NCBI GenBank assembly: GCA_945876385.1
Contig: CAMCNU010000008.1
Span: forward strand, 1-64,000
Source: an uncultured Veillonellaceae bacterium
Lineage (GTDB): Bacteria > Bacillota > Negativicutes > Veillonellales > Negativicoccaceae
Length of the DNA stretch: 64,000 bases
Direction of reading: 5' to 3'
The position numbers and the translations under genes are program-made. This document shows positions 1-64,000 of the stretch, one piece after another (within the stretch, counting starts at the first letter, position 1; each line of letters starts with the position of its first letter). The notes below the pieces were generated by a model, which was given only the letters and a program-made list of their open reading frames with translations, was not told the DNA's origin and made no database searches.

Positions 1-62
1 CGCACATTGGCGTTCTTGCTTGCATTGTTCAGTTTTCAAAGAACCGTGCGCCTTGTAGCGAC
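1..62 (-). other. Putative rRNA operon leader with antitermination-like box
   Basis: Downstream of the promoter, minus-strand positions 44-26 read TTCTTTGAAAACTGAACA, a sequence commonly found just before 16S rRNA genes in Firmicutes. No protein ORF is convincing here. I infer that this is the transcribed leader of an rRNA (or rRNA/tRNA) operon whose structural genes lie beyond position 1. Confidence 0.55.
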
Positions 63-68
63 TTTGTA

Positions 69-98
69 AGTATAGCACTTGCACTTTGAAAATGTCAA
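69..98 (-). promoter_or_regulatory. Strong promoter of a putative rRNA operon
   Basis: Read on the minus strand there is a perfect -35 TTGACA (93-98), an 18-base spacer and a -10 TATACT (69-74) preceded by TGC, an extended -10. It points to the left edge, away from the protein genes. The consensus quality and the leader that follows fit a stable-RNA promoter. The RNA gene itself is outside the window. Confidence 0.7.
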
Positions 99-118
99 GC
101 GCTTATGAAAATTATTTC

Positions 119-1204
119 TCACCCTTTTTGTTCGTCCGCTGCGGATTCTTCGCGGACAGCTTCCACTTGCGCCGCCAACTGCTGCAATTGCCGGCGACAT
201 TCCAGCTGCGTAAGCCAATAGGCCGGAATCTCGCTTTCCGTATGATTGGCTGCAACCAACTGTGCTGTCAATGCAGCCGCCGCGGAGTTGCCGTTTTGGT
301 TGGCCGCCGCCAAGACCGCATACCGAGCTCCGCGGTACGCCAAGGCGCATGCAAGGCCAATCGCCAGCGTCGTTTCGGCGGTAGATTCCGTTCCTACTTC
401 ATCCAAAGCGTCTACATAGTACCACCATTGCGTTTTGTCGGTGAGCGCCCTGCGTGTGCGGCGAATGGATTCGGCCGCACGCGTCGCGGTATCCAGCGCC
501 GCCACCACCGTCTCCGGGGTGCCCCACGTCGCGCTTGCTTTCTTGCAATAGCGCAGCGCTTGGCGCAAGGTGTCTCCCGCGGATATTCTGGCAAAGAGTG
601 CGGCTACAGTCCCGGCCGCACCGATAACCGCGGCATCCGTCTGCATTAATTCCGCGCAACGGCAGGCATCACGATAGGCTTGTTCGGCATCTCCTCGGCG
701 ATAGTAACCGATCGGTGTCATACACAGCATGGCATCGCTGTCGTTATGTGCGACCGTGGCCGTCCGCAGTTCTTTATCGTCGGCCGCCGCCAATGCGTCT
801 AATGTCGTCGGGTGAGGACGACGGGGCAACGCAAATTCCGGCACCTTGGCCAAATTGAAATCCACTTCATAGCGCTGTTTTTTGAGCCAGCTCTTTTGAC
901 CGTAGCGCGGCTCCCGTCCGGTTTGGACATAGTACCAGCGCATATAGGCGCGGTACATACCGGCTTCGAGGGAATCGTTACGGTCACGAGACCACAAAAT
1001 ACCGTCCATCGTGGCCAGTGTAAGCTGCGTCGCTACACCGATGGCCAGTGCCTGCGACGCCGGCTCTCGGAAAATCGGCGCACGCAATCCGTAATTGCCG
1101 TAACGTCGACGAATTTGCGCAACCGTCAGCAACTCCAAGGGATAGCCGATGGCATCCCCTGCCGCACCGGCGAGCACGACATCCGCCAAAGTCCGTCTAC
1201 TCAT
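119..1204 (-). CDS. ADP-ribosylglycohydrolase-like protein, metal site lost
   Basis: A 361-residue protein with the ARH (DraG-like) fold signature: AGAAGDAIGYPLE near the N-terminus, a central HNDSDAMLCMTPIGYY that matches the family NDS..GGVMRVAPIG stretch, and a C-terminal NQNGNSAA segment. In active members the first metal motif is DDTQ and the last is GDSD.TGA. Here they read VATQ and GNSAA, so the Asp ligands for the Mg pair are gone. I infer a catalytically dead homologue, perhaps an ADP-ribose binder. It lies 6 bases after the CDF transporter gene and probably shares its transcript. The family call is fairly secure; the function is not. Confidence 0.75.
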   Translation of the reverse strand: MSRRTLADVVLAGAAGDAIGYPLELLTVAQIRRRYGNYGLRAPIFREPASQALAIGVATQLTLATMDGILWSRDRNDSLEAGMYRAYMRWYYVQTGREPRYGQKSWLKKQRYEVDFNLAKVPEFALPRRPHPTTLDALAAADDKELRTATVAHNDSDAMLCMTPIGYYRRGDAEQAYRDACRCAELMQTDAAVIGAAGTVAALFARISAGDTLRQALRYCKKASATWGTPETVVAALDTATRAAESIRRTRRALTDKTQWWYYVDALDEVGTESTAETTLAIGLACALAYRGARYAVLAAANQNGNSAAAALTAQLVAANHTESEIPAYWLTQLECRRQLQQLAAQVEAVREESAADEQKG

Positions 1205-1210
1205 CGTCTG

Positions 1211-2164
1211 TCAATCCTCCTCCGACTCATAGTCTTTGGCCATCCAACGCTTGGTCGTCGTAAACGTAATGGTCAGCCACTTCTGTACCGATTTGCCGCC
1301 GAGTGCCGCATCGATTTCGTCGCGAATACGGTCCAAGTCTTCGACTTGTTGCACGGGATAGTTTTTGTCAATCAAGATATCGATTTCAACAAATTCGATT
1401 TTGCCGTACCGTTGCACGGAACTGACATAGTCCTTGAACCGATAGCGTTTCATAAACTCATCCATCACGCCGTGTACCTGTTCATGCAACTTCAGCGGTG
1501 CCATCCCCAGTACCTGCTTGACCGCCGGTACCAGTATCTTGAGTGCAATCGGCAACATCGAGAGTGCGAGCAGCACCAAAATCAACGGGTCGACGTAGAC
1601 GCTCAAGTAGCCGTATTGCGTCCGTTCAACAAAGTAGGCCACCACAAAGCTGACAAACAAGCTCCCTGCCAGCGCCGCGTCAACCAGCCAGCTCATATTG
1701 TCGAAATGAATCAGGCTCGACCGCAGGCGTTTGTTGACTTGATGAACATACCAATAATAGCCGCTGTTGGCCGCTGTAAAAATCACCGCATACACAATCG
1801 CCAAACCGAAATCCATATGGTGACCGCCGTTGAAAATACTGACCAGACCGTTAATCAACGCATAGATGACGATAATCAGGGTAAACCCGCCTTCCGCCAT
1901 CAGCACCAGCGGCTCAAATTGCCAATACCCGAATTGGAACTTGGCACTCGATTCGCGCGTCGTCAACTTGGAGGTCATAATCATCAAACACTTGATGACC
2001 ACCGCCACAAATGAAAAAATCCCGTCAATCAAAATCGCCTGCGAGTTCGTCATAATCCCGAACCATGTCGCCGCCAATGCGATAATAAACATCAATCCGG
2101 CTGATTGCCAAAGTAACCGCTGTTCTAATTGTGCACGCTCTTCAATTGTCAAATTCCGTTGCAT
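1211..2164 (-). CDS. Cation diffusion facilitator family transporter
   Basis: A 317-residue inner-membrane protein with a cation_efflux domain: about six hydrophobic helices (first near residues 20-40, with ILIDGIFSF in TM2 and HFDNMSWLVDAAL in TM5) and a cytosolic C-terminal domain of about 100 residues containing VEIDILIDK. Family members export Zn, Co, Mn or Fe by proton antiport. One Asp in TM2 and Asp/Asp in TM5 could be metal ligands, but the usual HxxxD pairs are modified, so the metal cannot be named. First gene of a two-gene unit with an extended -10 promoter about 45 bases upstream. Confidence 0.8.
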   Translation of the reverse strand: MQRNLTIEERAQLEQRLLWQSAGLMFIIALAATWFGIMTNSQAILIDGIFSFVAVVIKCLMIMTSKLTTRESSAKFQFGYWQFEPLVLMAEGGFTLIIVIYALINGLVSIFNGGHHMDFGLAIVYAVIFTAANSGYYWYVHQVNKRLRSSLIHFDNMSWLVDAALAGSLFVSFVVAYFVERTQYGYLSVYVDPLILVLLALSMLPIALKILVPAVKQVLGMAPLKLHEQVHGVMDEFMKRYRFKDYVSSVQRYGKIEFVEIDILIDKNYPVQQVEDLDRIRDEIDAALGGKSVQKWLTITFTTTKRWMAKDYESEED

Positions 2165-2209
2165 ACAAATATATTCTCTCCGTTTCTCTCCTGTTTGTTG
2201 ATTGGTTTA

Positions 2210-2218
2210 ATTATACCA
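2210..2218 (-). promoter_or_regulatory. Extended -10 promoter for the CDF gene
   Basis: The minus strand reads TGGTATAAT, a perfect extended -10, about 45 bases before the CDF start codon. No good -35 is seen at 16-18 bases. The same TGnTATAAT form recurs upstream of several other genes in the window. Confidence 0.55.
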
Positions 2219-2273
2219 CATTCTTTTGCTTTTAGCGATTCTCGCCGTTTCTCTCCCGATTTCACTTGCATTT

Positions 2274-2301
2274 AAAAAAACGTCCGCCTCCCGACGGACG
2301 T
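2274..2301 (-). terminator. Rho-independent terminator after nif3-like gene
   Basis: Minus strand: a 7-bp stem ACGTCCG / CGGACGT with an 8-base loop, followed by seven T residues. It ends the trmK-nif3 unit. Confidence 0.8.
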
Positions 2302-2318
2302 AATTGAACGTAATCTCC

Positions 2319-3437
2319 TTATAAAAATGAAAACACATCCTGACGGGTATGGTCCTCGATAACGGTCAATGACCAGCCTTGCCGCTCCGCACAAGTCCGC
2401 AGATAGCCGGCGATGCCTTCGGCAATAAACTGTTCCGTATAGAAATGATGCCCGTCGGCGACCAACAATCCTTGCGCCGCCGCGTCTTGCGCATCATGAT
2501 ACCGAACATCTCCCGTCACGTACAAATCGGCTTTTGCGCGCAGGGCGTCCCGATAAAACTCCATCCCCGCACCGCTGCAAAGCGCAACGGTCCGCACTTC
2601 TCGCCGCGTGTCGCCCGCATATCGCAACACGGGAATCCCGAGTCGCTCTTTCACCCGTTGCAAGGCCTCTGCACCGCTACAGGGCGTGTCCCACTCGCCG
2701 ACCTTACCGAGCGTAATCGCTTGCCCCGGTGCAACGAGCGGGTAGACATCGTAGGCGACTTCTTCATACGGATGCGCCGCCATCATGGCCGCCACCGTTC
2801 CTTCCAGTGCCCGCTTCGCGACCACGGTTTCAATCCGCTCTTCCGCAACGGTCTCCCATTGCCCTGCCGCGCCGATATACGGATGCGTATCCGCCTCCGG
2901 CAAGAACCGACCTTGGCCGCCCACACTGAAGCTGCAGTGGCTATACCTGCCGATATGACCGGCTCCTGCCGCCCCCAATACCTCACGCAGGGAATCCGCA
3001 TGAGACTTAGGTACATATACGGCCAGTTTGTACAACTCCTCACGCCCCGTGACATGCAATCCGCGCAAGCGTGTCAACTGCAATCGCGCCGCCAGCATGT
3101 CATTGACACCGCCGGGCGCGATATCCAAATTGGTATGCGCGGCAAATACCGCAATGCCGTGCCGCTGTGCCAGTGCCAGCGTATTCGTCACCCGTGTGCC
3201 TTGCGCCAACGACCTCAGCGGACGAAACAACAGCGGATGATGCGCGACGATCATACCGGCGCCCGCTTCTATCGCTAAGGACAGCGCCTCGTCCGTCACG
3301 TCCAGTGCGGTGACGACACCGCCGACCCTATCCTCCGGTCGACCGCACAGCAAGCCGACATTGTCCCACGACTCCGCCCAGGCGGGGTCGGCCCATGCCT
3401 CCATCGCCGCTACGATATCTCTGACTTGTACTGCCAT
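2319..3437 (-). CDS. Nif3-like dinuclear metal centre hexameric protein
   Basis: A 372-residue GTP cyclohydrolase I type 2 / NIF3 family protein. Seen: SWDNVGLL near the N-terminus, AHHPLLF (metal-binding His pair), AHTNLDIAPGGVND, and the C-terminal VADGHHFYTE with further His and Glu ligands. The middle roughly 120 residues form the PII-like insert typical of the Firmicute form (YqfO). Biochemical role is unsettled in the family. I chose the second ATG because GGAGG then sits 7 bases away; the first ATG at 3443 would touch the ribosome-binding site. It overlaps the end of trmK by 28 bases, the usual pairing in Firmicutes. Confidence 0.88.
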   Translation of the reverse strand: MAVQVRDIVAAMEAWADPAWAESWDNVGLLCGRPEDRVGGVVTALDVTDEALSLAIEAGAGMIVAHHPLLFRPLRSLAQGTRVTNTLALAQRHGIAVFAAHTNLDIAPGGVNDMLAARLQLTRLRGLHVTGREELYKLAVYVPKSHADSLREVLGAAGAGHIGRYSHCSFSVGGQGRFLPEADTHPYIGAAGQWETVAEERIETVVAKRALEGTVAAMMAAHPYEEVAYDVYPLVAPGQAITLGKVGEWDTPCSGAEALQRVKERLGIPVLRYAGDTRREVRTVALCSGAGMEFYRDALRAKADLYVTGDVRYHDAQDAAAQGLLVADGHHFYTEQFIAEGIAGYLRTCAERQGWSLTVIEDHTRQDVFSFL

Positions 3438-4123
3438 ATCCATTCCTCCAGTTGTTGAATCTCCGCGGTCAGTATGTCCGCTCTCTCAGCCGCATCCGCA
3501 CGCGGGCGCTGTGCTTGGAGCAAACCGTCCCGCAACCGTGCCTTTTGCCTGACCATCCGTGCCAACAAACGCCCCAACAGCGGGTCACGCTTTTCCCACA
3601 GCCGCGCACCGACCTCGTCCATCAACGCGGGGTACCGCTGTTCTTCTGCGGGTTGATTGACAGCATACATGACACGATAGATTTTATTCTTCTCCGCCGC
3701 CAGCCATTCGTCTGCCAAGTGCCAACCCGCCGTGCGCAGCATGCGCCGCGCCTCCGCATATCGGCTCATCGGTTGCAATACGGCAAACTTGAGCGATACG
3801 ACCACCTGCGGCGACGCCCCCCAAATCCGCGTCATCATCTCGCCGCCCATACCGGCCATAATCACGCCATCCGCTTCCCCCGGGCGGATGACCTCCAATC
3901 CGTCGCCCCGCCGGCACGCAATACGCTGTTGCAGATGCCGTCGACGGACATGCTCCCGCGCCGCCTCCAAGGGACCTTCCCGTACATCGGTCGCAATCGC
4001 GCGCGCAACGATACCGTCACGCACCAAGCGAATCGGCACATAGGCATGATCGGTCCCGATATCGGCAACCACCTCGGCGCGCGGTACCGCCGCGACCACT
4101 TGTCGCAATCGTGCCGTCAACAT
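3410..4123 (-). CDS. trmK: tRNA (adenine(22)-N1)-methyltransferase
   Basis: A 237-residue class I SAM methyltransferase. The SAM loop reads VADIGTDHAYVPIRL, followed by ATDVREGPLEAA (acidic end of beta 2) and VIMAGMGGEMM, where NPPY-like motifs sit in other families. The C-terminal half is a Lys/Arg-rich helical coiled-coil region ending in QQLEEW. This is the Firmicute TrmK (YqfN) layout, methylating A22 of class II tRNAs such as tRNA-Ser. GAGGTG lies 9 bases before the ATG. It is co-transcribed with the Nif3-like gene. Confidence 0.88.
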   Translation of the reverse strand: MLTARLRQVVAAVPRAEVVADIGTDHAYVPIRLVRDGIVARAIATDVREGPLEAAREHVRRRHLQQRIACRRGDGLEVIRPGEADGVIMAGMGGEMMTRIWGASPQVVVSLKFAVLQPMSRYAEARRMLRTAGWHLADEWLAAEKNKIYRVMYAVNQPAEEQRYPALMDEVGARLWEKRDPLLGRLLARMVRQKARLRDGLLQAQRPRADAAERADILTAEIQQLEEWIWQYKSEIS

Positions 4124-4163
4124 ATCTTTTCACCTCGACTGTATTTTCTCCATTGTAACATAC

Positions 4164-4192
4164 AAAAACGTGCGCACCGAATGCGCACGTTT
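4164..4192 (-). terminator. Terminator after tatD
   Basis: Minus strand: an 11-bp stem AAACGTGCGCA / TGCGCACGTTT with a 5-base loop, then a T-run (plus-strand AAAAA 4164-4168). It separates the holB-tatD operon from trmK. Confidence 0.8.
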
Positions 4193-4236
4193 GCATGATA
4201 TTTTCCGTAAGCCAAAGGCCGTCCCAAGCGGCTGCC

Positions 4237-5004
4237 TTACGCGATACCGTACACCGCTTTGGCATTGGCGTTGGTAATTCGTATGACCTCTTCAACCGCG
4301 ACGTCATGCAGCCGCGCCAACTCTTCCGCGACATAGTACACGCGCGACGGATCGTTACGACGACCGCGATACGGCGGCGGTGTCAAGTAGGGGCTGTCCG
4401 TTTCAATCAACAATTTCTCCAACGGCAAGCGCGCGGCGACTTCTTTCAACTTGGTGCTCTTCGGAAACACGACCGGCCCCGCAAAGGAAATATAAAATCC
4501 CATGCCGATCAGCTCCGTCGCCATCTCATAACTGCCGCTGTAACAGTGCAAAATACCGAACAGCGATTCGTCCCGTTCCGCTCGCAAAATCGCCATGACA
4601 TCGCCATGTGCGTCCCGATTGTGGATAATCACCGGCAACCCGCGGCGCTTGGCCAAGCGGATTTGTCGCGTGAAGACATCCCGCTGGACATCCCGCGGGC
4701 TATTGTCATAGTAATAATCCAAGCCGATTTCACCGACGGCGACGACTTTTTTTTCGGTAGCGGTCCATGTTTCCAACTGCGCAAAAGCTTCGTCCGTCAT
4801 CTCTTTCGCCAGATGCGGATGGTAGCCGACCGCACAGTACAATTGGGGATGTGCGTGTGCCAACGCCAGCGCTGCGGCCGATGTCTCCAAATCTTCCCCC
4901 GGCACCACCACATACTCTACCGTTTCAAAAATATGCGCCAACATCTCGTCGCGGTCATACTGAAACTTTTCATCATATAAATGGGCATGGGTATCAAATA
5001 ACAT
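4237..5004 (-). CDS. TatD family metal-dependent deoxyribonuclease
   Basis: A 255-residue TIM-barrel amidohydrolase-type nuclease. Metal ligands are visible: the HxH motif in DTHAHL at the N-terminus, Glu in VGEIGLDYYYD, His in IIHNRDAHGD, His in LHCYSGS, and the last Asp in IETDSPYLTP. Length is usual for YabD/TatD. Family members have 3'-5' DNase activity and are linked to DNA repair. The start overlaps the metG stop by one base (TAATG), the standard Firmicute order metG-tatD. Confidence 0.9.
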   Translation of the reverse strand: MLFDTHAHLYDEKFQYDRDEMLAHIFETVEYVVVPGEDLETSAAALALAHAHPQLYCAVGYHPHLAKEMTDEAFAQLETWTATEKKVVAVGEIGLDYYYDNSPRDVQRDVFTRQIRLAKRRGLPVIIHNRDAHGDVMAILRAERDESLFGILHCYSGSYEMATELIGMGFYISFAGPVVFPKSTKLKEVAARLPLEKLLIETDSPYLTPPPYRGRRNDPSRVYYVAEELARLHDVAVEEVIRITNANAKAVYGIA

Positions 5005-6953
5005 TATCTCACCTGACTTCCCGCGGGCAACCCGGGAACAAAGGGCAATTCCAAGCGGTCATCATGAACCGCCGCCAAAATCATCCCCTGCGACAGCACC
5101 CCGCGCAACTTGACCGGTTTCAGATTGGTCACCATGATAACATGCTTGCCGAGCAGCTCTTCCGGTCGGTAGTACGCGGCAATCCCGCTGACGACGCTAC
5201 GCGTCTCCGTACCGAGTGAAACGGTTAAATGCAACAATTTGTCCGCCTTCTTGACCTTTTCACACGCGATGACTTCCGCCACACGCAAATCGGCACGCTG
5301 AAACTCGTCAATCGTCATTTCGGGAACAACCGGCACAGCTGCTGCCTCCGACGCCGCAGCATCCGTACCCGCCGGTTGCACCGGCTCGGCGGAAGCCGTT
5401 TCTTCCTCGATTTCGTACCGCGGGAACAACGGTGCGCCTTTCCGAACAGTCACCCCTGCGGGGAACGGCGTGTCCAATCGCGCCAGCGACAGTTCTCCGT
5501 CAAGCCCCAATTCGTTCCACATCGTACGCGCCGCGGTCGGGATGACCGGCTCCACCAGTACGGCCACTTCCCGCAACCCGCTCATCAATCGGTACAGTAC
5601 TGCGTCCAGCTCCGCCGTCGCGCCTTCTTTGGCGAGTGTCCACGGTGCCGTCACATCGATGAACTTATTCAGTGCGCGCACATAGGTCCATACTTCGCGA
5701 AACGCCGTATTCATCACCATCTCGTCCATCGCCGCGACATACGCCTGCCGCGTTTCCTCGGCCAGCCGGACATTGTCCGCCAACGCGTGCGCAATCTCCG
5801 CGGAAACGTCGCCATCGGGTGCCGGCACCTGACCGCTCCGATATTTTTCCACCATAGTCAGTGTCCGATGCAATAAATTCCCCAAATCATTAGCCAAATC
5901 GGAATTGATTTTTTGCATCAAGCGCCGCCGGCTGAAATTACCGTCTTGACCGAGCATAATATCCGTCGTCAAAAAGTACCGGAGTGCATCCGCACCGAAC
6001 TCATCAATCAGCGGAATCGGGTCGACGACATTGCCGAGCGACTTACTCATCTTCTCGCCTTCGACTACCAACCAACCGTGGCCGTACACTTTTTTCGGAA
6101 GCGGCAATCCCAGACTCATCAAAATCATCGGCCAAATAATCGTATGGAAACGCAAAATCTCCTTGCCGACCAGGTGGCAATCCGCCGGCCAGTAATGGGC
6201 AAATTTGTCATCGTCCGTACCGTAGCCGATCGGTACCAGGTAGTTACTCAAGGCATCAATCCACACATAAATGACATGCGACGGATCGAACGGCACGGGA
6301 ATCCCCCAGTCAAATTTGGCTCGCGACACGCTCAAATCTTCCAATCCCGACTTGACAAACGATACCATCTCGTTGCGACGGGATTCCGGCTGAATAAAAT
6401 CCGGATGCGCCTCAATAAATTCCAACCAGCGATCCGCATACTTGCTCAAGCGGAAGAAATAACTTTCTTCTTTGACCCGGATCAGTTCCCGCTTGCAATC
6501 GGGGCACACATGCTCTTCCGTCAGTTTGTTCTCCGGCCAATACGTTTCATCCGGCACACAATACCAGCCTTCATATTCCGATTTATAGATATCCCCCTTG
6601 TCATACAGTTTTTGGAATACATCCTGTACAACAAGGCGATGACGTTCTTCCGTCGTCCGGATAAAATCATCATTGCTGATGTTGAGTTTTTTCCACAAAT
6701 TCTTGAATCCGTCGACAATCGGGGTCACGTATTCGAGCGGAGTAATCCCCTGTTCCTCGGCTTTTTGTTGGATTTTGAGTCCATGCTCATCCGACCCCGT
6801 CAAGAAAAACACATCGTCCCCGCAGAGACGGTGGTAGCGCGCCGCCACATCGGCCAGCGTCGTGCAATATGTATGGCCGACATGCAATTTGGCACTCGGG
6901 TAGTAAATCGGTGTCGTAATATAAAATTTTCGACCTTGTTGTTCGGCATCCAT
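5004..6953 (-). CDS. metG: Methionyl-tRNA synthetase
   Basis: A 649-residue class I aminoacyl-tRNA synthetase charging tRNA-Met. The HIGH motif is HVGH at residues 24-27, and KMSKS is in the middle (EGEKMSKSLGN). A Cys-containing knuckle (WYCVPDE ... HVCPDCKREL) may bind zinc. A C-terminal Trbp111/EMAP-like tRNA-binding domain begins at about residue 545 (FQRADLRVAEVIAC) after an Ala/Pro-rich linker. The start is the internal ATG at 6953: it has GGGAGGG seven bases upstream and begins DAEQQGRKFYITTP, whereas the upstream extension is only the tail of rsmI read in another frame. TAATG overlaps link it to rsmI and tatD. No T-box leader is seen. Confidence 0.95.
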   Translation of the reverse strand: MDAEQQGRKFYITTPIYYPSAKLHVGHTYCTTLADVAARYHRLCGDDVFFLTGSDEHGLKIQQKAEEQGITPLEYVTPIVDGFKNLWKKLNISNDDFIRTTEERHRLVVQDVFQKLYDKGDIYKSEYEGWYCVPDETYWPENKLTEEHVCPDCKRELIRVKEESYFFRLSKYADRWLEFIEAHPDFIQPESRRNEMVSFVKSGLEDLSVSRAKFDWGIPVPFDPSHVIYVWIDALSNYLVPIGYGTDDDKFAHYWPADCHLVGKEILRFHTIIWPMILMSLGLPLPKKVYGHGWLVVEGEKMSKSLGNVVDPIPLIDEFGADALRYFLTTDIMLGQDGNFSRRRLMQKINSDLANDLGNLLHRTLTMVEKYRSGQVPAPDGDVSAEIAHALADNVRLAEETRQAYVAAMDEMVMNTAFREVWTYVRALNKFIDVTAPWTLAKEGATAELDAVLYRLMSGLREVAVLVEPVIPTAARTMWNELGLDGELSLARLDTPFPAGVTVRKGAPLFPRYEIEEETASAEPVQPAGTDAAASEAAAVPVVPEMTIDEFQRADLRVAEVIACEKVKKADKLLHLTVSLGTETRSVVSGIAAYYRPEELLGKHVIMVTNLKPVKLRGVLSQGMILAAVHDDRLELPFVPGLPAGSQVR

Positions 6954-7801
6954 TATATGCCCTCCCTTGTGTTGACTGTTTCCAAACAATATCCGTAGAC
7001 GTCGCGGCGCGAGACCCCCGCACACTGCGCGACTTTGCGACAGGCTTCTTTATACGTATCACCCGCCGCCATGTGCGCCGCGACCGCCTGCGGCCAATCG
7101 TCCTGCACCAACGGCGGCGCTGCTGTCGGCAAAGCCCCCGCCACCAAGACAACATACTCGCCGCGCGGTGACTGCACCGTGTCCGTAGCCAACAGCGTCT
7201 CGATATCCGCGCGATAAAAAGTTTCAAACTTTTTCGTCAATTCCCGCGCCAAGACCGCCGCACGGTTGCCCCAATTCGCCTGTATCGCCCGCAAGGTTTC
7301 CGCCAAACGGTGCGGCGCTTCATAGATGATTTGCGTGGCGGGGTCATCGGCCTGTCGCCGCAAGACCTCATCACGCTTGGCCGCCGTCCGCGGCAAAAAT
7401 CCGATAAAATGAAACTCCCGCGCGGACAGTCCGGAGGCAATCAGTGCCGTCAGCCCTGCATTTGCCCCCGGCAAGGCCACGACATCCCCGCCCTGCGCGA
7501 GCCAACGTTCCACCAAATCACTCCCCGGATCGGCGATGGCCGGCATTCCCGCATCACTGACCACGGCGACGGATTCGCCCGCTTCCAACCGCTCCAGCAA
7601 TAGCGGCGCCGCTTGTTCTTTATTATGCTCGTGATAAGAAAACAAGGTCGTATGGATATCATAATGCGCACACAACAGCGCCGTACGTCGTGTATCTTCG
7701 CAGGCGATGGTATCCGCGCTGCGCAATACCTCCACACCCCGATATGTCATATCCGCCAAATTTCCGATTGGCGTCGGTACCAAGTAGACTGTACCTTTCA
7801 C
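6953..7801 (-). CDS. rsmI: 16S rRNA 2'-O-ribose C1402 methyltransferase
   Basis: A 282-residue tetrapyrrole-methylase-fold protein. Family motifs: TPIGNLADMTYR near the N-terminus, CEDTRRT, VVSDAGMPAIADPGSDL and YEAPHRL, with a C-terminal ERELTK-like AVLARELTKKFE. RsmI modifies the ribosomal decoding site together with RsmH. I place the start at GTG 7801: AAGGA lies 8 bases upstream, the codon overlaps the preceding stop as GTGA, and the protein begins KGTVYLVPTP. The longer upstream reading has no family similarity. Confidence 0.93.
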   Translation of the reverse strand: MKGTVYLVPTPIGNLADMTYRGVEVLRSADTIACEDTRRTALLCAHYDIHTTLFSYHEHNKEQAAPLLLERLEAGESVAVVSDAGMPAIADPGSDLVERWLAQGGDVVALPGANAGLTALIASGLSAREFHFIGFLPRTAAKRDEVLRRQADDPATQIIYEAPHRLAETLRAIQANWGNRAAVLARELTKKFETFYRADIETLLATDTVQSPRGEYVVLVAGALPTAAPPLVQDDWPQAVAAHMAAGDTYKEACRKVAQCAGVSRRDVYGYCLETVNTREGI

Positions 7802-8556
7802 AGCAGTTCCTTCTTTCCGTACATGGCGCACACTTCGTCCGTGTAGACTTGCGGCGACCGATACAGCACCAGCGGAGGCAATATCTCCGTTCCTGCATTG
7901 CCGTGCCAACGCGCTTCTATCAACACCATCTTGGCAGGTCGGTCGACATAGGTATGTACCCACCGCAATCGTTTGACACGCAGATGCAAAGTTTCCATCG
8001 CACACATCCATTCGACCGCGCGATCGGCGCGCTGGACAACCGCCAATCGGCCGCCGTAGCGCAGGAGGTAGACGGCCGCCGCCAAGACATCCTCCTTGGT
8101 CGCCGTCACCTCATGACGCGCCGCATTGACCGCCGCACGGCGATTGCCGGCACCGGCAAAAACCGGCATGTACGGCGGGTTGACCACGACCACATCCGCC
8201 TGTGCGGCGGGAAACAACTCCCGATAGTGACGATAATCGCCTTCCCGCAAGGTGATTTGTCCGCTCCGCCCGTTCCCCGCAAAATTGCGCCGCGCCAGAT
8301 CGGCCGCATGGGCATTGATTTCCACCGCATCCACATGGATATCTGCCCGCGCGGTCATCAACAGCGGCAACACGCCCGTGCCGGTTCCCAAGTCCCAAGC
8401 ACGGTCCCCGCGCTTGAGTGTCACAAAATGCGCCAACAAGATAGCGTCCACCGAAAAACAAAACACTTCGGGGTGCTGAATCATGCGCATCCCGCCGTGA
8501 TACAAGTCATCCAGACGCTCCCCGTCGCGCAAAGTAAAGCCTGCTCTGTCACTCAC
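7798..8556 (-). CDS. tRNA1(Val) A37 N6-methyltransferase-like protein
   Basis: A 252-residue class I SAM methyltransferase of the TrmN6/YfiC (YabB) group. The SAM-binding motif is WDLGTGTGVLPLL, the acidic beta-2 loop is AVEINAHAA, and the catalytic NPPY is in VVVNPPYMP, typical of N6-adenine methylation. The N-terminus (ERLDDLYHGGMRMIQHPEVFCFSVDAILL) is the expected family stretch. GTG start, overlapping the ricT stop by 8 bases. In Firmicutes this gene sits next to rsmI, as here. Confidence 0.87.
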   Translation of the reverse strand: MSDRAGFTLRDGERLDDLYHGGMRMIQHPEVFCFSVDAILLAHFVTLKRGDRAWDLGTGTGVLPLLMTARADIHVDAVEINAHAADLARRNFAGNGRSGQITLREGDYRHYRELFPAAQADVVVVNPPYMPVFAGAGNRRAAVNAARHEVTATKEDVLAAAVYLLRYGGRLAVVQRADRAVEWMCAMETLHLRVKRLRWVHTYVDRPAKMVLIEARWHGNAGTEILPPLVLYRSPQVYTDEVCAMYGKKELL

Positions 8557-9391
8557 GACGTTCCAGCTCCGCCCACGTCATTTCTCGCAACCGCTGATCA
8601 GCCAATTGCACCTGCACGGTCCGCTTGTTGCTGTTGACAAATGAAATCGTCCCGTCTTCCCCGTCTATGCGCACCGACTGACCGACTTGCGGTGCCGTCT
8701 GTCGTTTCTTCTTGTGCGGGCAGGCACAATCCTTGCACAAATCTCCGCCTTTTTGGTACTGCTCGTTTTCATAGCGCAAACAGCACATAAGTCGGCCGCA
8801 CAGGCCGGACACTTTGGTCGGGTTGAGCGACAATCCCTGCGTTTTGGCCATCCGTATTGAGACCGAATCGAATTCCGCCATCCAATTCGCACAGCACAGC
8901 GGCCGACCGCAGGGACCGATACCGTTCAACTCTTTGGCTTCGTCACGCACACCGACCTGCCGCAACTCAATTCGCGTCCGAAAGGTCGCCGCCAAATCCC
9001 GTACCAACTCCCGAAAGTCGACTCGTCCGTCGGCCGTAAAAAAGAAAACGACTTTTTTTAAATCAAATGTATATTCTGCCGTAATCAGCTTCATCGGCAA
9101 CCGGTGCTGCCGGATTTTTTCTTTACAAATCGCCGCGGCCGCGACTTCCCGCTCTTTATTTTCCGCCAATTGCGCCGCGTCGGTATCCGTCGCCAACCGC
9201 AAAATCGGCTTCAGCGGTTGCGTCACCTCTTTGGTATGCACCCGCCGGGGCCCGACGACAATCCGCCCGTACTCCAGACCCCGAGCCGTTTCGACGATGA
9301 CATTGTCATCGGCACGCGCCGTCAGTCCGTGCGGGTCGAAATAATATATTTTTCCTGCCCGCTTAAAGCGGACGCCTACCACCGTTTGCAT
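8549..9391 (-). CDS. ricT: PSP1-domain protein RicT (YaaT)
   Basis: A 280-residue PSP1 (YaaT) family protein. The Cys-rich core is clear: GPCGRPLCCANW, SGLCGRLMCCLRYE and CKDCACPHKKK, enough to bind an Fe-S cluster as reported for the B. subtilis RicA-RicF-RicT complex that stimulates RNase Y mRNA processing. A C-terminal KOW-like segment (VRIDGEDGTISFVN) follows. GGGGGAAG precedes the ATG. It sits between holB and the trmN6-like gene, the conserved Firmicute arrangement, and overlaps holB by 29 bases. The partner proteins are not in this window. Confidence 0.9.
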   Translation of the reverse strand: MQTVVGVRFKRAGKIYYFDPHGLTARADDNVIVETARGLEYGRIVVGPRRVHTKEVTQPLKPILRLATDTDAAQLAENKEREVAAAAICKEKIRQHRLPMKLITAEYTFDLKKVVFFFTADGRVDFRELVRDLAATFRTRIELRQVGVRDEAKELNGIGPCGRPLCCANWMAEFDSVSIRMAKTQGLSLNPTKVSGLCGRLMCCLRYENEQYQKGGDLCKDCACPHKKKRQTAPQVGQSVRIDGEDGTISFVNSNKRTVQVQLADQRLREMTWAELERRE

Positions 9392-10397
9392 TCACTTCCC
9401 CCTTAGGCAATGCTGTCAATCGGAGCAGCACCATATCCGTAATAAGCTTGACGGAAAGATGCAGGCGGTGGGCATGCAATGCCTCCCGCAATATTTCTTC
9501 CGCCTCCAGCAGCGCGTCCTCCGACCACAATGTGGCCAACCGCGGCAAATCCTGTACCAAAAAACGACACCGGATGTGCCGACTGTCGCCGCCGACCCGA
9601 TACCACAAAATATCGCGCACGATGACCGTCAACCACCGCAGCAACAGAACCGCATAGTCCCGTTCCCATTTCGCCGCCTCTTGGACTCCCTCCGCATAGC
9701 AAGTCGGACTGTCCGTCAAGCGCAACCAAAACTCCCGCGCGGCCTGCATCAGCTCCGTTCCCTTGCCGGCGAGCGAAAGCGCCAGCCCCGGGTTGCCGCC
9801 GCTGATATCGTACAACGCGTCCTCGTTTGCCGAAACCGTTGCAAAGAATCCGTCTTTTGCCAGCGCCGCAAACTCGTCCCGCGTCCGCGGCTGCAACGCG
9901 TACTGCGTCACCCGCGAAAGAATCGTCGGGAGCACGCCCTCTTTCGCCCCCGCTGTCAACAGAAAAAAGAGACGCGGCGCGGGCTCTTCCAATGTCTTCA
10001 ACAGACGATTGGCCGCCTCCTTACGCAATGCATCCGCCCCGCGAATAATCACCCAACGCTCCCCTTCGGCTTGCGCGGTCAGTGCCTCCTGCAAGCGGGC
10101 GATTTGGTCAATCAAAATCCCCGTCGGCGCGGGGCGCACATAATAAATCCGACCGGCTCTTGCCCACATCCACGTGGACTCGTCTTTTTTATTCCATGTC
10201 GGCTCCCATGTCGCAATGTCGTTACGTACAATAAGACCCGTCTTGGCCTCGGCCAGCGCGAGCGCCGTTTCCGGTCCGCCCAAGCCGTCCTCACCGATCA
10301 GCAATACCGCATGCGATAAGGTGCCGCGATCGTAACGTGACGCCAAGGCCCGGTATACGGATGCCTCCGGCGGCAACGTGCTCGAAATTGTCAGCAT
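9363..10397 (-). CDS. holB: DNA polymerase III, delta prime subunit
   Basis: A 344-residue clamp-loader AAA+ protein. Seen: SHAVLLIGEDGLGG at the Walker A position, RLLKTLEEPAPRLFFLLTA, and the SRV motif in LPTILSRVTQYALQP. The P-loop lacks the GKT lysine, which fits the non-ATPase delta-prime role, and the four-Cys zinc finger present in many delta-prime proteins is also missing. It is diverged but is in the expected place upstream of ricT. First gene of the holB-ricT-trmN6-rsmI-metG-tatD operon. Confidence 0.85.
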   Translation of the reverse strand: MLTISSTLPPEASVYRALASRYDRGTLSHAVLLIGEDGLGGPETALALAEAKTGLIVRNDIATWEPTWNKKDESTWMWARAGRIYYVRPAPTGILIDQIARLQEALTAQAEGERWVIIRGADALRKEAANRLLKTLEEPAPRLFFLLTAGAKEGVLPTILSRVTQYALQPRTRDEFAALAKDGFFATVSANEDALYDISGGNPGLALSLAGKGTELMQAAREFWLRLTDSPTCYAEGVQEAAKWERDYAVLLLRWLTVIVRDILWYRVGGDSRHIRCRFLVQDLPRLATLWSEDALLEAEEILREALHAHRLHLSVKLITDMVLLRLTALPKGEVNANGGRRPL

Positions 10398-10417
10398 GTA
10401 TTTCTCTCGATTTCTTT

Positions 10418-10426
10418 ATTATAACA
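10418..10426 (-). promoter_or_regulatory. Extended -10 promoter of the holB operon
   Basis: Minus strand TGTTATAAT, 20 bases before the holB ATG. No convincing -35. It probably drives the six-gene run from holB to tatD. Confidence 0.55.
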
Positions 10427-10438
10427 TACCTCTTGCAT

Positions 10439-11719
10439 TCACGACGGCAGCGCCGACTCCTCAGCCTCTTCCGCCAAGACGGAACGCACATAGTCATGCA
10501 ACAGCGGAAACAGCGTATACGCCCCCTGTGTCAAAACCCGACTCTCCCATGAACGCACCGCATCACTACGCAAATCGTAACGGACTACCGTCACCTCCAG
10601 GCCGTATGTGCGGAGCGGGTCCTCTTTGTCCGGATACACCGCCAGCGGTATCCACACCAGTTCTTGGGCGCCGAGTGTGCGTGCCCGTGCCCGTGCCTCG
10701 CCCAAATCCTGCGGCCGATACTCCCGTACGACGCGCTCTCCCTGCGGCAAGCGAATACTGCGAATCGCCGTCGAGCGATACGCACGTTGCAACTCGTCCG
10801 ACATCGACATCCGCTCCGCCACATCGGGCGATGCGACATATACATCGGCAAAATCCGGTTGCACCAGCACGGACGGGAATGTCAATGCCGCCTGGTACCA
10901 CGCCTCATCCAAAAAGCGCACCATCGCATGCGGGAAACGAATCGGCGGGGTGTGGATATCCCATTGGACGTCGTTGGGATTGGCGCCGTAGCCTTTTCCG
11001 AGCCAATGAATCAAATCGGGAATGATATCGGCATGCATGACATAGTTCACCGCGGGATACTCCCCCAGACGCTGCAATGTCTCTGCATCGCCCATATCCG
11101 GCGCCGCAAAGGTAACAATCCGCAACTGCTCCCGTGTAACGGCCCCCTCGTCCGCCCACTGCATCCCGACCAAATTGGCCGCCGCGCCGCCGAGACTGTG
11201 CCCTGTCACGATGATACGCTGCGGTGCCGCCGCCAGTAGCTGCCGCACGGACGGAGATGCCGTCACTTCCGCCGCAATCCGCCGATAACCTTCGTGAACG
11301 CGCCCCGGAGTCGCATTGCCGAGCGGCACCAAATCACTGCGCAAATTCAGTGATACGTCGATTTTACGCTCCGTTCCCGCAATCCCGACCATGCCGACCG
11401 TCTCGGCATCACGCCGATACAATCCGACAATGAAATGGGCATGCGGCGTCGTCACCCGCTCCACCGACCAGCCGGCATCCCGCAACGTCCGCTCCGCCGT
11501 TCCGTCCGCCTCCGATGCATATGCCGCCAGCGCACCGTACGCCGCCAGCAGCGTTTCATTACTGTTCCCGTCCATCGCTTGCACCTTTTGCGCACTGCGC
11601 AAATCCGGTGCAATAATCGACACTTCCGGCGACGCTTCACCGGCCCATATATCTGCCGCCTGTATCGACATCGCACAGAACGCGACACCAAGCAGGCACG
11701 CTGTTAGCATCCGTTTCAT
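10439..11719 (-). CDS. Secreted class 3 lipase-type alpha/beta hydrolase
   Basis: A 426-residue protein with a signal peptide (KR start, hydrophobic 5-18, likely cut after residue 21) and a lipase_3 domain. The nucleophile elbow GHSLGG is at 173-178 (Ser175) and the catalytic Asp is likely in FAAPDMGD about 30 residues later, a usual spacing. The last roughly 150 residues, ending in DYVRSVLAEEAEESALPS, are not recognised. Predicted to act outside the inner membrane on lipid or other esters. Its ATG overlaps the stop of the upstream 428-residue gene (ATGA), so the two are translationally coupled. Confidence 0.8.
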   Translation of the reverse strand: MKRMLTACLLGVAFCAMSIQAADIWAGEASPEVSIIAPDLRSAQKVQAMDGNSNETLLAAYGALAAYASEADGTAERTLRDAGWSVERVTTPHAHFIVGLYRRDAETVGMVGIAGTERKIDVSLNLRSDLVPLGNATPGRVHEGYRRIAAEVTASPSVRQLLAAAPQRIIVTGHSLGGAAANLVGMQWADEGAVTREQLRIVTFAAPDMGDAETLQRLGEYPAVNYVMHADIIPDLIHWLGKGYGANPNDVQWDIHTPPIRFPHAMVRFLDEAWYQAALTFPSVLVQPDFADVYVASPDVAERMSMSDELQRAYRSTAIRSIRLPQGERVVREYRPQDLGEARARARTLGAQELVWIPLAVYPDKEDPLRTYGLEVTVVRYDLRSDAVRSWESRVLTQGAYTLFPLLHDYVRSVLAEEAEESALPS

Positions 11720-13002
11720 TCGTCAGCCACCGCCGTTTGCCACGCCCGCCTCATCTGCGCCATGGCGTGCAATGTATCCTCCAGCCGCTGCAGTTGCGCT
11801 TCGGTCGGGAGCGGCTCCGGCAGCGGCAGCCATTCCCAAACACAATCTTCCAGCGGCGTTTTTTCAGTTTGCGCCACCGCCGCCAACCGACGACGCGTCG
11901 CTTCTTGCAACAAACTGCCGAACAGCTGTCTCCCTTTCTCAGGTGTCAGCGGCCGCAACACCGTAAGTGCCGTCGCCGCAGGAGGATACTCCCTCGGCAC
12001 CAACGCCACCCGATAACTGTCGCCGTGCGGCGCGACTACGATATCTCCCGCCTGCAACACAACGCCCCGGCGGCGCTCCTGCCCGGTCGGCGCCCCTAAG
12101 TACTCATTGCCGACTTGGGCATCATCCGCCCACAGGACATCCGTCCGCGTGACACCGGCCGGCGATACCGGCGTCGCCAAGGTGCCGATTCGCAGCTCAT
12201 TCTGCGGCGCCAAGTAGCGCCGCGCCGATGCATTGTCACGGTCGATATGCCACGACCCGCTCCGATACGCCGCCGCACCGATTCCCGGTGTTGTCCCGTG
12301 TACCAGCCATATCCGCGGCCAATTTCCCGCGACCCGTTCTGTCAGGCACAACGCCTCGGGTAACGATTCCCCTTCGTCAAGCGTCTCCCACTTTACCATC
12401 GCCGTCGCCACGCCGCCGTCGGCAAGGTATCCGCAAGCCTCCCGCCAATCCGCCAAGGCCTGCGCCTCATCGCCGACCACATGGATATACCCGAAACGCT
12501 GTGCGCCGAGCTCCTCACGTGTCACCCACCGCACCTGCGGGTAGACCGCTTGCCAGCGGTGAGCCGTATCCGCCCCGTCCGCCAGTCCGAATACGCGGCC
12601 GATACCGAACACTGAATCCGCGTCCTTCAACTCGTCGAGGATGCGATCCGCGTGCCAAAGCAACGCCGTCTTGCCCTCACCCCACAGCCGCCACCAGGCC
12701 TGCAATGCCGCCGCACGTTTCCACTGGCGCCGCGGCGCAAATAAATGCGCAGGTGCCGCCATTGCCGTACCGTACACACGGATATAGTCCTGTGCATCAC
12801 CGGCAACCGCGCCGAATCGGTCCTGTGTCTGTTGTGCGGCTTGGTAGATGACCGTTTCATCTACGCCGTACGCTTTATTGACCGGATTGCTGAACAGCAA
12901 TTGATCCACATAATGCGCGCGCCAAATCTCATTCATGATTTGCGCAGGCTCGATTCCGACGTCCCGAAACCGCTTCTGCCAATGCGCCTTCCCTTGTACC
13001 AT
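11716..13002 (-). CDS. Unknown protein resembling an eroded DNA methyltransferase
   Basis: 428 residues, no signal peptide. I do not recognise it with confidence. The C-terminal 140 residues (VVLQAGDIVVAPHGDSYRVA ... LTVLRP ... LPLPEPLPTEAQLQRLE) resemble the target-recognition tail of N6-adenine DNA methylases and HsdS, where L..GDI....G, a +-R-P stretch and LP.PP...Q recur. The middle (FGYIHVVGDE ... LADGGVATAMV) could be a worn SAM-methyltransferase core, but there is no NPPY and no GxGxG loop, so no activity is claimed. It is coupled by ATGA to the lipase gene downstream. It could equally be a novel family. Confidence 0.45.
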   Translation of the reverse strand: MVQGKAHWQKRFRDVGIEPAQIMNEIWRAHYVDQLLFSNPVNKAYGVDETVIYQAAQQTQDRFGAVAGDAQDYIRVYGTAMAAPAHLFAPRRQWKRAAALQAWWRLWGEGKTALLWHADRILDELKDADSVFGIGRVFGLADGADTAHRWQAVYPQVRWVTREELGAQRFGYIHVVGDEAQALADWREACGYLADGGVATAMVKWETLDEGESLPEALCLTERVAGNWPRIWLVHGTTPGIGAAAYRSGSWHIDRDNASARRYLAPQNELRIGTLATPVSPAGVTRTDVLWADDAQVGNEYLGAPTGQERRRGVVLQAGDIVVAPHGDSYRVALVPREYPPAATALTVLRPLTPEKGRQLFGSLLQEATRRRLAAVAQTEKTPLEDCVWEWLPLPEPLPTEAQLQRLEDTLHAMAQMRRAWQTAVADE

Positions 13003-13033
13003 CTATGCCCCCGTCACTTCTGATTTTGACCAA

Positions 13034-13057
13034 ATAAAAAGGCCGTACGGCCTTTTA
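13034..13057 (-). terminator. Terminator overlapping the stop of the 131-residue gene
   Basis: A near-perfect palindrome AAAAGGCCGTACGGCCTTTT with T-runs on both strands. On the minus strand it ends the small gene at 13055-13450. Confidence 0.75.
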
Positions 13058-13450
13058 TAACAGCTGAATTCCGCAGAACTCATACCGCGGAGAAAACATC
13101 AACACCAAGGCCTTGTCCCCAAAGGTATCGCCGACATCATGATAGACCATGATACCTTCGTCGCGACGGGCATATACCGCCTCGACCGACACGATTTTGT
13201 CCGCCATTTGTGCTGCTGTCCACTCCGGTTCTCCGATTTCCAGCCAATGTGTATTTTTGATGCCGACAATCTGCGGCAAATACTCTTCAATGCCGTCGTA
13301 TTCCGCACTCAGCCAGTCCCACACTTCCGTCGCATACGCCTGTGCCGCGCCAGCATCCGCTTCCGCAAACGGCTCGACCGTCAGTAAGACCGGCAGTCCA
13401 CGCCATGTCAGTTCAGCAATAAATCCCGGTTCCGCATAACTCAGTTTCAT
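13055..13450 (-). CDS. Small conserved-looking cytoplasmic protein, unknown
   Basis: 131 residues, acidic and Trp-rich, with no signal peptide or membrane segment. Features seen: WTAAQMADKIVSVEAVYAR and MVYHDVGDTFGDKALVLMF, a phrase pattern reminiscent of DUF2262-type proteins, but this is only an impression. The ATG at 13450 is preferred because GGAGGGG is 8 bases upstream; the first ATG touches it. It stands alone between two minus-strand units and ends in a hairpin terminator. Confidence 0.6.
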   Translation of the reverse strand: MKLSYAEPGFIAELTWRGLPVLLTVEPFAEADAGAAQAYATEVWDWLSAEYDGIEEYLPQIVGIKNTHWLEIGEPEWTAAQMADKIVSVEAVYARRDEGIMVYHDVGDTFGDKALVLMFSPRYEFCGIQLL

Positions 13451-13515
13451 TGTCATCCCCTCCTGTCGTCATACTGGTATTATAACGAATCTCGGTAGCG
13501 ATGTCTATGAAACGC

Positions 13516-14151
13516 TCACGCCGGCGCCGCCGACGGACACACCTCCCGCAGCGGACATTCTCCGCACAACGGTTTACGCGCCTTGCAGACCAACCTCCCG
13601 TGCCAAATCAGCCAATGATGCGCCGCACTCCATTTGTCTTTCGGGATATGTTTCATCAACTCCTGCTCGACCGCTTCCGGCGTCTCTCCCTTGGCCAATC
13701 CCAGGCGCCTTGAGACACGAAATACATGCGTATCCACAGCAATGGCCGGCTGATTGAATAAAATACTGACCAGCACATTGGCCGTTTTCCGTCCGACCCC
13801 GGGAAGCTTCACCAACTCCGCAAACGTCTCGGGCACCTCACCGCCGTACTGCGCAAGCAAAATATGCGCCGTCGCGAGCAAGTGTTTCGCCTTGTTACGA
13901 TACAGCCCGCAATCGCGGATTTCTTCTTCCATTTGTGCCTGCGTCAGTGCCGCCATCTTCGCGGGTGTATTGAGCCGCGGGAAGATGCGTGAAGTAATGA
14001 CATTGACACGCTCATCGGTACATTGCGCGGACAAGACCACCGCCACCAACAACTCAAACGGCGAGCCGTAGTTCAGGGCGGTGCGTCGGTCGCCGTACAC
14101 CGTCTCCAGTATCTCGAGCTGGCGCGCCCGAAGCGCTTTGGTCATCCGCAT
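13516..14151 (-). CDS. nth: Endonuclease III
   Basis: A 211-residue HhH-GPD DNA glycosylase/AP lyase for oxidised pyrimidines. Helix-hairpin-helix LPGVGRKTANVL contains the catalytic Lys, VDTHVFRVSRRLG the catalytic Asp, and the C-terminal CKARKPLCGECPLREVC is the Cx6Cx2Cx5C ligand set for a [4Fe-4S] cluster. The start overlaps the trxB stop by one base (TAATG); an alternative ATG lies 6 bases inside. Confidence 0.95.
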   Translation of the reverse strand: MRMTKALRARQLEILETVYGDRRTALNYGSPFELLVAVVLSAQCTDERVNVITSRIFPRLNTPAKMAALTQAQMEEEIRDCGLYRNKAKHLLATAHILLAQYGGEVPETFAELVKLPGVGRKTANVLVSILFNQPAIAVDTHVFRVSRRLGLAKGETPEAVEQELMKHIPKDKWSAAHHWLIWHGRLVCKARKPLCGECPLREVCPSAAPA

Positions 14152-15062
14152 TACTTTGCGTGCAGCAAAAACGCATGCGCGGCCAATGCTGCCTTGGCAC
14201 CGTCGGCGGCGGCGATGATAATCTGTCGCTGCGGATAATCCGTGACATCTCCCGCCGCAAACAGCCCCGGAATATTCGTCGCGCCGCTGCGATCGACGAT
14301 GATTTCCCGTTCGCTCGACACAGCCAGTTCCGCCGGTACAAATGCGGTATTCGGCTCGCCGCCGATTTCCACAAATACGCCGTCCGTCTCAATGACCGAC
14401 TCTTCGCCCGTATCCGTGTTGCGTACGCTGAGCGATTCGACTTTGCGCTCACCGTTGACCGCCGTCGGAATGACATGATGCCATTCACGGATGGAACCTT
14501 CCGCACGCATTTTATGCACCAGGATTTCATCCGCCCGCAACCGCGAACGAATCAAAATATGCACTTCCGAAGCGATTTTCGCCAAATCGATCGCCGCCTC
14601 GACAGCAGAATCACCGCCACCGACAACGACCACCCGTTTACGACGATAAAACGGCCCGTCACACGTCGCGCAATAGCTGACCCCGCGTGCCGCCAAGGAC
14701 TCTTCTCCCGGAATACCCAGCTTGCGGCTCTGCCGTCCTGTCGCAATGATACACGTACGCGCATCATGCGCCGCCCCGTCCGACGTCCGCACGGTAAACG
14801 TACCGTCCGCATTGACCGTCAATCCGTCAATCCGTCCCGTCACCCACTGAATCGAAAATTTTTGCGCATGCGCATAAAAACGGTCAACCAGCTCACCGCC
14901 CGCAATCGCCGCCAAACCCAGGTAATTATCTACATCTTTTGTATTCAGAATCTGTCCGCCGACACCTTCGGCGACGACCGCCACCGAAAGCTCCTTGCGC
15001 GCGGCATACAGAGCCGCATTCAGCCCTGCCGCACCGCCTCCCAGCACGAGTACGTCCAACAT
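14151..15062 (-). CDS. trxB: Thioredoxin-disulfide reductase
   Basis: A 303-residue two-domain flavoprotein. FAD-binding GGGAAGLNAALYAAR is at the N-terminus, redox CATC at 131-134, the NADPH-binding GGGDSAVEAA loop in the middle and the C-terminal FAD motif FAAGDVTD. It reduces thioredoxin with NADPH. I use the ATG at 15062, which has GGAGG eight bases upstream, instead of the GTG nine bases earlier. Transcribed with nth from a clear promoter; a link to oxidative stress defence is suggested by sodA next door. Confidence 0.93.
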   Translation of the reverse strand: MLDVLVLGGGAAGLNAALYAARKELSVAVVAEGVGGQILNTKDVDNYLGLAAIAGGELVDRFYAHAQKFSIQWVTGRIDGLTVNADGTFTVRTSDGAAHDARTCIIATGRQSRKLGIPGEESLAARGVSYCATCDGPFYRRKRVVVVGGGDSAVEAAIDLAKIASEVHILIRSRLRADEILVHKMRAEGSIREWHHVIPTAVNGERKVESLSVRNTDTGEESVIETDGVFVEIGGEPNTAFVPAELAVSSEREIIVDRSGATNIPGLFAAGDVTDYPQRQIIIAAADGAKAALAAHAFLLHAK

Positions 15063-15107
15063 ACAATCCACCTCCGCTATATCGATAAAGTTCTATCTCT
15101 TGTTTGT

Positions 15108-15136
15108 ATTGTAATATACTTCCTGTATTTGCGCAA
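15108..15136 (-). promoter_or_regulatory. Promoter of trxB-nth
   Basis: Minus strand -35 TTGCGC (15131-15136), 17-base spacer, -10 TACAAT (15108-15113), about 45 bases before the trxB start. Confidence 0.6.
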
Positions 15137-15143
15137 GCGTAAT

Positions 15144-15178
15144 CAAAACGCCGGCTGCGGAACTCCCGCAACCGGCGT
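15144..15178 (-). terminator. Terminator after sodA
   Basis: Minus strand: 13-bp stem ACGCCGGTTGCGG / CCGCAGCCGGCGT with one G-U pair, 5-base loop, then TTTT. Confidence 0.8.
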
Positions 15179-15191
15179 CGAAAGCGACACG

Positions 15192-15803
15192 TTATTGTTG
15201 TGCCTGCGCAAACAATTCGTTCACATAGTCCCAGTTGACGACACTGAAGAATGCCGCAATATAATCCGGGCGCTTGTTTTGGTATTTCAGATAGTACGCA
15301 TGTTCCCACACGTCCAATCCCAACAGCGGAATCTGTCCGTCCATCAGCGGATTATCCTGATTGGCGGTCGAGACGACTTGCAATTTGCCGTCGGCCCAGA
15401 CCAGCCACGCCCAACCGCTGCCGAAACGTGACTTCGCCGCGTCGGTAAATTCCTGCTTGAACGCGTCAAACGAGCCGAAACGCTCCGTAATCGCCTGCTC
15501 AATCGCACCGCCCAAACGGCTCTGTGCCGCCGGCGTCATCATCTTCCAAAACAGGCTGTGATTATAATGCCCGCCCGCATTATTCCGCACGGCCGTGCGA
15601 ATATCTTCCGGCAAACGTTGCAACCCGGTCACCAACTCCGTCAAGCTGAGCGATTCGCATTCCGGATGCTTCGCCAAGGCCGCATTGAGATTGTCCACAT
15701 ACGTTTGGTGGTGTTTATCATGATGAATTTCCATCGTACGTGCATCAATCGCCGGTTCCAACGCATCAAATGCATACGGTAAATCAGGTAATGTAAATGC
15801 CAT
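15192..15803 (-). CDS. sodA: Fe/Mn superoxide dismutase
   Basis: 203 residues, the usual length. Metal ligands are visible: His27 in MEIHHDKHH, His in [10 protein letters not shown], and Asp and His in [11 protein letters not shown]. Gly and Gln positions around the metal (GSGWAWLVW) are as in the family; metal choice between Mn and Fe cannot be told by eye. Cytosolic removal of superoxide, useful to an anaerobe exposed to air. GAGAGGGG precedes the ATG; the gene is a single-gene unit with its own terminator. Confidence 0.95.
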
Positions 15804-15836
15804 GTGAATACCCCTCTCTGTATCACTACTATATGC

Positions 15837-15854
15837 AAGGATTTCGATATCCTT
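15837..15854. promoter_or_regulatory. Inverted repeat upstream of sodA, possible operator
   Basis: AAGGAT and ATCCTT flank a 6-base spacer, a perfect 6-6-6 palindrome about 35 bases upstream of the sodA ATG. A TATAGT-like -10 lies between it and the gene. Which regulator would bind is unknown. Confidence 0.35.
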
Positions 15855-15996
15855 ATCATTAGTCTACTCTACTTCGCACGATTTTGCAAGAGCGCAAGCA
15901 AACTTTATCGATATGATGTCGCGGCGGGCGGTAGTCGTCCGCCTACCGTCGCCGAACAGCACGGCTTCCTCCCGTCTCGCGCGGTCGTGACGCCGA

Positions 15997-16033
15997 AACA
16001 GCCTGCCTTCCCCACATCGGAAAGCAGGCTGTT
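15997..16033 (-). terminator. Hairpin after the 181-residue secreted protein gene
   Basis: 10-bp stem AACAGCCTGC / GCAGGCTGTT with a 17-base loop. The T-run on the minus strand is short (TTT), so termination may be partial. Confidence 0.5.
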
Positions 16034-16046
16034 CTTCCATGCCCTA

Positions 16047-16592
16047 TCAGTCGGCCGTAATCAGCAGGCGATACCCGTCTGCCGAACGCACGATATCCAC
16101 TTCATAAAAATCATGCCCGTAGCGGTCATCCAAGTACCGTTCCACGGCATCTTCCGTCGCATCGATACCTGCTCCGCGCGCCGTCATCTCCGCGAGAATT
16201 TCTTCGATACGGGTACGATCGGTCGAGGTCAGACTGCCCGTCACATCCGTCAGTCGTTCGCCGCTGAACGCATGATGCGGATCCAGTCGCATCGTCTGTC
16301 GTTCCGCCACCAACAACACCCGCTCATCCGCACCGCGGCGAAATTTCGTGTACACATCATAGACGTCGTCACCGTACTGCCGTTCCAAGTAATCTTCGAT
16401 CGCGTCTTCCGCATCGTCCATGCGTTCCGCCAACAGGCGCGGCCCCGTCGCATAATGCTCAATAATGGATTGAATCACCTGCTTGTCCTGTGCCGTCAGC
16501 AAGCCCGACGTATCGACAAACGTCGGCATAGCCGCACCGACGGGCGCGGCGCACAAGAGCATCACTGCCAATGCCGCCCATGCTTTTTTCAT
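16047..16592 (-). CDS. Secreted protein with two tandem copies of one module
   Basis: 181 residues with a signal peptide (MKKAW then a hydrophobic run, cleavage likely near AAPVGAA). The mature part is an internal duplication: LTAQDKQVIQSI ... DAEDAIEDYLERQYGDDVYDVY and LTSTDRTRIEEI ... DATEDAVERYLDDRYGHDFYEVD align end to end, each closing with a beta-rich RVLLVAE / RLLITAD. Strongly acidic. Function not recognised; probably periplasmic. Gene pair with the DUF3298-like protein upstream (26-base gap). Confidence 0.75.
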   Translation of the reverse strand: MKKAWAALAVMLLCAAPVGAAMPTFVDTSGLLTAQDKQVIQSIIEHYATGPRLLAERMDDAEDAIEDYLERQYGDDVYDVYTKFRRGADERVLLVAERQTMRLDPHHAFSGERLTDVTGSLTSTDRTRIEEILAEMTARGAGIDATEDAVERYLDDRYGHDFYEVDIVRSADGYRLLITAD

Positions 16593-16618
16593 CTCGATTC
16601 CTCCTCCCCGTTCTCTAC

Positions 16619-17242
16619 TTATTTCTGTCCGTCACCGATATGCGGCAACACGACAACAATCGCTCCTTCCGCGGAAGCGGCGATTTCACCGCGCTGGAAA
16701 TAGACCGCCGGCCCGTTGGCGCTCAAAAAGAGTGCCGGACGATAGTTGCCGTCCGCGAGCTTGGCATACAGTGTCCGCCGGTCGATGCTGACGCCCTGCC
16801 GTTGCATGTGCAGCAGCTCCTGCCAGACGGCCTGTCGTACTGTTTTGGCATCGCATCCCAAGGCCTCATACGCATCCACTTGCGTGCCGGTCTGCTTGTC
16901 AAATAATTTCATATCTATCCGCGCCACGCCGTTGGCATGCTGCGGCGCAATCACATACGTTTCGACCGCGACGCTCAACCAGCGCTCCGTTTCCGCCGAT
17001 TTCTTCATCGTCAACGAACCGAAACCGTCCATGTCCCCCTTCGCCGGAATAGCTGCCACTTCCGCGGCAAATTCATTTGCCACCGCTTCGAGTTGACGGT
17101 TGACTGTCAGTTGTGCGGCCGAATTATCCCAGGCGCTCACCTGCAAATAGCTGACCTGTGCGGGTGCGGCCAACGCCGCGCCGCCGATACCGGCAAACGC
17201 CAAGGCCAATGCCCATGTACGTGCTGTCTTGTATACTTTCAT
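16619..17242 (-). CDS. Secreted DUF3298-like protein
   Basis: 207 residues, signal peptide to about residue 25 (GGAALAAPA). The rest follows the PdaC/RsiV-type DUF4163-DUF3298 pattern: an early VSYLQVSAWDN, SVAVETYVIAPQ in the middle, and near the end FLSANGPAVYFQRGEIAASAEG followed by a hydrophobic strand, which matches the usual F....GL.FYF....IAPYA.G. phrase. Family roles include lysozyme sensing and peptidoglycan deacetylase accessory domains; here the domain stands alone. GGAGGA precedes the ATG. Confidence 0.65.
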   Translation of the reverse strand: MKVYKTARTWALALAFAGIGGAALAAPAQVSYLQVSAWDNSAAQLTVNRQLEAVANEFAAEVAAIPAKGDMDGFGSLTMKKSAETERWLSVAVETYVIAPQHANGVARIDMKLFDKQTGTQVDAYEALGCDAKTVRQAVWQELLHMQRQGVSIDRRTLYAKLADGNYRPALFLSANGPAVYFQRGEIAASAEGAIVVVLPHIGDGQK

Positions 17243-17385
17243 CAGATATCCTCCTCTCGGTCGCCGCTACGCGACATACCTGTTCACCACGCTTGTATTA
17301 TACCACGAGTGTCCATTTGTCAACAGTCTCTCCCGACAGCGCCCTCCGCCACACCGCTACCCCCTTCCCGCTCCGCCACGCTACA

Positions 17386-17414
17386 TTGACATTCCCGTCC
17401 GTTCGTGCTAACTT
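17386..17414 (+). promoter_or_regulatory. Possible promoter of xpt
   Basis: A perfect -35 TTGACA (17386-17391) is followed 17 bases later by TAACTT, a weak -10 with three of six matches. The 150 bases between here and the previous gene show no purine-riboswitch core. Confidence 0.35.
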
Positions 17415-17439
17415 GAAAAATAAAAGGACGGTGCCCTCT

Positions 17440-18012
17440 ATGTATTTACTCGAAGACAAAATCCGCCGCCAAGGCATCATCATCGACAATCGGATTTTGA
17501 AAGTCGACAGCTTTATCAATCAACAACTCGACCCGGATATTTATCGTGAAATCGGTGAGCGCATGGCACAACATTTTGCCGCGCGACCGCTCACCAAAAT
17601 CCTGACGATTGAAGCAAGCGGCATCGCCGTCGCCCTGGCTACCGCCTACGAACTGCACTTGCCCGTCGTCTTTGCCCGCAAGCAGAGCCAAAGTGTCATG
17701 ACCGACGACCTGCACCGGACGCAGATCCATTCCTATACCAAGGATCGCGATTACCAAGTCACCGTCGCCAAAGAATTTCTCGGTGCCGGTGAGCACGTGC
17801 TCATCGTGGACGACTTTCTCGCGCAAGGCGAGGCCGCGCTCGGTCTGGCGCGTCTCGTCGAAACCGCCGGCTCGCAAGTGGCGGGCATCGGCATCGGCAT
17901 CGAAAAAAGTTTTCAGCCGGGAGCGGACCGCATCCGCCGCGCCGGCTATGCATTACATTCGCTGGTTCGGATTGCCGCCTTTGCGGACAATCAAGTCGTC
18001 TTTGCCGACTGA
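17440..18012 (+). CDS. xpt: Xanthine phosphoribosyltransferase
   Basis: 190 residues, close to the B. subtilis length. Begins YLLEDKIRRQGIIIDNRILKV, the family N-terminus, and contains the PRPP loop VLIVDDFLAQGEA and VVFARKQSQSVM. It converts xanthine and PRPP to XMP in purine salvage. I start at ATG 17440; a GTG three codons earlier is nearly on top of the AGGA site. The much longer upstream reading is non-coding. First gene on the plus strand in this region. Confidence 0.92.
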   Translation: MYLLEDKIRRQGIIIDNRILKVDSFINQQLDPDIYREIGERMAQHFAARPLTKILTIEASGIAVALATAYELHLPVVFARKQSQSVMTDDLHRTQIHSYTKDRDYQVTVAKEFLGAGEHVLIVDDFLAQGEAALGLARLVETAGSQVAGIGIGIEKSFQPGADRIRRAGYALHSLVRIAAFADNQVVFAD

Positions 18013-18080
18013 GCGACGGCGTATCCCGGCCGCGATTTCCCATTCATGTATCTTGATTGGCAAGCAGAAAGGAGGCTCTC

Positions 18081-18734
18081 ATGACCCTCACCACCACAAT
18101 TCGCGCCGAAATCGGCAACATCATCACCCATGCCGTCGGTATCCTCTTGGCACTCGGCGCGCTCGGTACCGGTCTCTATACCGTCTACGGCACTGCTCAC
18201 ACCGCCGCCGCCCGTGCCTCCGTCTGGGTCTACGGGCTTTGCATGCTCACGCTGTATACCGCCAGTACCGTCTATCACAGCGTGTTTTCCCGCCCGCAGT
18301 GGCAACGTTTTTGCCGGCGCTTTGACCATGCGGCGATTTATCTCATGATTGCCGGCACCTATACCCCGTTTTTGTGGATTGTCCTGCAAGGCGAGACCGG
18401 CATTCGCTGGAGCGCCGTCATCTGGGGTATCGCCGCCATCGGCGTCAGTATCAAGCTCGCATTTGCCGCCCGCTTTCGCCTGCTGTCCACACTCTGCTAC
18501 CTCGGTATGGGCTGGCTCGCGCTCTGGCTGCTCCCCGACCTGTGGCGCACCGTGCCGGCGGCGGGACTCATCTGGCTGGTCGTCGGCGGCGTATTCTACT
18601 CTCTCGGTTGCCTCTTTTACATGGCCAAGCATCGTCCCTACGCCCATGTCATTTGGCACTGCTTTGTCTTGGCGGGCAGTATCGCACACTGGTGCAGCGT
18701 CCAATTTTACGTCCTGCCGCAGGGGGCATTATGA
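18081..18734 (+). CDS. Hemolysin III family (PAQR-like) membrane protein
   Basis: 217 residues, seven predicted membrane helices. Family signatures: GNIITHAVGI at the first helix, STVYHSVF after the second, FDHAAIYLMIAGTYTP in the middle, and HVIWHCFVLAGSIAHW at the end; the His and Asp residues in these motifs form the zinc site of PAQR hydrolases. Role in bacteria is poorly known. The ATG at 18081 has AAAGGAGG directly upstream. Its stop overlaps the tadA start (ATGA). Confidence 0.88.
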   Translation: MTLTTTIRAEIGNIITHAVGILLALGALGTGLYTVYGTAHTAAARASVWVYGLCMLTLYTASTVYHSVFSRPQWQRFCRRFDHAAIYLMIAGTYTPFLWIVLQGETGIRWSAVIWGIAAIGVSIKLAFAARFRLLSTLCYLGMGWLALWLLPDLWRTVPAAGLIWLVVGGVFYSLGCLFYMAKHRPYAHVIWHCFVLAGSIAHWCSVQFYVLPQGAL

Positions 18735-19207
18735 CCGACCTTGACGGAATGCGGCTCGCCCTTGCCGAAGCGCAACGCGCCTATGACGCCGGCGAAATCC
18801 CGATCGGCGCGGTCATCGTCGCAGAAGGTGAAGTCGTCGGACGCGGCTACAACCTGCGCGAAACACGCCCCGATGCGACCGCCCACGCCGAACTCATCGC
18901 CATCCAAGACGCCTGCCGCCGTCTCGGCCGCTGGCGCCTCGGCGACGTGACACTCTACGTCACTCTCGAGCCCTGTCCCATGTGCGCGGGGGCGATTGTC
19001 AATGCCCGCATCGCGCGTCTCGTCTACGGCGCTTTTGACGTCAAAGGCGGCGGCGTCGACAGCCTGTTCAATATCGCCACGCATGACGGCCTCAACCACC
19101 AAGTCGAAGTCGTCTCCGGCGTCGCGGAAACCGAATGCGCCGAACTCCTGCGACGCTTTTTCCGCGAGCGACGTGCAGGGCGTAAAAAAAGCGTGCCGTC
19201 TGATTGA
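18731..19207 (+). CDS. tadA: tRNA-specific adenosine deaminase
   Basis: 158 residues, cytidine/deoxycytidylate deaminase fold. Zinc and catalytic residues: His52-Ala-Glu54 (TAHAELIA) and PCPMC with Cys82 and Cys85. The segment GAFDVKGGGVDSLFNI is the TadA signature that separates it from guanine deaminases. It deaminates A34 of tRNA-Arg(ACG) to inosine. The start overlaps the upstream stop as ATGA; the gene runs into the tRNA-Ser promoter. Confidence 0.93.
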   Translation: MTDLDGMRLALAEAQRAYDAGEIPIGAVIVAEGEVVGRGYNLRETRPDATAHAELIAIQDACRRLGRWRLGDVTLYVTLEPCPMCAGAIVNARIARLVYGAFDVKGGGVDSLFNIATHDGLNHQVEVVSGVAETECAELLRRFFRERRAGRKKSVPSD

Positions 19208-19233
19208 CGAACCCGCGACAAATATGATATTAT
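19204..19233 (+). promoter_or_regulatory. Promoter of tRNA-Ser
   Basis: -35 TTGACG (19204-19209), 18-base spacer, TGA-TATTAT extended -10 (19228-19233). It overlaps the tadA stop codon. Confidence 0.6.
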
Positions 19234-19247
19234 ACTACTGTTATTGC

Positions 19248-19339
19248 GGAGAGGTGTCCGAGCTGGCCGAAGGAGCCTGACTCGAAATCAGGTAGGCGGC
19301 AACCCCGTCTCGTGGGTTCGAATCCCACCCTCTCCGCCA
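19248..19339 (+). tRNA. tRNA-Ser (anticodon CGA)
   Basis: 92 bases including CCA. The acceptor stem GGAGAGG pairs with CCTCTCC (19329-19335), followed by discriminator G and encoded CCA. The anticodon stem CCTGA/TCAGG encloses CTCGAAA, giving CGA, which reads UCG. A long variable arm marks a class II tRNA, and the T loop TTCGAAT is present. The 3' flank opens into a prophage remnant, a common tRNA-adjacent location. Confidence 0.95.
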
Positions 19340-19380
19340 TTTCATTTTTCTAAAGGTCAACAAGCGTTAAAAAGCGTCAA

Positions 19381-19405
19381 ACTCCCGCGCCCCGCGGGAG
19401 TTTTT
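19381..19405 (+). terminator. Terminator of tRNA-Ser
   Basis: 9-bp perfect stem ACTCCCGCG / CGCGGGAGT with a CCC loop, then TTTT. Confidence 0.85.
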
Positions 19406-19531
19406 CTGTTGCCCGCCGGGTTCATATATGTCACCTTATGTTGTCTATGCTTGCCCTATTTCCACGGCGTTTCAGCACTATTGTCCGCTTCCGTTTTCAT
19501 ACTTGTCCAGATAGCGATGATATATCGCGCC

Positions 19532-19942
19532 TTATCCTATTACTTCTATGTCGCCGGCAATTTTCCCGTTTCGCTTGTTTTTCGGCGGCCACTCCCGCCG
19601 GTGTCGGTCTTGTTCTTTTACGCCTGCAATGCGAAAAAGGCAATCAAAAAAGACGCCTAAGCGTCTTAATAGGTCGAGGTCGTCTATCAATTCACAACGG
19701 GGTAGGTCAATTCGCATGTAGCACCCGTCGCGGCGCAACACTTCCCCCATCGGAACGTCAATCAGCTCCTGGCGTATTTCAATCTCCGCCCGGCAATCCG
19801 CCAATAGATAGCGCTCGCCCGCGCCGGTAACGTACAACTTCCCACGTTCAACGGGAATCGTTTTTACTACTCGTTCAATCGTGTCTCCTTTCTTGCACAC
19901 AAAAACCGCCTTGACTTCCGTCTTGGCGGTTTTATGCTTCAA
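19532..19942 (-). CDS. Unknown phage-derived small protein
   Basis: 136 residues from a TTG start, with the reading frame overlapping the end of the 70-residue gene. The N-terminus KHKTAKTEVKAVFVCKKGD has a degenerate second copy at 21167-21212 outside the toxin-like gene. The body (IPVERGKLYVTGAGERYLLADC) looks beta-rich. I do not recognise a family. It may be a head-region phage protein or a displaced immunity gene. Confidence 0.45.
   Translation of the reverse strand: MKHKTAKTEVKAVFVCKKGDTIERVVKTIPVERGKLYVTGAGERYLLADCRAEIEIRQELIDVPMGEVLRRDGCYMRIDLPRCELIDDLDLLRRLGVFFDCLFRIAGVKEQDRHRREWPPKNKRNGKIAGDIEVIG
19890..19936. repeat. Imperfect direct repeat, copy 1
   Basis: Contains AAAAACCGCCTTGACTTCCG followed by a GGCGGTTTTATG arm. 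It matches copy 2 at 21167-21212 with a few substitutions and small indels. The outer arms can pair as an 8-bp hairpin. It is part of the coding start of the 136-residue ORF on the minus strand. Confidence 0.7.
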
Positions 19943-20144
19943 TACCCAACTTCTTTAACGCTTCTCCCTCGGAAATTTCTTTGTACATTCCAAACTCAGG
20001 GCTATCCGGCCATAAGTACCCTATCATGATTGTACTTTCTACCCATTTACCCTCTTCAAATTCATAACATTTTCGGCCTTCACGACGTACAAGTTCTCCA
20101 CGATGCCGTCGGTCTGTTAATTCCACATATTGAATCGATTTCAT
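19932..20144 (-). CDS. Small protein, candidate immunity partner of the MuF/RelA-like toxin
   Basis: 70 residues: MKSIQYVELTDRRHRGELV, then GRKCYEFEEGKWVESTIMIGY and a Glu/Lys-rich end. No family recognised. The ATG at 20144 has GAGGAGGTG seven bases upstream, the best ribosome-binding site in this cassette, and is separated from the toxin-like gene stop by only one base. Position directly after a polymorphic toxin C-terminus is where immunity genes usually lie; that is inference only. Confidence 0.55.
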   Translation of the reverse strand: MKSIQYVELTDRRHRGELVRREGRKCYEFEEGKWVESTIMIGYLWPDSPEFGMYKEISEGEALKKLGIEA

Positions 20145-20145
20145 C

Positions 20146-21025
20146 TTACACCTCCTCGATATCATCTGGCGGATTTAACCCCTCCGCTAGGCAAAACCTG
20201 TCACTTTGAATCTTTTTCGCTTCTGGTGATGCTTTTTCGAGCACGCGCCATTTTTCATATAGCACATGAATTTTTTCTTTCATTTCTAGGCTTTCCGGCG
20301 TGTGATACTGCAACTCAAACCGTTGTCCGGTCGGTGCTTTTACGACCGTGTTGATGACATTATATGGATTCAATGTATCCAGCCAGAAGTTATTTACTTC
20401 TATTGTCTCATATCCCAACGCCGCTAAACCTTTTATTACACGCTTTAGTTTCGATACCAGCGTATCGCCACCTGTAACCATGGTATATCGCACGATGTCG
20501 CTTGACCGGTAATCGGTTTGCCCGTTTTCATAGCGGTTTTGAATTTTTCGCATGTACGATTCTTTACCCTTAATGCGAAAATCCCACCCGGCTAGCTCCA
20601 TTTGATTATCTGCGCTTACCTTTTTAACAACACCCGATATCAACGGCTCATTGTCCACTGCTCGATTATAATATACCATACTGCGCCGCTTTGCTTGAAG
20701 CCATTCGTCATCTTTCGGCTTGACGTATTTCGCTTTCCATTCTTCGTACGTCATATTCTCTACGCGTACCCGCATTGACGCATTCTCAAGCGCGCGGATA
20801 TGCGCCGCGTCGAGGTCTAGGCGTTTCGCCTCCTTGATGTAATCGGCGAGCGTCATCTGAAACTCGGCCGGTTCGCGCCGGTCGAGAATTTCGCGCGCCC
20901 GCGCAAGGCTCACATCATTCTCGGCGGCGAACCTGTCGTACCGGCGCTCAACGTCGGCGCGGACTCTAGCGGCATGCTGTCCGCATCCATTTTTATGCCG
21001 GCGGCATGCTATTGCCGCACCGCGT
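20146..21025 (-). pseudogene. Truncated MuF-type phage head protein with RelA/SpoT-like C-terminal domain
   Basis: The open frame runs from a stop at 21025 to 20146; the best internal start is GTG at 20913 (255 residues). Residues before and after it (ERRYDRFAAENDV, then SLARAREILDRREPAEFQ and MTLADYIKEA) match the N-terminal region of SPP1 gp7/MuF minor head proteins, whose earlier part is missing. After a linker (MTYEEWKAKYV) comes a domain with RIKGKESY (113-120), DIVRYT (139-144), YNVINTVV (184-191) and FELQYHT (199-205), which follows the order of RelA/SpoT synthetase motifs including the E.Q pair. MuF proteins are known carriers of polymorphic toxins. Activity is unproven. Confidence 0.6.
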
Positions 21026-21038
21026 CAACATCATTACG

Positions 21039-21060
21039 CGCCCGCTCCTGCGGGCGTTTT
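21039..21060 (+). terminator. Isolated hairpin with T-run
   Basis: CGCCCGC / GCGGGCG stem, TCCT loop, then TTTT on the plus strand. No plus-strand gene precedes it; it is probably left from the phage remnant. The rest of 21026-21277 holds only repeat copy 2 and a short open frame (minus strand) continuing that repeat. Confidence 0.5.
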
Positions 21061-21166
21061 CTATTGCCGTGCTAACGCTACCGTTCTCGCCGGGGGTGCA
21101 CGAGCCTGTCCCCTTCCTACCCCTTTTGACGTTCGCCCCTTTACCGACATAGGTCTGCCGCCATTT

Positions 21167-21212
21167 TCTTGCCAAGCAAAAACCGCCTTGACTTTCGTCT
21201 CGGCGGTTTATG
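21167..21212. repeat. Imperfect direct repeat, copy 2
   Basis: AAAAACCGCCTTGACTTTCG followed by TCTCGGCGGTTTATG, the partner of 19890-19936, 1.28 kb away. In one minus-strand frame it codes KTAETKVKAVFAWQENGG, clearly related to the KTAKTEVKAVFVCKKGD start of the 136-residue ORF, so the two copies look like duplicated 5' ends of the same phage gene. Confidence 0.65.
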
Positions 21213-21277
21213 TTCTGACATCCACCTATACAGGCAACATATGAGATTCTTTGGTGTTGATTTTGCAGCTGTCTTTC

Positions 21278-22600
21278 TCACGCAAAATGCGCGCGTGCTT
21301 TCGGCAAGAATGCCGTAAGGATGACGGATTCCAAGAGGTAAGTCCCCACATAGGTCAGCCAGAGGCCGTCATTCCCCCAGCGCGCCGTGAGACAGAGGTC
21401 GCCCAGCACAAAGACGGCGACCGCAATCAGCATCATATTGCGAATCGATGCCGTCTCGCCGATGCCCGTATACATGCCGTAGAGTACGAGCCCGACGGGC
21501 GCGCAGAGCGGATAGGCGATGAGTGCCCAGCGGTATTGATGGGCCAGCGCCATGATGTGGGAGAGGTCCGTCATCAACGCAATCCACACGTCCCCCGTCA
21601 GGGCCATCACGATGGCCGTCAGTCCCATGTAGACCGCCGCCGTATGCAGGCCGACGGTCAGCGTACGCCGCCATAGTGTGACATCACTCCGTCCGCGTGC
21701 CATGCCCGTAAAGACGCTCATGCCGTTGGCGATACCGTCGGCAAGATACGCCATGATAAAAATAATCTCCAACAGCACCGCATTCGCCGCCAGCACGTCT
21801 GTCCCGAGACGACTGCCGGTCTGCGCAAACAAGTTATTGATAGCGAGCAGGCAGAGCGTACGAATCATCAGATCGGCATTGACCTTGATGATATCGACGT
21901 ACGCGGATGCGCGCGAGAGTTGTCGCCGGACGAGCGCTGAGAGGCGCAGGCTTGCACGGACGCGCCAGATGGCGGCAATCCCCGCCGCACAGCCGCAGGC
22001 TTGCGCTATCAGGTACGCCGCCGCCACCCCGACGATGTTCCACCCCCAGCCGTAGACAAAGAGAACGGCCAGTACGATATTCAGCACGTTCGTCGAGATT
22101 TGGATGGCGACATTGGTGCGCACATGCATTTGCCCCATGAGCCACCCGAGTAATACATAGTTTCCCAACACAAAGGGCGCGCCCCATATTTGCCAGTCGC
22201 AATAGATTTTCATCAAGCGGACGACGTCGTCTCCCGGATTCATAAATGCCGCATAATAGTCAAACAGCCACGGGTAGATTCCCCACACACCCGCGCTGAT
22301 AAGAAGTGCGAGCAGCGCCGGACGCAGCAGCGCGACGGTCGAGTCTTCCGAATTGTGCCGCCCGCATGCCTGCGCGGCAAAGGTTGTCGTCGATACCCGC
22401 AAGAAACCGAACAGCCAATAGATGCTGTTGAACAAGATGACCCCGAGCGCGACCGCGGCGATATAGCGGCCATCCTCCATGTGCCCCATCATCGCGGTAT
22501 TGACCGCACCGAGCAACGGCTGTGTCGCCGTCGAGAGCATCAGCGGCAGCGTCACCGCCAAAAACTGCCGATGTGTCAACGGTGCTGTGTGTGCTTCCAT
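21278..22600 (-). CDS. MATE family efflux transporter
   Basis: 440 residues, about twelve membrane helices. N-terminal ATQPLLGAVNTAMMGHM matches the MATE/DinF signature (LG.VDTAMVGHL), and the second half repeats the pattern. Sodium- or proton-coupled export of drugs or metabolites across the inner membrane. The ATG at 22600 has GGGGGG upstream; the longer frame is not family-like. It follows the ABC importer operon but is separated from it by a strong terminator. Confidence 0.87.
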   Translation of the reverse strand: MEAHTAPLTHRQFLAVTLPLMLSTATQPLLGAVNTAMMGHMEDGRYIAAVALGVILFNSIYWLFGFLRVSTTTFAAQACGRHNSEDSTVALLRPALLALLISAGVWGIYPWLFDYYAAFMNPGDDVVRLMKIYCDWQIWGAPFVLGNYVLLGWLMGQMHVRTNVAIQISTNVLNIVLAVLFVYGWGWNIVGVAAAYLIAQACGCAAGIAAIWRVRASLRLSALVRRQLSRASAYVDIIKVNADLMIRTLCLLAINNLFAQTGSRLGTDVLAANAVLLEIIFIMAYLADGIANGMSVFTGMARGRSDVTLWRRTLTVGLHTAAVYMGLTAIVMALTGDVWIALMTDLSHIMALAHQYRWALIAYPLCAPVGLVLYGMYTGIGETASIRNMMLIAVAVFVLGDLCLTARWGNDGLWLTYVGTYLLESVILTAFLPKARAHFA

Positions 22601-22628
22601 TTGTTCCCCCCTTATGCATGCGAGATAA

Positions 22629-22670
22629 CAAAACAACTTGCCGCGACACACCGGCCACGACAAGTTGTTT
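22629..22670 (-). terminator. Terminator of the Ni/peptide ABC operon
   Basis: 10-bp outer stem AAACAACTTG / CAAGTTGTTT with a further GC-rich inner arm, and TTTT on the minus strand. It lies between the ATPase gene and the MATE gene. Confidence 0.7.
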
Positions 22671-22692
22671 GTACACAGTTGTCACGATGCCG

Positions 22693-23496
22693 TCAGGATA
22701 CGGCACCTTGATGATTACGTATCGTATCTTTGACACTGAACACGGACGCAAGCAATTGTTTCGTGTAGGGATGCGCGGCCGCTTCCAATTTGTCGCCGTC
22801 GAGTTCTTCCACCACTTCGCCGCGGTGCATCACCGCCACGTGATGACTGAAAAGGCTCACCAGCGCCAAATCGTGACAAATGAAAATGTAGGTAATCCCT
22901 TTTTCCTTTTGCAATTTGACCAGCAGCTGGATGATTTTGTCCTGGACGGATACATCCAACGCACTGGTGGCTTCGTCACAGACGATGACTTCCGGCTCGA
23001 GTGCGAGTGCCCGTGCAATCGCGACCCGTTGCCGCTGTCCCCCGCTCATATTGTGCGGATAGCGACCGGCAAAGTCTTCCGGCAGGTCGACCGTCCGCAA
23101 GAGCTCGCGTGCCTTGGCATCCACCTCCGCCCGCGCTATCAAGCCGAAATTGCGTAACGGTGCACAAATGATATCGCGCACCCGCATGCGCGGATTAAAG
23201 GCCGCGGTCGGGTCTTGGAATACCATCTGGATATGACGATAGTTCTCTCGTTTTTCCTTGCCCTTGATTTTTGTCACGTCTTGACCGCGGAAGATGACTT
23301 CTCCCGATGTCGGTGCGTATATGCCCATGATGTTTTTCACGAGTGTCGATTTGCCGCTTCCCGACTCGCCGACAATACCGAGCGTCTTGCCCCGCTCGAC
23401 CGTGAGCGAAATATCATTGCACGCTACCAACTCACCGCCGCCTGCCAGCGGAAAGGTTTTGGTCAGATGCCGAATTTCCATAATCGTATCAGGCAT
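22693..23496 (-). CDS. ABC transporter ATP-binding protein (OppF/DppF/NikE type)
   Basis: 267 residues. Walker A GESGSGKST, Q-loop MVFQDPTAAFNPRMRV, signature MSGGQRQRVAIARAL, Walker B VIVCDEATSALD and switch His in FICHDLALV. The C-terminal extension is short (ends HQGAVS) and lacks the long OppF [4Fe-4S] Cys region. It energises the adjacent importer. Overlaps the partner ATPase gene by 8 bases. Confidence 0.9.
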   Translation of the reverse strand: MPDTIMEIRHLTKTFPLAGGGELVACNDISLTVERGKTLGIVGESGSGKSTLVKNIMGIYAPTSGEVIFRGQDVTKIKGKEKRENYRHIQMVFQDPTAAFNPRMRVRDIICAPLRNFGLIARAEVDAKARELLRTVDLPEDFAGRYPHNMSGGQRQRVAIARALALEPEVIVCDEATSALDVSVQDKIIQLLVKLQKEKGITYIFICHDLALVSLFSHHVAVMHRGEVVEELDGDKLEAAAHPYTKQLLASVFSVKDTIRNHQGAVS

Positions 23497-24292
23497 AGCG
23501 TCGACCTCCCAGCTCCGGAACGGCGGACAGAAGACTACGCGTATACGCCGATGACGGATGCGTGATAATCTCCATCGTCGGACCGTATTCGATGACCTTA
23601 CCGCCCGCCATGACCATCAAGTCGTGCGCCATATGCGCGGCCACACCGATGTTGTGGGTCACGATAATCAGCGCCGTTCCCAGCTCCCGGCAGACATACA
23701 TCAGCTCTTCGACAATCTGCGCCTGTGTGGTCACATCGAGCGCCGAGGTCGGTTCATCCGCCAAGAGCAGCTGCGGCCGAAACGTAATCGCCATCGCAAT
23801 CCCGACTCGCTGCCGCATGCCGCCGGAGAGTTCAAAGGGGTAGCTCTGCATCACCGTATCCGCCTGCAAATTCATCCGCGTGAGCATCTCCGCCGCCCGG
23901 GCATACGCCTCGTCGTGCGTCATATCCGCATGCACGCGGATATATTCGATGTACTGATGCCCCACGGTCTGAATCGGATTCATCATATTGCCGCTGTCCT
24001 GAAAAATCATCGAAATCTCTTTACCGCGTAGCTTCCGCCATTGTTCCGGCGTGTACTGCAGCAAATCTTCGCCTGCAAAATGCATCGTTCCGTGAGAGAT
24101 GCGCCCCTCGCCGGGGAGCAATCCCAATGCCGCCCGGATGACCGTCGTCTTACCGCTGCCCGATTCGCCGACAATGGCCAACGTGCGGCCATTGTCCAGC
24201 GTAATATTGACATCGGCAATCGTCGGCGGCACCCCGTCGCCGTAGCTCACCGCCAACTCACGAATGTCCAGCAAATGTGCTGCTGCGGTCAT
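23489..24292 (-). CDS. ABC transporter ATP-binding protein (OppD/DppD/NikD type)
   Basis: 267 residues. Walker A GESGSGKTT, Q-loop MIFQDSGNMMNPIQTV, signature LSGGMRQRVGIAMAI, Walker B LLLADEPTSALD, switch His in IVTHNIGV. Shorter than OppD proper, closer in size to NikD. It starts one base after the binding-protein stop, so the five genes are translated as one unit. Confidence 0.9.
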   Translation of the reverse strand: MTAAAHLLDIRELAVSYGDGVPPTIADVNITLDNGRTLAIVGESGSGKTTVIRAALGLLPGEGRISHGTMHFAGEDLLQYTPEQWRKLRGKEISMIFQDSGNMMNPIQTVGHQYIEYIRVHADMTHDEAYARAAEMLTRMNLQADTVMQSYPFELSGGMRQRVGIAMAITFRPQLLLADEPTSALDVTTQAQIVEELMYVCRELGTALIIVTHNIGVAAHMAHDLMVMAGGKVIEYGPTMEIITHPSSAYTRSLLSAVPELGGRRYA

Positions 24293-24293
24293 C

Positions 24294-25877
24294 TTACTTG
24301 CCCGCCGGTTTAATCAAATTCGTGACCCAGTAGTAATCCGACGGATACATCTTGACGCCGTCGAGGTAGCTCTTGGCAACGATATTGGTCATCGGATAAC
24401 CGAGGAACAATGCCGCGCTGTCATCGAGCAGAATCTGCTGCGCTTTGATAATCAATTCCCGCCGCTTCATCGGGTCAAATTCGACGGAAAGCGCTTCGAG
24501 TGTCGCATCATATTCCGGATTGCTGTAGCCCGAACCGTTCTGCGGGTTGCTGCCGTCTACGTTGGTCTGCCAGTACCAGCGCAAGTACACTTCCGGGTCA
24601 CCGGTATTGGCGGTCGTGATATTGGAAATCATGAGGTCATAGTCGCCGTCCATGCCCATTTGGTCAAGCAGGTTGTAGTCGACCGTTTCAATCTTGACAT
24701 CCATGCCGATTTTGCGCATGTCCGCCTGTACCGCTTCCGCATAGAGCGGCAATTCCGCCCGGCTGTTGTACACGACAAAGCGTACGCTCAGGTCTTGACC
24801 GTCTTTATCACGGATACCGTCACCGTTCGAGTCCACCCATCCCGCTTCATCCAAGAGCTGTTTCGCCCGTTCCGGATTATAGGAGTTGTGGTCGACCAGT
24901 TCGTCAAAACCGAAGTTCATGGACGGCGGTACCGGTGCTTTGCCCGGGATAAAGGTGCCTTTGAGCAAGACATTATTGTACGCCTCACGGTCGCAACCGG
25001 AGATCAGCGCATCACGAACGCGCTTGTCGCCGAAGATGCCTTTTTGGTTAATCCGCGCCAAGACGGTACGCAACGACGCGATTTCATCGACTTGGTAATC
25101 TTTCTTGTCACGGAAGAGCGCGATATCGCCCGCACCGATATTGACCGCCATATCGACGTCGCCCGACTGCAACGACATCGCACGCGTGTTCGGATCGTCA
25201 ATCGACGGAATCACGACAGTCTGATACGGTACTTCGCCGCCCCAGTAGTTCGGGTTGCGTTCCATGACGGCTTTTTCTTTGGTAAACGATTTCACCGTGT
25301 ACGGTCCCGTGCAAATCGGTCCTTCCGTCGAGAAGTTCCGCGTCGCTTCCGAAGTCACATCCACAATCAGGAACAGCGGGTCCGCTAAGAAGCCCGGCAT
25401 ATTCGGGTAGGATTTGTCCGTATGGATAATCAAGTTCTGACCGTCCGCTTCCATGCTCGTATATTCAAAGAATGTTTTCGCACGCGGGTTTTTGGCAAAC
25501 GAGCGTTCAATCGAGGCCTTGACCGCTTCCGCCGTCAAGGGATTGCCGTTCGAGAATTTGACATTGTCGCGAATGTGGAAGGTCCATGTCATTTTATCCG
25601 GGCTGATTTCCCATTTGTCGGCCAGCCACGGAGTCGGCTGCATTTTTTCGTCAAATTTGACCAAGGCTTCGCCCAGACCGTAACGCATGACGACCCAGCT
25701 GAAATAGTTTTCCGTCGGTTCGAGCGTATTGGCAAAGTTGGTCACGCCGACGGTCAATTGCTCGGGATTGCCGCCCGCTTTTTCGTCGCCGCCGCAGCCA
25801 GCAATCAGACCTGCCGCCGCCACTACACACATCCCCATGCATGCCGATTTGACCCATTTACGCCATTGTTTACTCAT
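24294..25877 (-). CDS. Extracytoplasmic solute-binding lipoprotein (SBP family 5)
   Basis: 527 residues. Lipoprotein signal: a hydrophobic run then LIAGC, with the acyl Cys followed by GGDEKAGG. The family-5 body is clear: LVKFDEKMQPTPWLADKWEIS, TWTFHIRDNVKFSNGNPLTAEAV, and GTFIPGKAPVPP. It delivers oligopeptides, nickel chelates or similar solutes to the two permeases; the specificity cannot be read. Placed third in the order permease-permease-binding protein-ATPase-ATPase, which differs from the usual SBP-first order. The second ATG is preferred because AGGG is then 9 bases upstream. Confidence 0.88.
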   Translation of the reverse strand: MSKQWRKWVKSACMGMCVVAAAGLIAGCGGDEKAGGNPEQLTVGVTNFANTLEPTENYFSWVVMRYGLGEALVKFDEKMQPTPWLADKWEISPDKMTWTFHIRDNVKFSNGNPLTAEAVKASIERSFAKNPRAKTFFEYTSMEADGQNLIIHTDKSYPNMPGFLADPLFLIVDVTSEATRNFSTEGPICTGPYTVKSFTKEKAVMERNPNYWGGEVPYQTVVIPSIDDPNTRAMSLQSGDVDMAVNIGAGDIALFRDKKDYQVDEIASLRTVLARINQKGIFGDKRVRDALISGCDREAYNNVLLKGTFIPGKAPVPPSMNFGFDELVDHNSYNPERAKQLLDEAGWVDSNGDGIRDKDGQDLSVRFVVYNSRAELPLYAEAVQADMRKIGMDVKIETVDYNLLDQMGMDGDYDLMISNITTANTGDPEVYLRWYWQTNVDGSNPQNGSGYSNPEYDATLEALSVEFDPMKRRELIIKAQQILLDDSAALFLGYPMTNIVAKSYLDGVKMYPSDYYWVTNLIKPAGK

Positions 25878-25897
25878 TACTGTCATCCCTTTCTCTT

Positions 25898-26719
25898 TTA
25901 CTCCGCATTACGCGGATCCAACAAATCCCGCAGGCTGTCGCCCCAGAAATTAAATAATGCCACCACGATACAAATCGCCAAGCCCGGATAAATCATCAGC
26001 CAGGGCGAGGTTTGGATATACTGCCGCCCTTCGTTGAGCATCAAGCCCCATTCCGGTGTCGGCGGCTGTGCCCCGAATCCCAAGAACGAAAGACCCGCGA
26101 TTTCCATCATCACCGTCCCGATATCCATCGCGCCGGTGACCACGACCATCGGTACCACATTGGGGAGCACATGACGAAACAGCGTCATCAGCGTCGTCGA
26201 CCCGCCCAACTTGGCCGCCATGATAAAGTCGCTGTTACGGAGTTTGACGACCATACTGCGTACCAGGCGGGCGTATTTCGCCCAGCTTACCACGACCAGT
26301 GCCAAGATGGTATTGAGAATACTGCCGCCCATAATCCCCGCAATCGCAATCGCCAGGATAATCCCCGGAAACGACAACATAATGTCGGTAAACCGCATCA
26401 GCAGCATTTCCGTCTTGCCGCCGAAGTAGCCGGCAATCATGCCGACCGTCGTGCCGACAATCGAGGTGCAAATGACGAGCATCACCGTCATAAAAATCGA
26501 TGCCTGTGTACCGTGAATCAGACGCGAGAGCATATCCCGCCCCATTTTATCGGTTCCGAGCCAATGCGCCGAAGACGGTTCTTGCAGTACATTTCTCAAG
26601 TCGGTCGCAAACGGATCTTGCGGTGTCAAGTGCGGCGCAAAGATCGCCACCAGCACGACCAATACGACCAGTGTCGTATATACCGAAAACCGCCGATGGT
26701 TGCATACAAACGCCATCAT
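25898..26719 (-). CDS. ABC permease (OppC/NikC type)
   Basis: 273 residues, N-terminal anchor helix plus five membrane helices. Typical OppC N-terminus (FAPHLTPQDPFATDL, HWLGTDKMGRDMLSRLIHG) and the cytoplasmic EAA-like loop AAKLGGSTTLMTLFRHVLPN. It contacts the ATPases through that loop. The ATG overlaps the upstream permease stop (ATGA). Confidence 0.9.
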   Translation of the reverse strand: MMAFVCNHRRFSVYTTLVVLVVLVAIFAPHLTPQDPFATDLRNVLQEPSSAHWLGTDKMGRDMLSRLIHGTQASIFMTVMLVICTSIVGTTVGMIAGYFGGKTEMLLMRFTDIMLSFPGIILAIAIAGIMGGSILNTILALVVVSWAKYARLVRSMVVKLRNSDFIMAAKLGGSTTLMTLFRHVLPNVVPMVVVTGAMDIGTVMMEIAGLSFLGFGAQPPTPEWGLMLNEGRQYIQTSPWLMIYPGLAICIVVALFNFWGDSLRDLLDPRNAE

Positions 26720-27654
26720 GAAGCATCCCCCTTCCGCAAGCGGGGATCCAAGTAGCGATACGAGGTATCGACAAAGAAATTAATCGCCGTATACGCTATC
26801 GCCACCCACAGCACAAATCCCAGCACCAGGGGATAGTCACGCATGCCGATGGAATGCACCGCCATATTACCCATACCGGGCCAGGTAAAGACGATTTCGA
26901 TGACCGCCACGCCGCCCAGCATCCAGCCCAAGCTCAATCCCCAAAGTGTAATCATCGGAAGCATCGCATTCGGCAAGACATGCTTCCATAAAATAGTCCG
27001 TTCCGACAGGCCTCTCGCCCGAGCGCCCGTCACATAGTCCTGTTGCAATTCATCCAATACTACGGTCCGAATCTGCCGAATGAATTTCGCAGACGCGAAT
27101 ACGGCCAATGTGACTGCGGGGAGCACCAGTGCATCCAAACGTACACTGGAAGCGCCGACAGGGAACAGGTCCAGTTTGACCGCAAAGACATATAGCAAAA
27201 TAAGACCGACCCAGAAACTCGGCATCGATACGCCCATAAACGAAAAGAAGCGAATCACCGAATCTGCCCAGGTCCCTTTGCGGACAGCGGACAATATCCC
27301 CAACGGCACGGAAATCAGCACTTGCAGGAGCGATGCGGTCGCCGCCAACAACGCTGTTCCCCAGAAGCCCTCCATCAACCGGTCGATGACAGGACGTTTC
27401 CCTGAATACGACATTCCCAGGTCTCCCTGCATGGCTTTGAGCAACCATGTGCCATACTGCTCCAGGAACGGCCGATTCAACCCCATCTCTTCACGCGTCT
27501 GCTCGATAATCTCTTGCGAGACAATCGTGTCGCCCGCCTCCAATACCATCAAGGCCGGATCGCCCGGTGCCAGGTACGTCAGGCTGAACGTCAAAAAGCT
27601 GACGCCGACCAGCGTGATGAACAGTTGCAACAACTTGCCCAACACATGTTTCAA
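26716..27654 (-). CDS. ABC permease (OppB/NikB type)
   Basis: 312 residues, six membrane helices. Characteristic APGDPALMV, LNRPFLEQYGTWL, and the EAA-like loop ARARGLSERTILWKHVLPNAMLPMIT. I place the start at TTG 27654: GGAGGAGG lies 5 bases upstream and translation begins KHVLGKLLQLFITL, the expected family N-terminus. The in-frame upstream ATG would add 29 hydrophilic, Cys-rich residues. First gene of the five-gene importer operon. Confidence 0.88.
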   Translation of the reverse strand: MKHVLGKLLQLFITLVGVSFLTFSLTYLAPGDPALMVLEAGDTIVSQEIIEQTREEMGLNRPFLEQYGTWLLKAMQGDLGMSYSGKRPVIDRLMEGFWGTALLAATASLLQVLISVPLGILSAVRKGTWADSVIRFFSFMGVSMPSFWVGLILLYVFAVKLDLFPVGASSVRLDALVLPAVTLAVFASAKFIRQIRTVVLDELQQDYVTGARARGLSERTILWKHVLPNAMLPMITLWGLSLGWMLGGVAVIEIVFTWPGMGNMAVHSIGMRDYPLVLGFVLWVAIAYTAINFFVDTSYRYLDPRLRKGDAS

Positions 27655-27764
27655 TGAATCCTCCTCCTTGTGGCAGCCGCAATCCGTCATTCGGCTGCAT
27701 AACTGTCTACGGCAGTTTCCTCCCTCCTCGGTGCCAACCAATAATGATTTTTAGTTACGGCTTT

Positions 27765-27773
27765 ATTTTACCA
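27765..27773 (-). promoter_or_regulatory. Likely promoter of the Ni/peptide ABC operon
   Basis: Minus strand TGGTAAAAT, an extended -10 with one mismatch, about 110 bases before the first gene. The leader between them shows no riboswitch that I recognise and no operator of known type. Confidence 0.4.
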
Positions 27774-27829
27774 TAAGAAAGAAGCGAACGCCAATATACC
27801 GATAACCATCCGCCAATCTCGACGCAGTC

Positions 27830-27867
27830 AAAAACGGACCGACTTCGGAGACTCCGAAATCGGTCCG
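27830..27867 (-). terminator. Terminator of the glycolytic operon (after eno)
   Basis: 15-bp stem CGGACCGATTTCGGA / TCCGAAGTCGGTCCG with one mismatch and a 3-base loop, then TTTTT on the minus strand. Confidence 0.9.
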
Positions 27868-27911
27868 CGTGAGGTGCCGTCATCGTTCTCTCACTACCGC
27901 GAGCAGGTCGC

Positions 27912-30736
<2,825 letters not shown>

Positions 30737-30739
30737 CCG

Positions 30740-31495
30740 TCAGGCCTCCTTCCCGCAAGCAATCGCCGCAAAGTCGGCCGCCTTGAGCGAGGCGCCGCCG
30801 ACGAGTGCACCGTCGATATTGTCCTTGGCCAGCAAGGCCGCAATATTGTCCGGCTTGACGCTGCCGCCATACAAAATCCGGATACCGTCCGCGACCGCCG
30901 CCCCGAACAGCACCGAGAGTTCATCGCGAATCAGCGCGCAGACGGACTCCGCCGTCTCTGCCGTCGCCGACTTGCCGGTACCGATTGCCCAAATCGGCTC
31001 ATACGCAATCACCATCTTCGCCGCTTGCGCGGGTGTCACACCGGCGAGCGATTCCCTGAGCTGTCGGCGGATATGTACCTCCGTCTCCCCGCGCTCGTAT
31101 TGCGTTTCCGTCTCGCCGACGCAGACAATCGCCGTCAGTCCGTGCGCCAGTGCCGCCGCGACTTTACGGGCAATATCCGCATCCGTTTCCGCAAACAGTT
31201 GCCGCCGCTCCGAATGCCCCAAAATGACATAGGTGCAGCCCAAGGCGGTCAGCATGGCGGGCGCAATCTCGCCCGTATACGCGCCGCTTTCTTCCCAATA
31301 CAGATTCTGTGCGCCCCAGGCAATCGCGCTGCCTTGCAGCGCCTCGGCCACCGTCGCCAAAGAAACGAAGGGCGGGCACACCAGTACCTCCGCCGCCGGT
31401 GACGGCAGGCGTTCACGCAAGCTTTCAACCAACACACGCGCCTCCGCCGGCAGCGTATTCATTTTCCAATTTCCTGCAATCAAGGGTGTTCTCAT
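30740..31495 (-). CDS. tpiA: Triosephosphate isomerase
   Basis: 251-residue TIM barrel. Catalytic residues: Lys11 in AGNWKMNT, His in ILGHSERR, Glu in AYEPIWAIGTGKSAT; phosphate loop ILYGGSVKPDN. It interconverts DHAP and glyceraldehyde 3-phosphate. The ribosome-binding site GGAGGAGG is inside the end of pgk and the genes are one base apart. Confidence 0.96.
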   Translation of the reverse strand: MRTPLIAGNWKMNTLPAEARVLVESLRERLPSPAAEVLVCPPFVSLATVAEALQGSAIAWGAQNLYWEESGAYTGEIAPAMLTALGCTYVILGHSERRQLFAETDADIARKVAAALAHGLTAIVCVGETETQYERGETEVHIRRQLRESLAGVTPAQAAKMVIAYEPIWAIGTGKSATAETAESVCALIRDELSVLFGAAVADGIRILYGGSVKPDNIAALLAKDNIDGALVGGASLKAADFAAIACGKEA

Positions 31496-31496
31496 G

Positions 31497-32684
31497 TCAA
31501 ACCTCCTCCGCCAGGCATTCGATGCCGGGCAGCTCCTGTCCTTCCAAGTAGGCCAGCGACGCGCCGCCGCCCGTTGAAATATGGGTCACGCGGTCGGCCA
31601 GTCCGCACGCTTCTATCGCCGCGACCGAATCACCGCCGCCGACAATGCTGGTGCCGCTGTTAGCCGCGACCGCCTCGGCCACCCGCTTCGTGCCGCCGGC
31701 AAATGCCTCCCACTCAAAGACCCCCATCGGACCGTTCCAGAGAACCGTCGCCGCCGGCGCAATCGCCTGCGCAAACTGCTGCGCGCTCTGCGGCCCGATA
31801 TCCAAAATCATCTCGTCCGCCGGTACGTCCGCCACCGCATGCAGATGCGGCGCGGCCTCCTGTCGGAAGGCGGCGGCGGTAATCACATCACACGGCAACA
31901 AGACCGCTTTGCCGTCCGTTTCGGCGGTCTGCAGTACCCGCTGCGCCAATTCGCGCGCGTCTTCTTCGACCAACGACGTGCCGACACGGTATCCCTGCGC
32001 CAACAGGAATGTATTGGCCATGCCGCCGCCGATAATCAGCGTATCGGCAATCTTGACCAAACGCTCCAACACGCCGATTTTATCCGACACCTTCGCCCCG
32101 CCGATAATCGCCACAAACGGCCGCTTCGGCCGCGTCACCGTATCCTCGAGAAAATGAATTTCCTGCGCAACCAAGTGTCCGGCGACCATCGGCAAAATCC
32201 GTGCGACACCGACCACCGATGCATGCGCCCGATGCGAAACCCCGAAGGCGTCATTGACCGCTACATCGGCAAGTCCCGCCAAGGCGCGGGCAAAGGCCGG
32301 ATCATTGGCCTCTTCTTCCGGATGAAAACGGACGTTTTCCAGCAATAACACCTCCCCCGGCTGCAACGCGGCCGCCAAGGCTTCCGTCTCCTTGCCGACG
32401 CAATCGGGTGCCAACCGCACCGGTCGTCCCAGGAGCTGCGCCAAGCGTTCCGCGGCCGGTGCCAACGAATACGCCTCGTTGCGCTTGCCCTTCGGACGCC
32501 CCAGATGCGACGCCAAAATCAATGCCGCCCCGCCGTCCAGCAACTGCTGCAATGTCGGCAACGTCGCCCGAATGCGCGTATCGTCCGTAATCTGCCCCTG
32601 CGCATCGAGCGGCACGTTGTAATCCACCCGCACATATACTTTTTTTCCGCGCACCGACAAGGAATCCACCGTTTGTTTTCGCAT
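31497..32684 (-). CDS. pgk: Phosphoglycerate kinase
   Basis: 395 residues, two-domain kinase. RVDYNVPLD at the N-terminus, ILASHLGRPKG, NDAFGVSHRAHAS, the nucleotide domain VAIIGGAKVSDKI, and TVLWNGPMGVFEW with GGGDSVAAI near the C-terminus. It makes ATP from 1,3-bisphosphoglycerate. Separated from gap by 42 bases that hold a terminator hairpin, so expression relative to gap may be set by read-through. GGAGGCGG precedes the ATG. Confidence 0.96.
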   Translation of the reverse strand: MRKQTVDSLSVRGKKVYVRVDYNVPLDAQGQITDDTRIRATLPTLQQLLDGGAALILASHLGRPKGKRNEAYSLAPAAERLAQLLGRPVRLAPDCVGKETEALAAALQPGEVLLLENVRFHPEEEANDPAFARALAGLADVAVNDAFGVSHRAHASVVGVARILPMVAGHLVAQEIHFLEDTVTRPKRPFVAIIGGAKVSDKIGVLERLVKIADTLIIGGGMANTFLLAQGYRVGTSLVEEDARELAQRVLQTAETDGKAVLLPCDVITAAAFRQEAAPHLHAVADVPADEMILDIGPQSAQQFAQAIAPAATVLWNGPMGVFEWEAFAGGTKRVAEAVAANSGTSIVGGGDSVAAIEACGLADRVTHISTGGGASLAYLEGQELPGIECLAEEV

Positions 32685-32697
32685 AACCGCCTCCAGT

Positions 32698-32721
32698 AAA
32701 AAAGGGTCGCCGCGGCGACCC
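32698..32721 (-). terminator. Hairpin with T-run between gap and pgk
   Basis: A perfect palindrome GGGTCGCCGCGGCGACCC followed by TTTTTT on the minus strand. It sits inside the operon, so it is probably a partial terminator that lets gap mRNA exceed pgk mRNA. Confidence 0.75.
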
Positions 32722-32726
32722 CGTTA

Positions 32727-33734
32727 TCACAGTCCCTGTTTACCGATATAGGTAATCAAATCCACGACGCGATTGGAATAGCCCCATTCATTATCGTACC
32801 AGGACACGACCTTGACCATGGTGCCGTCGATGACCTGCGTCAACAGCGAATCCACCGTCGAGCTGGCCGGCGATCCGTTATAGTCGGACGATACCAACGG
32901 TTTGTCGGAATAGTCCATGATACCTTTCAAGGCGCCTTCCGATGCCTCTTTGAGCGCCTGATTGACTTCCTCCACTGTCGTTTCCTTTTCCACGTCGCAC
33001 GTCAAATCCGTAATCGACACATTCGGCGTCGGTACCCGCATCGCAAATCCGTTCAGCTTGCCTTTCAATTCCGGCAATACGAGCGCAATCGCTTTCGCGG
33101 CGCCGGTGCTGGTCGGGATAATATTTTCCGCCGCGGCACGGGCTCTGCGCAAGTCGCTGTGCGGCAAATCCAAAATCCGTTGGTCGTTCGTATACGAATG
33201 TACCGTCGTCATCAACCCGCGACGAATACCGAATTTCTCATGCAATACCTTGGTAAAGGGCGCCAAGCAGTTCGTCGTGCAGGACGCATTGGAAATCACA
33301 TGATGTTTCGCCGGGTCGTATTCCCTTTCGTTGACCCCCATGACGATTGTAATATCTTCCTCCTTGGCCGGCGCGGAAATAATGACTTTTTTCACCGTAC
33401 CGCCCAAATGTTTTTTCGCGTCGTTTCCGTTGGTAAAACGTCCCGTCGCTTCCACCACCACATCGACACCCGCATCGCTCCAGGCAATCTGGGCCGGATC
33501 GAATTCTTTGTATACATAAATCATCTTGCCGTTGACATAGAGATGACCGTCTTTGACTTGAATATCCGCATCCAAATGTCCGTGCACCGAGTCATATTCG
33601 AGCAAATGCGCCAGCGCTTGAATATCGCCCGGGTCATTAATCGCGACGATTTCCACTGCATCATTTGCCATGGCCGCGCGCAATACATTCCGTCCGATTC
33701 GTCCGAATCCGTTAATTCCGACTTTTGTTGCCAT
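32727..33734 (-). CDS. gap: Glyceraldehyde-3-phosphate dehydrogenase, type I
   Basis: 335 residues. NAD-binding KVGINGFGRIGRNVLRA, catalytic Cys in SNASCTTNCLAPF, His in TVHSYTNDQRILDLPH, and C-terminal WYDNEWGYSNRVVDL. NAD is favoured because the residue after the second strand is Asp (VAINDPGD). Directly behind cggR (11-base gap), AGGAGGAA before the ATG. CggR-controlled in Firmicutes. Confidence 0.96.
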   Translation of the reverse strand: MATKVGINGFGRIGRNVLRAAMANDAVEIVAINDPGDIQALAHLLEYDSVHGHLDADIQVKDGHLYVNGKMIYVYKEFDPAQIAWSDAGVDVVVEATGRFTNGNDAKKHLGGTVKKVIISAPAKEEDITIVMGVNEREYDPAKHHVISNASCTTNCLAPFTKVLHEKFGIRRGLMTTVHSYTNDQRILDLPHSDLRRARAAAENIIPTSTGAAKAIALVLPELKGKLNGFAMRVPTPNVSITDLTCDVEKETTVEEVNQALKEASEGALKGIMDYSDKPLVSSDYNGSPASSTVDSLLTQVIDGTMVKVVSWYDNEWGYSNRVVDLITYIGKQGL

Positions 33735-33745
33735 AATTTTTCCTC

Positions 33746-34777
33746 CTAGTCTTGCTCTGTGTCGCCGTTAGACAGCAGAGCCGTCAACTCACTTGCCGCC
33801 CCTTCATCCGTCACCAAATGACCGCGGATACCCGCCCGCACCATCGCCAATATCGCCGCGGCTTTGTGCGAGCCGCCCGCCACGATGATGACATCGGGAA
33901 TATGCGGCAACATGTCCATCGTCACACCGACATTCGGTCGATGAAACACAATTTGTCCGGCGGCATCGGCATAGTAGCCCAGCGCCTCGCCGACCGCTCG
34001 CCGCGACCGGATTTGCCGGCGCTCCGCCTCGGGGATTTGGCGCAATTCCGCCATCCGCAAGGCTTCACCGATACCGATGACCAGCATATCGGCGCGGGCA
34101 ATCAGTGTTTCCACTTCATCGAGCGACGCATCTTCCTGCCTGAGCAGCTCGATAATCCGACTCGAAAATCCGTCCGGCACATGCAGCATCCGATACTCGC
34201 CGCCGGTCTTGCGGGCGACTTTGGCCGCGACCGCATTGGCCTGCGTTTCCAATTGTTCACCGAAACCGCCGCGCGCCGGCACCGCCATAATCGGCACCTG
34301 TGTATCCGGCAACGCATCCGCCAGCAGCGCCAGCGTCGTCCCGCCGCTGACCGCGACCACCGCCCCGGGCGAAAGCCGACCGGCAACCAACAGCGCCCCC
34401 GCCTGCGCCAACCGCGCTTGCGTCGGTCGATGGTCGGTCGAATCGCCGCGCACTACCGTGACCGCAGGCAAGTGCAAGCGCTGCGCCAGTGTCCGTTCGT
34501 AAAATCCCGTCGAATGGCGTGTCCGAAACAACTCGGCCGCCGCGACCAGTACGCCTTCCCCCTGTGTCGTGACGGCAATCCCGCCGGGCGACACCGCGAC
34601 CAGATCCGCCGCTTCCAATTGCGCCACTTCACCGCGCACCGTCCGCTCGGACCACCGAAGAGCATCCGCCAACGCCCGCCGACCGATAGGACCGGTCAGT
34701 GCGATCTCCGCCAAGAGACGATAGCGAGTTTCCGCTTCCGTCAGCAATTCCGGTACTAATGATTCCAGTACGTTGAT
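33746..34777 (-). CDS. cggR: Central glycolytic genes regulator, SorC/DeoR family
   Basis: 343 residues if it starts at ATC 34777. A winged helix-turn-helix (GRRALADALRWSERTVRGEVAQLEAADLV) precedes a SorC sugar-phosphate-binding domain with AVSGGTTLALLA, VPARGGFGEQ and the end IIVAGGSHKAAAILA. In B. subtilis CggR represses gap-pgk-tpi-pgm-eno until fructose-1,6-bisphosphate binds. The frame upstream of the TTG at 34747 reads NVLESLVPELLTEAETRYRLL, which matches CggR N-termini, and AGGAG lies 8-9 bases before ATC; there is a stop just upstream and no ATG or GTG. A TTG start would cut the N-terminal helix. Confidence 0.88.
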   Translation of the reverse strand: MNVLESLVPELLTEAETRYRLLAEIALTGPIGRRALADALRWSERTVRGEVAQLEAADLVAVSPGGIAVTTQGEGVLVAAAELFRTRHSTGFYERTLAQRLHLPAVTVVRGDSTDHRPTQARLAQAGALLVAGRLSPGAVVAVSGGTTLALLADALPDTQVPIMAVPARGGFGEQLETQANAVAAKVARKTGGEYRMLHVPDGFSSRIIELLRQEDASLDEVETLIARADMLVIGIGEALRMAELRQIPEAERRQIRSRRAVGEALGYYADAAGQIVFHRPNVGVTMDMLPHIPDVIIVAGGSHKAAAILAMVRAGIRGHLVTDEGAASELTALLSNGDTEQD

Positions 34778-34792
34778 GGCGCTCTCTCCTTT

Positions 34793-34828
34793 CTATCCCG
34801 CGGGGCAAAAAGTGTCCACCCGACGCTA
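34793..34828 (-). promoter_or_regulatory. Possible CggR operator
   Basis: Between the transcription start and the ribosome-binding site the minus strand reads GTCGGGTGGACAC, an A/T tract, and CCCCGCGGGATAG. CGGG..GACA with a second CGGGA about 20 bases on resembles the B. subtilis CggR direct repeats (CGGGAC..TGTC), at the same place relative to the promoter. Match is partial. Confidence 0.4.
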
Positions 34829-34849
34829 AAAAAATTTACTTCCGTACCT

Positions 34850-34878
34850 ATTGTAGCAAATCCCCTTGTCGAATACAA
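34850..34878 (-). promoter_or_regulatory. Promoter of cggR-gap-pgk-tpiA-gpmI-eno
   Basis: Minus strand -35 TTGTAT (34873-34878), 17-base spacer ending in TGC, -10 TACAAT (34850-34855). Confidence 0.65.
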
Positions 34879-34931
34879 TCCGTCAACCGAGAAAACATTG
34901 CCCGTTTTTACTCCTCGCCGCATCGGTCGAT

Positions 34932-34960
34932 TTGCTCCCCCCTCCCGCTGCCCGTATAAT
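34932..34960 (+). promoter_or_regulatory. Promoter of the first GNAT gene
   Basis: -35 TTGCTC, 17-base spacer, perfect -10 TATAAT (34955-34960), 32 bases before the ATG. It is divergent from the cggR promoter. Confidence 0.6.
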
Positions 34961-34992
34961 GGAGAAAAGGACACGCGCAAAGGAGAAAACGG

Positions 34993-35421
34993 ATGATTCG
35001 TCACTATACGATACTGCCTGACGCGGCGCGCTCTATTCGCACCGCCGTCTTTATGGAAGAACAGGGATACCTGCAGGAATTTGATGCGATTGACGCACGC
35101 GCCGTGCACTTTGTCGCCTATGAGGGCGACATGCCGCTGGGCACCTGCCGTTTGTATCGGGACATCGCGACGGGTGACTGGCACCTGGGTCGTCTCGCCG
35201 TCTTGCCTGCGGCACGAGGCCGTCACCTCGGTCAGCGCCTGCTGGCGGCCGCGGCCGACTATGCCCGTGCACAACAGGCACGCGGTATTACGCTCTCGGC
35301 CCAAACGCATGCCGTCCCGTTTTACACCCGTGCAGGCTATCGCGCCACCGGCGAACGAACGTTGGACGAAGGTCATCCGCATGTCACCATGCACCTGACA
35401 CTCACCCCCATGCATTCGTAA
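34993..35421 (+). CDS. GNAT family N-acetyltransferase
   Basis: 142 residues. N-terminal SIRTAVFMEEQGYLQEFDAIDARAVHFVAY and GTCRLYRD, acetyl-CoA motif A LGRLAVLPAARGRHLGQRLL, and FYTRAGYRATGE near the end, as in ElaA-type small acetyltransferases. Substrate unknown. AAAGGAGAA precedes the ATG. Single gene with its own promoter. Confidence 0.85.
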   Translation: MIRHYTILPDAARSIRTAVFMEEQGYLQEFDAIDARAVHFVAYEGDMPLGTCRLYRDIATGDWHLGRLAVLPAARGRHLGQRLLAAAADYARAQQARGITLSAQTHAVPFYTRAGYRATGERTLDEGHPHVTMHLTLTPMHS

Positions 35422-35465
35422 AAAGAAACTTCATTCTTTTAATTGCATTTTTTGCAACAAAATTC

Positions 35466-35495
35466 TTGCTATTTCAACACGTCCTCTACTATAAT
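35466..35495 (+). promoter_or_regulatory. Promoter of fabK
   Basis: -35 TTGCTA (35466-35471), 18-base spacer, perfect -10 TATAAT (35490-35495), about 55 bases before the ATG. The flanks are very AT-rich. I see no FapR or FabT site. Confidence 0.65.
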
Positions 35496-35550
35496 AAAGC
35501 TAAAGAATATCTATAATTTTCATTTTGCCTTCAGGCAGGAGGAGATGCAC

Positions 35551-36498
35551 ATGAAAACACGTATTACCGAATTGTTGGGCATTCGTTACCCGATTATTCA
35601 AGGCGCGATGGCTTGGATTTCCGAGTCCGACCTCGTCAGCGCCGTTGCCAATGCCGGTGCGACCGGTGTCATTGCGACCGGCGGTCAAAGCAGTGACTAC
35701 ATTCGCGAACAGATTCGCCGGACCAAAACCTTGACCGACAAGCCGTTCGGCGTCAACCTGATGCTGCAAGCACCGAATAAAGACGATGTCCTCGAGATTA
35801 TTTGCGAGGAAAAAGTCGCCTTTGCGACCATCGGCGCGGGCAACCCCGTACCGTACTTCGAACCGTTGCATGCAGCGGGTGTCAAGGCGATTCCCGTCGT
35901 CCCCAGTGTCAAGCTCGCCAAGCGCGTGCAAGAAAAAGGCGCTGACGCACTGGTCATCGAAGGCTTTGAAGCGGGTGGCCATGACGGCATGCTGACGACC
36001 ATGGCGCTGATGACCAATGTCATCCCCGAAATCGAGATTCCGATTGTCGTCGCCGGCTCGATTGTCGACGGACGCGGTCTGGCCGCCGCCTTGATTATGG
36101 GCGCGGACGGCGTGCAAATGGGGTCGCGTTTTCTCTTGGCGGAAGAATGCCACCTGCATCCGAATGCGAAACAAGCCATCATGGACGCGACGGATACGGA
36201 CACCCGCGTGACGGGATTCACCCGCTCCAACAACGTCCGCGGCCTGCGCAGCGCATTTACCGACAAGTACCTGGAGCTCGAACGCCAGGGTGCGGCCGAT
36301 GACGTCCTTTCGCAATTGACGCGCGGGACGAACCGTCTGGCCGCCGTCGAAGGCGATACAGTAAACGGTCTGGTCCAAGTCGGCCAAGGCTTGAATCGCC
36401 TGACCCGCATCGAATCCGCGCGGGACATCGTCGACGATGTCGTCACCGAAGCCGTGAACTTGTTGACCCGTGCGCCGCAACTTGCGGCCGAAAAATAA
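35551..36498 (+). CDS. fabK: Enoyl-[acyl-carrier-protein] reductase II (FMN)
   Basis: 315 residues, 2-nitropropane dioxygenase-like TIM barrel. PIIQGAMAWISESDLVSAVANAG at the N-terminus, GVNLML, ATIGAGNP, DALVIEGFEAGGHDG and VAGSIVDGRGLAAALIMGADGVQMGSRFL for FMN phosphate. FabK performs the last step of fatty-acid elongation in Firmicutes without FabI. The ATG at 35551 has GGAGG eight bases upstream; the earlier ATG is too close. It stands alone, not in a fab cluster, so another 2-nitropropane dioxygenase-family role cannot be excluded. Confidence 0.82.
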   Translation: MKTRITELLGIRYPIIQGAMAWISESDLVSAVANAGATGVIATGGQSSDYIREQIRRTKTLTDKPFGVNLMLQAPNKDDVLEIICEEKVAFATIGAGNPVPYFEPLHAAGVKAIPVVPSVKLAKRVQEKGADALVIEGFEAGGHDGMLTTMALMTNVIPEIEIPIVVAGSIVDGRGLAAALIMGADGVQMGSRFLLAEECHLHPNAKQAIMDATDTDTRVTGFTRSNNVRGLRSAFTDKYLELERQGAADDVLSQLTRGTNRLAAVEGDTVNGLVQVGQGLNRLTRIESARDIVDDVVTEAVNLLTRAPQLAAEK

Positions 36499-36517
36499 TC
36501 GGTAAGAAGGTATCCAT

Positions 36518-37099
36518 ATGTATACATATCAAGGCAATTCATTCAAAGGGATCACGCCGACGATTGACAAGGAAGTCTACATTGCCGAAGGCGCCGTCGT
36601 CGTCGGCGACGTGCGCATCGGCAAGTACAGCAGCGTTTGGTACAACGCTGTCATGCGCGGCGATGTCGACTATATTTCCATCGGCAGCAACACCAATATT
36701 CAAGACTTGGCCTGCCTGCATGTCGCGGACAACTACCCCTGTATTATCGGGGACTATGTCACGGTCGGTCATTGCGCTATCGTGCACGGCGCCGTCGTCG
36801 AAGACCACTGTCTCATCGGCATGAGCGCCACCGTCCTGACCGGCGCCAAAATCGGCCGCGGCTCCATTATCGCCGCCGGCGCCTTGGTCCTCGAAAACCA
36901 AGTCATCCCGCCGAATTCGCTGGTCGTCGGTGTCCCGGGCAAAGTAGTCCGCACGGCCGACCATATCCATGATATTCATCAGCAAGCACTGAAGTACAAA
37001 GATGAATGGGCCATCCAATACGGCCTGCATCCGGATATTGAAGGCGAAGTCTATGACGGCAAAACCATCGTCGGCACCCGCCGCGACAAAGCGGAATAA
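36518..37099 (+). CDS. Gamma-type carbonic anhydrase family protein
   Basis: 193 residues, left-handed beta helix of hexapeptide repeats (VYIAEGAVVVGDVRIGKYSSVWYNAVMRGD and following). Metal His ligands in HVADNYPC, VGHCAIVHGA match the YrdA/CaiE-type gamma class. The C-terminal helix follows KYKDEWAIQ. Enzymatic activity in this subfamily is often unproven. 19 bases after fabK and probably in its transcript, ended by a terminator. Confidence 0.87.
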   Translation: MYTYQGNSFKGITPTIDKEVYIAEGAVVVGDVRIGKYSSVWYNAVMRGDVDYISIGSNTNIQDLACLHVADNYPCIIGDYVTVGHCAIVHGAVVEDHCLIGMSATVLTGAKIGRGSIIAAGALVLENQVIPPNSLVVGVPGKVVRTADHIHDIHQQALKYKDEWAIQYGLHPDIEGEVYDGKTIVGTRRDKAE

Positions 37100-37111
37100 G
37101 TAGACCCCCAC

Positions 37112-37145
37112 ACGCGCGGCAACCCGTCTTGTCGCGCGTTTTTTC
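37112..37145 (+). terminator. Terminator after fabK-gamma-CA
   Basis: 7-bp stem ACGCGCG / CGCGCGT with a 14-base loop, then TTTTT. Confidence 0.7.
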
Positions 37146-37203
37146 GTATCCGCACCGCACGCTCGTGTGAATTCCCCATGTTAATTCCCAAGGAGGTATG
37201 ATG

Positions 37204-37845
37204 ATGAAACGATTGCCGGTTTTGTTTGCTGTACTGTATTGTGTCATGACACTGTCCGTGCAAGCGGAAAAGGGCGGCTATTTTGCCGAAGACTATCCGT
37301 TTGCCGATTTGAAACACATTGAAGTCCACGTTCAATTTGCCCCCGAGTTGGTGAACCAAGAGCTGTATGCTCCGCTGCTTCATGAATTCCCCGCGCAAGT
37401 CACCGACAAATTGCGTGCCAAGGGTTTTGCGACCGATGCGCCGTTAATTCCTGTCGCGGCAGAGGCCGTCACGGAGAAGGCCGCCGCACCGACTGCCGCC
37501 CAAGCGATACTCGATGTCCGCATTCACCGTGTGGAAACATTCCCCGTGATGACCGCCGGCTATGTCGATTGGCGACCGTACATCACCTACGTGCCGATTC
37601 GCGACAAAGACGGTGACGTCGTCGGCTACGAACCGTATGTCGACTACATCCCCTACAACACGCCCGCCCGGCGGGAATTACAGCACCTCATCGGCGTCAC
37701 CTACACGCTTTATGACACCGCTGACGGCAGAGAAATTTCCCGCTACAGTTACTTGCGGACGGGTACACATGCACCGGCTACCCTCGCTCGCAAGACGGCC
37801 GGCGACTACGCCTCCCGCCTGGCCAAGGTCTGCCGCGCTCGGTGA
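37204..37845 (+). CDS. Secreted protein of unknown function
   Basis: 213 residues. Signal peptide KRLPVLFAVLYCVMTLSVQA, then a mature part that begins EKGGYFAEDYPFADLKHIEV. Tyr/Pro-rich stretch DWRPYITYVPIRDKDGDVVGYEPYVDYIPYN in the middle, then a beta-strand-like segment LIGVTYTLYDTADGREISRYSY. Resembles the DUF4136-type periplasmic lipoproteins in general plan but has no lipobox. Three ATG codons in a row follow GGAGG; the third has the best spacing. Confidence 0.65.
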   Translation: MKRLPVLFAVLYCVMTLSVQAEKGGYFAEDYPFADLKHIEVHVQFAPELVNQELYAPLLHEFPAQVTDKLRAKGFATDAPLIPVAAEAVTEKAAAPTAAQAILDVRIHRVETFPVMTAGYVDWRPYITYVPIRDKDGDVVGYEPYVDYIPYNTPARRELQHLIGVTYTLYDTADGREISRYSYLRTGTHAPATLARKTAGDYASRLAKVCRAR

Positions 37846-37851
37846 CAATAT

Positions 37852-37886
37852 AAAAGACACCTGCGGATATCCGCAGGTGTCTTTTT
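37852..37886. terminator. Bidirectional terminator between the secreted protein and hup
   Basis: A long perfect stem AAGACACCTGCGGA / TCCGCAGGTGTCTT with TA loop and T-runs on both strands, serving convergent genes. Confidence 0.9.
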
Positions 37887-37897
37887 TGTGTCAATGC

Positions 37898-38206
37898 TTA
37901 TTTTTTGCGTGCTTTTTTCGCCGGTTTTTTCACGTTGACGCGTTCTTTCAGCTGTTTGCCGGCTTTGAATGCCGGGCTCTTGGAAGCCGGAATCTGGATT
38001 TTCTGGCTCGGATTGGACGGGTTGTGTCCTTCGCGAGCTTTGCGTTCCCGAACTTCAAACGTACCGAAGCCGATAATTTGTACTTTTTCCCCTTGTGCCA
38101 ATTCGTCGCTGATGCTTTCAAAAATCGCTTTTACCGCTTTTTCCGCATCTTTCTTCGTCAAGCCGGATTGTTCCGCTACTTTGGCGATCAACTCAGTTTT
38201 GTTCAT
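37898..38206 (-). CDS. hup: HU family DNA-binding protein
   Basis: 102 residues. [46 protein letters not shown] and the DNA-intercalating arm [13 protein letters not shown] are classical HU. A C-terminal Lys tail ([11 protein letters not shown]) of about 12 residues is extra compared with the 90-residue HU. Nucleoid compaction. In Firmicutes hup often follows mazG, as here. GGAGGA precedes the ATG. Confidence 0.95.
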
Positions 38207-38266
38207 AACAAGTCCTCCTTTGACTCTGTGCTCATACCGAGCAAGTTCGGAGCTAGCTCCGGATAG

Positions 38267-39298
38267 TCACTTGTCGGATGACAAGTGCTTGGCTTCCTTC
38301 CAGTACGTATCCAGTTCGTCCGGCGTCACGTCATCCCACGCCCGACCGGATTCCTGCACGCGCGCCTCCACATGAGCAAATCGTTGGCAAAATTTGTCAT
38401 TGGCGCGACGCAATGCGGTTTCCGGTTCGATTCCGAGATGCCGCAGAACATTCACCGTAGCAAAAAGCACGTCACCGCATTCCTCTTCCAGATGAGCCGG
38501 ATCAGCCTCATGCATCGCTGCACGAACTTCCTGCCACTCTTCCCGTACTTTTTCCCACGCCGGTTCTACTGACGTCCAATCAAACCCGACACGCGCTGTT
38601 TTCTCTTGTATTCTACACGCAAAAACAAGACTTGGCAAGCTTTTTATCATGCCTTCCAACACTTTCTTGCGTTTTTTCTCCTTTTGTTTACGATTTTCCC
38701 AATCCCGATTGACCGTCTCGGCGTCCGTCGCACCGTCGGCGGCAAACACATGCGGATGACGGTACACCATCTTGCGGGCCGCATCTTCCGCCACCTCGGC
38801 CAAGGTAAATACGCCCGTTTCCGCCGCCAATTGCGCATGAAAGACGATTTGCAGCAGCAAATCGCCCAACTCCTCGCGCAGATCGGTCATGTCCTCGCGG
38901 TCAATCGCATCCAGCACTTCGTACGTTTCTTCGAGCAGGTAACGCCGGAGCGACGCGTGCGTCTGCTTGCGGTCCCACGGACAGCCGTCGGGCGCACGCA
39001 ATGCCGCGACCGCCTCCGCCAATCGCTGTACGGCGGCACTCTCCTCGACCGTCGGCGGGATAATCACCGCCGCAACCTCACCGTCCGGCCATTCGTCCGT
39101 CCCGACACGGCGCACCGCATCCTCGCTGACAACAAAGAACGGCGCCTGTGCCGCACGTGCCGCCAGCACGTCATACTGCTCGTCATCCGGATAGGGAATC
39201 AGCACCGGTACCGGCGAATACGCCGGTCGCTTGTCGGTCACCCGATAGCCCCGGGCGGGATCATAGCCCGCTTGCTGTAACCACTGTTCCCACTTCAT
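38267..39298 (-). CDS. mazG: Nucleoside triphosphate pyrophosphohydrolase MazG
   Basis: 343 residues. The tandem MazG repeats start at about residue 105: LRAPDGCPWDRKQTHASLRRYLLEETYEV with REELGDLLLQIVFHA in the first, and EWQEVRAAM with EEECGDVLFATVNVLRHLG in the second (EExxE and ExxD Mg ligands). The N-terminal 100 residues are a reduced extension; Firmicute MazG often carries a tetrapyrrole-methylase domain there, of which only a remnant could remain. It hydrolyses NTPs to NMPs. Start overlaps the flippase stop (ATGA). Confidence 0.92.
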   Translation of the reverse strand: MKWEQWLQQAGYDPARGYRVTDKRPAYSPVPVLIPYPDDEQYDVLAARAAQAPFFVVSEDAVRRVGTDEWPDGEVAAVIIPPTVEESAAVQRLAEAVAALRAPDGCPWDRKQTHASLRRYLLEETYEVLDAIDREDMTDLREELGDLLLQIVFHAQLAAETGVFTLAEVAEDAARKMVYRHPHVFAADGATDAETVNRDWENRKQKEKKRKKVLEGMIKSLPSLVFACRIQEKTARVGFDWTSVEPAWEKVREEWQEVRAAMHEADPAHLEEECGDVLFATVNVLRHLGIEPETALRRANDKFCQRFAHVEARVQESGRAWDDVTPDELDTYWKEAKHLSSDK

Positions 39299-40896
39299 GC
39301 GCGTCGCTCCCATTTCGCCATCACGGCCGCCGCCTTGGCACCGATTTTCGGAATGGCGGCGACATCGCGCGACGAGACGCCTTTGACCAGCACCAGGCCG
39401 ATTGTGTATGCGATCACGCCGACACCGATAGCACCGAGCGTCGCCAACGTGTTACTGTGCAGCACGCCGTAGAGTCCGACATACGCGGCATACGTACAAA
39501 TTCCCATACCGCCGGCCGCGACCGCAATCCGTAACGTATGTCCGTAATCCATCCGATAGCGCAAGTACCGATGCAGGAAGTACAGATTCAGCACCGCCGC
39601 CACGCCGAAATCCGCATTGGTCGCCCAGGCCGCGCCTTCGATACCCAGCCAGGGAATCGCAGTCAACGTCCAGCCCAATACGATTTTGACGCCGGCACTG
39701 GCCACCATATTAATCAACGGGATGGCTGTCCTCCCCATGCCTTGTAAAATCCCGGTCGTCACCTGCTGAATCCCCAGCAGGAAAATCCCCAAACTCATAA
39801 TGCGAATCGACGGCCCCGCGTTGGGCGTCGCATACAGCATTTGCGAAATCGGCGTCGCAATCACCGCCATCCCGACAAAGGACGGCAGCGTCAGCAAGTT
39901 GGCAATCCGCATCGCCACATCCGTCCGCTGATAAATGCGCTCCGTATCATGCTTCATAAACGCCGCCGAGACGGCCGGCACCAGACTGGCCGCCAATGAT
40001 GCCGTCAGAATCGTCGGCAAGTTGACCAGTGAGGTCGCCATCCCCGTCAAGTACCCGAACAGCTCGGTCGATTCCTCTACGGAATAGCCGGCCACCGCCA
40101 AACGATGCGGCACGATAAAGAGGTCGATATTGGCCACCACGGGCAGCATGATATTCGCCAGCGACACCGGCAAGGCCAAGACAATCAGCCGCTTGAGGAT
40201 GCTTGTCAATCGCTCCCGCGGCAGCGAGGTGTCTTGTTGGAGTAGGGCACGCTTGCGGGCATGGCGGTCGGCATAATAATACCCCAACAGCACCAAGAGC
40301 CCCGCCAGGGCCCCCGGTGCCGCACCGAAAGTCGCGCCGGCGGCAGCGTATTCCAAGCCGTACGGCAAGAGCAAGACGGCAAATGCAATCATCGTCACCA
40401 CGCGCACGAGTTGTTCCATGATTTGGCTGACGGCGGTCGGTGTCATCTGTTGCAGGCCTTGAAAATAGCCGCGTAACGCCGAGACAATCGTCACCACAAA
40501 AATCGCCGGCGAGAGCGCAATCAGCGCCCAATACGCCCGCGGGTCACGCACCAGTCCCGTATCGACCAGCCAGCCCGCACTGACATACAGCAATGCGCTG
40601 AAGGCCAACCCCGTCACGGTCAGGGCGATCCCCGATATCCGAAACACGCGCTGTGCGCCGATATAATCACGAATGGCGTTCTTTTCCGCCACCATAATCG
40701 AAATCGCCACGGGCAGCCCCGCCGACGAAATACTCAACGCCAATAAATAAATCGGATAGGCCATCTGGTAGAGGCCGATGCCCTCCCCGCCCAACAAGCG
40801 CGACAATAAAATCCGATTGGCGGCACCGATGATTTTGACAATGATACCCGCCATCGTCAGGATAAATGCCCCGCGCAAAAATGTATCTTTACTCAC
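39295..40896 (-). CDS. Polysaccharide/lipid flippase, SpoVB/MurJ-like (MVF family)
   Basis: 533 residues, about fourteen membrane helices. The N-terminus FLRGAFILTMAGIIVKIIGAANRILLSRLLGGEGIGLYQMAYPIY and SALRGYFQGLQQMTPTAVSQIMEQ are diagnostic of the SpoVB/YabM group. Likely flips lipid-linked cell-wall intermediates. GTG 40896 has GGAGGG upstream and overlaps the mfd stop (GTGA). The mfd-spoVB-mazG order is standard in Firmicutes and does not itself imply sporulation. Confidence 0.9.
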   Translation of the reverse strand: MSKDTFLRGAFILTMAGIIVKIIGAANRILLSRLLGGEGIGLYQMAYPIYLLALSISSAGLPVAISIMVAEKNAIRDYIGAQRVFRISGIALTVTGLAFSALLYVSAGWLVDTGLVRDPRAYWALIALSPAIFVVTIVSALRGYFQGLQQMTPTAVSQIMEQLVRVVTMIAFAVLLLPYGLEYAAAGATFGAAPGALAGLLVLLGYYYADRHARKRALLQQDTSLPRERLTSILKRLIVLALPVSLANIMLPVVANIDLFIVPHRLAVAGYSVEESTELFGYLTGMATSLVNLPTILTASLAASLVPAVSAAFMKHDTERIYQRTDVAMRIANLLTLPSFVGMAVIATPISQMLYATPNAGPSIRIMSLGIFLLGIQQVTTGILQGMGRTAIPLINMVASAGVKIVLGWTLTAIPWLGIEGAAWATNADFGVAAVLNLYFLHRYLRYRMDYGHTLRIAVAAGGMGICTYAAYVGLYGVLHSNTLATLGAIGVGVIAYTIGLVLVKGVSSRDVAAIPKIGAKAAAVMAKWERRA

Positions 40897-43800
40897 TCTG
40901 TTCCCTCCGGCTCCGCCGTACGTTTCTGTAAAAATGCGTCCAGTACTTGCGGCAAAAAGTCCATCGTCGGCATTTGCCACTGTATCTTATCTATTTTAGC
41001 ACGCGGAATATCGGATGGCAAAAATCGCATCCGCTTCATCACTACATCCGGCACGGCACCGATATCCCAATCCGCCATCGCCTGCGGTCGGCTCCAGAGA
41101 ATCTCGACACTGTCGCTGAGCTCGCGAATCGATCCGATACCCGCCTGCGCCGCCGTAATCCGTAACTTGGCCACGACAAGCAACATTTCCACCGGCGCGG
41201 GCGGTGTACCGAAGCGGTCGATGAGTTCGTCCGTCACATCTTCCCACTCCGACGGCGTGGTAATCTCCGCCAAGCGGCGATACATTTCCAGTTTTTGCGC
41301 TTCGTCGGGAATATAAGTATCGGGCAGGTAAGCTTCGACATCGAGCTCCAGCACGGGGGCGGGGACGGACCGGCGACGCGGCTCCGTGCCCTGCCTGGCG
41401 GCGATGGCTTCATCGAGCATCGCACAATAGGTCGTAAACCCGACCCCGACCATGTTGCCGTGCTGTTCCGCGCCGAGCAGGTTACCCGCGCCGCGGATTT
41501 CCAAATCCCGCAAGGCGATTTTAAATCCCGCCCCGAGCTCGGTAAATTCGCGAATCGCATACAGTCGCTTCTCCGCCGCTTCATTCAAGATTTTATCCGG
41601 ACGATACAGGAAGTACGCATAGGCTTCGCGCGCACCGCGTCCGACGCGACCGCGCATCTGGTAGAGTTGCGACAGCCCCAGTCGGTCCGCGTCGTAAATA
41701 ATGATGGTATTGGCATTCGGCTGGTCAAGCCCGTTTTCAATCAAGCTCGTGCAGACCAAGACGTCAATATCGCCGTCATAAAAATCCTGCATGACCTGCT
41801 CGAGCTGTTCGCCGCTGAGCGATCCGTGCGCGATACCCAGTTCAATCCCCGCCGGCAACAACGACTGCAAATGCTCCGTCATGCGCCCGATGGACGCGAT
41901 GCGGTTGTAGAGAAAATACACTTGCCCGCCGCGCTCACATTCGCGGACTATGGCCTGCCGCACGGTGCTGTCCTTGGCTTCGGTGACATAGGTCTGCACG
42001 GGTTCGCGCTCTTCGGGCGGCGTATAGATGACCGACATCTCCCGTACCCCCGCCAACGACATATGCAATGTCCGCGGAATCGGCGTGGCCGACAAAGTCA
42101 AAATATCGATACCTGTCGCACGCGCCTTCCATTTTTCTTTTTGCACGACGCCGAACCGCTGTTCCTCATCCACGACGAGCAACCCCAAATCGGCAAAATC
42201 GACCTTTTTGTTCAGCAGGGAATGCGTCCCGATGAGGACATCCAGTCGTCCTGCTTTGGCTCGACGCAGCAGCTCTTTTTTCTCCTGTTGCGGCGTAAAG
42301 CGGTTCAGTACACCGACACTGACCCCGAACGGCGACAAGCGCTCCATAAATGTCCGATAATGTTGCTGCGAAAGCACCGTCGTCGGCACCAGTACGGCGA
42401 CCTGCTTGCCGCCCATGACGGCTTTGAATACCGCGCGCAACGCCACTTCCGTTTTGCCGAAACCGACATCGCCGCACAAGAGCCGATCCATCGGTTGCGG
42501 CGCTTCCATCGACGCCTTGATTTCCGCGGTCGCTTGCAGTTGGTCGGCGGTCTCTTCGTACGGAAACGCCTCTTCAAACTCACGTTGCCACGGTGTGTCC
42601 GGCGGAAATGCATAGCCCTGCGCCAATTCGCGCTCCGCGTACAGTGCGGTCAGCTTGTCCGCCAATTCCGCCACCGACTGCGCCGCACGCGCCTTTGTCC
42701 GTGTCCATTGGGCGCCGCCCATTTTGTGCAGGCGCGGCACACTGCCGTCGGGCGCGATATATTTTTCTAATTGGCCGATGCGTTCCGTCGGCAAAAAGAG
42801 CCGATCCTCCCCCGCATACTCGATGCGCAGATAATCCCGATGGACGCCGTCGGTGACAATCGTCTCGACGCCGGTATAACGGCCGATTCCGTGGACTTGG
42901 TGCACGACATAGTCCCCCGCCGCCAAATCCGAAAAGTAGCGAATCTCATTGCCCGACTTGCGTGACGAGCGGCGGCGGCGCTTCGGCGCGCCGAAGAGTT
43001 CCGTGTCCGTCAAGACGACGAGTCCTTCCTGCGGCCACTCAAACCCTGCCGACAGCGCCCCTATGCCGAGCGTCACTTGACCCGGCGTGACATCCTCATA
43101 CACCGGTACGCCGGCTTCGGCCAGCACGGCCCGCAAGGTCTCCCGGCGTCCTTCATCGCCCGTGGCGAGCACTACCGCCCGACCGCTGTCCCGATAGCGG
43201 CCGATCTCCTGCACCGCCAGCGGCCATTGCCGCCGCAACGCGGGAACGCCGTTTGCTTCAAACGGATAGCGGCCGCGCAGATTGACCTGCGGTACACGCT
43301 GTGAAATCAAGGAGAAAAACAAGGCGCAACGCGGTACAGTTGCCACCTCTTCCCAGCGCAGTACCCCGGCAGCGCCCCCCTGTTCCTTGCGTCGCGCACC
43401 GATTTCTTCCGCGCATCGCGCCGCTTCTGCGCATACCCACACACCGTCCGCCATATATGCCGTCAGCGGCACCGTCCCCGGCGGCGGAGTGACCGGGCCG
43501 ATCACCGCGTCCTGCTGCGCCGTCGACGAGCGTTGCGTCACCAAATCAAAGGGGCGAATGCTGTCGATTTCCGTATCAAAAAACTCGATACGCAGCGGCA
43601 TCTCACTCTGTACGGGATAGATATCGACAATTTCCCCGCGCACGGCAAAATGACCCGGTCGCTCCACCTGCTCGACGCGTTCATAGCCGCGTTCAATCCA
43701 TGTCGTCAACAGCGCCTCCCGATCGACCGCCATCCCGACCTGAAGCACTGTCGTCGCCGCCTGCAAAGCCTCCGGCGCCGGTACGGGATACGCCGTCGCG

Positions 43801-44165
43801 TCCATCGTCGCCAGCACGATGGCGGGTGCTGCCCCTTGCAGTGCCGCCAACGCTTTCATGCGGGCGATATCCGCCTCCGGATTGTGCGCCGCCACCGTAA
43901 AGTCCTGCGTCTCCTGCGCGGGGAACGGCAAGACCGGAATCTCACTCCACCCCTGCAAGTCGGCTTGCCATTGCTGCCGTGTCGCCTTGTCCGGCACGGT
44001 CACCAACAACGGCGCTTGCCGGCGTGACAGTCCCGCCGTTACGAGCGCCGTCGCTTGTACCGTCGTCCCGCCGCTGAGCAAGTACGCGCCGCGTTGCCCG
44101 AACAACCCGCACAGTTCCTGCCAGCGCGCCGACGTATCCAATTGATTCCAGATTGTCCGTACCAT
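40893..44165 (-). CDS. mfd: Transcription-repair coupling factor
   Basis: 1090 residues. N-terminal UvrB-like region, the RNA polymerase-interacting domain (CarD-like, near AAGDYVVHQVHGIGRYTGVETI), then the RecG-like motor: Walker A LLCGDVGFGKTEVALR, DEEQRFG, SATPIPRTLHMS, motif VI around QMRGRVGRG, and a C-terminal TRCF domain (LDVEAYLPDTYIPDEAQKLEMYRRL). It removes stalled RNA polymerase and recruits UvrA. GGGAGAG precedes the ATG. Confidence 0.95.
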   Translation of the reverse strand: MVRTIWNQLDTSARWQELCGLFGQRGAYLLSGGTTVQATALVTAGLSRRQAPLLVTVPDKATRQQWQADLQGWSEIPVLPFPAQETQDFTVAAHNPEADIARMKALAALQGAAPAIVLATMDATAYPVPAPEALQAATTVLQVGMAVDREALLTTWIERGYERVEQVERPGHFAVRGEIVDIYPVQSEMPLRIEFFDTEIDSIRPFDLVTQRSSTAQQDAVIGPVTPPPGTVPLTAYMADGVWVCAEAARCAEEIGARRKEQGGAAGVLRWEEVATVPRCALFFSLISQRVPQVNLRGRYPFEANGVPALRRQWPLAVQEIGRYRDSGRAVVLATGDEGRRETLRAVLAEAGVPVYEDVTPGQVTLGIGALSAGFEWPQEGLVVLTDTELFGAPKRRRRSSRKSGNEIRYFSDLAAGDYVVHQVHGIGRYTGVETIVTDGVHRDYLRIEYAGEDRLFLPTERIGQLEKYIAPDGSVPRLHKMGGAQWTRTKARAAQSVAELADKLTALYAERELAQGYAFPPDTPWQREFEEAFPYEETADQLQATAEIKASMEAPQPMDRLLCGDVGFGKTEVALRAVFKAVMGGKQVAVLVPTTVLSQQHYRTFMERLSPFGVSVGVLNRFTPQQEKKELLRRAKAGRLDVLIGTHSLLNKKVDFADLGLLVVDEEQRFGVVQKEKWKARATGIDILTLSATPIPRTLHMSLAGVREMSVIYTPPEEREPVQTYVTEAKDSTVRQAIVRECERGGQVYFLYNRIASIGRMTEHLQSLLPAGIELGIAHGSLSGEQLEQVMQDFYDGDIDVLVCTSLIENGLDQPNANTIIIYDADRLGLSQLYQMRGRVGRGAREAYAYFLYRPDKILNEAAEKRLYAIREFTELGAGFKIALRDLEIRGAGNLLGAEQHGNMVGVGFTTYCAMLDEAIAARQGTEPRRRSVPAPVLELDVEAYLPDTYIPDEAQKLEMYRRLAEITTPSEWEDVTDELIDRFGTPPAPVEMLLVVAKLRITAAQAGIGSIRELSDSVEILWSRPQAMADWDIGAVPDVVMKRMRFLPSDIPRAKIDKIQWQMPTMDFLPQVLDAFLQKRTAEPEGTE

Positions 44166-44188
44166 AGTCTCTCCCGTTCACGCCAAAA

Positions 44189-44216
44189 GGGCTCCGCCTC
44201 GCGAAGCCGCCCCTCA
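44189..44216 (-). terminator. Likely terminator of the fol operon
   Basis: Minus strand GGGC outer stem around a GC-rich inner hairpin (GGCTTCGCGAGGC), ending GCCC and TTTT. Confidence 0.55.
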
Positions 44217-44230
44217 TTCTATACCGCCTG

Positions 44231-44728
44231 TCATTCATCGACAGACTGTAGCCACCGCCGCGCCACCCGCCGAACCCCGTCTGTACGGTCGGCCGCGCGC
44301 GCCTGTACCGATTCGCCCTGATACGTCAAGTCCGGCGCAACCTCCGCCAGCGGCACCAAGACAAATCCCCGCTCCCAAAAATACGGATGCGGCAACGTCA
44401 GTACCGCATCATGCCAACCGACCCCGTCCGCATAAAGCAAATCCAAGTCCAACGTCCGCGGTCCCCAATGAATGTCCCGCCGCCGTCCGGCGTGCGTTTC
44501 GACGGCCTGCAGGCGCAACAATACGCCGCGCGGCGACAAGGTACTGTCCACTGCCGCCACCGCATTCAAAAACGCCGCTTGGTCGGTATTGCCCCACGGC
44601 GCGGTTTCATAAACGGACGACAGCGCCGCAACCTCCAGTCCCAACGCGGACATACCCCGCACTCCTGCACGCAGATACGCCAGGCGGTCGCCCATATTGG
44701 AGCCGAGCGCGACATAGTAGCGCGTCAT
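44231..44728 (-). CDS. folK: 2-amino-4-hydroxy-6-hydroxymethyldihydropteridine pyrophosphokinase
   Basis: 165 residues. ALGSNMGDRLAYL at the N-terminus, SSVYETAPWGNTDQAAFLNAV, and the Mg-binding GPRTLDLDLLYADG. It transfers pyrophosphate to the pterin before DHPS. ATGA overlap with folB; last gene of folE-folP-folB-folK. Confidence 0.93.
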   Translation of the reverse strand: MTRYYVALGSNMGDRLAYLRAGVRGMSALGLEVAALSSVYETAPWGNTDQAAFLNAVAAVDSTLSPRGVLLRLQAVETHAGRRRDIHWGPRTLDLDLLYADGVGWHDAVLTLPHPYFWERGFVLVPLAEVAPDLTYQGESVQARAADRTDGVRRVARRWLQSVDE

Positions 44729-45084
44729 CGGGCGGCCGTCCGCTCTACCGCCACGTAGTCAAACGCCCCCGTCAGCGGCGCGTGCGGCTTGTAGACCTTG
44801 GTTGTGACCCGCTCGATTCGGGGGAACTCGATCAGCAATCGCTCATTGATACCCGTCACCAAATGTTCCAGTGTCCGACTCGGCGGACCGGTCAACGCCG
44901 CGCAGACTGCCGCATACACTGCACCGTAGTCGATACCGTCCGCCAAATCATCCGAGCGACCGACCACGCCGAAATCCGCTTCCAGTCGCACATCGGCGAC
45001 AAACTCCTGCCCCAGCCGTTGTTCCTCGGGGAATACGCCGTGGTAACCGTAGGCACGGATACCGTGTAACTCAATGCTGTCCAT
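44725..45084 (-). CDS. folB: Dihydroneopterin aldolase
   Basis: 119 residues. IELHGIRAYGYHGVFPEEQRLGQEFVADV contains the active-site Glu and Tyr pattern, and VTTKVYKPHAPLTGAFDYVAV the catalytic Lys. It cleaves dihydroneopterin to hydroxymethyl-dihydropterin. Overlaps folP by 14 bases. Confidence 0.93.
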   Translation of the reverse strand: MDSIELHGIRAYGYHGVFPEEQRLGQEFVADVRLEADFGVVGRSDDLADGIDYGAVYAAVCAALTGPPSRTLEHLVTGINERLLIEFPRIERVTTKVYKPHAPLTGAFDYVAVERTAAR

Positions 45085-45916
45085 ACGCCACCTGTCCCGT
45101 AATCCGATCCGCCATCTTCACCATGCGTGCAATCGGCTTGACATCATGTACCCGCAGGATATGACACCCGGCCAATTGTCCGTACAGGCAAGTCGCCGCC
45201 GTGCCTTCCATGCGCTCCGTCACCGGCAAGTCGAGCGCCTGACCGATGAAGCCTTTGCGGCTCGTCCCCAGTAGCCACGGATAGGGCAATCGTGCGGTCA
45301 ACTCGCCGATCCGTCGCAATACTTCCATATTCTGCGCGGCGGTCTTGCCGAAACCGATGCCCGGATCGAGAATGATATTCTCCTCGCGCAACCCCGCCGC
45401 CAGCGCAATCTCGATAGATTTCGCCAAAAACGCCGCCACGGCATCAATGATATCGCCGTCATATACCGTCCCGTCCTGATTGTGCATGATGACAATCGGC
45501 GCTTGGTATGCCGCCGCCACCTGTACCATCTCCGGGTCTCCCTGCAAGCCCCAGATATCATTCAGGATATGTACCCCCTGTGTCAATGCCCATTCCGCCG
45601 TCTCGGCTTTGAAGGTGTCAATCGACAACGGCACGGTCGCCGCCGCGACGACTGCGGGCAACCGCGACGCCAACCGCTCGATTTCCTCCGCCGCCGGCAT
45701 CGGGACAAACCCCGGCCGCGACGATTCACCGCCGACATCAATCAAATCGGCTCCGTCCGTCTCCATTTCCCGCAAATGTGCCACCGCCGCCGTGGGGTCC
45801 TGCCAGCGTCCGCCGTCGGAAAACGAATCCGGCGTTACGTTCAATATGCCCATCACCAGCGTCCGTTCGCCCACTGTCAGGCGTTTGCCGTCCGCAAATT
45901 CATACTTTCGTTTCAT
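45071..45916 (-). CDS. folP: Dihydropteroate synthase
   Basis: 281-residue TIM barrel. Pterin/pABA motifs MGILNVTPDSFSDGG, DLIDVGGESSRPG, DIWGLQGDPEM, ILDPGIGFGKTAAQN and LGTSRKGFIG. Sulfonamide target. Preceded by GGGAGAAACGG; overlaps folE by 17 bases. Confidence 0.95.
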   Translation of the reverse strand: MKRKYEFADGKRLTVGERTLVMGILNVTPDSFSDGGRWQDPTAAVAHLREMETDGADLIDVGGESSRPGFVPMPAAEEIERLASRLPAVVAAATVPLSIDTFKAETAEWALTQGVHILNDIWGLQGDPEMVQVAAAYQAPIVIMHNQDGTVYDGDIIDAVAAFLAKSIEIALAAGLREENIILDPGIGFGKTAAQNMEVLRRIGELTARLPYPWLLGTSRKGFIGQALDLPVTERMEGTAATCLYGQLAGCHILRVHDVKPIARMVKMADRITGQVAYGQH

Positions 45917-46472
45917 CCGTTTCTCCCATCCGTACTAAAATGCGCGCTTCTTCTTCCGAACCCGGCACCAGCGCGCCGCGCCCCGCCACCGTCGTAATTC
46001 GCGTACCGGCGGCCGATTCGCCCTTCATCGTCATGCACAAATGCTCCGCCTGCAAGCGCACCCAGACTCCGTCCGCCGCCAAATCCCGTGCAATGGCCGC
46101 GGCAATGTCTTCCGTCAACCGCTCCTGCAGTTGCGGCCGTCGTGACAGCAGCTTCACCAGCGCTTCGAGCTTGGACAGTCCCGCGACCTGTCCTTCATGC
46201 GGCACATAAGCGATATCCGCGGTCCCGAAAAACGGCAACAAATGATGTTCGCACAGCGAATAAAAGCGCAGTCTGCGCACCATGACCGTTCCCGTATAAC
46301 CGGAAGAAAAAACCTCGCCCCACACGCTTCGCGTGTCGCGACCGACACCGGCAAACAGCGTCTCATAGAGTGCCGTCACTCGTTCCGGCGTTCGCTCCAT
46401 ATCCATTTTCTGTAAATCCAGTCCCAGTGCCGTCAAAAACTCCCGGCACGCCCGGATTGCCTGTTCATTCAT
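45900..46472 (-). CDS. folE: GTP cyclohydrolase I
   Basis: 190 residues. MERTPERVTALYETLFAG, the zinc ligands in SLCEHHLLPFFGTADIAYVPH and AEHLCMTMKGES, and LSRRPQLQERLTEDIA are diagnostic. First step of folate synthesis from GTP. First gene of the fol operon with an extended -10 just upstream. Confidence 0.95.
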   Translation of the reverse strand: MNEQAIRACREFLTALGLDLQKMDMERTPERVTALYETLFAGVGRDTRSVWGEVFSSGYTGTVMVRRLRFYSLCEHHLLPFFGTADIAYVPHEGQVAGLSKLEALVKLLSRRPQLQERLTEDIAAAIARDLAADGVWVRLQAEHLCMTMKGESAAGTRITTVAGRGALVPGSEEEARILVRMGETDETKV

Positions 46473-46504
46473 GTCCTGCCACCTGTCCTCGTATACTGGT
46501 ATTT

Positions 46505-46513
46505 ATTATACCA
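46505..46513 (-). promoter_or_regulatory. Extended -10 promoter of the fol operon
   Basis: Minus strand TGGTATAAT, 32 bases before the folE ATG, no clear -35. The remaining 46514-46660 between folE and the divergent GNAT gene shows nothing else that I recognise. Confidence 0.55.
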
Positions 46514-46669
46514 CGCCCGCCACGCGCCGACCACGCATCTGCCGCCACCGCGAGCGGTAGCGCCGCCGGACTTCTCGTGCGCCGCACAACAGCGCAATTT
46601 CCTGCAGGAGTATCCGCCTGTACGGCGAATAAAGTAAACGACACTACCATCCGAAGAGGAGGAATGACT

Positions 46670-47095
46670 ATGCACACGATTGTTTATCAAGCGCTCACAC
46701 CGCGCGACATGGAGCAGGTATGCACCGTCTATCGCGCCAACGGCTGGAGCAACTACCTGGGGGATACCGCCCGCCTCGCACGCGCATTTGCGCAGTCGCT
46801 GTATGTAATGGGCGCGTTTCATGACGGCAAGCTGGTCGGCTTTGTCCGCTGTGTCGGTGACGGGGAATACATCCTCTACGTCCAGGACTTGATTGTCCTG
46901 CCCGCGTATCACCGGCGCGGTATCGGGACGGCATTGATGCATCGTACATTCGCGCGCTATCCCGACGTGCGGCAACTCGTCTTGGTCACTGACGAGAACG
47001 ACCCCGTTTCCAACGGATTTTATACCGCGCTCGGCATGTCCCGCGACTGCAACGGCTACCCGGTGACCCATTACTTCCGCGTGTTTGCCTCTTGA
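46670..47095 (+). CDS. GNAT family N-acetyltransferase
   Basis: 141 residues. MEQVCTVYRANGWSNYLGDTARLARAF, LVGFVRCVGDGEYILYVQDLIVLPAYHRRGIGTALM (motif A) and NGFYTALGM. This is the YkkB/AaaT-like small GNAT type. Substrate unknown. The ATG at 46670 has GAGGAGG seven bases upstream; the ATG six bases earlier is too close. Confidence 0.85.
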   Translation: MHTIVYQALTPRDMEQVCTVYRANGWSNYLGDTARLARAFAQSLYVMGAFHDGKLVGFVRCVGDGEYILYVQDLIVLPAYHRRGIGTALMHRTFARYPDVRQLVLVTDENDPVSNGFYTALGMSRDCNGYPVTHYFRVFAS

Positions 47096-47224
47096 CACCG
47101 CGCCCGATGCGAGCGGGCAAAAGGGAACCTGCGCCGTATCCGCCTCCGCGTCGGCAAGCGCCCTGCGGTTACGATAGAAACTCGGCGAGACCGCCCACCA
47201 CATACCTCCGGAACGCCGACAGCC

Positions 47225-47273
47225 AAAACGGTACCCCGTCGAACCCACTCGGAGTTCAACGGGGTACCGTTTT
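47225..47273. terminator. Bidirectional terminator between GNAT and ATP-grasp genes
   Basis: 15-bp perfect stem AAAACGGTACCCCGT / ACGGGGTACCGTTTT with a second small inner stem GAAC/GTTC. The region 47096-47354 holds no gene. Confidence 0.85.
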
Positions 47274-47354
47274 ATATTGCCCGTAAGCTGCTTGTGCACG
47301 GCCGCTGCGCGCATTTGCTGCCGACCGACGACACGGCACGCAAGCCGCGGCACC

Positions 47355-48122
47355 TCACACGTCTTCCGTCACCGCCGCGGTATCCGCCGCCGTGTCCGCT
47401 TCCGTCACCATTGCCGGTGCCACCATTTCCGTCCACCGCGCCGCGAGCAACTCTGCGTACAACTGCGGCAACAGCCCGTAATTACTGAGCCCGAAACCGT
47501 CATTTACTTCCACCAAGAGCGTCCGCCCCTGCGCATCGACACCGAAATCCACCGCATACCCGCGCGGTGCGGAACGATACGCCGCAATCGCCGCGCGAAT
47601 CGTCTCCGTATCCGGCAAAATCTGCCAGTCTCCTGCATAAAAATTCATCCCGACGGCCACACCGTCCACGACATAGACCCGCCATTCCGAAAGAAACTGT
47701 ACCTTTTCACTGCACCAAATCGCGATGTCCGTAACCAGGCCGCCCAATTTAATCAAATCATCCGTTTCATCGAGCGTCGTCCCGCGAAACCGATGCCCCT
47801 CGCTCACCGGCTTGACGAAAACATGCCACGCGTCCACATCGTTCGTCACGGTAAACAGCGTCGATTGCCACAATTTGCGCCCCAAAAACTCGCGCAACTC
47901 CTCCGGATAATCCAGATTGGGAATCTCTATCCGCCGTGTTTCCAACCAATCGCGAATATCCGTATACGTCCCGACAATCACATCATCAGTCGCGACTTCC
48001 TTGACGGCATGAATTGTCGTGTACCACTGTACTTCACAGCGCTCGCGAAAGCCGGCATACGCCGCATACATATGCCGATCAAACGCCTGCCCGTCATGAT
48101 TTTTCCGTATATACGCTTTCAT
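47355..48122 (-). CDS. ATP-grasp domain protein (DUF4343-like)
   Basis: 255 residues. Probable ATP-grasp: VFVKPVSEGHRFRGTTLD (Lys for ATP), FLSEWRVYVVDGVAVGMNFYAGDW, and the metal-binding YAVDFGVDAQGRTLLVEVNDGFGLSNYG near the end. A C-terminal Ala/Thr/Glu-rich tail (TEADTAADTAAVTEDV) looks disordered. Ligase substrate unknown; DUF4343 proteins are stand-alone. GGAGG lies 6 bases before the ATG; nine bases after crcB. Confidence 0.75.
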   Translation of the reverse strand: MKAYIRKNHDGQAFDRHMYAAYAGFRERCEVQWYTTIHAVKEVATDDVIVGTYTDIRDWLETRRIEIPNLDYPEELREFLGRKLWQSTLFTVTNDVDAWHVFVKPVSEGHRFRGTTLDETDDLIKLGGLVTDIAIWCSEKVQFLSEWRVYVVDGVAVGMNFYAGDWQILPDTETIRAAIAAYRSAPRGYAVDFGVDAQGRTLLVEVNDGFGLSNYGLLPQLYAELLAARWTEMVAPAMVTEADTAADTAAVTEDV

Positions 48123-48131
48123 GCTGTCCTC

Positions 48132-48491
48132 CTATCCGGCGAATATCATCCGCGCGAACCGCAACGCACCCAAACAGACCAGTACCGACGCCAGTACATA
48201 CACGACGGCCGACGCTACGTTTCCTTGTTCCAGCAGGCGCCATGTATCCAACGAAAACGATGAAAATGTCGTGAAACCGCCGCACACACCGACCCGTAAT
48301 AACAAGTCCGACTCATGCGTACCGCCGTACCGCTCCCACGCAAATACAATCACACCGATCAAAAACGCCCCGCAGACATTGACTGCAAAAGTTCCCCACG
48401 GAAACTGCCGCGCGCCGACAGCCACCGTCATGGCATGTCGTGCCGCCGCACCGACCGCACCGCCGGCCGCTACCCATAGATAATCTGTCAT
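48132..48491 (-). CDS. crcB: Fluoride efflux channel CrcB (Fluc)
   Basis: 119 residues, four membrane helices. GGAVGAAARHAM, the Asn in WGTFAVNVCGAFLIG, and VGVCGGFTTFSSFSLDTW, the Phe-box signature. Works as an antiparallel dimer; a single copy here implies a homodimer. No fluoride riboswitch is recognised upstream. AAAGGATACAGG precedes the ATG. Confidence 0.9.
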   Translation of the reverse strand: MTDYLWVAAGGAVGAAARHAMTVAVGARQFPWGTFAVNVCGAFLIGVIVFAWERYGGTHESDLLLRVGVCGGFTTFSSFSLDTWRLLEQGNVASAVVYVLASVLVCLGALRFARMIFAG

Positions 48492-48529
48492 ACCTGTATC
48501 CTTTGTTGTCTCACTGTCATTACCTTTTT

Positions 48530-48557
48530 ATTATACTACACGCCCCCGCATACGCAA
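48530..48557 (-). promoter_or_regulatory. Promoter of crcB
   Basis: Minus strand -35 TTGCGT (48552-48557), 16-base spacer, perfect -10 TATAAT (48530-48535). Confidence 0.5.
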
Positions 48558-48633
48558 CCTGCCGACATGCCGTCGATGTCCGTACCCTAGACTTTCACCC
48601 GATGCGCACTTTCTGCCGGACAACAGCCGGATA

Positions 48634-48642
48634 TGATATAAT
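48634..48642 (+). promoter_or_regulatory. Extended -10 promoter of the DEAD-box helicase gene
   Basis: TGATATAAT, 24 bases before the ATG. No clear -35. Confidence 0.6.
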
Positions 48643-48666
48643 AGATTGATTACAAAGGAGGATTAT

Positions 48667-50187
48667 ATGCTCGAACATTTTGGAGAAATAACAATATCAA
48701 GGCCGATTTTGACGGCACTCAACGATATGGGATTTGAAGAACCGACACCGATTCAGCGGGAATCGATTCCGATTGCCCTCAGCGGTGCCGACTTGATCGG
48801 TCAGGCGCAAACCGGCACGGGCAAGACGGCCGCCTTCGGGATTCCGATTTTAGAGCGCACGACGCCGCAAGCACCGGGCCCCGTCGCGCTGGTACTCGCC
48901 CCGACGCGAGAACTCGCCATTCAATCGGCGGAAGAAATCAACCGCCTCGCGCAATACTTACCGCATTGGGCACTGCCCATTTACGGCGGGCAGGACATGG
49001 GACGACAACTGCGCAGCCTGCGCAAAGAGCCGCCGATTATCGTGGCCACTCCCGGACGCTTGATGGACCACATGCGTCGCGGCACGATTACCCTCGACCA
49101 AGTCCAAATCGTCGTCCTCGACGAAGCCGACGAAATGCTGAACATGGGATTTATCGAAGATATCGAAACCATCGTCGCGGCCACCCCTGCCGAACGGCAG
49201 ACGCTGCTCTTTTCCGCAACCATGCCGCCCGCCATTCGGGCCTTGGCGGACAAGTTTTTGACTGCACCGCAACATGTCACCATGAAAATGGCCCAGGTCA
49301 CCATCGACCTCATCGACCAGGACTATATCGAAATTCCGGAACGGCAAAAATTCGACGTTCTCTGTCGCCTGCTCGATATGCAAAATCCGGAGCTGGCCAT
49401 CATCTTCGGGCGCACCAAACGCCGCGTCGATGAAGTCACGGAAGCCTTGAAAAAACGCGGCTACTCGGCGGAAGGGTTGCACGGCGATTTGTCGCAAGCC
49501 AAACGCGACACCGTCATGCGCCAATTCCGTGAAAACACCATCGACCTGTTAGTCGCCACCGATGTCGCGGCGCGCGGCCTCGATATCAGCGGGGTGACTC
49601 ACGTCTACAACTACGACATGCCGCAAGATCCGGAAAGCTACGTCCATCGCGTCGGCCGCACCGGTCGCGCGGGGCAAACGGGCTTGGCCACCACATTTGT
49701 CGTACCGCGGGAAATGGAACACCTGCGCGCCATCGAGCATCTGATTCGCCGCCGCATCACCCGCCGCCATGCACCGAGCTTGGCGGACGTGCTGGAAGGT
49801 AACCGCAAAACCGCGCTGGCCGACTTGGTTCGCACGGCGGAAACCGGTGAGCTGGAAGGTTTTTACGCCTCCGCGGAAGAACTGCTCGGCGCTATCGACT
49901 CCGTACAGTTGGTCGCCGCCGCCATCAAACTGCTCGTCAAAGAACCGGACACCACCCCCGTTCAGATTACCGCGGAACGTCCGCTTGCGCGCAAAAAAGG
50001 CGCACCGCGCGGCGGCGGAAGCCGACGCGGAGACGACCGTAAAAGCGGCAAACGCCCCTACCGGCGTCGCGGCGAGAGCGATGCATCGTCCCGCCCGAAC
50101 GGCCGCCCGCCCCGCCGCAAGCAAGGCGCGCGCCGCAACAAAAGCGGCGCCGCACCACGCGCGAAAGAACCGTACTTCCGCGACTGA
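48667..50187 (+). CDS. DEAD-box ATP-dependent RNA helicase (CshA-like)
   Basis: 506 residues. Q motif in FEEPTPIQRESIP, motif I AQTGTGKTAAF, PTRELA, TPGRLMDH, DEADEMLNMGF, SATMPP, and C-terminal RecA domain with ATDVAARGLDI and HRVGRTGRAG. The last 60-70 residues are a Gly/Arg/Lys-rich disordered tail typical of CshA/DeaD that bind RNA. Cold adaptation, ribosome assembly and RNA decay are family roles. The ATG at 48667 has AAAGGAGG seven bases upstream. Followed by a strong terminator. Confidence 0.92.
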   Translation: MLEHFGEITISRPILTALNDMGFEEPTPIQRESIPIALSGADLIGQAQTGTGKTAAFGIPILERTTPQAPGPVALVLAPTRELAIQSAEEINRLAQYLPHWALPIYGGQDMGRQLRSLRKEPPIIVATPGRLMDHMRRGTITLDQVQIVVLDEADEMLNMGFIEDIETIVAATPAERQTLLFSATMPPAIRALADKFLTAPQHVTMKMAQVTIDLIDQDYIEIPERQKFDVLCRLLDMQNPELAIIFGRTKRRVDEVTEALKKRGYSAEGLHGDLSQAKRDTVMRQFRENTIDLLVATDVAARGLDISGVTHVYNYDMPQDPESYVHRVGRTGRAGQTGLATTFVVPREMEHLRAIEHLIRRRITRRHAPSLADVLEGNRKTALADLVRTAETGELEGFYASAEELLGAIDSVQLVAAAIKLLVKEPDTTPVQITAERPLARKKGAPRGGGSRRGDDRKSGKRPYRRRGESDASSRPNGRPPRRKQGARRNKSGAAPRAKEPYFRD

Positions 50188-50200
50188 CTGACCAATACAA

Positions 50201-50232
50201 AAAGACTGCCCGCATAGCGGGCAGTCTTTTTT
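50201..50232. terminator. Bidirectional terminator
   Basis: 13-bp stem AAAGACTGCCCGC / GCGGGCAGTCTTT with an ATA loop and T-runs on both strands, between the convergent helicase and Fe-ABC operon. Confidence 0.9.
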
Positions 50233-50272
50233 ATACCATTCCACCATTCACGATATACCGCTTTTCAATCGC

Positions 50273-51088
50273 TCACGATTCGATACGTCCACGCAAAAGC
50301 CGCACATGCGGACCGCTGTCAAACTGCAGCACTTCATTATCGACATGGTACACTTCACGGATAATCTTCTCCGTAATCACTTGCGTCGGAGTCCCCTGCG
50401 CAAACATGTGCATCCCCGATAGCAAGGCCACCCGATCCGAATACATCGCCGCCAAATTCAAATCATGCAATACCGTCAATACACCGACACCGCCCCGCTC
50501 CACCAGCCGGCGGACGGTATCCAGCAACACGATTTGATTTTCCGGGTCGAGCCCTGTCGTCGGCTCGTCCAAAAAAATCAACTTGGCTTCCTGCGCCAGC
50601 GCCCGCGCAATCCATACACGCTGTCGTTCACCGCCGGACAATTCGTTGATCGGGCGAAACGCCAGCTCATGCAAATGCAATTGCTCCATTACCCGGGCGA
50701 CGACCTGACGATCTTCTTGTGTATATCGATACGGCGAGTAGGCCAGCCGTCCGGTCAACACCGCATCGACGACCGGCATCGCAAACGGAATTTTGGTCAT
50801 CTGCGGCACATACGCAATCCGTTTGGCCCGCTCCCGCTCCGGCACCGCCGCCAGCGGTGTACCGTCCAAGCGTACCGTGCCTTGTTGCGGCGACAATTGC
50901 CCCAGCAGGCACTTGAGCAAGGTTGTTTTGCCGGTGCCGTTCGGTCCGAGCAATGTCAGCCATTCTCCTTGTCGCACGGAAATCCCCACACCGCTAAGCA
51001 CGGGGCGGGACGTATGGTACGCAAAATGAATATTCTCCGCGCGCAACTCCAATTCACCGGCGCCGGCCGAAGTTTCTACCGAAACCAT
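50273..51088 (-). CDS. Iron-chelate ABC transporter ATP-binding protein
   Basis: 271 residues. Walker A LGPNGTGKTT, signature LSGGERQRVWIARAL, Walker B LIFLDEPTTGLD and VLHDLNLAAMYSD, the FecE/FhuC/BtuD type. Last gene of the four-gene Fe-uptake operon, 11 bases after the permease gene. Confidence 0.9.
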   Translation of the reverse strand: MVSVETSAGAGELELRAENIHFAYHTSRPVLSGVGISVRQGEWLTLLGPNGTGKTTLLKCLLGQLSPQQGTVRLDGTPLAAVPERERAKRIAYVPQMTKIPFAMPVVDAVLTGRLAYSPYRYTQEDRQVVARVMEQLHLHELAFRPINELSGGERQRVWIARALAQEAKLIFLDEPTTGLDPENQIVLLDTVRRLVERGGVGVLTVLHDLNLAAMYSDRVALLSGMHMFAQGTPTQVITEKIIREVYHVDNEVLQFDSGPHVRLLRGRIES

Positions 51089-51099
51089 CTGCGCTCACC

Positions 51100-52158
51100 T
51101 CACTCCCATTGCTGCCCGCGGCCGCGGAGAATCAAATGCATAAACAGCGGCACCCCGACAAATGCAATCACAACGCCGACCGGCAAAACAACCGGCGCCA
51201 AAATCCAATGCCCGACAGCATCCGCCAACAGTACCAGCCACGCTCCCAACAACGCCGAAAAAGGTAATAAATAATGATGCTGATTGCCGACGAGCATGCG
51301 TGCGATGTGTGGCGCAATCAAGCCGACGAACCCGATAATCCCCGTAAAGCAAATCGTAATCGACGTCACGAATACCGCCGTCAGTCCGACCCGCTTGCGC
51401 AAACGCTCCGGATTCGTCCCCAAGGTCTGCAGCACGTCATCATCACCGGCAATCATGGCATTGAGGCGTTGTGCATACAGCTGCAACACGATTCCGCCGA
51501 AAAGAGCCGCCGGAAGCATCACCGCGATTTGCCCCCAATCCGCTCCCGTAAAGCTGCCGAAGGTCCAATTGACAATCATGGCGAGCTTGTGTTCTTCTGC
51601 GAAAAACTGCAATATGGATGTGCCCGCGCTGAAGATATAGTTGGCTCCGATACCGATTAACACCAATGCGGTCGCCCCCGTACCGACTTTTTGCGACAGT
51701 GCGTATACCCCCGCCGCGCATATGGTCGACATCACAAAGGCACCGCCCATGACGCCGATTTCACTGACACCGCCCAGCATGTACCCGAACAGCAAGTACA
51801 GGCTCGCGCCGAATGTCGCCGCCGCCGATATCCCGATCGTAAAGGGGCTCACCAGCGGATTACGGGTAATCGACTGCATGACCGCCCCCGCGATTGCCAA
51901 CATCGCGCCTGTCGTCATCGCCATAATCAACCGCGGCAGGCGAATGAGAAGGACAATTTTATCCTGCGCCGTCCAAGTATCCGGCGTACCCGTCACGCCC
52001 TTGAGCACCGCCTGCAACGCCGTGCGTATCGAGATATCCGCCGCGCCTTGCACCAGTACGCCGAGTGCCGTCACCAAAATCCCGATGAGCGCCAGGACCA
52101 GTATAAGTTTGATTTTTCGGTAATATTGTCGATACGCCGCAAATAATTCCGTTTCCAT
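51100..52158 (-). CDS. Iron-chelate ABC transporter permease, FecCD family
   Basis: 352 residues, about ten membrane helices. RLPRLIMAMTTGAMLAIAGAVMQSITRNPLVSPFTIGIS is the FecCD signature, and GFVGLIAPHIARMLVGNQHHYLLPFSALLGAW closes the core. Works as a homodimer. The ATG at 52158 follows a GTG codon; both are 13-16 bases after GGAGG, so the exact start is not certain. Confidence 0.9.
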   Translation of the reverse strand: METELFAAYRQYYRKIKLILVLALIGILVTALGVLVQGAADISIRTALQAVLKGVTGTPDTWTAQDKIVLLIRLPRLIMAMTTGAMLAIAGAVMQSITRNPLVSPFTIGISAAATFGASLYLLFGYMLGGVSEIGVMGGAFVMSTICAAGVYALSQKVGTGATALVLIGIGANYIFSAGTSILQFFAEEHKLAMIVNWTFGSFTGADWGQIAVMLPAALFGGIVLQLYAQRLNAMIAGDDDVLQTLGTNPERLRKRVGLTAVFVTSITICFTGIIGFVGLIAPHIARMLVGNQHHYLLPFSALLGAWLVLLADAVGHWILAPVVLPVGVVIAFVGVPLFMHLILRGRGQQWE

Positions 52159-52227
52159 CACTTTCGCCGTGCCACCTCCGCCTGACATAACGAATGCGGC
52201 AAGCCGAGCCTGCCGCATTGTCCTCTG

Positions 52228-53292
52228 CTACTCATCCAATCCGAATGCCGGCACCGTATGCCCTGCAATATAATCCAAATGCTGGTACTTTTCCAGCCAC
52301 ACTTTGAATACTTCTTCCGGATGCAAATCCGGCAAATATTCGGGGTACATGAACTTGGCGATATACATCGTACCGACCAGCTTCGACGCGCCGCCGTGTA
52401 CATAATGCGACAACAGCAGAATACGGTCATTCTTCACGGCGTCGATTTCATCCCAGCCCGGGCGGCCGACCAACTCCGCCTTGATTTCATCGGTCTTTTC
52501 TACTGTCGGCGGGATATAATTCGACTTGGAAATCGGATCCGACACCTTGACGATATACTCCGGATTCATCACGACGACCTGCTCGGGGTCGATACCGACC
52601 GCCTTGGCCTCACGGAAAATATTGTGTGCACCCGAATACTCCACCATCCAGTAGAAATAATCTCCCGGTACTGTCGTATTCCCGATGCGACGATACTCAA
52701 AATACAGCGACCGTTTCGGTACGTCCTTGAGTTGCGTTTGGATATAGTCCAACTTGTCCAAGAAGAAATGCTTCAACTCCGCCGCTTCTTGTTCCTTGTT
52801 AAACAGTTTCCCCATGATATCACAAGTTTTACCGAATTGATCCGTATAATACGCATCCACGACCAATACCGCAATCCCGAAAGGCTCCAGCTTTTCCGCA
52901 GCTTCCTGCACGGCACCGTTGCCGGTCAAAATCAACACCTGCGGATTGAGCTCAATGATTTTTTCATAATTCAGCTCCCGCTGGCTTTTACCGATGACCG
53001 CATCCGCACCGAACCGATTACCGTAGCCGCCCTGATCCTGATAGATGTTGCCGTCCACTCCGATGACACGGTCAATCACCCCGAGCGCATTGATGATTTC
53101 CGTATTATACGCATTGGCTACCGCCACGCGCCGGACGTCTTTCGGCACGGTCACTTCCCTGCCGATCGAGTCGGTAATCACCTGTGTCTGCACCGCCGGT
53201 GCCGATTGCTCCGTCGCCGATTGACACCCGCCGACTACCAGCATGACAAGCAACAGCGCCAGCATGCCGAGCTGCTTACACCACTGTTTCAT
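52228..53292 (-). CDS. Iron-chelate ABC transporter substrate-binding lipoprotein
   Basis: 354 residues. Lipobox LVVGGC with Cys at about residue 23. Periplasmic-binding fold of cluster A-II: VITDSIGREVTVPKDVRRVAVAN, DRVIGVDGN, the Trp/Tyr-rich second lobe, and PGWDEIDAVKNDRILLL. Related to FecB/BtuF-type proteins for ferric siderophores, haem or corrinoids. A siderophore is favoured by the receptor upstream. Confidence 0.88.
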   Translation of the reverse strand: MKQWCKQLGMLALLLVMLVVGGCQSATEQSAPAVQTQVITDSIGREVTVPKDVRRVAVANAYNTEIINALGVIDRVIGVDGNIYQDQGGYGNRFGADAVIGKSQRELNYEKIIELNPQVLILTGNGAVQEAAEKLEPFGIAVLVVDAYYTDQFGKTCDIMGKLFNKEQEAAELKHFFLDKLDYIQTQLKDVPKRSLYFEYRRIGNTTVPGDYFYWMVEYSGAHNIFREAKAVGIDPEQVVVMNPEYIVKVSDPISKSNYIPPTVEKTDEIKAELVGRPGWDEIDAVKNDRILLLSHYVHGGASKLVGTMYIAKFMYPEYLPDLHPEEVFKVWLEKYQHLDYIAGHTVPAFGLDE

Positions 53293-53321
53293 ACCTGCCT
53301 CCCTATCTGTACAAGTCTCAC

Positions 53322-55481
53322 TTAAAACGACCAGGTCAAGCTGAGGGAATACGTCCGCGGATTGCTCAAAATGCCGTAGTTATATCCCGGACGCGGCAAC
53401 CAATAATTTTTGTCCGCGACGTTGTATACCATGGCATTCAAGACCGGCGCTTGGTCGTCACCGAAACGATACCGTACGCCCAAATCAAACACCGCACTGC
53501 TCGGCAAGGTCAACTGTGTGGTGTTTTTCGCATAAATCTTGGCTTCTCCCGTATACACCATGCGCCCGATGATATCGAGCTGTTCGTTCGGGCTGTATTC
53601 CGCCGTCACGATACCGCTCCACTTCGCTACACCGCTCACCGGTTTGCCGTCCAAATTCCCCGTTTTCGATTTCGCATACTTCGAATCGAGATACATCACG
53701 CCGCCCGTAAGCGAGAGCTTGCCGAACTGCATCCCCGATACCGAAGCTTCAATCCCGCGGAAATCGGAGCGACCGTTTTGCCGCAAATACGACGTACGCG
53801 GATCTTTGCCCGGCACTTCGATATTGGCATCGCGTTCCATATCAAAATACGCCAGCGATGCCAATACACCGTCTTTCCAATATTTCACACCGAATTCATT
53901 TTGTGTCATTTTTTCCGGCGGCAAGATTTCGCCGTTATTGATATATCCGCGACCGACCAAAGTCCCCTTACCGAAACTTTCCGCATGCGACGCATAGAGC
54001 GATACATTGTCATTGGCTTTATACAGCAACCCGTACATCGGCGACGTCGCAGACGATTTGACCCGGCTGCCGTTGCCGACGGACAATACATTGGTGGTCG
54101 CCCGTTGGACGCCGACCAGCAGTTGGAAATCGCCCCATGTCATCGTATCACTGGCCGTGACACTGGTAAACTGCGAACGACGCGTCGGCGCATAGGGGGT
54201 TTGGGCTTCCGGCATACCGGTCAGCGTATACTGCCGCGTAAATATATTGCCGCGAATGACTTCCTGCGCCAAATCGGGTTTCCCGTCCTTGACAATCGGC
54301 CGCGTCTTCTTCGTTATCCCCCAGAACTCCTGCAACCAATCCTTATCCCAGGCAATATTCCAATTGTGCTTGACCTCTCCGGTTTGGATATCGCCGCGCA
54401 AGCCGATTTGTAAATACTTATTTTTCAACTTAAACGGCTGATTCCACAAATTGCGTTCAAAATCACCCGCCGCATTCAATATGTCAATCCGCGACGACTG
54501 CGTCATGACATAGCTGTATCCGTCATTCGTCGCCATCCCCGCGTTGACAAATGCAAGCACATGCGCATTCAATCGCTGCTGGTGATTCAATATGGCAGCG
54601 GTTGTCTTCATCGACAGATGCTGTCCTTCAAAACTGTAGTTTTGATGATGGTCCGGCGCATCCATCATCCGATTGATGGCCGCCGACTCAAAGTTGAAAT
54701 ACCGTTGCGGTTTTTCTGTCGTCACGTCACGGTATCCCAACAGCAAGTTGGTTCGGCTGGTATCGTCATGGTGATCGATATTCAGGTACACATCCTTATT
54801 ATCACGGCGTTCATCCTTGATTCCCGTCGTTCCGTTCGTGTACTCCGCATTGAGTCGGACACCCCAGTCCCGTTGCTCACCCAAGCGGGCGGAAGCGTCC
54901 AGGTTGAGCCCGATGGTGCTCTTTCCTGCCGAGCGTAACGTCACCGCCGTTAGGTCCTTGTCGCCGGCTTGTTTGGAAAGCAAGTTGATGCTCCCGCCGG
55001 GCGATTCATGCGAAGCGGTACCGTTGATTGCCATCGTCGGGCCGGAAATAATTTCCACCCGATCGACAAATGAAGTTCCCAAATTCATCTGTGTAAATAT
55101 ACCGGGTACCCCGTTGACGCGAAATTGATACGAGTTGGCCGACTGCCCGCGAATCGAAAAATCGTTATACATCGTCGAGCTGCTGCTGCGTACCGAAGGC
55201 GCTTGCACCAACGGCGCTACACTCGGCTGGCTCGGGTCATTAAATGTCGCCATCGTCTTTTGGGTGATATTCGTCTGGCTGAACGGTGTCTCCATCACCG
55301 ACCATTCGCCTAGTGTCCCCACCGTCGCGACCGTTGACGCATAGCCGTCCGCCGTCGTCACGTCACGTACCCCGAGGACCATCACCGGGTCAAGCGATAC
55401 GACTCCTTCCGTCGCGCCCGCCGTCAATCCGACACACATTGCCGCGGCCAATACCGCCGCGGTCTTTTTCCCTTGTTTCAT
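53322..55481 (-). CDS. TonB-dependent siderophore receptor
   Basis: 719 residues. Signal peptide (KKTAAVLAAAMCVGLTAGA), plug domain with FSIRGQSANSYQFRVNGVPGIF, VDRVEIISGPTMAING and SPGGSINLLSKQ, then a 22-strand barrel with C-terminal SLSLTWSF ending in Phe for BAM recognition. The segment between residue 25 and 50 (VVSLDPVMVLGVRDVT) could hold the TonB box. It is of the ferrichrome/pyoverdine-like TonB-siderophor family. Its presence shows an outer membrane. A Fur-like site overlaps the promoter. Confidence 0.93.
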   Translation of the reverse strand: MKQGKKTAAVLAAAMCVGLTAGATEGVVSLDPVMVLGVRDVTTADGYASTVATVGTLGEWSVMETPFSQTNITQKTMATFNDPSQPSVAPLVQAPSVRSSSSTMYNDFSIRGQSANSYQFRVNGVPGIFTQMNLGTSFVDRVEIISGPTMAINGTASHESPGGSINLLSKQAGDKDLTAVTLRSAGKSTIGLNLDASARLGEQRDWGVRLNAEYTNGTTGIKDERRDNKDVYLNIDHHDDTSRTNLLLGYRDVTTEKPQRYFNFESAAINRMMDAPDHHQNYSFEGQHLSMKTTAAILNHQQRLNAHVLAFVNAGMATNDGYSYVMTQSSRIDILNAAGDFERNLWNQPFKLKNKYLQIGLRGDIQTGEVKHNWNIAWDKDWLQEFWGITKKTRPIVKDGKPDLAQEVIRGNIFTRQYTLTGMPEAQTPYAPTRRSQFTSVTASDTMTWGDFQLLVGVQRATTNVLSVGNGSRVKSSATSPMYGLLYKANDNVSLYASHAESFGKGTLVGRGYINNGEILPPEKMTQNEFGVKYWKDGVLASLAYFDMERDANIEVPGKDPRTSYLRQNGRSDFRGIEASVSGMQFGKLSLTGGVMYLDSKYAKSKTGNLDGKPVSGVAKWSGIVTAEYSPNEQLDIIGRMVYTGEAKIYAKNTTQLTLPSSAVFDLGVRYRFGDDQAPVLNAMVYNVADKNYWLPRPGYNYGILSNPRTYSLSLTWSF

Positions 55482-55501
55482 TGCATTTCCTCCTTGTTAA
55501 G

Positions 55502-55524
55502 TAATTGAAATCATTTTCATTATA
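55502..55524. promoter_or_regulatory. Fur-like operator
   Basis: AAATCATTTTCATTATA and its flank match 13 of 19 positions of the Fur box GATAATGATWATCATTATC. It covers the -10 (55519-55524) and the start of the transcript of the TonB receptor operon, the expected position for iron repression. Confidence 0.6.
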
Positions 55525-55548
55525 CTCAAGAAGTTAAACAAAACGCAA
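55519..55548 (-). promoter_or_regulatory. Promoter of the TonB receptor-Fe ABC operon
   Basis: Minus strand -35 TTGCGT (55543-55548), 18-base spacer, perfect -10 TATAAT (55519-55524), about 40 bases before the ATG, which has AAGGAGGA upstream. Confidence 0.65.
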
Positions 55549-55675
55549 GTCTTATACTTAACACGTCATTGCCTGTTTTTTGCATGAATTATCTTCCCCC
55601 GCGAAATACGTTATGGACGATAATCTCCCGACACCTGTCTATTCTCATTTTCCCGTGCGTCGATAACGGGTATAC

Positions 55676-55707
55676 AAAACATCCTGCCCGAGTCATCGGG
55701 CAGGATG
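55676..55707 (-). terminator. Terminator after the 373-residue secreted protein
   Basis: 12-bp perfect stem CATCCTGCCCGA / TCGGGCAGGATG, 4-base loop, TTTT on the minus strand. It ends the cof-rapZ-yvcK-whiA unit. Between 55549 and 55675 I see nothing else. Confidence 0.85.
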
Positions 55708-55727
55708 TTTGCCTATGCATGATTTGC

Positions 55728-56849
55728 TTATTCCGGCGCTGTGGCGGGTGCCGACGTGTCTTCGGTCAGCGGTACGAGCCAAATGCGGACCGGCAGATTC
55801 GAGGCGCCGGGCGGCATCCAATGCAGGAGTACATCCGCACCCGCATCGACATCCGCAATCGCTACTGTCTGCGTCGTACTGCCGTAGCCGAGGGGATGAC
55901 CGTCCGTCTCACCGGCCAGACTGACGACGCGCCGGCGGCCGTGCTGTTCGACGGCGATATCACCGGCGTAGATGCCGCCCTGCGGATTGAAGTACAACCG
56001 GTAGCGTCCGTCTCCGCCGCCGGGGATGAGTATCCGGTAGCGCAAGCCGTAGTTACCGGTATTTTCCGTCGCTTCCCCGCTGATTTCATCGCGGCCTTGC
56101 AAAAACGTATCATGCACGCCGTCCGCCAGCGTAATCATCCGCGTCCGATCGCGCGCCGGCCGATAATCTCCCGCTACGATATCACGTTGCCGGACGGCAA
56201 ATGTCCCGCGCAACCGCACCGCATCGAGCGGCTGCTCAGGCCAAAAATGCAAGTACTTGCGTGCGGCACGTCCCTCGGGAATCATCGCGACCGCGACCGC
56301 AAACGGTGTCGCGCTCTCCCATTCGAGCATACCGCTCGCCAATTCGCCGGGCTTGACGGTAATCTCCCGCTCACGCAGCAAGAGCCCCGGCTGCTGTGCC
56401 TGCAAGCGAACGACGCGGTCACGGCGCGGCGTCGTGAGCTCATCGCGCGAAATCCGGTGGCCGACTTTCAGCCATTCCCGACTCGGCGGCGTGATGATGT
56501 CCCGCTCGATACCGACCGTCATCGCCCGCTCACTGAGTCCGTAGACGACCAACCGAAGCGGCCTGTCCGTCCCGTTCACATGATAAAAATACAGCCGCGT
56601 ATGCCCTTCGGCTGTCCCGCGAAACACTATTCCCGGCGTACGAACTGTCTCCGGGCTGTCGGAGAAGAGTAGCCGTCCGTTCCGATCCACCGTCGTCACC
56701 GACAACGGCAACGCCAAAAGCGGCGGTTGCCAATCGCTGCGCGTCGCGGTCGGGTACGCTGCGGCCACTCCCTGCGCCCAGCCGACCGCCGCCATCGACC
56801 CCAGACTGAGCAGACTGACCAACAGCTTTCCCAGCGATTTCATCTTCAT
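55728..56849 (-). CDS. Secreted protein of unknown function in the whiA operon
   Basis: 373 residues. Signal peptide (KSLGKLLVSLLSLGSMAAVGWA) then a beta-rich mature chain with no lipobox: LALPLSVTTVDRNGRLLFSD, GHTRLYFYHVNGTDRPLRLVVYG, and near the end YRLYFNPQGGIYAGDIAV. It suggests beta-sandwich domains facing the periplasm or surface. No family recognised. Overlaps the whiA stop by 4 bases (ATGA), so it is made from the same transcript as whiA, yvcK and rapZ. Confidence 0.75.
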   Translation of the reverse strand: MKMKSLGKLLVSLLSLGSMAAVGWAQGVAAAYPTATRSDWQPPLLALPLSVTTVDRNGRLLFSDSPETVRTPGIVFRGTAEGHTRLYFYHVNGTDRPLRLVVYGLSERAMTVGIERDIITPPSREWLKVGHRISRDELTTPRRDRVVRLQAQQPGLLLREREITVKPGELASGMLEWESATPFAVAVAMIPEGRAARKYLHFWPEQPLDAVRLRGTFAVRQRDIVAGDYRPARDRTRMITLADGVHDTFLQGRDEISGEATENTGNYGLRYRILIPGGGDGRYRLYFNPQGGIYAGDIAVEQHGRRRVVSLAGETDGHPLGYGSTTQTVAIADVDAGADVLLHWMPPGASNLPVRIWLVPLTEDTSAPATAPE

Positions 56850-57784
56850 CCCTGCTCCTCTCCCTCGGCCGAAAGTTCCTCCGCCAACGCCGCGAGTTTC
56901 CGATAGCGATGGTACAGTCCCGACTTGGTAATCCGCCCGTCCAGCTCCGCGACCAGCTCGCGCAGCGGTACCTCCGGATGTGCCAATCGCAACTCCGCCG
57001 CCTCGCGCAACCGCGGGGGCAACGTATGGAGCGGCCGATACCGGCGAATCGTCTCGATATCGCGCACCTGCTTGAGCGCAGCGTCCACCGTCTTTTGCAA
57101 ATTCGCCGTCTCACAGTTGACCACACGATTGACCCGATTGCGCACGTCCTTCACCACACGCGCGCTTTCAAACTGCAAATACGCCTGATCCGCCCCCATC
57201 ACCTGCAAGAGCCGCGCCGCTTGCTCGCCGTCCTTGACATAGACGATGGTGTCCTCCTTGCGCGTGGCCGTCCGCCCGTGCACCCCGAAATGCCGCCACA
57301 TCCGTACAATCACCTCGGCAATCACGGGTGAGCGCGTCGTGATTTCCAAATGGTAATCCCCCTGCGGGCGGTTGACCGAGCCCGCCCCCAAAAACGCCCC
57401 GCTCAAGTAGCCGCGCCGCTCGTCCGGCGTCGTAAACCGTGCCTCGTCATGGACCGCCGTCAACGGCCACAGTCCTTCCTGCCGTAAAAACGCCAGCCCC
57501 GCCGCCCCGTCGGCGATTTCCAGCGTATACAGATTTTTTTTGCGCAAATGTGTGCTGCGCCGCACCGCGACCTTCGGCGACACCGCGCCGAGCTGCTTGA
57601 GATACTGCCACATCTTGCGCGCCGTCGGGTTGTGATGCGTCATGAATTCCACCGTCGCCCCGCGCGGCGTGATTTTGAGCAGCGCCCCCATCCGCAACAG
57701 CGCAATCATTTCCGCGTGCTCGCCCGCGGTCGTCTCGGGGCTCACGCGCGCCAATTCATCTTTGACCTCTTCCGCAAAGGACAC
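56846..57784 (-). CDS. whiA: DNA-binding protein WhiA
   Basis: 312 residues. N-terminal SFAEEVKDELARV leads into the LAGLIDADG-like domain (MGALLKI ... LSGAFLGAGSV), and the C-terminal helix-turn-helix has RNRVNRVVNCETANLQKTVDAA and GLYHRYRKLAALAEEL. In Firmicutes WhiA influences cell division and chromosome segregation; it controls sporulation in Streptomyces. GTG 57784 is chosen because of GGAGG seven bases upstream and the family N-terminus; the 55-residue upstream extension is the tail of yvcK in another frame. Confidence 0.93.
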   Translation of the reverse strand: MSFAEEVKDELARVSPETTAGEHAEMIALLRMGALLKITPRGATVEFMTHHNPTARKMWQYLKQLGAVSPKVAVRRSTHLRKKNLYTLEIADGAAGLAFLRQEGLWPLTAVHDEARFTTPDERRGYLSGAFLGAGSVNRPQGDYHLEITTRSPVIAEVIVRMWRHFGVHGRTATRKEDTIVYVKDGEQAARLLQVMGADQAYLQFESARVVKDVRNRVNRVVNCETANLQKTVDAALKQVRDIETIRRYRPLHTLPPRLREAAELRLAHPEVPLRELVAELDGRITKSGLYHRYRKLAALAEELSAEGEEQG

Positions 57785-57803
57785 GATAGCCTCCGTCTTG
57801 CCC

Positions 57804-59138
57804 CTAGCGGGCACTTTCAAAATAATAATCCAATAGCTGCGGATGCACATCCGAATGCACCGCATGCGCCACATCCACCAACGCCGCCGCCAGCAAATCG
57901 CTGTCATGCGCCACCGCCGGCCCCGCCGCCAGCACATTGGCACGCACATACTTCAGCCCCATCCGCTTGAGTACATCCGTATCCGCCTCGACCGGCAGCG
58001 AACCCTGCCGACGATACCGCGCCAAGACTTCTTCCGGCGGCAGATGGTCATTGATAAGTACATAATCCACCACGCCCGGCCCCACATGCTCAAAAATCGC
58101 CCGCACATGGTCGCTGACCGTGTAGCCGTCCGTCTCGCCCGGCTGTGTCATCGCATTGCAAATATAGATTTTGATTGCCTGACTGCGCTGCAAGGCCAAT
58201 GCCATCTCCGGCACGAGCAAATTCGGCAAGACACTCGTATACAGGCTTCCCGGGCCGAGTGTAATGATATCCGCCTCCGCCATCGCCGCAATCGCCGCCG
58301 GCACCGCTGTCGGATTCTCCGGCAAGACATGCAGCCGCCGGATACGCTTGCCCGTCTGCGGGATGCGCGACTCGCCGTCCACGACCGTACCGTCCTCCAT
58401 CTCGGCACGCAAACGCAACCGCGCCGTGCTCGACGGCACGACCTTACCGCGCACATTCAAAATCTCGCTCGCCGCCTCCAGCGCCGTCTCCGGATCGCGA
58501 TACCGCTCCATCAGCGCCGCCAAAAACAGATTGCCCATGCTGTGCCCCGCCAGCGTCCCCGTCCCGCCGAACCGATGCTGAAACACCTCTTCCATCAGCG
58601 TTTCCTTTTCCGCCATGGCAACCAGACAATTGCGCAAATCGCCCGGTGCAATAATCCCCATCTCCTCGCGCAGGCGCCCGCTCGAGCCGCCGTCATCGGC
58701 CACCGTCACGATGGCCGTCAAATGCGACGTACGTTTTTTCATCCCGCGCAGCAGCGTCGAGAGCCCTGTCCCGCCGCCGATGGCCACCACCGACGGTCCG
58801 CGATCGCGCCGCGCCCGCTCCAACAGCAAATGCCCAAGCGCCCCCGTCCGATCGGGCGCAATACTGTCCAAAATCCGCCGCATGAGCAAGCGAAACGCCA
58901 CAATCATGAGCACCGCACCGATGACCGTCACCACACCGCCGACCGCCACCAGCACCGCATAGTTGTACCGCCCCGTCATCTCAAAGACGACCCGAAACAG
59001 CCACTCCTCCACCACGCCGAAAAATTGGTAATTGAACATCATCGTCACACCGAAAATCACCAAAATCAGCCCGATGGAAAACATAAAAATCCATCGCTTA
59101 ATATTTAATCCCGGATACAACCAGCGCCACAATCGCAT
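57804..59138 (-). CDS. YvcK/GlmR family gluconeogenesis factor with N-terminal membrane region
   Basis: 444 residues. The C-terminal 325 residues are the UDP-sugar binding CofD-like fold: VVAIGGGTGLSTLLRGMKKRTSHLTAIVTVADDGGSSGRLR, GDLRNCLVA, and GPGSLYTSVLPNLLV. In B. subtilis this protein supports GlmS and cell-wall synthesis. The first about 90 residues add two membrane helices (16-36 and 60-85), absent in the 317-residue Bacillus protein, so here it is anchored in the inner membrane. Start overlaps rapZ by 34 bases. Confidence 0.9.
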   Translation of the reverse strand: MRLWRWLYPGLNIKRWIFMFSIGLILVIFGVTMMFNYQFFGVVEEWLFRVVFEMTGRYNYAVLVAVGGVVTVIGAVLMIVAFRLLMRRILDSIAPDRTGALGHLLLERARRDRGPSVVAIGGGTGLSTLLRGMKKRTSHLTAIVTVADDGGSSGRLREEMGIIAPGDLRNCLVAMAEKETLMEEVFQHRFGGTGTLAGHSMGNLFLAALMERYRDPETALEAASEILNVRGKVVPSSTARLRLRAEMEDGTVVDGESRIPQTGKRIRRLHVLPENPTAVPAAIAAMAEADIITLGPGSLYTSVLPNLLVPEMALALQRSQAIKIYICNAMTQPGETDGYTVSDHVRAIFEHVGPGVVDYVLINDHLPPEEVLARYRRQGSLPVEADTDVLKRMGLKYVRANVLAAGPAVAHDSDLLAAALVDVAHAVHSDVHPQLLDYYFESAR

Positions 59139-60064
59139 GTCGCCTTCCCTTCTTTCGTCGGTTTTGCCTGCGGCTCATCCTCCCACACATCGCGCCGCAC
59201 CTCATTGCGATACAAATCCCGATGCTCCACACGCACCGGCCAATCCGCCGCCAACGTCTTCGCCAACTCCTCGGCCACCCACACCGACCGGTGCATACCG
59301 CCCGTACAACCGACCCCGATGATGAGCTGCTCCTTGCCCTCCTTGCGGTACTGCGGCACCAAAAACGCCATCAACGACAACAAGCGCTCCATAAACTGCT
59401 TCGTCACCTCATGCCCCGCGATAAACGCCGCCACCTCCGGCACCCGTCCCGTCGCATGCCGATACTCGTCTACATAGTACGGATTCGGCAAAAACCGCAC
59501 ATCAAACATCACATCCAAATCCGGCGGTGTCCCGAACTTAAACCCGAACGACACCACCGTCACACCGAACCCCTCCGGCAGCCGATAACTCGAAAACGTC
59601 TTTTGCAAAAAATCCCGCAACGCCGCCGGTCGCATATGCGACGTGTCGATGACATGCTGCGCCTGCTCCTTCACCTGCGCCAGCCGCTCCCGCTCCCGAT
59701 GAATCCCCACCAGCAACCGGTCTCGCGGTGCCAGCGGATGCGCCCGCCGCGTCTCCTTGTAACGACGGATCAGCACCTCATCCGTCGCCTCCAGGAAAAT
59801 CACCTCATAATCAATCTGCTGATCGCCGAGCTGCTCCAGCGACTGCGCCAACGCATCAAAAAACTCCCCGCCGCGGATATCCACCACCAGCGCCACATGC
59901 TGTACCTTCGCGCCGCCCTGCCGGCAAATCTCCGCAAACTTCGGAATCAATACCGGCGGCAGATTATCCACGCAAAAATACCCCATGTCCTCCAGACAAT
60001 GCAAGACCTGTGACTTGCCAGCGCCCGACATTCCCGTCACGACCAACAACCGAAACTCGCTCAT
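59105..60064 (-). CDS. rapZ: RNase adapter protein RapZ (YvcJ)
   Basis: 319 residues. Walker A VVTGMSGAGKSQVLHCLEDMGYFCVDNLPP, Walker B in VALVVDIRGGEFF, and the C-terminal domain VGCTGGMHRSVWVAEELA. RapZ binds glucosamine-6-phosphate and RNA in enterobacteria; YvcJ hydrolyses nucleotides in Bacillus. The end CDCGAGC is Cys-rich and unusual. ATGA overlap with cof. Confidence 0.93.
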   Translation of the reverse strand: MSEFRLLVVTGMSGAGKSQVLHCLEDMGYFCVDNLPPVLIPKFAEICRQGGAKVQHVALVVDIRGGEFFDALAQSLEQLGDQQIDYEVIFLEATDEVLIRRYKETRRAHPLAPRDRLLVGIHRERERLAQVKEQAQHVIDTSHMRPAALRDFLQKTFSSYRLPEGFGVTVVSFGFKFGTPPDLDVMFDVRFLPNPYYVDEYRHATGRVPEVAAFIAGHEVTKQFMERLLSLMAFLVPQYRKEGKEQLIIGVGCTGGMHRSVWVAEELAKTLAADWPVRVEHRDLYRNEVRRDVWEDEPQAKPTKEGKATCDCGAGCIRD

Positions 60065-60882
60065 TGTTCTTCCCCCAATACCGCCTGTGCCAGCACCTGC
60101 GCCACACCGTCCTCCTCATTTGACGGGGCAATCACCCGCGCCATCTCCCGCAGCGGTGCAATCGCATTGGCCACCGCCACCGGCCAGCCGACCGCCCGCA
60201 GCATACTCATATCGTTTTGCGCATTGCCGAACGCCATCGTCCGCGCGAGATCCACCCCGTAGCGGAGCGCCAACTGCTCGGCCGCAATCCCCTTACTCAC
60301 ATGCGGCGCCACCATCTCGAAAAACTGCGCCGACGACTTCACAATCGTCAGCCGCCCCCCGAACCGCTCCGTAAACAACGCCGCCAGCCGCGCCATATTC
60401 ACCGCATCCGGTTCATTAAAAATAATCTTCGTCGGCGCTGCCGCAAGCCGCCATATCGCCTCGCCCGCGACCTCCGCCTTCACCTGACAATGCCGCTCAT
60501 ACGCCTCGACATCCGGCGTATACGCCGGCACCAAGAGCCGGTCATGCAAGTACACCTGCACCGGTGCGGCGACCTCACGCGCAAGCGCCAAAATCTCATT
60601 GGCCGTCGCGAGATCCAGCGGCTGATGATACAAAATCTCCCCCGACTCGCACCGCGCAATCAGGCCGCCCGAATACGCAATCAGCGGCACATCACCGAGC
60701 CCCAGCGAACGCCCGATCTGCCGCGCCGAACAAAACATCCGCCCCGTCGCAATCACTACCCGCACCCCGCGCTCGCGCACCCGCGCCAGCACCTCGTGCG
60801 TATACGCCGAAATCGAAGCGTCATCATGTAACAACGTCTCATCCAAATCGATGACCGCCATCTGTATATCCTGTCGTTGCAT
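60061..60882 (-). CDS. HAD hydrolase, Cof subfamily IIB
   Basis: 273 residues. Motif I DLDETLLHDDASIS (nucleophile Asp), motif II IATGRMF, motif III Lys in VSKGIAAEQL, motif IV FGNAQNDMSMLRAVG. Sugar-phosphate or pyridoxal-phosphate phosphatase of the YidA/Cof type; substrate not predictable. The ATG at 60882 has AAGGAGGA six bases upstream. First gene of a unit with rapZ, yvcK, whiA and the secreted protein. Confidence 0.9.
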   Translation of the reverse strand: MQRQDIQMAVIDLDETLLHDDASISAYTHEVLARVRERGVRVVIATGRMFCSARQIGRSLGLGDVPLIAYSGGLIARCESGEILYHQPLDLATANEILALAREVAAPVQVYLHDRLLVPAYTPDVEAYERHCQVKAEVAGEAIWRLAAAPTKIIFNEPDAVNMARLAALFTERFGGRLTIVKSSAQFFEMVAPHVSKGIAAEQLALRYGVDLARTMAFGNAQNDMSMLRAVGWPVAVANAIAPLREMARVIAPSNEEDGVAQVLAQAVLGEEQ

Positions 60883-60903
60883 ACCGTCCTCCTTCATGCC
60901 TTG

Positions 60904-60912
60904 ATTATACCA
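60904..60912 (-). promoter_or_regulatory. Extended -10 promoter of the cof-rapZ-yvcK-whiA unit
   Basis: Minus strand TGGTATAAT, 22 bases before the cof ATG. Confidence 0.6.
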
Positions 60913-60944
60913 TAGCGCGCCCTGCCCCACGCGCCACCCGCATA

Positions 60945-60978
60945 CAAAAACGGCCGCCACGGATACTCCGTACCGGCC
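60945..60978 (-). terminator. Terminator of the restriction-modification operon
   Basis: Minus strand GGCCGGTACGGA / TCCGTGGCGGCC, an imperfect 12-bp stem with a 3-base loop, then GTTTTTG. Confidence 0.7.
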
Positions 60979-60990
60979 ACTTGCGAGTTC

Positions 60991-62136
60991 TCATTTGCCT
61001 GCTACCACATGTTTCGTTGCCTTGATTTTTCTGTCGGCATACTCCACTACATCTTTGATGACTAATTTTTGAACGGCGGAAATCAAAATCCTCATGAACT
61101 CAATATCTATGTCACCATTTCTTGTAGGCAATTTGATTTTAGTCCGATTCATCTCGTTACGATTAAATTTTGCACCGTAACTATACTTGCTTGCCGTTGA
61201 CCTCCGACTCGCTGCAATCACACAAAAAGCCGTTTCCTTGCCAAATCCTTGAAACTTAGGGGTTAAGCATTGTATATGCTGATAGCCGATAAAGCCTTTT
61301 CCTTGATAATACATGGTTTCCGCCCCAAGTGTTGTATCAGAGCAACTTAGCACATTACCGGCATTATTTGCAGGCAGACACGAAAACCCCATGACCCCAT
61401 TTGCCGACGAAGAATTCGACACCAAGGGAACCGTTCCCTCAGGATGTAATATCTCATCGTTAGTCAATTTATACCATTTACTGGGCGCAATCTTAAACAG
61501 GTCACCCAAACAATACTCCGTCCAAACAACTTTCCCTTTATTGCCAAAATTCAGATTATCAATTGCCTCGGCTTCCGCCGTCGTCAATTGATAATCTGTT
61601 AAACCGCTGACAAGAAGATACGCTTCCAGCTCGGCGATGCGCTGAGCTTCCAGCTCGGCGATGCGCTGAGCTTCCAGCTCGGCGATAAAATCATCCATAA
61701 ATTCAAAATCAATCCGGCCGTCTTTATGTGGGAGCCGCAGTCGATAGTTTTTTATTTTTCGCCACGAACACATGTTTTCATACCCAAAACACTTGGTTAG
61801 GAAAGACAATGAGTTAGCGATGAACAGTCCTTGTCCATCGGAAATTTTTTCTTTGGGAAGCAAAGCAAACACACGCGCGTGAGTAACTATCTTGTATGGA
61901 TAGTTCCGATAAAAAGCATTGCCAAACATATCTACTGTGATTGTATTTGCCGGAAACACCTTTGCAACTACATTTGTTTTACCTAGAACCCCTCGATTGG
62001 CAATTCCTGCCGTAACAACAAAATCCCCCTTATTATTAATATGGTCTTTCTGAATATCAAAATCTCCGCTTTCTCCTGTAAACAAATCTCCCAATCGGTA
62101 CTCGCCCCACTGAACGTCTTGCAGCTTTTCATTCAG
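60991..62136 (-). CDS. Restriction-modification specificity (S) subunit
   Basis: 381 residues from a CTG codon, or 367 from TTG 62094. Two target-recognition domains of about 160 residues; the second begins [17 protein letters not shown], mirroring [16 protein letters not shown] of the first, and each ends in a helix ([26 protein letters not shown]). Between them the linker holds three near-identical AELEAQRI units. It determines the DNA sequence that is methylated. The stop of the methylase overlaps the CTG as CTGA; no ATG or GTG is available in frame. Confidence 0.8.
61622..61686 (-). repeat. 24-bp tandem repeat in the S-subunit linker (2.7 copies)
   Basis: GCTTCCAGCTCGGCGATGCG plus CTGA on the plus strand, two full identical 24-bp units (61622-61645, 61646-61669) and 17 bases of a third. 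In protein it is an 8-residue unit AELEAQRI. In EcoR124 and related S subunits such linker repeats change number and alter spacing of the recognised half-sites. Confidence 0.9.
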
Positions 62137-64000
62137 TGGGGCATCGATTTTCCCGAGGCATCATTTTCTCCCGCCGCTTGCAGCAAGTTGGACACTTCCC
62201 ACGCTAAATAGTCCGCCACCGTTTTTTTGAAATCGGCCAATGTCGGTGTCTTATCGATAGGGGCGGATTGGTTCCAGTCGGCGCCGCTCTGTATATCGAT
62301 ATGCCCTTCATAATACTCATCTTCCGTAAAGATATGCAGTTTTTCTTTGCCGTACCGTACCAAATCGACCACCTCCCGATATCGCTCTTTAGCCCGGTCG
62401 GTGTCTCGCAGGTTCACGGCCGCTTTTTTGCGATTGGTCCGCGTGTAACCGTCATTGGAGAAATCGATGAATTTGACAATATCATCCGCCGTGTGCGCCT
62501 CTCCTACCCGAAAGACATAGACATGGGTTTGCACGCTTGATTTGCCGATAAACAGATCCATCGGCATCTTGATGCTGGCAAGGAGAGTGTGTTGTTGCAA
62601 GATGCGTTTGTTATAGTCCGCCGCTTTGCCGGCACCGGCCGAGCTTTGAATGATAATCGCGGCATAGCCTTTATTCATCATCGACAATGCCTTTTCAACA
62701 AAAACCATCCCGCACCCTTCCGCAGAGTAGGGAGGGTTGAGCACAAACGCATCCGCCGGAAACATCGACCCGGGTGCGCCATAGCCATACTCACCGGTAA
62801 AGTGTTGGATTGAGTCTTCGTTCAGAATGTTTGACGAGCCGTCCCCCATCATAATCATATTCAAGACTGCCAACATGTAGATATTCGGCAGAATTTCCAA
62901 CCCCAACAGTTGCTGTGCTTTGATATGGGCCGATTTTCTCGCCAGTTCGTCGGGAGAGGGAATCTGCTGTTGCGCGTCGTCCAACATTTCATTCATCGCC
63001 GCCACCAAAAGCCCCGCCGACCCGGTAGCAAAGTCCCATACATAAGAGTCTTTGTTCACGCGCGCCAGCTTGACCAGCAAGCGGGCGACATACGACGGTG
63101 TCAGGACGACGTCATTGACTTTATCTTGCGTAAATCCCAGCCACGAGTACATTTCATTGAATAATTTGCCCGTAAAGTCGGTATTCAGTCCGATTTTATA
63201 ATAGATGCCCAGGTCATCCACGATTTTCCCGAAGACACGTTTCAGCTGACTTTCGCCGTTCACGGGGCGATTGATATTGTCTGTGATCAAGGTATTGGTC
63301 AAAGTGCGAATGACGGATTCTTTTTTGCGCTCCGGCAATTTCTTTTCATTCAAAAACGCCTGGATTTTACGAATCATAATCTCCCCGTCGGTGTTTCCTT
63401 GCTCCGTCGAGGAGAGAAGATCGTCTTTTTCCAGCGGCGCCACCTTTCCCGGAACGCCCAACGTCGCCATAATCGCCGCCGCGACCAAGTACACGCGGTC
63501 ATTTTCGCTCAAGGCTTTTTCGTTCTTATAAATATCGTTGTTCAGACGTGTCAGACTGACGGAAATTTCTCCTTCCCGCTTCTGACGCATCTGTTCCAGT
63601 TCGTCGGGCGACAATGACAACTCTGCGATTTTTTGTGTAAATGCATCAAAATGATCTGCTTTCAGAAAGGACAGATCCGTATATTCGCCGACTTTTTGTC
63701 CCAAGCCGAAATTGTCTTTGGCGACATAGTAGACGCCGATAGTATGCCGAAGTATCCCCTGTGCGTCTTGATATCCTGTCACGCCGATGGCGATAATATT
63801 CTGATAGTTGGTGTAATGCAGCAACGCATTCGCATAATGAACCGCCCCATTAACCGCGTACGAGTTGATGTTTTGGAAATGAAATTCACTGTTCTTTTTG
63901 CGGTTTTCGATATTACCTTGGTTGTCGAGTTTCACCAATTTATCTTTGTAGCCTTTGTATTCAATCAAAATCGGCCAGGCGTGCATCTTACCGTCCCGCA
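62133..64000 (-). CDS. N6-adenine DNA methylase with N-terminal nuclease-like motif (5' end outside the window)
   Basis: At least 617 residues; the frame is open to the right edge so the N-terminus is missing. SAM motif I region [19 protein letters not shown] and catalytic NPPYS ([14 protein letters not shown]) mark a gamma-class N6-adenine methylase. Near the left of the visible protein is [18 protein letters not shown], an E-x-K pattern after a beta strand as in PD-(D/E)xK nucleases, so the protein may be both nuclease and methylase like BcgI-type A subunits. Partner S subunit follows. An HsdR gene is not seen. Confidence 0.8.

Follow-up and report, generated by a model that had tools for sequence, protein, structure and literature searches.

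Apk2 proteins, which join a MuF protein to an adenosine 3'-pyrophosphokinase, occur in prophages of S. pneumoniae, M. haemolytica, P. multocida and Bacteroides (PMC12226406). Their (p)ppApp synthetase activity, their IapK and Aph1 immunities and the name itself are already published (PMC12226406 and work cited there). Adenosine-3'-pyrophosphokinases share a syn signature of RYT (syn2), GxN (syn3) and YH (syn4), Apk2 relatives are experimentally toxic, and the specificity of an IapK protein is for the most part limited to its own partner (PMC12226406). RelA-like C-termini on MuF proteins were listed in 2017, and toxin delivery by MuF in the phage head was put forward as a hypothesis (PMC5576092). 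Where the phage is intact, the MuF body would form part of the head, and the RelA-fold C-terminal domain would pass into the infected cell and transfer pyrophosphate from ATP onto the 3'-OH of ATP or ADP, making (p)ppApp and draining ATP; IapK would block the toxin active site in the producer cell. For toxins of the type described below, we infer head delivery from that literature hypothesis and (p)ppApp as the product from characterised relatives.

The window, by which we mean the whole 64,000-nucleotide stretch analysed here, contains a short low-GC island flanked by a tRNA-Ser gene and a MATE-like transporter gene (21278-22663). The island holds a frame with a MuF stump and a synthetase-like domain (Table 1). 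Very probably, an SPP1-like prophage left it beside the tRNA-Ser gene as an orphan, an Apk2-kind MuF polymorphic-toxin cassette that is now decaying; with its phage-head domain gone, together with one active-site residue that is otherwise invariant, it is the relic of a system already known. Like Apk2, the window copy has a MuF-derived N-terminus, a RelA-fold C-terminal domain, RYT and YH, and an IapK-type gene directly downstream. Unlike Apk2, its MuF core is deleted, its native start is lost, GxN has become VxN, and aph1 is missing. The preliminary description had called a phage-head-delivered RelA-like toxin beside a small ORF a distinct combination. The closest annotated phage homologs belong to the Apk2 family, so the combination is already known: MuF-linked (p)ppApp synthetases are that published family (PMC12226406; PMC5576092).

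Table 1. Features of the toxin-immunity locus and its surroundings in the window.
Feature	Coordinates	Strand	Remarks
Open frame, MuF stump plus Apk2tox-type (p)ppApp-synthetase-like domain	20146..21024	-	292 codons, stop to stop
MuF stump, part 1	20749..20967	-	Residues 38-106 of intact C11 MuF, 74% identity, E 5e-27
MuF stump, part 2	down to about 20687	-	C11 MuF residues 325-351, 57%, E 4e-6; fused directly, in frame
RelA/SpoT-fold toxin domain (predicted), Apk2tox type	20149..20736	-	G+C 44%; from homologs, predicted fold and motifs
Codon 186, GTC (Val), in syn3 Y-N-V-I-N	20356..20358	-	Gly in 160/160 collected homologs
IapK-type immunity gene, 70 aa	19932..20144	-	ATG at 20144 overlaps toxin stop; Shine-Dalgarno GAGGAGGTGTAAG-ATG
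Phage gene remnant	19532..19942	-	Homolog of the 130-aa gene downstream of C11 MuF; 50% identity, E 5e-30, 37-residue gap
Direct repeat A	21165..21215	.	53-bp repeat pair, 87% identical to B; interrupted palindrome
Direct repeat B	19889..19940	.	87% identical to A; interrupted palindrome AAACCGCC..GGCGGTTT
tRNA-Ser(CGA)	19248..19339	+	Adjoins phage scar

The last 196 residues of the window protein match 42 phage records, all of them MuF or head proteins, from phages of Streptococcus, Pasteurella, Mannheimia, Haemophilus and Aggregatibacter. Identity to the annotated phage members is 29-37%, and those of Streptococcus, Mannheimia, Pasteurella and Aggregatibacter phages show a MuF-toxin followed by a gene of about 70 aa, with an HD hydrolase in most. 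Profile scans yielded a set of 160 homologous loci (the best 80 of 135 from genomes and the best 80 of 259 from viral contigs) with up to 48% identity to the window toxin, a value reached by phage contigs, and the majority of the closest ones sit on MuF proteins. The nearest relative by sequence is a 74-aa fragment in genome G020 (55% identical); there is no close homolog. A scan of the viral contigs with the window toxin as a single sequence returned nothing, whereas an alignment query did find homologs. Pfam, NCBIfam and PADLOC gave the toxin no name above cut-off; an NCBIfam match to XopAD, far below its cut-off, was rejected as a synthetase domain in common with a much larger effector.

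An AlphaFold2 model of the window protein had a mean pLDDT of 87.8, rising to about 97 over the toxin domain. Its best match in structure comparison (Foldseek, VIA-align) was SaEAS (8vx3), with Z 21.3 over 185 residues, followed by SAS1/SAS2 (Z about 13-14), Tas1 (12.9), CapRel (12.5) and then RelA/SpoT enzymes. At the sequence level, the profile matched SaEAS (E 4e-33) and Tas1 (6ox6, E 3e-9) in the PDB. The model's confidence and its matches to alarmone synthetases settle the predicted RelA/SpoT synthetase fold of the C-terminal domain. This bears out the RelA/SpoT-like domain proposed in the preliminary description, which had named a prediction with no such fold as grounds for abandoning the idea.

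SaEAS, an exported alarmone synthetase (PMC12691689), is the closest solved structure (25% identity) and shares with the window domain a one-residue shorter loop before H-x-L-Y-E, but differs in carrying a Sec signal peptide and in lacking an immunity gene. Tas1/Apk1, a PAAR/T6SS (p)ppApp synthetase, has the same fold (26% identity) and would be expected by analogy to carry out the same chemistry; it is more distant and uses another delivery domain. The toxSAS toxins FaRel2 (Z 7.8), CapRel and PhRel resemble the window locus in fold and in the small neutraliser adjoining the toxin, but they are much more distant and not MuF-linked, and FaRel2 and CapRel modify tRNA. The window toxin resembles Apk2/EAS more closely than the toxin-antitoxin toxSAS to which it had at first been likened. 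Elsewhere in the same class, family f24 (probably Selenomonadaceae) encodes stand-alone RelA-fold synthetases in over 60 genomes searched (L034, L038, L043, L045-L050, L052, L055, L057, L059, L060). These are 24-36% identical to the window toxin and have hydrophobic, signal-peptide-like N-termini; they appear to be EAS-type alarmone synthetases that are exported.

The N-terminal part of the protein is a damaged SPP1-gp7/MuF minor head protein. PHROGs assigned the product to head morphogenesis/minor head proteins (phrog_7625, 2e-21; phrog_2841, 1e-13), confirming the remnant that had been described as cut off; the damage, though, had been understated. The same genome carries, on contig C11, an SPP1-like prophage region with small terminase, large terminase, portal, MuF, small genes, scaffold and capsid genes. 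Its MuF (L019, 10295-11935) has 546 aa with Phage_Mu_F at residues 196-301, and its C-terminus shows a weak Prok-JAB-like match below cut-off (E 0.0015). Compared with this protein, the window protein lacks residues 107-324, an in-frame deletion of 218 residues that removes the whole Phage_Mu_F domain, and also residues 1-37 with the native start. A MuF-core profile did not match the window protein, and of the Phage_Mu_F (PF04233) N-terminal domain expected of an Apk2 only flanking MuF pieces are left. Since the core is absent, the protein is a derived remnant of an Apk2 and not an intact member. An in-frame junction arises by chance one time in three and is therefore no sign of selection. Without the Phage_Mu_F domain, the head delivery envisaged in the preliminary description is not available to the window copy, whose active site also carries Gly186Val and which we infer to be inactive or impaired and no longer deliverable. 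A candidate portal-gene fragment upstream of the stump (DADSMPLES) was discarded as not significant (tblastn E 0.26).

The motifs RIKGKESYMRK, DIVRYT, YNVINTVV and FELQ follow one another in the window toxin as their counterparts do in RelA/SpoT synthetases. The earlier reading of (p)ppGpp-synthetase motifs thus held for RIK, DIVRYT and FELQ, but its 'YN.INTVV' hid a Gly-to-Val change in what is Y-x-G-x-N in the family. The affected residue, 186, is the first position of the syn3 GxN motif, so that the signature in this copy comprises RYT (syn2), VxN (syn3) and YH (syn4); the codon is one base away from GGC (Gly), and the 74-aa fragment of G020 reads YNGINT here. The scan patterns behind the 160-locus collection did not use position 186. 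Measured against those homologs, the toxin keeps 20 of 21 near-invariant columns, including K115, K123, D139, R142-Y143-T144, N175, Y184, N188, F199-E200, Q202 and H204, and the catalytic D139, R142, E200 and Q202 are intact. In a leave-one-out comparison of these columns across 161 sequences, 140 deviated at none, 18 at one and 3 at two. Close variants of the window syn3 stretch were sought in viral contigs, and none were found. Gly186Val probably impairs the active site of the window copy; Val186 could also be tolerated, or be a sequencing error. The intact frame and the columns kept are more than would be expected of an old pseudogene, which counts against the relic reading, as do the 18 other homologs that likewise deviate at one column.

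The same intactness bears on a second possibility, that the locus is a functional stand-alone toxin-antitoxin of the toxSAS type, serving as a host or abortive-infection module, in which a MuF-less protein made from an internal start is checked by the 70-aa protein. The undamaged frame and catalytic residues, the overlap of the two genes, the strong Shine-Dalgarno of the immunity gene and the recurrence of MuF-less toxin-immunity pairs in Clostridium/Lacrimispora chromosomes (L063, L065, L067, L077) would fit such a module. The toxin now stands alone, as a toxSAS does, though only through deletion of the MuF core. Against a working module, Val186 occupies an invariant glycine position, a good Shine-Dalgarno or clear ribosome-binding site is absent at every remaining in-frame start (the first start codon in the frame is GTG 20913, giving 255 aa), a promoter search gave nothing above chance, and PADLOC had no match. 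We regard a working module of this type as very unlikely.

MuF-less short toxins were also observed as a group in Clostridium/Lacrimispora-type chromosomes (additionally L070, L075, L084 and L086), most with an immunity ORF, and several share a basic N-terminal stretch. Two are remnants similar to the window locus, each with a toxin and its immunity gene: L063 adjoins an integrase, and L077 has the same linker as the window. In a Lachnospiraceae MAG (L094), the same toxin-immunity pair lies downstream of other toxin-like genes recalling LXG-type loci; type VII toxin loci may thus be a further vehicle for the cassette.

Judged by its sequence, the 70-aa gene is the cognate IapK-type immunity gene of the toxin. 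We used an IapK profile built up from phage-borne toxin neighbours of the characterised IapK type, in which the window protein was never included; the 70-aa protein scored 64.9 bits (E 2e-19), compared with at most 11.5 for 2,000 shuffles, upholding the suggestion that this gene is a small cognate partner. Pairwise BLAST against one pneumococcal IapK gave no match, whereas the profile search did. The protein keeps all near-invariant columns and is 39-47% identical to many immunity proteins adjoining the closest toxins; of the 160 collected toxins, 131 have an IapK-like ORF no more than 1.2 kb away, nearly always touching or overlapping. The locus lacks aph1, the other immunity gene usually present; a phage gene remnant follows the immunity gene instead, and the sole Aph1 match elsewhere in the genome falls in a 751-residue open frame taken for an ordinary Rel. 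Many close homologs also lack aph1, which is thus no strict mark of an Apk2.

Among 380 genomes of the class, the IapK-type family was found only in the window genome and G020. In the latter (L010, contig C29, 792-1980), apparent orphan polymorphic-toxin ends and immunity ORFs form an array, in which the 74-aa toxin fragment is followed by a whole IapK-like ORF (1753-1980). Such a pairing, together with an intact IapK gene with its own strong Shine-Dalgarno next to a damaged toxin, would also be expected if the toxin were dead and the immunity gene had been kept as protection from incoming phages carrying Apk2. We think this unlikely: IapK proteins are mostly partner-specific (PMC12226406), and the arrangement is seen in two genomes only. 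That the scar actually works as a defence gene against Apk2 phages, its immunity half kept while the toxin half lost its head domain and was disabled by the change at the invariant syn3 glycine, seems quite unlikely. In the decaying Apk2-kind cassette that we favour, the immunity gene is most likely the only part still able to matter, if anything does.

Consistent with an exchangeable module, base composition breaks between the MuF stump and the toxin-immunity cassette, with G+C (third positions in brackets) of 60% (71%) in the MuF stump, 44% (46%) in the toxin and 41% (34%) in the immunity gene. Up to about residue 340, the MuF proteins of C11 and of a related genome, G001, share 97-100% identity; past that point they are unrelated. 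The window module supplies a third C-terminus behind the same DMTYKEWKAKYV-type linker. The MuF polymorphic-toxin pattern, a conserved body (C11, G001 and the 74% identical window stump) with exchangeable C-terminal toxins, is thus present, and near-identical MuF bodies with other C-termini, carried by an intact prophage in the window genome and by one in G001, make toxin swapping evident. By eye, the C-terminus of the G001 MuF (L009) reads like an ADP-ribosyltransferase. These findings also bear on whether the C-terminal region is a mere structural extension of a head protein, as phage annotation as a head protein might suggest. The synthetase fold and its Z of 21.3 to a solved alarmone synthetase, the unrelated C-termini on near-identical bodies, the G+C break, the cognate immunity gene and the experimental toxicity of relatives (PMC12226406) exclude this in practice.

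Repeats A and B bracket the toxin-immunity cassette, and their hairpin has no further occurrence in the genome. A partial and weaker repeat copy of 27 bp sits just behind the immunity gene of the C11 prophage. In our interpretation, the upstream repeat copy marks where an earlier cassette ended. The tRNA-Ser(CGA) gene is possibly the former phage attachment site; a search for a second att copy for this site found none. After a second tRNA-Ser gene (GGA; L020, contig C3, 4998-5458) comes an 88% copy of the window stretch 19452-19674, part of which also occurs ahead of the scaffold gene in the C11 prophage. With copies after two tRNA-Ser genes, both carry scars of the same phage region.

The window locus leaves the understanding of the Apk2 system itself unchanged, the system being already known; what it adds is a decayed member, from a genome that appears to belong to the Negativicutes, and a case of an orphaned module. 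It thereby widens the known range of the MuF/Apk2 system of toxin and immunity to this apparent Negativicutes host, reveals closely related MuF bodies with three different C-termini within one bacterial family, and provides a natural example of MuF toxin modules decaying to orphan toxin-immunity scars.

Follow-up and report, generated by a model that had tools for sequence, protein, structure and literature searches.

A candidate ATC start codon for cggR, the central glycolytic genes regulator, in a Negativicoccus-like bacterium

We find that cggR, which encodes the central glycolytic genes regulator, is best read as starting at an ATC codon in a Negativicoccus-like member of the Veillonellales. 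This reading is drawn from the sequence and gains support from relatives, in which ACG (in two members of the same family) and ATT (in an unrelated genome) are found. We put the probability that the gene truly begins at this AUC codon, where initiation is predicted, at roughly three in four. Weak starts are already known in a few other regulators, and the ATC of cggR is a new example of them, not a new kind. The source genome (1.5 Mb, 24 contigs, 99.98% complete) is accompanied in its family by three further genomes, referred to below as G001, G002 (N. massiliensis LT700188) and G003. The stretch analysed here (64,000 nucleotides, hereafter the window) carries cggR and gapA as follows:

33746..34777, minus strand: cggR (central glycolytic genes regulator), 343 codons and a TAG stop when read from ATC; it lies before gapA and encodes the domains CggR_N and Sugar-bind
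32727..33734, minus strand: gapA, 11 nt past the cggR stop, with its own Shine-Dalgarno sequence (SD; AGGAGG) and ATG

The identity of the gene, as proposed in a preliminary description of this DNA, is upheld by its domains and by its place before gapA. In Pfam, the product matches CggR_N (PF21715) with an E value of 4.5e-18 and 65 bits (cutoff 30), and Sugar-bind (PF04198) with an E value of 6.4e-53 and 180 bits (cutoff 27), such that both the DNA-binding domain and the effector domain of a SorC/DeoR-type CggR are present. The gene is single copy in the source genome and stands first in the order, with gapA-pgk-tpiA-pgm-eno directly downstream, a putative operon judging from gene order and spacing.

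The start region, all of it on the minus strand, contains the following features:

34793..34795, minus strand: in-frame TAG stop (codon -6), abutting the SD on its upstream side and barring any start further upstream in frame
34784..34792, minus strand: SD AAAGGAGAG, containing AAAGGAG and followed by AGCGCC and then ATC
34775..34777, minus strand: proposed start ATC, the only start-capable codon at the proper distance from the SD
34766..34768, minus strand: CTG (codon +3), in frame, 17 nt 3' of GGAG; rejected alternative
34745..34747, minus strand: TTG (codon +10), the first canonical in-frame start; rejected, as it has no SD and loses the conserved LVPE

Read directly, the minus strand runs TAG (34795), AAAGGAGAGAGCGCC, ATC (34777), and then AAC GTA CTG GAA TCA TTA GTA CCG GAA TTG (34747) CTG, which agrees with the preliminary description of the ATC and of an in-frame stop just upstream. 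That description also held that neither ATG nor GTG occurs in frame before TTG 34747, and direct reading bears this out: between TAG 34795 and TTG 34747 (the latter 30 nt from ATC 34777 and in frame with it) there is no in-frame ATG, GTG or TTG, and a single CTG, at 34768. Both sequence features looked for at a near-cognate AUH start are found at cggR, namely a good SD normally spaced from the ATC, and no in-frame ATG, GTG or TTG at SD distance. The SD helix for ATC (AAGGAG, aligned spacing 6) has a predicted energy of -6.2 kcal/mol. As controls we used the five genes of the operon (gapA, pgk, tpiA, pgm and eno), a crude automatic survey of genes across the window being too noisy. The helix of eno (AAGGAG, -6.2 kcal/mol, spacing 6) equals that of ATC, and those of gapA, pgk, tpiA and pgm range from -7.0 to -11.6 kcal/mol at spacings of 4 to 7. 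For CTG 34768 the value is -0.4 kcal/mol, and TTG 34747 has no helix at all. The residues just past the ATC are, furthermore, conserved: the proline 8 codons past it is a P in 104 of 110 cggR loci, the residue that follows is D or E in 105 of the 110, and the seven nearest relatives all share L6 V7 P8 E9. Given an SD at normal spacing and conserved residues that a TTG start discards, the sequence as it stands offers no start nearly as good as ATC. The predicted N-terminal peptides are MNVLESLVPELLTEAETR for an ATC start, MESLVPELLTEAETR for a CTG start and MLTEAETR for a TTG start. A start upstream in another frame, combined with a frameshift, was considered and rejected, as no ATG, GTG or TTG occurs in any frame from the SD to TTG 34747.

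The same layout (operator-like block, SD, about 8 nt, start codon) is common to the window and to G001, G002 and G003. In G001 cggR reads GGAGGTGAATGCG GTG, and in G002 and G003 it reads GCGAGGTGATTGCG ACG. The preliminary description had named an ATG in all close relatives as refuting its reading, and the start position is without ATG in G001, G002 and G003 alike (GTG once, ACG twice). In G002 and G003 (loci L004, L005 and L034) the first canonical codon met upstream in frame, a GTG, lies within the SD and itself has no SD; it is the ACG that stands at start distance, although ACG should initiate poorly and may be unused. A short out-of-frame reading frame beginning with TTG is also seen in these two genomes, ending at a TGA that overlaps the in-frame GTG (GTGA). 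Coupled re-initiation through this overlap would be an alternative to an ACG start.

Across Negativicutes more widely, an automatic scan of 120 cggR loci, in which the start was called by the best SD, gave 84 ATG, 21 GTG and 12 TTG starts, with ATG thus in the majority. In only three of the 120 do the 30 codons that precede the conserved P-E/D-L motif hold no ATG, GTG or TTG, so that the lack of a canonical start in the window is more than chance. One of these (G150, locus L240) was rejected, its ATG being hidden behind an apparent A-run frameshift; an in-frame TAG follows the A-run soon after that ATG, and the site looks like a frameshift or an assembly error. G199, considered as a further non-canonical case, was likewise rejected, having an in-frame ATG four codons upstream. 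The clear case is G159 (L233/L254), a one-contig Negativicutes genome of another family, in which cggR reads GGGACAAA ATT GAA with no other usable canonical start in frame, and in which 7 of 8 congeners have ATG at the position of the ATT. An ACG lies four codons upstream of the ATT in this genome. Besides the window, G159 is the one unambiguous case in about 119 loci, which is no significant excess over Listeria, where 6 of 2265 conserved genes have fixed non-canonical starts (PMC13068326). Consequently, the argument from recurrence is suggestive only.

Within the order, AUH initiation is seen in infC, the gene for IF3, for which all 23 loci whose start was read have a strong SD followed by ATT or ATA; it is thus plausible that such initiation works in these ribosomes. 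The infC of the source genome itself (L032, G000:C6 near 29320-29529, minus strand) has ATT behind GGGAGGTGAATGAT. Like cggR, infC combines an AUH start (AUU or AUA) with an SD at similar spacing, but IF3 inspects start codons, and infC therefore autoregulates translationally, whereas CggR is without such activity. The link to infC-type autoregulation drawn in the preliminary description is consequently an analogy: the product of cggR is a DNA-binding regulator and not IF3, it is no translation factor with a role in the selection of start codons, and its autoregulation is expected to proceed through an operator-like sequence in the leader. Translational autoregulation of cggR in the manner of infC is not supported.

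Given a family without ATG at this place, the ATT of G159 and the ATT or ATA of infC throughout the order, a real start appears likelier than either a base error or a strain mutation, the base itself being unconfirmed. The first of these, the plain alternative named in the preliminary description, is a sequencing or assembly error, such that the codon would really be ATG and cggR an ordinary gene. We consider it unlikely, though it is the best placed of the rival explanations: one base change would yield an ATG with a good SD, the source genome is a 24-contig draft, and scans of genome contigs, and of viral contigs with any base allowed at the third position of the codon, gave no conspecific or congeneric copy of cggR (the genus is represented by this one genome). 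Against it, the codon lies midway along a contig of 66 kb. If drafts carry errors at a rate between 1e-6 and 1e-5, as we assume, far less than one start codon would be struck per genome, while genuine non-canonical starts ordinarily number a handful in each, as the Listeria count cited above (6/2265, PMC13068326) indicates. The lack of ATG in the other three family genomes likewise counts against an error. Less probable still is a recent reduction-of-function mutation from ATG to ATC in the isolate, derepressing glycolysis and not fixed in the species. A single genome of the species is known here, and in the Listeria regulator gene rsbW changes from ATG to ATA or ATT arise readily under selection (PMC13068326); however, family members carry non-ATG starts at the same place, and cggR keeps an unbroken reading frame of 343 codons whose product scores strongly against its protein families. 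Finally, it is very improbable that translation begins downstream at TTG 34747 or CTG 34768 with the ATC unused, since, although TTG is as a codon a much better start than ATC and would be chosen by gene callers (the list of open reading frames gives cggR as TTG 34747 to 33746, in a frame identical to that of ATC 34777), neither codon has a useful SD, a TTG start would delete the conserved L-V-P-E, and the strong SD at 34792-34784 would be left without a function.

The closest parallel to an ATC start in cggR comes from ccpN in Staphylococcus aureus and Bacillus subtilis. Its product represses gluconeogenesis, and its non-canonical start, AUA, is conserved and yields about 10% of the expression obtained with AUG, rising to as much as 30% in rich medium (PMC13009471). 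In S. aureus, the AUA of ccpN and the AUU of cvfC1 each give about 10% of AUG (PMC13009471). Both ccpN and cggR encode transcriptional repressors of central carbon metabolism, and in both a good SD precedes an AUH codon, near-cognate and, in cggR, a predicted start; they differ in that cggR encodes a SorC-type repressor of glycolysis and has AUC and an ordinary rather than an extended SD. A natural ATC start has been experimentally confirmed in Listeria for a different gene, rnhC, and rsbW mutants with ATG changed to ATA or ATT were found there under acid selection (PMC13068326). The change of start codon in rsbW lowers the dose of a regulator, as is proposed for cggR, although the rsbW changes are acid-selected mutations. 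If the ATC start is real, cggR would be the second gene, after ccpN, in which a repressor of central carbon metabolism is given a bad start codon, suggesting that start-codon weakness may be a general way of setting repressor-to-enzyme ratios within an operon. Moreover, AUH starts are rare and usually overlooked by gene callers, and CggR would in that event be annotated ten residues too short.

In the mechanism we favour, the good SD would set the AUC in the P site of the ribosome, to be read there by initiator fMet-tRNA despite a mismatch at the third position, CggR then beginning (f)Met-Asn-Val-Leu-Glu-Ser. Synthesis of the protein would be inefficient, amounting to a fraction of that from AUG, and the weak start would thereby probably keep the repressor low relative to GapA and the other enzymes encoded on the same transcript. 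Autoregulation of CggR would be transcriptional, through the operator-like sequence of the leader. Two features lie upstream of the start region:

34797..34818, minus strand: CggR-operator-like sequence TGGACACTTTTTGCCCCGCGGG, aligned with TGGACAAAAAATGTCCCGCGGG of relatives; putative function
34850..34878, minus strand: possible promoter TTGTAT-17-TACAAT, found by eye, its -10 aligning with TACAAT/TATAAT of relatives

In B. subtilis the operator of cggR lies in the leader, and CggR is low relative to GapA; it is on the former that we base the putative operator function of TGGACACTTTTTGCCCCGCGGG. By alignment, a block of the type GGAC...GTCC..GGG is conserved in the leaders of relatives, and the copy in the window is a degenerate one. 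The possible promoter is absent from the listing of the consensus scan.

The stoichiometry of the operon in B. subtilis, where the same gene occupies the same place upstream of gapA, depends on RNase Y cleavage within cggR together with a stabilising hairpin (PMC11780869). A gap of 11 nt in the window, and an overlap of the two genes in relatives, leave no room for such an intergenic hairpin. A more far-reaching possibility is that the cggR of Negativicutes has repeatedly been driven to near-cognate starts (ATC, ACG and ATT, in three lineages), with start-codon weakness, instead of RNA processing, holding the repressor at a low level next to GapA, and with the control of glycolysis made sensitive to IF3 or to growth state, for which the medium dependence of ccpN would be the model. 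We regard this as doubtful, and other Negativicutes commonly combine a short gap with an ATG start, such that the swap of RNA processing for a weak start is offered only as a conjecture. For the same reason a rule tying a short cggR-gapA gap to a weak start was rejected, although the family itself fits one. The overlap with the gapA start is 23 nt in each of the loci L003, L004, L005 and L006, and many Bacilli have 60-170 nt between the two genes.
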